From a virus: a stretch of DNA of 22,552 bases. Below are positions 1 to 22,552 of this stretch, in pieces. The notes under the pieces were generated by a model that saw only the letters and a program-made list of their open reading frames with translations, was not told the DNA's origin and ran no database searches. Made by a program: the position numbers and the translations under genes. The number at the start of each line of letters is the position of its first letter. Position 1 is the first letter of the stretch. The DNA is taken from IMG/VR virus record IMGVR_UViG_3300024520_005334, positions 1 through 22,552 of that record, one strand, 5' to 3'.

Positions 1-1
1 T

Positions 2-853
2 CTTATTTTAGATTCAGGACTTGAATTTATCTCAGTTGATGAAAATTGTGGTGTTAAAATCATGTCGGCACATAAAATTGTAGGGAGTGGCTGTGGTGCC
101 TTTGAAAATACAACGCCTAGGCGTTATGAAACTCTTGTTGTGGGATCAGGATTAGAGCTTATACAGAATCCTAGTACCTCGTGTGCCTGGACTGTTCATG
201 CTCCCCTAATAGTTCTAACGACTACTGGCAATATAAATGAAGGTCGTATTGAAGGTCAAAGTTTTAAGTATGATGCAAACTGTAACTCTGGAGCTGGATA
301 TTATGCCGGAGATACATTTTGTGCAGTTCCGAAATGTGGCAGTACCGTTAATAGTTGGGGACCATATTGTGCCACTAAGCCACCTAAATATTTATCAGTC
401 CTACAGGCTGGTGCAGGTATTGGTTTTACATCATGTGATGATTGTAGTTTGTTAATTTATAATAATTTACAGGTTCATGGATTCTCGGATACATTAAATT
501 GTAGTACAACCTGGAGATCAGTTCAAAATTACAGATTGGATTTTAATGAATCCTTTTCTTTATATGCTGGCCCTCTTGGAACAGCTTCTTGTGGGGTAGG
601 GCCACCTGAGGAATGGGATGTCGAAGGTAATACAAAAGTTCGTTTAAGTGTTAAACCTAATTCTGATTGGGAGTTACAATGTATTACAGGGTTGAATGTA
701 TCCTATGCTGATGGGTATGTCACAGATGTTGATATCTGCTGTGCTAAGCTAGAGGGACATCAGACTTGTAATGGTGAATGGATTATTACTACCGGAATAT
801 TCCCAGCGGGATGTACTACCAATAAAACATGTAATGTTACTACCCCTCTATAA
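2..853 (+). CDS. Cysteine-rich probable virion protein (5' end outside window)
   Basis: The reading frame is open from base 2, so the ATG at 62 is probably internal and the gene begins left of the window; 283 residues are visible before TAA at 851-853. I do not recognise a family. From residue M at base 62 onward there are 16 cysteines in 263 residues, including CDDC and CC pairs. The sequence is rich in Gly, Ser, Thr, Asn and aromatic residues with little charge, as in beta-rich phage tail, fibre or decoration proteins. Two short stretches look alike, one before and one after the ATG (SGLEFI and SGLELI, each followed by a cysteine within about 15 residues), suggesting a degenerate beta repeat. 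No membrane segment is visible. It lies 17 bases before the next plus-strand gene and probably shares its transcript. The structural role is inferred from composition and position only. Confidence 0.6.
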   Translation, partial: LILDSGLEFISVDENCGVKIMSAHKIVGSGCGAFENTTPRRYETLVVGSGLELIQNPSTSCAWTVHAPLIVLTTTGNINEGRIEGQSFKYDANCNSGAGYYAGDTFCAVPKCGSTVNSWGPYCATKPPKYLSVLQAGAGIGFTSCDDCSLLIYNNLQVHGFSDTLNCSTTWRSVQNYRLDFNESFSLYAGPLGTASCGVGPPEEWDVEGNTKVRLSVKPNSDWELQCITGLNVSYADGYVTDVDICCAKLEGHQTCNGEWIITTGIFPAGCTTNKTCNVTTPL

Positions 854-870
854 TATAAGGAGAAATTACT

Positions 871-1122
871 ATGGATCAAGCCGATCAAGCAAAAAGAATA
901 GATCAAGCAATTGAAGAACTGGAAAAAGAAGATATCCGGCTAGATAATTTCCAGGAGAAAGAGTCTCAAGGTTTAGGAGATTCCCTAGAGAAAGTTTTTA
1001 GCTTTTTTGGAATTACTGAAGAAGGTATCAAAGCTGTTACAGGGATGAGGGGGTGCGGCTGTCAAAAGCGTAAGCAGTTCCTCAACCGTATTTTTCCATA
1101 TAGAAAAAAGAAGGAGGACTAG
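871..1122 (+). CDS. Small phage protein with GCGC-x-KR motif
   Basis: An 83-residue protein with an AAGGAG ribosome binding site eight bases before the ATG. The N-terminal 45 residues are highly charged and predicted to be helical. Next comes a short hydrophobic helix (KVFSFFGI), then GMRGCGCQKRKQFLN at about 58-72 and a basic tail. Small proteins ending in a Cys-rich CGC/CGGCxKR..LN segment are common in phage genomes near structural genes and are generally uncharacterised. With only Cys62 and Cys64 in the motif, a single-chain zinc site would be incomplete, so metal binding could require a dimer. The stop codon lies in the left arm of the terminator hairpin. Function unknown. Confidence 0.75.
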   Translation: MDQADQAKRIDQAIEELEKEDIRLDNFQEKESQGLGDSLEKVFSFFGITEEGIKAVTGMRGCGCQKRKQFLNRIFPYRKKKED

Positions 1123-1141
1123 TCGATGTACTAGCCCTCCT
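1103..1141 (-). terminator. Terminator hairpin at the convergent gene junction
   Basis: Bases 1112-1122 and 1131-1141 form an 11-bp stem with one A-C mismatch and an 8-base loop. Read on the minus strand, the stem is followed by a T-rich run (complement of 1103-1110), the form of an intrinsic terminator for the long minus-strand array. On the plus strand there is only a weak T-rich tail, so termination of the plus-strand genes there is less certain. A second 6-bp hairpin (GTTCAC/GTGAAC, 1145-1150 with 1162-1167) sits beside it, reaching the stop codon of the last minus-strand gene. Confidence 0.65.
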
Positions 1142-1166
1142 CTTGTTCACACAATATTATAGTGAA

Positions 1167-1556
1167 CTAGGTAGTTTTTCTTTTAAAATGATACCAGCCT
1201 CCGTAAGGAAGATTCCCCCAATGGTCTTCGGCATAAGCTTCTTCATCAGCCCGCTCCTGCTGTTGAGTTTCAGATAGATTATTCCATCGGACCTTAGGAT
1301 AGATTTCTCCACCCTTTCCTTTTTTAGCACCAAAAATAAGTTTGGCACCACATTCCCGACAGACGATCTCTAGCCAGTCATTTTCATCCTTGTCCTTGCG
1401 ACAAACAAAGCGAACACTTGAGCTTTTACATTTACCACAATTAGTATGCTGAAAAACCTCTGTTAACCGTGCCGCCGCCTTAAAGACATCTACTTCTTTA
1501 TCGGCATCATCTTCAATCCACAAACCGTCATTAATTTTTACTCTTACTGTAGCCAT
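1167..1556 (-). CDS. Zinc-ribbon protein next to the annealing protein
   Basis: A 129-residue protein. A basic and acidic N-terminal region (MATVRVKINDG) leads into a zinc ribbon with knuckles C40-x2-C43 and C66-x2-C69, with an extra Cys52 between them. Its tail is rich in Trp, Tyr and Gly (WGNLPYGGWYHF). The arrangement CGKC, FVCR, CRECGAKL, FG..KGK resembles small zinc-ribbon proteins often found beside single-strand annealing proteins in phage genomes; this family resemblance is recalled, not computed. It lies three bases downstream of the probable annealing protein and is the last gene of the minus-strand array, ending beside the terminator. It is probably a DNA-binding accessory of recombination. 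Exact function unknown. Confidence 0.7.
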   Translation of the reverse strand: MATVRVKINDGLWIEDDADKEVDVFKAAARLTEVFQHTNCGKCKSSSVRFVCRKDKDENDWLEIVCRECGAKLIFGAKKGKGGEIYPKVRWNNLSETQQQERADEEAYAEDHWGNLPYGGWYHFKRKTT

Positions 1557-1559
1557 TTC

Positions 1560-2309
1560 TTAGCCTCCAAATTTCTCTTGCCAGTCTTCTTGATAACCCA
1601 GTAGACTTTCTTCAATACTGGATTGGTTACGTTGATATTCTGCTATTTTATTCATGATGAAACGACCATCAATATTCTTCACTTCACTAAGCTTTTTGGC
1701 GGCGGACGCGACACTTTTAATAATTTTTATAGCATCAATATTATTCCTTTTACATAGTTGATTAATAGCTAATTTTTGTTGATCATTTAAAGGATCGTTA
1801 GCCGTGTCATCATCCTCATCTGCTTGATTATTCACTAATTCCTCCGCTGTTTGGACTCGTATCTTTAAAGCACGTCTCAAAGCCTTACCTTCCGCTCGGG
1901 TACATGCAGTAGCTACAACATGCTGATTAAAAGGATGAGGCAGATCTTTACCATCGACATCGACACAGGCACTGATCTCGATTAAACCCTTGCCATCATA
2001 TCTATCAATAACCAGACTATGCTTTACTGTTGCATGCCCTAGTCGGTCAGTAGGTGAAGAGATAGGATCAGAATTACTAACTAAGATTTGTCCGTAGACA
2101 TCTTCTGTTACTCTTCGTAGACCGTCAGTTGTAGGACTTCCTTGCCACAACTCATGATCCGCCAACTGGTCTAAAATAAAGTTAACATATTCAGGGGAAG
2201 TAGGAGATGGGTAGTCAGGGGTATTTTCTTCCTCCGAGCATTCATCTTCTACCATTTCTTCAACTATGTCTTCAATCATTTCTATTCTATCCTCTTTAAC
2301 TTTACTCAT
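1560..2309 (-). CDS. Probable single-strand DNA annealing protein
   Basis: A 249-residue protein. An acidic N-terminal tail (about 1-35) leads into a compact alpha/beta core (about 40-160). The core ends in the segment ACTRAEGKALRRALKIR, a pattern typical of phage Rad52/Sak/Erf-like annealing proteins (A.ArAEgRALRkALkl). An acidic linker (ADEDDDTAND) separates it from a small C-terminal helical domain (about 170-225, NDQQKLAINQLCKRN) like those on many recombination proteins. It would pair single-stranded DNA during replication-linked recombination, together with the neighbouring zinc-ribbon protein and possibly the Cas4-like nuclease. Its ATG overlaps the stop of the upstream endonuclease gene by four bases. 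The assignment rests on a short motif and context; another single-strand DNA-binding role is possible. Confidence 0.55.
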   Translation of the reverse strand: MSKVKEDRIEMIEDIVEEMVEDECSEEENTPDYPSPTSPEYVNFILDQLADHELWQGSPTTDGLRRVTEDVYGQILVSNSDPISSPTDRLGHATVKHSLVIDRYDGKGLIEISACVDVDGKDLPHPFNQHVVATACTRAEGKALRRALKIRVQTAEELVNNQADEDDDTANDPLNDQQKLAINQLCKRNNIDAIKIIKSVASAAKKLSEVKNIDGRFIMNKIAEYQRNQSSIEESLLGYQEDWQEKFGG

Positions 2310-3094
2310 ACTTCAAAATACCTCTTGTCTTTAGGTGGGAATTTACTTTTAATGTCAGCTAAAATACTCAGAACTTGATCACAGATATATCTATTATTTC
2401 TTTGTGATTCCCGTTTAGTTAATTTTACTCTGAGAAGTACCATTCCGGCGGATAAAATTAGACCATTTTTCTGTAAATCTGCCGCCTGACGCCGCTGGAG
2501 TTTATCTTCCCCATACACCGGCTCAAAGTGCAACGGCCCATCGATCTCAACAGCAGTCCGGATTGAGGGGATATATAGGTCTATGTGGAACTTTTCATTC
2601 TGAAGTATCTGCTCCTTATGCTTTTCTACTCTATATCCAGCTCGAACAAGCATTTCAAACAGGTGGTTTTCCATCTTAGAGCCATTTTGAGACGCCTCCT
2701 GCAACGCCTCCGAGCTTTTTTTAAAAAACTCCGCACGCTCACTAGGGGTTTTTTTATTCCAGCTTATCCTGCCTATCTCAGAGCGACCAATCTTCTCTTC
2801 TTCACTGAGTTCATCCCATACTTTCCCTTGACTTTCACTAATTTTTTTCTTAGTCTCTAGGGATACAGATTTACCCTCAGTTGGATGCTGCTGACGCCCT
2901 TCTGAAAGGGCCACTTTTTGAGCGTCAGATTTATCGCGAGACTTAATTCCTAATGCTAAAGCATCTCTTCGTACCTTATTAGGGTATGTCTCAAGTATCG
3001 AAGCAATTTCTACCCAGCTCATATTACTTTGGTTGTAGAATGTTTCATAGGCTTCTAACCTTTCTTCATCATAACTATTAAAGAAATCATTCAT
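2306..3094 (-). CDS. Free-standing EDxHD (Vsr-like) homing endonuclease
   Basis: A 262-residue protein of three parts. An N-terminal helix-turn-helix (about 24-52) reads SWVEIASIL...VRRDALALGI. A NUMOD3-like basic helix follows at about 75-95 (SLETKKKISESQGKVW). The C-terminal nuclease domain runs from about 138 to 228. That domain fits the EDxHD group typified by I-Bth0305I of phage 0305phi8-36: E142 in MENHL, D172 in HIDLYIP, D185 and H189 in VEIDGPLHF, and D206 in AADLQKNG. Such enzymes cut one phage target and spread their own gene. This one is not inside an intron or intein; its ATG overlaps the preceding gene's stop by four bases, and its own stop overlaps the next start. Its target cannot be read from the window. 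All key residues appear present. Confidence 0.82.
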   Translation of the reverse strand: MNDFFNSYDEERLEAYETFYNQSNMSWVEIASILETYPNKVRRDALALGIKSRDKSDAQKVALSEGRQQHPTEGKSVSLETKKKISESQGKVWDELSEEEKIGRSEIGRISWNKKTPSERAEFFKKSSEALQEASQNGSKMENHLFEMLVRAGYRVEKHKEQILQNEKFHIDLYIPSIRTAVEIDGPLHFEPVYGEDKLQRRQAADLQKNGLILSAGMVLLRVKLTKRESQRNNRYICDQVLSILADIKSKFPPKDKRYFEV

Positions 3095-3537
3095 AATATC
3101 ACCGTCTTTAACCTTTCCTTATCCCAGTTGTAGACTACTCCGCAAGGCTTCTTGCAGATTTGAGATAGAACATTAGCATGACTATTGCTTCTAGAGATCA
3201 ATTCTATCTCATCATTATACAAGACCCTATCTAGTTGTTTATTAAGAAGCCCGTTCATATTCATCCAGTCTAATTGCCATATATAAAAGTATTTTTTACT
3301 AGCAGTAAGAGAGTTAGCTAAAATCTGGGTACTAAATAGAGAGGTACTAATTAATATGCCTGGGTGATGTAAAGCTTCCAGTTGTTGCATTATAGCAAAT
3401 TTATTATTCATTGGCAAACTGTTAACTTTGTTTGTAAATAGATAACAGTCGTCAGTTGCCGATAGTTCATTCAATGTTTTAAACATAAAGTAGTGCTGAG
3501 ATGATCCAAACACCTCATCAACTATAATACCAATCAT
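3091..3537 (-). CDS. GT-B N-terminal-domain-like protein (half glycosyltransferase)
   Basis: A 148-residue protein resembling the N-terminal Rossmann domain of a GT-B glycosyltransferase. It opens with a hydrophobic strand (MIGIIVDE) and a helix, has a Y-x-Y-x-W-Q-L-D-W segment at about 85-93, and ends with the pattern in which a residue stretch (IELISRSNSHA) precedes a final strand. No C-terminal donor-binding domain follows, so it is about half a usual GT-B enzyme. It may act with a separately encoded partner or be a remnant. It sits in a run of sugar-transfer-like genes with four-base overlaps. Fold inferred by eye; activity uncertain. Confidence 0.45.
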   Translation of the reverse strand: MIGIIVDEVFGSSQHYFMFKTLNELSATDDCYLFTNKVNSLPMNNKFAIMQQLEALHHPGILISTSLFSTQILANSLTASKKYFYIWQLDWMNMNGLLNKQLDRVLYNDEIELISRSNSHANVLSQICKKPCGVVYNWDKERLKTVIL

Positions 3538-4364
3538 GTTATTGCTCCTGTTTCATAAACTTTCGCCGCCTCTGCTATCTTAGCACGATCCAATTTTGTA
3601 AAGATTTTAGTAACGATACCATGATAGGTATCTAATGCTCTATCATCAAAACAGAAATTCGCTTTGGGTGGCACAGCGGCTCGTTGTCTACATTGTACTA
3701 ATAAATCATCTAAATTAGAAAAAGAATAATCGGTAGGCCCATTTAAAATAAAAGGATGACAGTTACAGAATAATGCATCACGAAATCTTTCTAAATTAAA
3801 ACCTACATATATTTTAGAAGAATTAAGTACATGACCATAGTCTAAAGGTTCTAGTGCCCCAAGATAATTTGGGAAATGAAATATATTGGAGCCGTAGATT
3901 TTAGTGGGAAAATTATGACATAGGGTACGAAGACAGAGTGATATAAAACTGTCGTTGGTGTCTATACTATCAGTAAAAACAGTCACTATACTATTAAACT
4001 TATCGATATATTCTCGTTTTCGTAGGTCCACTAAATTAGTAAAGTAGTCAAGAAAAAGATTACCCCCGACAAGTTTCTGCTCCATAACCACAGTTAGGTC
4101 TGGCGTACCATTGGTAGGCAATAAACTATTGAATTTTAAAAATACGAATTGGGTGTCGGGGAATTCTTCTTGAGCAAATTTTATTGTATTGTCGGCAATC
4201 ATCATATCATGATAGAAAATGACATCGGCCTTTACTTCTTGTAGTACATCAAACAGTGGCTTTTGATTACTATCCCATATAAATGTGGTAGGGTTTACCG
4301 AGGCTATTGCTTGAGCCAAACCCTGAATCCTTATATCATTATGTTGTGAGAAAATTATATTCAT
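3534..4364 (-). CDS. GT-B glycosyltransferase-like protein (CgeB-type)
   Basis: A 276-residue protein with two alpha/beta halves. The first half opens MNIIFSQHND and contains a strand at VIFYHD. The second half, from about residue 126, carries IVTVFTDSID, then KIYGSNIFHFPNYLGAL, then the donor-side block LNSSKIYVGFNLERFRDALFCNCHPFIL. That block follows the CgeB/YkvP pattern of spore and phage glycosyltransferase-like proteins (N.SKI..G......R..DAL.C...PF). It would transfer a sugar from a nucleotide donor; the acceptor is unknown. The usual E-x7-E donor motif is replaced by this CgeB-type block. It overlaps both neighbours by four bases, so it is probably co-translated with the rest of the cluster. 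Confidence 0.6.
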   Translation of the reverse strand: MNIIFSQHNDIRIQGLAQAIASVNPTTFIWDSNQKPLFDVLQEVKADVIFYHDMMIADNTIKFAQEEFPDTQFVFLKFNSLLPTNGTPDLTVVMEQKLVGGNLFLDYFTNLVDLRKREYIDKFNSIVTVFTDSIDTNDSFISLCLRTLCHNFPTKIYGSNIFHFPNYLGALEPLDYGHVLNSSKIYVGFNLERFRDALFCNCHPFILNGPTDYSFSNLDDLLVQCRQRAAVPPKANFCFDDRALDTYHGIVTKIFTKLDRAKIAEAAKVYETGAIT

Positions 4365-5059
4365 ACTAGAGTTAATGCCTTTTCAAGATCCTTATTAGTG
4401 TCAATATCAATTATGTTCGCTTTAGGGTCTACACAACTAACGAATTTACCTCCACGAGATAAAATCTGATTAATTGCTTCGAATCCAAACATATTAAAAT
4501 TGCTAGGATTCCAACAAATCTCCTTTAAAATTTTAAGTTCACGACCCTTAAAGAAACTAATTTGTCCCCACTTAGTTGGGAGGTCATACATCAGATTTTC
4601 TATTTTGTCTCTATTAATTATACAGCCCACCTCCTTGTCTCCCATAATAGTCGGTCCTACGAGTAGAGATGACTGATTTAAGTTTATAGCTTGTAGTGCC
4701 TTATCATTAAAAACAAGATCACCATAGAGAACTAAGACATCATGTTTAGCGGCCCGAAGACCCATTCCTATACTTCTCACGACGTTGGTAGTTTCAAATC
4801 GCTCATTTTCTATCTTAATTATACTGTTGGGTGTATGAGACATAAGCTTAATAGACTCAAATCCAGTAACCAATATGATATTAGCTGTAGGGAAACTTCT
4901 TTTTATACTTTTTAACTGTCTCTCAATGATATTGGATTTATGGATAGGAATTAATGATTTAGGACCGTGAGATTTCATCCGTTTTCCCAGTCCCGCAGCC
5001 GGGATAATAATATCTATTTCCGTTGGCTGAGATATTGTTTTGATATGTCTAATGCTCAT
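4361..5059 (-). CDS. Sugar-1-phosphate-type nucleotidyltransferase
   Basis: A 232-residue GT-A fold nucleotidyltransferase. The signature PAAGLGKRM...GPKSLIPI (about 20-38) is the NTP-binding loop of the GlmU/RmlA/MobA superfamily, with the conserved Lys after Gly-Pro. YGDLVF near 112-117 places the metal-binding Asp (D114). Near the C terminus, PKANIIDIDTNKDLEKA matches the D-x-D/T region that closes the active site in this group (usually WIDIDTPEDL). It would activate a sugar or amino-alcohol phosphate with CTP, UTP or dTTP to make the donor used by neighbouring transferases. The substrate cannot be read from sequence. Length is close to single-domain members, with no C-terminal acyltransferase. 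Four-base overlaps on both sides. Confidence 0.8.
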   Translation of the reverse strand: MSIRHIKTISQPTEIDIIIPAAGLGKRMKSHGPKSLIPIHKSNIIERQLKSIKRSFPTANIILVTGFESIKLMSHTPNSIIKIENERFETTNVVRSIGMGLRAAKHDVLVLYGDLVFNDKALQAINLNQSSLLVGPTIMGDKEVGCIINRDKIENLMYDLPTKWGQISFFKGRELKILKEICWNPSNFNMFGFEAINQILSRGGKFVSCVDPKANIIDIDTNKDLEKALTLV

Positions 5060-5526
5060 AGCGAATGATATGTTATAATTAGAGGATCGGGAATGTGTAA
5101 AAACATTTTATCTTGATTAACGAGGTGATTCATTACTTGTATTTTCGATTGAGGTACGTCTTCAAATTTAAAAGAAGACCGTAAATTTACAAAAAAGCTT
5201 ACATCAGGAATTTCATCACCGCTAAAGTAGTCTACAAATTGATAGCCGTTTGAATCTATAATAACATCTGTAAAAATAAATTCTATCTCAGGATAGTACT
5301 CAAAAAGTCCCGTTATAATTTCCTCCAAATCCTGGTGTTCTATGCGAGTATTTTCACCGATAAAAGCAATAAGATTTGATGATAAAAGTGGGTTATATAA
5401 TTCCGTCAGATGTAAGTTAAAGAACTCATGCTCGGGAAAGCCCTGAGTGTTTCTTACTACTTTATAACCATCCGGAAGAGGGTAATCATTGTTAACCAAG
5501 AAGGTTATTTTGTTATGCTGGGACAT
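5056..5526 (-). CDS. Small GT-A-like protein
   Basis: A 156-residue protein. Its order of strands resembles the middle of a GT2-type GT-A fold. It opens KITFLVNNDYP, has a segment LLSSNLIAFIGENTRI where a DXD region would lie (here GEN, not DXD), then IEFIFTDVIIDSNGYQFVDYF and SFFVNLRSSFKF, as in many short phage glycosyltransferase-like proteins. The missing canonical DXD and short length make catalytic activity doubtful. It may be a partner subunit or a degenerate copy. Its start lies inside the end of the upstream gene (22-base overlap). Confidence 0.4.
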   Translation of the reverse strand: MSQHNKITFLVNNDYPLPDGYKVVRNTQGFPEHEFFNLHLTELYNPLLSSNLIAFIGENTRIEHQDLEEIITGLFEYYPEIEFIFTDVIIDSNGYQFVDYFSGDEIPDVSFFVNLRSSFKFEDVPQSKIQVMNHLVNQDKMFLHIPDPLIITYHSL

Positions 5527-6353
5527 ATATCTTCCACCCTATGAATAAAGGATGCTCCATTATCTTCAAATTCTAGTAGTTTATCTTCTAAGTGGATGCC
5601 AAAGGCATTACCACTATGCTTCTTATGTAAGGTTTTATTAACTATCATACCATTTAAATCATCTAGTGGTGTTACAAAACCGAGCTGCATCATTTTTATT
5701 AATATAGCATCGTTTAAATTCTTACTAAAGTCTTCTGGGATATTAAAGTTTGCCCTAAAGGCTGTATACATAGGATATGGTAATTTAACTGTACTGTCAA
5801 ATACTAAGTCTAGGAGTGCTCTATCTGTCAGATCTCCGTCATAAACATTTTTTAAACTAAATTGATGAAAATTAAGATCAGTCAGCAACTCTAATAGATG
5901 ACTCGGTTTTTCAAAATTGGTAGGATTTTCCGAGTAAGGTAAGTATTGTTTGTTGATTACTGTAACAAGATTTGGTTCTATCTCTTGTGTATTCTTTAGA
6001 TTCTTTAAGATCCGTTTTAAATCGATAAAATGATGAGTAGGCTCAAAAAATACGATTACTTGATAAGCACATTTGGTTGAGAGCTTAGTAATTTTTTCCC
6101 ACATATTCCTTGGATGGCTTTTCATAACTTCTTCGTTGCGGTAGAATAGACAGAATCTACCATTGATTAACGAGAAATTTGTATCGGTATCATCGAAGAC
6201 CTCAAGAATTTCTACCCCAGCATCTCTGTAATCCTGAAGTTTATTTAGAGCACAACCAGTCTGCGTCTTATCTTTAAACTCCGCAAAGACACAATGACGA
6301 CATGTTGTATGAACATAGCTTACTTCAATATCTTGTCTTACTTCTTCGGTCAT
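5505..6353 (-). CDS. Four-cysteine N-terminal domain plus GT-A-like domain
   Basis: A 282-residue protein. The first 72 residues hold C18-x2-C21-x12-C34-x33-C68 in the setting CRHCVFAEF..KTQTGCAL...INGRFCLFYR. This could bind zinc or an iron-sulfur cluster. The rest, from about 90, looks like a GT-A fold: AYQVIVFFEP and LVTVINKQ strands in the first half, then FNIPEDFSKNLNDAI and NGMIVNKTLHKKHSGN near the C terminus, as in phage GT2-like proteins. I recall similar four-cysteine openings in other large-phage proteins within sugar-transfer clusters, but no function has been established to my knowledge. It overlaps the preceding gene by four bases. Confidence 0.5.
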   Translation of the reverse strand: MTEEVRQDIEVSYVHTTCRHCVFAEFKDKTQTGCALNKLQDYRDAGVEILEVFDDTDTNFSLINGRFCLFYRNEEVMKSHPRNMWEKITKLSTKCAYQVIVFFEPTHHFIDLKRILKNLKNTQEIEPNLVTVINKQYLPYSENPTNFEKPSHLLELLTDLNFHQFSLKNVYDGDLTDRALLDLVFDSTVKLPYPMYTAFRANFNIPEDFSKNLNDAILIKMMQLGFVTPLDDLNGMIVNKTLHKKHSGNAFGIHLEDKLLEFEDNGASFIHRVEDICPSITK

Positions 6354-6742
6354 GGTCGTATGATCTCCAAAAAATAACGTCCCTCTTTTAGTCCGGCGAA
6401 CTTAACGGTCCATTCCTTCTTCATAAAGTAATCTTTTAATGCAGCAACAGAATAAAGATTATTAGCCTTTTTGAAAATAAGAGTTGAAGCGTCACTTAAA
6501 CTAATTCCCCCATAATGAACACGTCTACATATATCGGCAGCATCGATACCTTCTAAAATCAATGTACCTTTCTTTCGTAATTTACCCTCCACTAATTCTA
6601 AGATATTAGAACTGGTTGATTTTTCCAGCACATCTTGTACAACAATCCGTGTAAAGAACGCATCGGGTGCCAGAATAAAATCGGCCTCAGTCATATCCTG
6701 ATCCTCTTGCTTCTCTAATACTAATTTTACTTCCTTAAACAT
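6350..6742 (-). CDS. Methyltransferase-like protein (class I SAM fold, C-terminal part)
   Basis: A 130-residue protein starting at the ATG at 6742, six bases after GAGAG. An earlier in-frame ATG at 6799 would overlap the upstream gene by 65 bases and is less likely. The order KKGTLILEGIDAADICRRVHYGGIS, then a run of small helices, then LYSVAALKDYFMKKEWTVKFAGL, then YFLEIIRP matches the later strands of class I SAM-dependent methyltransferases (typically LrpGGrLvieg...yS...l...L...G). The N-terminal glycine-rich SAM loop is not evident, so binding of SAM is uncertain. In a sugar cluster it could methylate a sugar or an acceptor, or be a structural relic. Short for the family. Confidence 0.5.
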   Translation of the reverse strand: MFKEVKLVLEKQEDQDMTEADFILAPDAFFTRIVVQDVLEKSTSSNILELVEGKLRKKGTLILEGIDAADICRRVHYGGISLSDASTLIFKKANNLYSVAALKDYFMKKEWTVKFAGLKEGRYFLEIIRP

Positions 6743-7685
6743 AGCTATCTCTCGTATAGGATATAGTTTGGGCATAGTCGAACAGACGATTCCACCCATC
6801 TAAAAATTGTTGCGGCGAATGTTGTTTAATATATTCAAGGGCATTATCACGAATATGAGACATATTCTTTACGGCCTTTAAATGTTTTATAACTAGAGGG
6901 TCATTAAGCAAATTCATATCTTCGATTAATAGAGCACTAGGTTGGCCTATAATTTCGAATACATCATGACTATTAAAGGTTATCACGGGTATCCCCAGAG
7001 CCATTGCTTCTAGCATTCTAATGGTAACTGCTTTCCACAAATTAAGATAAAAAGCTGCAAAGGAAAGACTGACGGTATATTTGTTATCTATATTAAGGGG
7101 GAGACTCTCTAAATACCCTTTAGGTAAATCACTATCAATAGCAATTAAGTTATTGTTCTGGAAATCAATTTGTTCTCTCTCTACTGGATTGTGGGGTAAA
7201 TTTATAGTAGTAGAAAAAGAAGAATAGTTAGATGTCCATGAGTCGGTAATAAACTGAGAGCTACCTACTGATACAACCTCGCTACGCAGTAACAGTTGTT
7301 CAGGGTTATTTACAATCAAATTAGTGTGGATTGGGTGTTGTGATCTTGTTGGCATACATGCTAAATCTACAACAATAATGGGGATGTGCCAATTTTGAGA
7401 TAAGGCCCGTGCCCGTTCCCAATGATGCAAACGATTAAATACAATAATAAAATCATAGTATCTTTGGCAAGCCATTACATAAGTTGGATAACGATGTAGA
7501 TTGATAGGGGTATTTGTTGCGTCCCGTTTCCACTGAGAATCATACATATCATTAAAGATATAGAAGTTGTGGCCGGTCTTACATAATTGAGTTATATAAT
7601 CCTCTTCATTATCGCATAGTAGAATAATATTTAACTTATCATCTGTTCTTGTCACTGTCCTAATAATATTTTCTATTGTATACAT
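6735..7685 (-). CDS. GT-B glycosyltransferase (GT1/GT4-like)
   Basis: A 316-residue GT-B type protein. Early strands (LNIILLCDN, YDFIIVFNRL, IPIIVVDLA) fit the acceptor-side Rossmann domain. The donor-side domain includes FYLNLWKAVTIRMLEAMALGIPVITF at about 213-238, the conserved stretch in which Glu (here in RMLEAMALG) contacts the donor nucleotide. The C-terminal helix (QFLDGWNRLFDYA) closes the fold. The canonical first Glu of E-x7-E is not obvious. It likely transfers a sugar from a nucleotide donor; acceptor unknown. Its start overlaps the upstream glycosyltransferase gene by 13 bases. Confidence 0.68.
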   Translation of the reverse strand: MYTIENIIRTVTRTDDKLNIILLCDNEEDYITQLCKTGHNFYIFNDMYDSQWKRDATNTPINLHRYPTYVMACQRYYDFIIVFNRLHHWERARALSQNWHIPIIVVDLACMPTRSQHPIHTNLIVNNPEQLLLRSEVVSVGSSQFITDSWTSNYSSFSTTINLPHNPVEREQIDFQNNNLIAIDSDLPKGYLESLPLNIDNKYTVSLSFAAFYLNLWKAVTIRMLEAMALGIPVITFNSHDVFEIIGQPSALLIEDMNLLNDPLVIKHLKAVKNMSHIRDNALEYIKQHSPQQFLDGWNRLFDYAQTISYTRDSYV

Positions 7686-8749
7686 AATAATTCCTTAATA
7701 GCCGTATTAGGGACTCTGACAATACCCTGTTTAAATACAGCGAGCTTCTGTAGATTTTTCTCCTTCAGTTCTGGATTACCAACAGCCTTTTTCATCATGT
7801 TTCTAATACTATCCATCCTTGGTCTCTTCCATGTAAATTCTCCGCTCCACAAATTCTCTATAGCCCTTTCCGCGTAGATCGCAATCTCATCATAAGTGTC
7901 AATGTAGAAATCATAGTCGGGGAATAGTTTAGTATTGTCAGGTATTATAGGAATACTATTATATGCAATAGCTCTAAGCAAGTTCTGACTTGGTATACAA
8001 TTATATCCTGCATCGATAAAAAAGTCTCCTATTTCGTGGGTATAATTAACTACCTCTGGAGCTAATGTGTCAATGACAATTATGTTGGGATAATAACTAG
8101 GCTGATCAAATATACCTAACTGCTGTTTAAGTCCTGTTACAACCTTTTGAATTTCTGAAGAATTATTACAGGTTACAATAAGGTGTGCGTTGTCGGAAAT
8201 GGAAAAGGTAGAAAGAAATGCCGCCAAGATTTCCTGTAATCCACCCTTTTGATCTAGTGATCCTGTCGTATAGAAAATAGTACCAGTGAGATCGAGGTCC
8301 AGGTTATTTATGGTATTTATCAAAAACATTGGAGGAAAGGGCAGAGCTGTTATCTGGTCTGGCTCTATTCCGGAGTCCACAAGGAGTTCCTTTTCAAAGT
8401 CTGAAAACACTACAATTTTATCCATTAGTCTTAGATGATTAACCCAATCTAATGAATCAATACGACTATCCACCGCGAGGACTCCTATATTGGTGGTGAA
8501 ATCACCGTTATAATTAATGTAGGAGGGGAGGCCGTGTTGTATTAATACATCCTTAGACTCCATTATATTATTTAATTCATATGGCTCTAGGTTCTCTACA
8601 TGTTTAGAGTTCTCTTCTCCGGTAAACCAGATAGGTCTTAGGACTAAATTTATATCTTTTTGAGAAGCTAAGAGAGAGGCAAAAGCTTTGCTAGTGTATC
8701 CCCACTCGTCATTTTGTCTATAAGGTCCGACGTAAAGTACATTTTTCAT
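7673..8749 (-). CDS. GT-B glycosyltransferase-like protein (GT4-like)
   Basis: A 358-residue protein opening MKNVLYVGPYRQNDEWGYTSK, typical of GT4 enzymes with the Gly-rich acceptor loop degenerate. Later blocks are DKIVVFSDFEKELL (about 110-123), the strand TIFYTTGSLDQKGGLQEILAAF (about 156-177), equivalent to the start of the donor domain, and HEIGDFFIDAGYNCIPSQNLLRAIAYNSIPII (about 238-269). In the last block the usual EGFGLP..EAMA is replaced by NCIPSQNLLRAIA. The missing acidic donor-binding residues suggest altered donor use or loss of activity. GAGG lies eight bases before its ATG, which overlaps the upstream stop by four bases. Confidence 0.62.
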   Translation of the reverse strand: MKNVLYVGPYRQNDEWGYTSKAFASLLASQKDINLVLRPIWFTGEENSKHVENLEPYELNNIMESKDVLIQHGLPSYINYNGDFTTNIGVLAVDSRIDSLDWVNHLRLMDKIVVFSDFEKELLVDSGIEPDQITALPFPPMFLINTINNLDLDLTGTIFYTTGSLDQKGGLQEILAAFLSTFSISDNAHLIVTCNNSSEIQKVVTGLKQQLGIFDQPSYYPNIIVIDTLAPEVVNYTHEIGDFFIDAGYNCIPSQNLLRAIAYNSIPIIPDNTKLFPDYDFYIDTYDEIAIYAERAIENLWSGEFTWKRPRMDSIRNMMKKAVGNPELKEKNLQKLAVFKQGIVRVPNTAIKELLCIQ

Positions 8750-11598
8750 TTCTTTAACCTCTTATGAGCCTCTACAATAAAATGCTGGGGCTCCTCAGTT
8801 ACGATACCACAACGTAAGGAATCAAATAAATAGCGGCGTTGAGCCAGATGTGTATATTCGTTATAGAGTGATTCTTGTGTACAAGGGGAGAGATGTCCTG
8901 GGCCGAAAGATGCTCCAAAATTAAGATGCCGGATCATGGCAAGCATTCTATAATTAAATGCCGAGTATTCATCTTGGATGAGTTGGGTGCAAATCCATTC
9001 AGCAAATTGAGGATGGGGTAGATTAGTTGGTGGCGTCTGTGGGATAGGTTTCATAAGAGGAGGTGTCTGCCATTTTCCCTCCTGATCTTTTCTTTCTACT
9101 TTATCTAAATAATTTTCCCATGCCTGGGCAGCTTTATCCCACGAATATCTATCCAAACATCCCTTGCGAGTTGCAAGTCTTTGTTTATTTCGTTTATCTT
9201 TATTCTGTTTAGCACATGATAGCATAGCAGTAGTTAGAGCTTCATTATTAGGGCCGGATCTATCTGCATTAGTTTCTAGTTCTCGGGCTAAATTAGGAGG
9301 AATAGGATAACCTTTAACATATCTTACAACATCTTCCATAGCACTATAATCAATAGCGGCTACAGGTACTCCACAAGCAGATGCTTCAGCACCAGGAAGT
9401 CCAAATCCCTCACAATTATTTGTTGAACATATTCTAGTAGTAAATGTATTATCATTTTGTACAGTAAGACACCACACATCATCGTCATATTCAATTTCCC
9501 TTATTTCTTTAATTTTCATTAAGTGATTTGTCTTGTAATATACATTATTAGTTCCTCTTCTAGTAGAGGACATTTCTCCACTCTTAATATTAAAGCCATA
9601 AATTTCAAATCTATAGCAATCTTTTCTATGACGTTGATCTGTAGTTTTATACTTACTGCGAATTGTCTTACATGTAGAGAATGGAATACGTAGGCGTCTC
9701 AGTATGTCTTTAATTTGCTGAGCCATTTTGGGTGAAATAGTACTAAGTACAGAATAGTTTTTGGCTTCGCAATAATGTCCGTCTCCCATAAACATACCAA
9801 CTAGAATTTCTTTTTGTTTTTCTATTGGTAGCTTCATACACCAGTCGGGTAAACATTTATTTTCCTTTTTACTACACCAATTAGCAAATACTTTATTATG
9901 CAGAATAGAGTATAGGCTATCATCTCTACCTTTTCGATCCTTATAGAATCTGACACTAACCTTATTCAGGCTACTTTTTAATTTATCAAATACCCTAATA
10001 GCTAATGCATGATTATCAGCTTCGTCTATATGTGATGTAATTCTTATTATATACGGAGATGAGGAACTGCCATCCGCAACAAACAACCCTATAAATCTAC
10101 AAAATTCGTTATCTATATCTACATATCTTGGGTAAGTATATCCACCAACCACTTCAATATAGTCATCGGTCACAATATAAGTATCATCTATTTCTTTAGA
10201 CAAATCAATACGATCTATATCTACGACTGAATCATCAATAGGATATAATAACAGATCACCTTTCTTTAGTTGTCCTAATTCATATTTACCGGGTTCTGGT
10301 ATTTTAGATCCATACCTCAGCTTATCACCTAATTTTTCTCTTAAGGATTTAGATTCGTTATGAGGAATTTCATTGCTAGTGTAGGCAGGCAATTCATGAT
10401 TTTCTGTCGCTTTCAGCGTTTCATATTCTCCATAGATTGACAGCTCTAATACTTTCTCATTATGACTCTTAGCCAAATTCTTCCAGACATTAGTAACAGG
10501 CTTCCATCGGGATTTATGCGTCCAAGCTAAATCTCCCACCTTTACTTTTGAGATAGGTATCCATAAGGGCTTATCATCTCTCTTGATTTTAATCTCTTCG
10601 TCTTTTCCTAAGCATATGGCATATTGTACATACAAATCCATAAGATTATAAATCTTCACTAGGTCTTCTGTTTCAACTCCATTGGAAACTCCAGGTAAAA
10701 CAGCACCATAAGTTCCACAATGATCACAGATAGTTAGAGCATCTCTATAATGAGCAACAAAGAATTGTTTGCAATTTTGACATGTGTAAGTGCATAGAAC
10801 TTTAGACCCGATACCATATTCATGAATTAAAGAGGTGAGATCCCAACCTTGTTTTTCGGGATAGTTAGTGTGTAAATATAGAAAAGACTTTTCTGCTATT
10901 TCAGATGGAGCGGCATCAACGAAATCCTTAAAGGACCGCATAAGATCTGGAAACATTTTCCGCTTTTGGTTTCTCATCACTGTTCCAACAATAAAGCTGT
11001 CTCCGGGCAGTCCGAAGGATTGTTTATGCTGTTCTTTATTTAGTATCATCTCAAATACATTACCATCGATTGCTGGTGAGGCACATCCCACAGGAACGAT
11101 ACGGCCATGTGTTTGTTTCTCTAATGTTCTAATACCGTATTCAGAATAAGCTAATAAGCCGTCACATAGATTAAAGTATTGATAAAGCCATTCTAGCTTC
11201 TGGGGCTCCGAGTCAATAGTAGGCATCCAAACCCAATGGAAAAACGGAAGAAATGGACTGTCGGCAATATAACAATCCATCCAAGGATCACGATAGGTTA
11301 CTACAATATCTGGCTTAAAATCTAGACACACTCGTTCAAATCTAGTTATACCCCATTGAATAGCAGGATTATTAGTGTGCTCTGTATTATAATCTGTCTC
11401 GTGACTAAGAGGCCCATTGCAATAAACTAACCAGTCGGTATTATTGAAAGCATCAGGAGAGGCATAACAAGTAAATTCCGCCATATCATATTTCCCAGTC
11501 TTATAGAGACGGGAGAGAATTTCCTTTGAGTATACTCCAAATCCAGAAGATAGTTTTTGTGTTTCTGTGACAAATAGAACACGGGGTTTATTCGACAT
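8746..11598 (-). CDS. GT4 glycosyltransferase interrupted by an intein
   Basis: The 950-residue precursor would give a 550-residue GT4 enzyme after removal of the 400-residue intein (residues 329-728). The N-terminal extein holds the acceptor-side Rossmann domain (PRVLFVTETQKLSSGFGVYSK at the start; DGLLAYSEYGI near 147) and the start of the donor domain (IVGTVMRNQKRK near 203). A zinc ribbon (C273-x2-C276, C291-x2-C294) is inserted in the donor domain, unusual for GT4. The join YVQYAI/CEGFGLPGAEASACGVPV restores the E-x7-E donor motif (E330 and E338 once spliced). A C-terminal extension of about 100 residues rich in Tyr and Phe follows; I do not recognise it. Splicing must occur for an active enzyme. 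It overlaps the sigma gene by 11 bases and heads the sugar cluster. Confidence 0.85.
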   Translation of the reverse strand: MSNKPRVLFVTETQKLSSGFGVYSKEILSRLYKTGKYDMAEFTCYASPDAFNNTDWLVYCNGPLSHETDYNTEHTNNPAIQWGITRFERVCLDFKPDIVVTYRDPWMDCYIADSPFLPFFHWVWMPTIDSEPQKLEWLYQYFNLCDGLLAYSEYGIRTLEKQTHGRIVPVGCASPAIDGNVFEMILNKEQHKQSFGLPGDSFIVGTVMRNQKRKMFPDLMRSFKDFVDAAPSEIAEKSFLYLHTNYPEKQGWDLTSLIHEYGIGSKVLCTYTCQNCKQFFVAHYRDALTICDHCGTYGAVLPGVSNGVETEDLVKIYNLMDLYVQYAICLGKDEEIKIKRDDKPLWIPISKVKVGDLAWTHKSRWKPVTNVWKNLAKSHNEKVLELSIYGEYETLKATENHELPAYTSNEIPHNESKSLREKLGDKLRYGSKIPEPGKYELGQLKKGDLLLYPIDDSVVDIDRIDLSKEIDDTYIVTDDYIEVVGGYTYPRYVDIDNEFCRFIGLFVADGSSSSPYIIRITSHIDEADNHALAIRVFDKLKSSLNKVSVRFYKDRKGRDDSLYSILHNKVFANWCSKKENKCLPDWCMKLPIEKQKEILVGMFMGDGHYCEAKNYSVLSTISPKMAQQIKDILRRLRIPFSTCKTIRSKYKTTDQRHRKDCYRFEIYGFNIKSGEMSSTRRGTNNVYYKTNHLMKIKEIREIEYDDDVWCLTVQNDNTFTTRICSTNNCEGFGLPGAEASACGVPVAAIDYSAMEDVVRYVKGYPIPPNLARELETNADRSGPNNEALTTAMLSCAKQNKDKRNKQRLATRKGCLDRYSWDKAAQAWENYLDKVERKDQEGKWQTPPLMKPIPQTPPTNLPHPQFAEWICTQLIQDEYSAFNYRMLAMIRHLNFGASFGPGHLSPCTQESLYNEYTHLAQRRYLFDSLRCGIVTEEPQHFIVEAHKRLKK
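9415..10614 (-). mobile_element. Intein with LAGLIDADG endonuclease in the GT4 gene
   Basis: 400 residues from Cys1 (codon 10614-10612) to Asn400 (9417-9415), with Cys as +1 residue. Block A opens CLGKDEEIKIK with a following KVKVGDLAW; block B is TENH (70-73). Two LAGLIDADG motifs, FIGLFVADG (174-182, D181) and LVGMFMGDG (271-279, D278), indicate an intact homing endonuclease. Block F is VWCLTVQNDNTFTTRI. The residue before the terminal Asn is Asn, not the usual His, as known in a minority of inteins. The boundaries are fixed by the restored GT4 motif. Confidence 0.9.
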
Positions 11599-12043
11599 TG
11601 TTTCCTTTTCGTATTTTGTCTAGAGCAGTATAATATCTATTTTTAATAGTCGAGTAGGGAGTATCGTTTAGTTCAGCACAAATTTCCCGAAACTTATATC
11701 CCTGTAGCCTTAATTCTAGAATTTTTCTCTCATTTTGTGTAATAGAGTCCGGTATATATTCCCAAAGAGATTCAAGGCGGGGAACACTTGGAGGATTTAG
11801 TTTATTTAAAGATTGAGGCCCCCGTCTCTTACTTAATTCCTTAAGAATTGCCCATCTAATTGGTCCCCATGCATAGGTGGAGATTGTTCCTTTGGAAGTA
11901 TCTAACTTTTGTAGTGCTTTCCAGAGCCCGATGCGACCGGCATCAATCCAATCTTGTCGTTCTGTGTGATTTTTAGGTTTAAATTTATTGACAATTGAAA
12001 CAACAAGAGGCATATTTTCTTCGATCATTTGATCATGGTTCAT
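11588..12043 (-). CDS. Small sigma-70-family RNA polymerase sigma factor
   Basis: A 151-residue sigma factor with region 2 (about 10-72) and region 4 (about 100-148) only. Region 2 reads MPLVVSIVNKFK...DWIDAGRIGLWKALQKLD, then STYAWGPIRWAILKEL, the core-binding and -10 recognition helices. Region 4 has ITQNERKILELRLQGYKFREICAELN followed by STIKNRYYTALDKIRK, the helix-turn-helix for the -35 element. Regions 1.1 and 3 are absent, as in small phage sigma factors. It would direct host RNA polymerase to phage promoters, probably late genes. AAGGA lies six bases before the ATG. It sits between polymerase III alpha (C-terminal gene) and the GT4 gene; its target promoters are not identifiable here. 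Confidence 0.9.
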   Translation of the reverse strand: MNHDQMIEENMPLVVSIVNKFKPKNHTERQDWIDAGRIGLWKALQKLDTSKGTISTYAWGPIRWAILKELSKRRGPQSLNKLNPPSVPRLESLWEYIPDSITQNERKILELRLQGYKFREICAELNDTPYSTIKNRYYTALDKIRKGNNVE

Positions 12044-12055
12044 CTTATATCCTTA

Positions 12056-13681
12056 TTATATAGCTTGAGTTAACTTTTGGGCACTTTTTACTAAAAAACT
12101 TCCTTGATTTTCATCTCGGTTACCTCTTAATAGTAAGATACTGTCCTTTGCTAGAACATTTTTACATTTATCCCATGTTTGTGAAAAGACTGTTGCATTA
12201 TCTAGGGAACAAGTCCCATCAGATACTTTTAAAAAGGCCATTTTTCCGCCCTTATTCTTTCCTCTTTTTATAGTCCATTCCCGCACATCGTTAACTTTTA
12301 CAGCGATAGCAATAGATGGAGATTGAAACCCTTTAATAAATTCTCTACAAGTGCAATTAGCTTGGGTTGTATCATACTCATCTATTTCGGTACAGGTTAA
12401 TTCAACACTTAGATATTCCCTTTCTTGTTTAGCTTTCCATGAGGGTAAATCTATTAAGTCATAGGGGGGCTTATTAAGGGCAACTAGTGCCCCCTTAAAT
12501 AAATCAATAAATTTGTTAGTATGGGCAGTACGTCGTTCGTTAGGTATTTTATCTTTTAATATACTTTCAAGTCCATTTTCCAATGTGGGAAAGTTTCCTT
12601 CCTCTAAGAACTTATGATCGTGCTTGCGAAAGTCACGGTACAGGGCAAAATCATACATCATTTTAGTGCGAGATACATTAAAACAATCAAGTGCTCCAGC
12701 CTTTATAAACCCTTCTAATGAGTCTTTCCTAACATGTCGGCCTAGCTTCATAAGAAACTGATCCCATGAAAATTGGGTTAAATCATACTTCTCTTTTCTT
12801 ATTTTATTTTTTAATTGCAGATAAGCCGATTCACCTACACCCTTAACATTCATCAGTCCATAGCGAGGAGATCCATCAAAAATCTTAAAGGATTTATTCA
12901 TATATAGTATAGATGGAGGCATAATATCTATATCCATAAGCCGGGCATTATTCACTAGCTCCTCAATCTCGTCCGCTGGCTTTATCTTGCCTTTAGCATG
13001 ACGTAGCCATGCTGTGAAAAAGGCTGGGGGAAAATGGGTCTTAGCAAAGGCGGTGAGATAGCCATTATGAGCATAGCTAACAGCGTGAATATAGTTGAAC
13101 GCGTAGCGTTGAGATGCTTCAATCCAGCTAAATATTTCCTGGCCCTCTTCACGAGTTACGATCTGGTGGGCTTCAATTTTATCCAAGAATTGAGCCTTTA
13201 CCTTTGCCATTAATTCTACTTTTTTCTTACCGATAGCTTTACGTAATATTTCGGCCTCGGAGAGATTGTATCCTGCGATATCTTTAGCAATATGTAGTGC
13301 CTCCTCTTGATATACGAGAATACCATAGGTGGCCCTAAGAATTGGTTCTAATGCTGGGTGAAAATATTTTACCTCATCACGGCCATGTTTTCTATCAATA
13401 TAGTGATTAGTTAGGGTTTTTCCTTCCACTAGAGAGTCCATACAGCCAGGACGAAGAATCGCCGTTAGATCAGCTAATTCATTCATATCGTGGGGCTGTG
13501 CTTTACTAGATAGACTTTGACCGAGCTGTGAATCTAGCTGAAAGACACCCTTTGTATTTCCACTACTTATTAATTCCCAGGTATCAGGACAGGTCAGACG
13601 TATCTTATCAAAGTAAGGGGCAAAAATAGGGAGACCCTTATTGTTTTCTTCAAACTGACATCCGCATTTGAATTCTATCAT
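12056..13681 (-). CDS. dnaE: DNA polymerase III alpha subunit, C-terminal part
   Basis: A 541-residue protein equivalent to the second half of bacterial-type replicative polymerase alpha. It starts just after the region that follows the third catalytic Asp. GNTKGVFQLDSQLG (about 41-54), ILRPGCMDSLV (75-85), YGILVYQEE (119-127) and FNYIHAVSYAHNGYL (about 195-209) are fingers-domain motifs. YGLMNVKGVGES near 275-286 is the helix-hairpin-helix segment. The C terminus (about 450-541) resembles the OB-fold region. With the upstream gene's visible 620 residues it adds up to a normal full-length polymerase. There is no intein sequence at its N terminus. Its ATG overlaps the exonuclease stop by four bases, so the two halves are probably made from one transcript and associate as proteins. 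Confidence 0.88.
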   Translation of the reverse strand: MIEFKCGCQFEENNKGLPIFAPYFDKIRLTCPDTWELISSGNTKGVFQLDSQLGQSLSSKAQPHDMNELADLTAILRPGCMDSLVEGKTLTNHYIDRKHGRDEVKYFHPALEPILRATYGILVYQEEALHIAKDIAGYNLSEAEILRKAIGKKKVELMAKVKAQFLDKIEAHQIVTREEGQEIFSWIEASQRYAFNYIHAVSYAHNGYLTAFAKTHFPPAFFTAWLRHAKGKIKPADEIEELVNNARLMDIDIMPPSILYMNKSFKIFDGSPRYGLMNVKGVGESAYLQLKNKIRKEKYDLTQFSWDQFLMKLGRHVRKDSLEGFIKAGALDCFNVSRTKMMYDFALYRDFRKHDHKFLEEGNFPTLENGLESILKDKIPNERRTAHTNKFIDLFKGALVALNKPPYDLIDLPSWKAKQEREYLSVELTCTEIDEYDTTQANCTCREFIKGFQSPSIAIAVKVNDVREWTIKRGKNKGGKMAFLKVSDGTCSLDNATVFSQTWDKCKNVLAKDSILLLRGNRDENQGSFLVKSAQKLTQAI

Positions 13682-14355
13682 CTTGAAAAGGCCCCCTTAA
13701 ATTTATCCACTCTCGACTGTCGTCGTTGGAATTTCATAAACTTCACAAAGATAGCCGCCTCTTCAAATACATCGGCCAAGGCCGAGTGAGCTTGTCCTTC
13801 AGATTGGAGTCCAAGCCAAGGTCGTAATGTATCCATTTGCAAATCAAACGGTTCAGGAAGATGACCTAGCCATGTAAATATCATATCGTAGATATCAACC
13901 TTATTAACCTCTCCCATGGGAAAAGGTGTTTTGTGGGCAGCAGCCAGCCTGCGAGCGATGATAAGATCGTACCCTATAATATTATACCCTACTGGTATCG
14001 GTTGAGGATACCATTGTCCGGGACGCTTGTCAACCATATACTTGGTACAATATGCACAGAAATTTTTCCAGGCGGTTTTCTGATCCATACCATCTTTCCA
14101 TTTTTCAACTACTTCATCGTAGGTGCATTCTGCGTGTTTGGCGTGCCATTCAATCGTTTTAATACGTTCATCATCAAAGTATTCTTCTGTATCAATGCCA
14201 GGAGGGCGAATAACAGTATTAAAGGCATACTGTTTCCTAATCTCTAATGTATCGGGATTGATAGGAACGGCGGCAAGCTCTACTGGGTTACATGTATGAG
14301 GATCTTTACCATCTGTCTCAAAATCTAGGCATAAAAACCATCTAGTGTTTTTCAT
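13678..14355 (-). CDS. DEDDh 3'-5' proofreading exonuclease (DnaQ-like)
   Basis: A 225-residue DEDDh exonuclease. The ATG at 14355 is chosen: it overlaps the previous stop as TAATG and has AGGTGG five bases before it; a GTG at 14364 is the alternative. Motif Exo I is CLDFETDG (D11, E13), Exo II is VGYNIIGYDLII (D130), and Exo III is QAHSALADV (H190, D195). All five catalytic positions are present. It resembles the epsilon subunit and would proofread the split polymerase, between whose genes it lies. The segment after Exo I is longer than in typical epsilon. No clamp-binding motif was recognised. The C terminus is basic (RRQSRVDKFKGAFSR). Confidence 0.85.
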   Translation of the reverse strand: MKNTRWFLCLDFETDGKDPHTCNPVELAAVPINPDTLEIRKQYAFNTVIRPPGIDTEEYFDDERIKTIEWHAKHAECTYDEVVEKWKDGMDQKTAWKNFCAYCTKYMVDKRPGQWYPQPIPVGYNIIGYDLIIARRLAAAHKTPFPMGEVNKVDIYDMIFTWLGHLPEPFDLQMDTLRPWLGLQSEGQAHSALADVFEEAAIFVKFMKFQRRQSRVDKFKGAFSR

Positions 14356-14564
14356 TAAATCCACCTTCTCTTTCCAGGTTCTATATCTTTTATTAATTGA
14401 TATGTTTCATATTGATATCTTTTCTGTTTCATAACCTCGGTTTCTCCATTCCTATATAGTAGCTTTCGCTCTAGTTCGTTATACATACATCTATTGCATT
14501 TAAAAAATAGTAGTGGAGAATAGGCAGACTCAATATAGCCACAGCTAGGACAACTATACATCAT
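14355..14564 (-). CDS. Small zinc-ribbon protein between the polymerase genes
   Basis: A 69-residue protein starting at the ATG at 14564, six bases after a GGGGGAG ribosome binding site; upstream in-frame starts at 14594 and 14570 lack a usable spacing. A zinc ribbon is visible as C5-x2-C8 and C23-x2-C26 (SCPSCG...KCNRCM). The C terminus is basic with many Tyr, Gln and Lys. It overlaps the end of the polymerase N-terminal gene by 11 bases and the exonuclease start by one. This placement suggests a replication-associated DNA-binding or bridging role, but function is unknown. Confidence 0.65.
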   Translation of the reverse strand: MMYSCPSCGYIESAYSPLLFFKCNRCMYNELERKLLYRNGETEVMKQKRYQYETYQLIKDIEPGKRRWI

Positions 14565-16416
14565 ACTCATCTCCCCCGACAATCTTAACAACATCCATCA
14601 ACCGATCTAAAGTAGAAATTCCCAAGCAGTCAAACTTTAACAGTCCAACATCCTCACAACTTGGACCCTCAAATCCCGCCAACTGATGCTCACCGTCCTT
14701 ATCCAATACCATTGGGCATGACTGACTAATAGGATGAGGGGAAATTACAATCCCAGCTGCGTGTCTGCCTGAGATTATTTTTGTATTTTCTAATCTGATG
14801 GCCTGAGCAAATAGTCGGGCCATCTTACCTTCTAATTTACCATCTTCCCCGATAGAGCACCACTCTTTTAGTTTATCATGATTGTTGTCAAGAGCCCAAA
14901 GAATAATAGAGGAGATACCATATTCTTCTTCGATACCTTTTAGCTCATCAGCAATCTTACCTTCGTCTACAATGTGCTTAGTAATAGCATTCTGTTCGGC
15001 AAAGTCAATATTTCCACGAGCACCCATAACTCTCTTGAGAGCAGCACGTCCTTTTAGTGTTTGGAATGTGATAATCTGTGCTACATTATCTTCTCCGTAT
15101 TTTTCACGGATATATTCAACTATTTCAGTCCGAGATGCTTTAGGAACATCAAAATCAATATCGGGCCAAGAGACTTTACCGGGAGTATTTCTACCAGTAT
15201 TGTAGAATCTTTCAAAAATTAAATTATAAGGAATTGGATCAATTTGAGTAATACCAAGTAGGTAGGAGACTATGCAGCTTCCAGCTGAGCCGCGACCGGG
15301 GCCAGTCAAATATCCTCGACTTCTAGTGAACTGTAAAATATCATCAACAATGAGAAAGTAACTAGAGAGATTAATCCCGGTAAATATATCTAGTTCCTGC
15401 TTGACTCGCGAGCCATACTTCTGAAACAATTCTGTACCCGGTTTTACATGTCCCATTTTTTCTGCCCATCCTTGCTGACAGAGATGTCTTAGCCAATCAT
15501 TGGGATCGGCATTATTAGGACAGATAAATTGGGGCGGGTCAGGGGATTTCAAAATATCATACTCTTCACACATATCGGCCACTAAACATGTATTAGCCAG
15601 TTCTTCCTCAGTATGAAATTCGATCATATCCTCATAGGATGGGATGTGATAGTTGTTAGACTTGAAAAAGGTCTCCAAAGTTCTGTTTGCCGTCCCCTTT
15701 TTAATTTCCCGCTGAACTTGGCTCATGGTTTTTTTAAACGAAGTACACAGGAGCACCCGCTGATCCTCAGCATCCTCTCTAGTACAGTAGTGGGCGTCAG
15801 GAGTAGCAACGCACGGTATCCCAGTCACTGTTGAAATTTCCCGCATACATTGACCGACAATCTTAGCGAATGTATTAATGAGGGAATCAATTAGTTGTAC
15901 TTCGATAAAGAAGTTTCCTTTACCAAAGATCGCCTCTAATTCTTTTGCTTTTACTATACCCTCTGATTTCCAGTCCGGCTTAAGTTCATCTCCGTTAGTA
16001 ATAGCGTTAGAAAGGATGGAGCCTAGATGCCCACTAAATGATATGAAATTACCTGTGGTTTCCTTAGCCAATAGCTCCATATCTATACGTGGACGATAGT
16101 AGAAGTGCTCCTTTTTATTAGAAGCGGAAACAAGGTCTAACAGGTCTCCCCATCCTTTTTTATTTTTAGCTAAGATAACTTGGTGATCTAAAGAGCGATT
16201 ATCTCCACTCTTCTCTAGTACTGATCCTTGACATACGTATGCTTCCACTCCCAGTATTGGTTTAAGCTCGGCATCTTTCATCTCACCAAAGAAATCTATT
16301 GCGGCTGACACAGAGCCGTGATCTGATATAGCACAGGCGGACGCCCCAATATCTTGGGTTCGCTTCGCTATATCTTCGCACTGAGATAGTCCATCCAAAA
16401 GTGAATATTCAAACAC
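14554..16416 (-). CDS. dnaE: DNA polymerase III alpha subunit, N-terminal part
   Basis: A 620-residue protein from GTG at 16416, with PHP, palm and thumb. PHP ligands visible are D8 (EYSLLDGL), H33 (SDHG), E58 (GVEAYV), H78, H130, and D207/H209 (PDAHYC). The GPGRGSAGS loop is at 372-380; the catalytic aspartates are D419 and D421 (WPDIDFD) and D596 (LLKFDCLG). All three are in this half; the chain ends 24 residues after D596. The GTG has no clear ribosome binding site. Upstream codons in the same frame (16461 to 16420) encode MDMKRKYTPLHVHS, the start of the canonical PHP motif, then TAA at 16419-16417. The first metal-binding His pair is therefore separated from the rest by nine extra bases. 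Readthrough, bypassing or reinitiation could produce a protein; the alternative is loss of those residues. Confidence 0.87.
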   Translation of the reverse strand: MFEYSLLDGLSQCEDIAKRTQDIGASACAISDHGSVSAAIDFFGEMKDAELKPILGVEAYVCQGSVLEKSGDNRSLDHQVILAKNKKGWGDLLDLVSASNKKEHFYYRPRIDMELLAKETTGNFISFSGHLGSILSNAITNGDELKPDWKSEGIVKAKELEAIFGKGNFFIEVQLIDSLINTFAKIVGQCMREISTVTGIPCVATPDAHYCTREDAEDQRVLLCTSFKKTMSQVQREIKKGTANRTLETFFKSNNYHIPSYEDMIEFHTEEELANTCLVADMCEEYDILKSPDPPQFICPNNADPNDWLRHLCQQGWAEKMGHVKPGTELFQKYGSRVKQELDIFTGINLSSYFLIVDDILQFTRSRGYLTGPGRGSAGSCIVSYLLGITQIDPIPYNLIFERFYNTGRNTPGKVSWPDIDFDVPKASRTEIVEYIREKYGEDNVAQIITFQTLKGRAALKRVMGARGNIDFAEQNAITKHIVDEGKIADELKGIEEEYGISSIILWALDNNHDKLKEWCSIGEDGKLEGKMARLFAQAIRLENTKIISGRHAAGIVISPHPISQSCPMVLDKDGEHQLAGFEGPSCEDVGLLKFDCLGISTLDRLMDVVKIVGGDEYDV

Positions 16417-16461
16417 TTAAGAATGAACATGAAGGGGAGTATATTTACGCTTCATGTCCAT
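16417..16461 (-). other. Interrupted first 14 codons of the polymerase PHP domain
   Basis: From the ATG at 16461, with AAGGA centred 11 bases upstream (16477-16473), the frame reads MDMKRKYTPLHVHS and then TAA (16419-16417). The next codons, GTG TTT, are followed by GAA TAT TCA, so HVHS and EYSLLDG of the conserved PHP motif are separated by exactly nine bases (TAAGTGTTT). TAA is an ordinary stop elsewhere in the window (for example at 851-853), so general recoding of TAA is unlikely. It may be a recoding site, a relic of an excised insertion, or a real truncation. Confidence 0.75.
16427..16457 (-). promoter_or_regulatory. Hairpin over the polymerase start region
   Basis: On the minus-strand transcript ACATGAAG (16457-16450) can pair perfectly with CTTCATGT (16434-16427), an 8-bp stem with a 15-base loop. 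The left arm holds the second possible ATG (16455), and the right arm holds the Leu-His-Val codons of HVHS. It lies seven bases before the TAA. It could hide the start or stall ribosomes ahead of the stop. Seen in sequence; function inferred. Confidence 0.4.
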
Positions 16462-16530
16462 TTTTGATTTGGTCCTTATAGGTGACGACCATTAGTCTAA
16501 TTCGGTCTAGTTTTATTTTAGTAAAATCTA

Positions 16531-16767
16531 TTATCCCAGCAATCCTTTTTTCTTAGTTAATGCTTTTTCAACACCACTAGCACATCCAGGACAAAGATCA
16601 TAACTCTTTACAGTATTTAAGGGTAGGCTATCACCGCACCAGTGAAAATAGTCTGAATTAACTTTTAAAAATGGAGTTTTATTTGATAGAGATACTGCAA
16701 GAATATCTTCATTCTCTTTAATTCTCCTCCCACACTTATCACATTCAAACCGTCTAAATTCAGTCAT
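16531..16767 (-). CDS. Small zinc-binding protein
   Basis: A 78-residue protein with two CxxC knuckles, C9-x2-C12 (ECDKCGRRI) and C59-x2-C62 (LCPGC), plus H42 and C44 between them. This is a pattern common in small phage zinc proteins. GGGAG precedes the ATG with seven bases of spacing. The start overlaps the last base of the nuclease stop (TAATG). It lies between the Cas4-like nuclease and polymerase III alpha, so a replication or recombination role is plausible. The family is not recognised and function is unknown. Confidence 0.65.
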   Translation of the reverse strand: MTEFRRFECDKCGRRIKENEDILAVSLSNKTPFLKVNSDYFHWCGDSLPLNTVKSYDLCPGCASGVEKALTKKKGLLG

Positions 16768-18782
16768 TATTCAACACTCCCTGGCTCTTGATAAAATCCG
16801 TGGATATGTTCCGGATGTTTATAGTGTTCAGTAACCCATTCAATTCCATGCTGCTCAATCATATATTTGATTTGCTCACATTTAGTCATAGGCTGCTTAT
16901 AACGACTGACCTGTCCAAACCTATGTTCCTCAATAGGTTCTACATGAGTATCTTCAAATGTGGTCATTCCGGCATGACACAGCTTGCGGCACTTCCAAGT
17001 TTGCTTCATGTCCTTTTCTCTAATTAATGCGGGACGTTCTGTATTCTTAATCGCCTCGAATCTTTTCCGCAACATCTCTTCTGTTTTTTCTAGGTCTGAA
17101 TCCTGAAAATGAACAGTAAAGGCTCCACCATAGTTAATGAAATATATAGTAACAATGAAGGTTTTAGCTTCAGGATAGAGATGATGGGCTGCGTAGTGAT
17201 ATATGCGTAATTGAGCGTCACTAAAAAGCGAGTGTTGGTCTTTAGTGGCTCCTGTGGCCCAATCCAATCGCTTGCCCGTATTATGAGTGGGGATCATATC
17301 CTTAGTACACAAATATGTATTTGTTGGACTGTCTACCAGAATACATTGTGTTATCATATTCTTGATTTTTGTAATACTACGAATTTGTCTTTTATTTGAT
17401 TTTCCTGGTCCCCAGCTAGGATCTATCCTGTCTGCTTTTCTTGGTAGTAAAAAAGGGTTAATATTGATTGGTCTGAAATGTAAAGGATAGGCATTAACTG
17501 CTAGTCCGAACCCTTTCTGTGTAGTCTTACATTGATTAGGTCTTTGTCCTAAGGACAATAATAGTTCTTTTACATTATCTGATAGTATTCTATTACAATT
17601 AGTGAATACGGCCTGATGTCGGTAAGGATTGGCACCGCCATCACTATCCATTAACCCCCTCAATAGATCCAATCTTTGACTATGGGATGATCTCAAATAC
17701 ATTAATGGGATATGTTTGTTATTTATGACATTTAGTTGTCTTAATAGGGGTGTAATTTTATGTACTGTCTTACTTACACATCTATCTTTTCCTCCGATAT
17801 TATCGCCTACATTATATCCACGCCTCATAATTTCTTCGAACACGAATTCATCACTAGAGGTTATCTCTCCACCCCTATTTCGTCCATCCCCAAGCCATAG
17901 CCCAAAGACATAAGGGTCTATAGGTAAATCGACTTCGTTAAGATCTAGGGGTTTTGCTGTACTAATATTATCTTTTACTTTTAGATCTAAGACATTAACA
18001 ACACTATTATCCTCTAGGGTCCATAGGTGATCCTTATCGCAAATAACAGTGCTGGTATCATCAAATTTAATTTTATAGCATGGCTTCATACTAGGCTGTG
18101 ATTTAGCTAAAACTTTAGTAAGTTGTCCGTCCTTGTCAAAGACCAGATCACCGACACTAATGTCTTCCATAGTTGACCAACCTTTGGCTGTGGGAAGAGG
18201 GGTATCAAGAGGCAATCCTTTCCAATCACATATCTCATACACGCCATCACCACAATCCATGATCAAATCAATCGTACCTTTTAAGGCCAGATGACCCTGG
18301 AGTCGCTCGCCTTCGACAGTGTAATCATACTCTGCCCAATCGAAAGGAAGCTCAAAATCGAAATGGGGCTCGGCAGCTACCACATCACGATTCATGGGAT
18401 CAAACATGCCTTCATTATATTCCAGGGCTTTCCAAACCCATTTTTTGCAGTCTTTAAAATCCTTCTCGTCCCAGGTGTGATGGGTTATCCTGCTAGTATA
18501 GAACATGTACACACGGGAAATGATATCATTGAGGTACTCGGGATCATACTTGTCAGTTAGAACGTCACCAATATCATTGTCCTTAACAATCTTTTCTCCC
18601 TTTTGGATAGCTAACTTACATAAAGCACATATTTCTAATATTTTATGACAGATAGTACCCTTGTCCGCTTTTTTGTTTGACGGTCCTCTTATGCCTAAAA
18701 TATATTCAACCATGTGCTGTTGGGGACAAAACCTATGACAGTTAAAAGAACTACTACGGAAATAAACGATTGGTATAGTCAT
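16767..18782 (-). CDS. Cas4/RecB-like PD-(D/E)XK nuclease interrupted by an intein
   Basis: The 671-residue precursor would give a 358-residue nuclease after removal of residues 189-501. N-terminal FRSSSFNCHRFCPQQH is the opening typical of RecB-family single-strand exonucleases, and KGTICHKILE (about 41-50) holds the conserved His of motif I. GTIDLIMDCGD (169-179) gives the motif II Asp (D172). EICDWK/TGKRLDW restores motif III (D186-W-K188) and the following TGK when the intein is removed. SDAQLRIYHYAAH is the downstream Gln-Tyr motif of the family. Cys residues near both ends (C15, C19 and KCRKLC) could bind an iron-sulfur cluster, as in Cas4/AddB, but this is uncertain. It would trim DNA ends in replication or recombination. 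It lies one base from the dNMP kinase stop. Confidence 0.85.
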   Translation of the reverse strand: MTIPIVYFRSSSFNCHRFCPQQHMVEYILGIRGPSNKKADKGTICHKILEICALCKLAIQKGEKIVKDNDIGDVLTDKYDPEYLNDIISRVYMFYTSRITHHTWDEKDFKDCKKWVWKALEYNEGMFDPMNRDVVAAEPHFDFELPFDWAEYDYTVEGERLQGHLALKGTIDLIMDCGDGVYEICDWKGLPLDTPLPTAKGWSTMEDISVGDLVFDKDGQLTKVLAKSQPSMKPCYKIKFDDTSTVICDKDHLWTLEDNSVVNVLDLKVKDNISTAKPLDLNEVDLPIDPYVFGLWLGDGRNRGGEITSSDEFVFEEIMRRGYNVGDNIGGKDRCVSKTVHKITPLLRQLNVINNKHIPLMYLRSSHSQRLDLLRGLMDSDGGANPYRHQAVFTNCNRILSDNVKELLLSLGQRPNQCKTTQKGFGLAVNAYPLHFRPININPFLLPRKADRIDPSWGPGKSNKRQIRSITKIKNMITQCILVDSPTNTYLCTKDMIPTHNTGKRLDWATGATKDQHSLFSDAQLRIYHYAAHHLYPEAKTFIVTIYFINYGGAFTVHFQDSDLEKTEEMLRKRFEAIKNTERPALIREKDMKQTWKCRKLCHAGMTTFEDTHVEPIEEHRFGQVSRYKQPMTKCEQIKYMIEQHGIEWVTEHYKHPEHIHGFYQEPGSVE
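17280..18218 (-). mobile_element. Class 3-type (WCT) intein with LAGLIDADG endonuclease in the nuclease gene
   Basis: 313 residues from Gly1 (codon 18218-18216) to Asn313 (17282-17280), with Thr at +1. The first residue is Gly, so a standard N-terminal nucleophile is absent. Trp66 in block B (CDKDHLWTL), Cys292 in block F (TQCILVDSP) and Thr at +1 form the WCT set of class 3 inteins, in which the block F Cys starts splicing. The end is MIPTHN. LAGLIDADG motifs are FGLWLGDG (about 105-112) and LLRGLMDSDG (185-194). The position between DWK and TGK of the nuclease motif fixes both boundaries. Confidence 0.88.
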
Positions 18783-18783
18783 A

Positions 18784-19620
18784 TTATCCTATTATCATTT
18801 GAGGTATGTGTTTACACTTTAATTTAACTAACATATTATATATAGCCTCACACTGCTCTGGAATAGTCCGCTCCCTATTATCGATAACAGCACTGCACAA
18901 GTCAAAATTGATTTGCTCACTAGCATGTGTGTCTTTACTCTGAAAAATATCACGTAAAAGACCGAGAATAATAGCACCGCGATTCTTAAGAAGAATAAGT
19001 TCATTATCAAATCGGGCATCACAAATCAAGGCAATTTCCGGTGCATCCTCTTCGATCCTACGAAGTAAGGTGTCAACCCAGACATGTTCATACATCTTAC
19101 GAAAAATTTCCGTACCCATATATTGGAGGACTTCGCGGATTGTCATGGGTCCTGGCTCGTGATAGACTATTCCGCTAAGCACCTTTTCATAATATCTACC
19201 AAGTCTACCTGCAATCTCCTTATCAATGGGATCTTGTGGTGTTACTTCCGTAGTTACCCCAGGCATATTCTCCCACCGCAGATGAGTTTCTGACATCTTA
19301 TCTTCATCTGTTCCATATACTTTATCTCTCGGCAATCCCAGCACATTAATAGCGATATCCTTAAGAGCATCAGCTAGACCATAGATCTTGCAGAAAGGAC
19401 CGACAGAATTATAAAGGCTTTCCATATTCACTGAGTTTAAAGTGAACCACCCATTAAGACGTTCGCCTAGAATATCTTGGAATTCTAATTCTCCTGTGGT
19501 ATTATTAACACGAATACGTTCGGAAATACCCAGTTGCTTCATCTTCATCATCATAACAAAGTTACAACTGACATTTTTCCCGCTCTGTTTTTTTCCTGCA
19601 AAGCCGATTATTTGAGTCAT
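18784..19620 (-). CDS. Deoxynucleoside monophosphate kinase-like P-loop protein
   Basis: A 278-residue P-loop protein opening MTQIIGFAGKKQSGKNVSC. The Walker A loop GKKQSGKN spans residues 9-16, with Asn where Ser or Thr is usual, as in several phage dNMP kinases. TIREVLQYMGTEIFRKMYEHVWVDTLLRRI followed by ALICDARFDNE is the pattern of T4 gp1-type deoxynucleotide monophosphate kinases, with the Asp-Arg segment for nucleotide binding. It would raise dNMPs to dNDPs for phage DNA synthesis. An insertion (about 95-145) lies between the lid-like parts. GAGGA sits six bases before the ATG. It lies between a small acidic protein and the nuclease. The exact substrate, including a modified base, is unknown. 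Confidence 0.8.
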   Translation of the reverse strand: MTQIIGFAGKKQSGKNVSCNFVMMMKMKQLGISERIRVNNTTGELEFQDILGERLNGWFTLNSVNMESLYNSVGPFCKIYGLADALKDIAINVLGLPRDKVYGTDEDKMSETHLRWENMPGVTTEVTPQDPIDKEIAGRLGRYYEKVLSGIVYHEPGPMTIREVLQYMGTEIFRKMYEHVWVDTLLRRIEEDAPEIALICDARFDNELILLKNRGAIILGLLRDIFQSKDTHASEQINFDLCSAVIDNRERTIPEQCEAIYNMLVKLKCKHIPQMIIG

Positions 19621-19632
19621 ATTATTTTTCCT

Positions 19633-19929
19633 CTAATATGCATGACACTTCTTAGAAACCTCATCATCTTCGTCTTCTTCATCCCCCCATCCTTCATTTA
19701 AAAAATACTTATGTAGTATATCCATACGGTCTTCTGAATCGACAAGGACATCTAGAGCCTCATCAAGATTCTTATAATAATCACCGGTAGAGTGATCACC
19801 GATTCCAGCAGGGTGATCTAATAATAGGGCTAGGGAGGTCATCGCCTTTTGCCGATCCATTTCCGCCTTACTATATAAATAATTTAAAGCGTGCTCACTT
19901 GCAGTTGACGGGGTAATTCGTGCGTTCAT
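19633..19929 (-). CDS. Small conserved-looking phage protein (acidic C terminus)
   Basis: A 98-residue helical protein. The core HPAGIGDHSTGDYYKNLDEALDVLVDSEDRMDILHKYF (about 38-76) resembles small phage proteins with the pattern aGIGDHs.....a..aL..l.da.drle.l. I know these as conserved phage proteins of unknown function. The C terminus is strongly acidic (EEDEDDEVSKK). GAAGGAG lies seven bases before the ATG. Placed between primase and dNMP kinase. No catalytic motif seen. Confidence 0.7.
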   Translation of the reverse strand: MNARITPSTASEHALNYLYSKAEMDRQKAMTSLALLLDHPAGIGDHSTGDYYKNLDEALDVLVDSEDRMDILHKYFLNEGWGDEEDEDDEVSKKCHAY

Positions 19930-20012
19930 TCTTCATCTCCTTCTAAGAGTCGGTTCATTATTGTATCAATATCAATTTCCAATTCAATCTCATCTTCCGG
20001 TACAGCTCTTAT
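19926..20012 (-). CDS. Possible 28-residue protein with a non-standard start
   Basis: Between primase and the next gene an open frame encodes a strongly acidic, protein-like sequence (RAVPEDEIELEIDID...MNRLLEGDEE) and ends in TGA overlapping the next ATG as ATGA, the junction style of this array. AAGGAG (20026-20021) lies eight bases before ATA at 20012-20010, the only start-like codon at a suitable distance; no ATG, GTG or TTG fits. It may be a gene with an AUA start, a frameshifted tail of primase, or a chance frame. Low certainty. Confidence 0.25.
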   Translation of the reverse strand: MRAVPEDEIELEIDIDTIMNRLLEGDEE

Positions 20013-21172
20013 AAATCTAACTCCTTAGCCTTATCTATCCAGGGTTGAATATCAGCTGTAACCCTATCCACACTTAGTTCAGCAACATCGTTACTAGTCA
20101 GTGTTGGAAAATACATGCGGTATGTTCGGCAGCATGTATCATTAATCCTTTTAGCGGCTTCTTGTCCAGCCCCATCATTATCTGTTAGTACAATAATAGA
20201 AAGAGCACCAGACTCATCTATTAATTGTTTTTGATCATCATTTAAAACCGTTCCAAAAATCGCCACCGCATTATGAATTCCAGCCTCTTCCAATCTCCAA
20301 ACATTTCCAGGCGACTCTACCAGGACAACTACTCCACTCTTTTTTATATGCTTAAGTGCTTTCCAATAGTTATAAAGAACCTTCTCCTTTTCAAATCCTT
20401 TAGTATGCCACCATTTAGGAAAGAAGTAGCAGTCTTTTTGGGGATTATGATACTGTTTACATTCCTTACATTTTTCAAAGATACTTCTTCCAGTAAATCC
20501 TAAGATCTTTGATCCGTCCTCTGTAAGGATAGGAACCATTGCTCTATTGTACATTGGTTTGCCAAACGTTTTACAAGTCCCCACACCATACTCATTTAAA
20601 ACCTCTATTGAATAACCCCTCTTTAAATAGTAGTCTGAGGGGATACTCACTTTTGACCGGTAAAAATCTACATCAATAAGTCCTTTAGGAGCTTCTCGTC
20701 CCGCTGTCATATTTACAATACGACAAAAGTCTTGATGATCCGTATTATATTTCTCTCCCTTTTTTAAATTAGAAAAAGAAAGTTCAAATCGTCTCAATAA
20801 AAAATCAATAGTATCATCTAAAGAAACTTCTTTGTCACCCGGAGTGGTCCAGTCGTGTCTTATATGAGATAGTCCTCCTCTGACTAAGCTGAGGATGGAT
20901 GTTCCAAAATGAGACTCGCATTCATGTGTCCTACACTTAAAGTGTACTCTGTAATCTGCGTTATAATATAAATTTAATGCGGATCTATTGTCGCCGCCGT
21001 GAATAAAGCATGAAGAAAAAATAACTTTAGACCCGCGATTCCACCTGACATCAAAATAGTCATAGAGGTTTTCAATTCGATCTAGAGTAATATCACATAA
21101 GGTATTGATTTTTTGCTGGTCAGTATACTTAGAACGCCACGTCTTCTTCTTCATTATCATATCCTGTGTCAT
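20009..21172 (-). CDS. DnaG-like DNA primase with TOPRIM domain
   Basis: A 387-residue primase. The ATG at 21172 has GGAGGA seven bases upstream; the earlier ATG at 21193 would overlap the helicase by 65 bases without such a site. An N-terminal zinc-binding segment is visible as SSCFIHGGDN and HFKCRTHECE (C55, H58, C80, C85). The central part includes YYLKRGYSIEVLNEYGVG and YNRAMVPIL (the RNA-polymerase-like N-terminal fold of DnaG). The TOPRIM core is VVVLVESPGNVWRL (E286) and IIVLTDNDGAGQEA (D331, D333). An additional Cys cluster KCKECKQYHNPQKDC (about 234-248) is likely a second zinc site. It would make RNA primers for lagging-strand synthesis with the adjacent helicase. There is no helicase-binding C-terminal domain of usual DnaG length. 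Confidence 0.85.
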   Translation of the reverse strand: MTQDMIMKKKTWRSKYTDQQKINTLCDITLDRIENLYDYFDVRWNRGSKVIFSSCFIHGGDNRSALNLYYNADYRVHFKCRTHECESHFGTSILSLVRGGLSHIRHDWTTPGDKEVSLDDTIDFLLRRFELSFSNLKKGEKYNTDHQDFCRIVNMTAGREAPKGLIDVDFYRSKVSIPSDYYLKRGYSIEVLNEYGVGTCKTFGKPMYNRAMVPILTEDGSKILGFTGRSIFEKCKECKQYHNPQKDCYFFPKWWHTKGFEKEKVLYNYWKALKHIKKSGVVVLVESPGNVWRLEEAGIHNAVAIFGTVLNDDQKQLIDESGALSIIVLTDNDGAGQEAAKRINDTCCRTYRMYFPTLTSNDVAELSVDRVTADIQPWIDKAKELDL

Positions 21173-22552
21173 CGTATGATCCTCCAGCCTCAAGCTCTAA
21201 GGCAGTAGCTCCTTCGATCAGCTTAGCATATTTCCCCTGCATTAGCACATTAATATAATCTCCCGCCTCTAGTCCTTCACCATGACGAGCAATAATAGGA
21301 ACAAGCTTTCTATTGCCGTGTTCGGTCCCATCCTTAGCTATTTCTTCATCTGATTTTTCTTTATAGATAGCAAAGTTAGAACAGAGCCACATAATCCTAT
21401 CTGATCCACTAGCGGCGTCAGTAGACTCCTTGGTTATTCCATCTCTATTTAATTGAATAAAACAAAGGATAGGTACTTCATAACGTAGAGCAAAATTATG
21501 GAGAGCAGTCATCATAAAGCCTAGCAGTTGAAACTCTTTCATATCTGTTTTAGCTAGTTCGGATGCCTCCATCAATTTCAGATAGTCATATATAATTACG
21601 CAGTCCTTAGCTTTGCCTAGATCATTTAGACCAACAGTCTTCGCAATCCACCGTCTCATAATTGATAACTGATCTTCAAATGCTCTACCACCGATATTTT
21701 TATAATAGAAGGGTAAGGTTTTTTTCGTCTTGGCCAGGTTAATTAATTCATTTTTACGGACCTCATTGGAGGCAAACTGGCCTGTTTCAATATCATTAAT
21801 TGTAGACTTTCCAGCGGTATCATAAGAGATCATAGCCCCGCCTCGACTTTGCTGATCCTTTTTAGTCATTTCCGTATCAAGGTAAAGTATAGGGGTGTCT
21901 CTCTCAGCAATTGAGATTCCTGCGTTCAAGCCATAAATCGACTTCCCACAGTTATGAGTGACTATAAAATGGTCTGTCATAAAAAGACCGTCGTTCTCTT
22001 CTAATGTTAAACATCTAGCATTGTCCTGTCCTAAATATTCAATTTTAGTTATTGTACGCTTTAGATCGCCGATTTTTCTGTTGGTAAAGTTATCTCTCTT
22101 ACGTGAAAGAGAAAATGGAATAATATCCTTAGGAAGTCTGATCTCGCATGAATAGGATTTAAAGCTCTTACCGTTACAGGTAGTGGTTTGCCTATTCATA
22201 GAGCATAATCCACCAAGAGAATGAACAATCTCTTTTACGTCCTTACATAACTGACTGGAAACTGAGATAAATTTAGTTCTAGATGTTTTAGATAATGGAT
22301 CAATAGAACAGCTTCCGTCAGAATCAAATAATCCTCTTAGTGTATTTAATCTTATCTCTTGCGTATTATATATATAATTTTTAGGAATAAATTTTGAATA
22401 ACAGTTGTGACCAAAGATACCAACCTCTCGTAATCTGTTTTGAAATCCATTAACTCTATATGTAGTGGCTTTACTTGCTTTTCTTTCAAATTTTACCTCA
22501 AATCCTTCTCTGGTAAAATAATCTTTAAGAGTCTCATGTATTTCATCATCCA
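21129..22552 (-). CDS. DnaB/RecA-like replicative helicase with intein (5' end outside window)
   Basis: The frame is open to the right edge, so the gene begins outside the window; an ATG at 22199 is internal to the intein. The visible extein starts at Cys(+1) CGKSIYGLNAGI, the second half of the Walker A loop. ILYLDTEMTKKDQQSR follows. Walker B is DCVIIYDYLKL, then CFIQLNRDG (motif for NTP sensing and DNA contact) and ASGSDRIMWL. These fit the RecA-type core of a replicative DnaB-family helicase. The C terminus is acidic (DDTGYDNEEEDVAF). It would unwind the replication fork and work with the primase whose gene overlaps its end. It is inactive unless the intein is spliced, because the P-loop is interrupted. 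Confidence 0.85.
   Translation of the reverse strand, partial: DDEIHETLKDYFTREGFEVKFERKASKATTYRVNGFQNRLREVGIFGHNCYSKFIPKNYIYNTQEIRLNTLRGLFDSDGSCSIDPLSKTSRTKFISVSSQLCKDVKEIVHSLGGLCSMNRQTTTCNGKSFKSYSCEIRLPKDIIPFSLSRKRDNFTNRKIGDLKRTITKIEYLGQDNARCLTLEENDGLFMTDHFIVTHNCGKSIYGLNAGISIAERDTPILYLDTEMTKKDQQSRGGAMISYDTAGKSTINDIETGQFASNEVRKNELINLAKTKKTLPFYYKNIGGRAFEDQLSIMRRWIAKTVGLNDLGKAKDCVIIYDYLKLMEASELAKTDMKEFQLLGFMMTALHNFALRYEVPILCFIQLNRDGITKESTDAASGSDRIMWLCSNFAIYKEKSDEEIAKDGTEHGNRKLVPIIARHGEGLEAGDYINVLMQGKYAKLIEGATALELEAGGSYDDTGYDNEEEDVAF
21951..22552 (-). mobile_element. Intein (C-terminal part) in the helicase P-loop
   Basis: About 200 residues of intein run in frame from the right edge to Asn at 21953-21951, with Cys at +1. 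Before the visible ATG at 22199 the frame reads LNTLRGLFDSDGSCS, a LAGLIDADG motif, followed by VSSQLCKDVKEIVHSLGG, typical of the helix after it. The end is FMTDHFIVTHN, with the usual penultimate His. Its N-terminal splice block and probably the first LAGLIDADG motif are outside the window. It interrupts Walker A just before CGKS. Confidence 0.88.

Follow-up and report, generated by a model that had tools for sequence, protein, structure and literature searches.

To our knowledge, there is essentially one bacteriophage gene for which natural programmed translational bypassing has been worked out in detail. T4 gene 60 combines a 5' stem-loop with a take-off codon that is followed by a stop codon inside a stem-loop (PMC5009743, PMC11194080). 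Like gene 60, the locus described here carries a noncoding insert in a phage replication gene, has a take-off codon followed by a stop, a 5' stem-loop just upstream and a stop codon within a take-off stem-loop (both stem-loops being predicted here), and would have translation resume in a frame that is independent of the gap length. It differs from gene 60 in gene and phage group, in the size of the insert (7 to 9 bases here, 50 bases in gene 60), in its very short leader peptide and in lacking a matched landing codon that would restore the motif exactly. With NrdA of Aeh1 and gp43A/B of Aeromonas phage 25, it has in common that a conserved enzyme gene is divided into separate reading frames; here, however, the first part comprises only 14 codons, the junction is spanned by hairpins and the parts are not separated by an endonuclease gene. 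Finally, as in erm-type leader-peptide attenuators, a short open reading frame (ORF) overlaps mutually exclusive hairpins ahead of the main ORF, but the leader in this case encodes the conserved N terminus of the enzyme itself.

The window, i.e., the entire 22,552-nucleotide stretch of viral DNA analyzed (IMG/VR record IMGVR_UViG_3300024520_005334), contains a gene for the alpha subunit of DNA polymerase III (Table 1), for which the initial annotation had reported nine extra bases with an in-frame TAA in the PHP metal motif. Our reading of the minus strand from the ATG at 16461 to 16459 agrees: 14 sense codons, ending at 16420, are followed by TAA (16419 to 16417), GTG (16416 to 16414), TTT (16413 to 16411) and then GAA (from 16410), the junction being CAT GTT CAT TCT TAAGTGTTT GAA TAT TCA CTT TTG GAT GG. 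EYSLLDGL directly follows the insert, and after this single stop the frame stays open down to 14554. The upstream 14-codon ORF is homologous to the alpha N terminus of all relatives. A second contig (IMGVR_UViG_3300024518_002703), whose 6,990-base overlap with the window shows 100% identity, also carries the insert, which argues against a random assembly slip; as this contig may stem from a sibling sample that contains the virus too, it does not count as an independent lineage. No close copy of the insert plus its flanks was found elsewhere within the window, Rfam and tRNA searches returned no match, and comparison of the leader with annotated phages revealed no similarity.

Table 1. Coordinates of the features at the interrupted polymerase locus
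Feature	Coordinates	Strand	Remarks
Upstream ORF, MDMKRKYTPLHVHS	16417..16461	minus	14 sense codons, then TAA; HxH ligands of the PHP site
Insert, TAAGTGTTT (stop codon, GTG, TTT)	16411..16419	minus	No counterpart in insert-less relatives
DNA polymerase III alpha, N-terminal part (PHP and palm), 3' of the insert	14554..16416	minus	Pfam PHP, 1.2e-28; DNA_pol3_alpha, 8e-67
DnaQ-like 3'-5' exonuclease	13678..14364	minus	Pfam RNase_T / Rv2179c-like; present in listed syntenic relatives
DNA polymerase III alpha, C-terminal part (fingers, HhH, OB), separate gene	12056..13681	minus	DNA_pol3_finger, 2e-41
Leader hairpin SL-A, GGTC..GACC	16471..16490	minus	Shared with L041 (GGTCGTNNNNNATAAGGACCAA)
Hairpin SL-B, ATGGACATGAA paired with TTCATGTTCAT	16423..16461	minus	Predicted
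Hairpin SL-C, TTCATTC..AAGTG-loop-CACTT..GGATGGA	16390..16427	minus	Predicted

A comparison with related phages, as proposed in the initial annotation, covered nine syntenic phages first and then 80 plus 25 further loci, many of which represent the same contigs. Essentially all of the approximately 100 other relatives have a gapless HxHS-EYSLL; the insert-less loci (within L001 to L009, L018 to L097, and L222 to L246) read H[V/C]HS-EYSLL, apart from a few substitutions and a single locus that is truncated ahead of the motif. The sole exception is L041 (IMGVR_UViG_3300010234_000274; 64% identical protein), in which 7 bases, TGAGTGA, are present at exactly the same position as the insert in the window (CAT GTC CAT TCA TGAGTGA GAA TAT TCA CTT TTG GAT GG). 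In L041, the upstream and downstream frames are out of register, with a main-frame TGA directly before GAA, and the main reading frame is intact (610 residues), as it is in the window. The insertion is therefore "in-frame" in the window, with its 9 bases, as originally described, but this is an incidental property, since the L041 insert has 7. Because inserts of 9 and 7 bases occupy the same site, frame-preserving explanations fail: alternative decoding of the stop or plain readthrough, the latter also put forward in the initial annotation, requires the same frame and as a shared mechanism would run out of frame in L041.

Two scans, one of IMG/VR for the motif with an insert and one for the precise 20-base sequence that follows the insert, each returned only the window virus and L041. 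The only match in bacterial and archaeal genomes was an ordinary HLHVHSEYS gene, and a covariance model search of 60 sources yielded no third carrier. L220, L221, and L247 were rejected as carriers, being chance matches or ordinary HLHVHS-EYS genes, as were, among the matches listed, the other screened candidates except L013. An apparent second frameshift in L041, in the C-terminal alpha part, turned out to be merely a scaffold join at an N gap.

Between 12056 and 16461, alpha is split into two genes with the gene for the DnaQ-like exonuclease, a possible back-up proofreader, between them, an arrangement also found in relatives; in Rossellomorea phage phiT1, alpha is likewise encoded by two genes (gp20 and gp18). 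Both the domains and the nine-ligand signature (after PMC12926913) are those of a C-family polymerase (DnaE) with a PHP domain. Once both ORFs are read together, the window has the HHDHEHHDH signature of the DNA polymerase III alpha PHP domain, and all nine metal ligands are kept in the window and in L041 if the HxH of the upstream peptide is counted, although the stop separates that HxH, on its upstream side, from the reading unit that holds the other ligands. Every downstream ligand listed in the initial annotation was found to be present. Several insert-less relatives, L077 (HHSYDNQDH), L236 (RHRYDNSNH), L238, L240, and L245, have lost many PHP ligands while the polymerase frame was kept, indicating that the site degenerates once it is dispensable.

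Elsewhere in the window, intein-like insertions are found in genes encoding a glycosyltransferase (8746 to 11598), a PD-(D/E)XK nuclease (16767 to 18782), and a DnaB helicase (21129 to 22552); two genes have LAGLIDADG/intein Pfam matches, and several relatives have uninterrupted homologues of the three. A 78-residue CxxC-type ORF (16531 to 16767) is located between the nuclease gene and the alpha gene, which abut each other in many relatives. In the nuclease gene of L005 (5525 to 5530), TGA-ATG is found where the near-identical L006 has AGA-ATG, a single nonsense change.

The alpha tree does not unite the two carriers as sisters: the window groups with L018 to L021 and L041 is placed at the base of the group formed by L023 to L036, and a clade of the window and L041 was rejected (AU test, p=0.00026). 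They have in common a block made up of the leader pieces AAACTAGAC, GGTCGT, and ATAAGGACCAA (GGTCGT..ATAAGGACCAA in both leaders), the start ATGGRCATGAA, and the core T[A/G]AGTG. In addition, the 21 bases after the insert are identical (7/7 codons), the background codon identity between the two genes being 46.5%; among 1,924 insert-less pairs of 58 to 70% identity, which are not mutually independent, none is identical at all seven of these codons and a single pair is identical at six. Within YTPLHVHS, 4 of the 8 codons differ silently between the carriers, leaving the protein unchanged, and since this silent divergence upstream of the insert equals the gene background, the shared block was not exchanged recently. 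As judged from the sequences, the element would derive either from a common ancestor, followed by at least two losses, or from an ancient transfer between lineages.

SL-A, SL-B, and SL-C are to be regarded as predictions, because they come from two sequences, between which no both-sided compensatory changes occur in the hairpins. SL-A frames the Shine-Dalgarno sequence AAGGA (16477 to 16473), which lies on its 3' side. In SL-B (-14.4 and -13.3 kcal/mol), the start-codon region pairs with the LHVH codons and the 3' arm extends up to, but does not include, TCT, the last sense codon; L041 retains all 11 pairs and shows two compatible changes, both one-sided. SL-C, of which all 12 pairs are retained in L041, has the stop codon in its 5' arm and a TTG (16398 to 16396) on its 3' side. 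Its z-score is -4.7 for the window, -4.2 for L041, and approximately 0 for the three insert-less relatives that were folded; the observed energy was reached by 0.7% and 1.9% of shuffled inserts and, when the flanks were synonymously recoded, in less than 0.1% of cases. SL-B and SL-C overlap, and their outer pairs are mutually exclusive. In both carriers, the start-codon hairpin ends at the last sense codon and the second hairpin begins in the stop codon; the three folded relatives without the insert do not have these conserved hairpins.

We tentatively favor reading the insert not as a broken allele but as an ancient RNA recoding element, which would be passed by programmed translational bypassing as in T4 gene 60, although we rate its chance as somewhat below even. 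What would be new, and is put forward with the same reserve, is that a phage replicative polymerase may be produced by structure-guided bypassing of a 7-to-9-base, stop-containing gap in the PHP catalytic motif; that such bypassing is conserved across two distant phages, as a natural case like gene 60 with a far shorter gap, is likewise a possibility that we would not yet call probable. Ribosomes would start at the ATG at 16461 on the conserved Shine-Dalgarno sequence (about -4.5 kcal/mol in both carriers), make M-x-M-K-x-x-YTPLHVHS and arrive with Ser-tRNA on TCT or TCA in the P site and the stop codon in the A site, flanked by the predicted hairpins, with SL-B folding behind the ribosome and SL-C beginning in the stop codon. 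A fraction of the ribosomes would then slip past the stop-containing stretch and take up translation again in the main frame, giving an alpha that keeps the HxH ligands. Consistent with this, the putative take-off codon is followed at once by a stop in both carriers (TCT-TAA in the window, TCA-TGA in L041), and SL-B and SL-C are predicted in both as the 5' and take-off stem-loops. A candidate landing codon is the TCA of EYS, the sole main-frame Ser codon near the insert in both phages, which matches the take-off codon exactly in L041 and by wobble in the window; landing there would delete three residues and yield HVHS-LLDG. Landing directly before GAA would restore the exact HVHS-EYSLLDG, but no matching codon is found there.

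Bypassing is supported by the occurrence of the insert at the same site in two non-sister phages, by the leader, the hairpins, and the 7/7 identical codons, by the constancy of the YTPLHVHS peptide in the face of silent changes, by the preservation of the ligands on long branches, and by the poor Shine-Dalgarno sequences downstream in the window; bypassing would account for the persistence of HVHS and the other ligands. Against it, a match to the take-off codon and exact restoration of the motif are not combined in any landing codon, the 14-residue upstream peptide is too short for a distant nascent-peptide signal of the gene 60 type, and the independent sequences known number two. The conservation of HVHS could also partly reflect RNA pairing instead of selection on the protein.

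Reinitiation after short ORFs is common, and termination-reinitiation, over which we place bypassing slightly ahead, is a serious contender. The ribosome would end the 14-codon ORF and restart nearby, at GTG or TTG in the window and at TTG or ATG in L041, to produce a truncated alpha and hence a split polymerase; the short peptide would supply the first PHP strand in trans, be lost, or serve as an attenuating leader with a two-hairpin switch. This is mechanistically simpler than bypassing, and a main-frame TTG indeed follows shortly after the stop in both carriers (18 nt on in the window; 16 nt on in L041, with a weak Shine-Dalgarno sequence, -4.5). The competition between SL-B and SL-C is as in leader attenuators, and there are known cases of phage enzymes that are split and reassemble (NrdA of Aeh1 and gene 43 of phage 25; PMC2988022). 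In the window, however, the GTG has no Shine-Dalgarno sequence and the TTG almost none, so that neither has a good ribosome-binding site, and restart at the GTG abutting the stop, as suggested in the initial annotation, drops out as a shared mechanism, this GTG being out of frame in L041. Moreover, the product would be devoid of HxH, yet the other seven ligands are intact, a retention that is unexplained unless the peptide works in trans. In Mtb DnaE1, mutation of PHP metal ligands reduces stability (PMC5636811).

A recent loss-of-function insert in each lineage, with the DEDDh exonuclease or a host polymerase as a substitute, is unlikely: while single nonsense changes are seen in contigs of this kind (AGA to TGA in the L005 nuclease gene) and PHP function was lost in some relatives, the site, core sequence, hairpin, and leader are all common to two non-sister phages, and silent divergence at gene background upstream of the insert (4/8 codons) implies that the block is not recent. 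We give still less credence to a scar left behind by a mobile element since lost, be it an intron, an intein, or a transposon; the phage is rich in inteins and the gene 60 gap may itself stem from a degenerate intron (PMC5009743), but no transposon target duplication was found in the insert flanks, no relative has an element at this site, and a scar would concern the origin of the insert, being silent on how the gene is expressed and compatible with bypassing. An assembly or population artifact, under which most genomes would lack the insert, is very improbable: although the contigs are metagenomic and the L041 scaffold has N gaps at other places, the window sequence is the same in two contigs and a homologous insert is found in a distant phage. 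From the explanations originally listed, bypassing and reinitiation thus survive, a recent null allele or an assembly error being unlikely in view of the second contig and the L041 insert.

If bypassing is true, the locus would provide a second, very short, conserved element in an essential polymerase, making hairpin, take-off, and landing rules comparable, and would subject replication or proofreading to a translational switch. If reinitiation takes place instead, a catalytic domain would have an unusually small part split off. On either reading, genes that look like pseudogenes in viral metagenomes may be functional.
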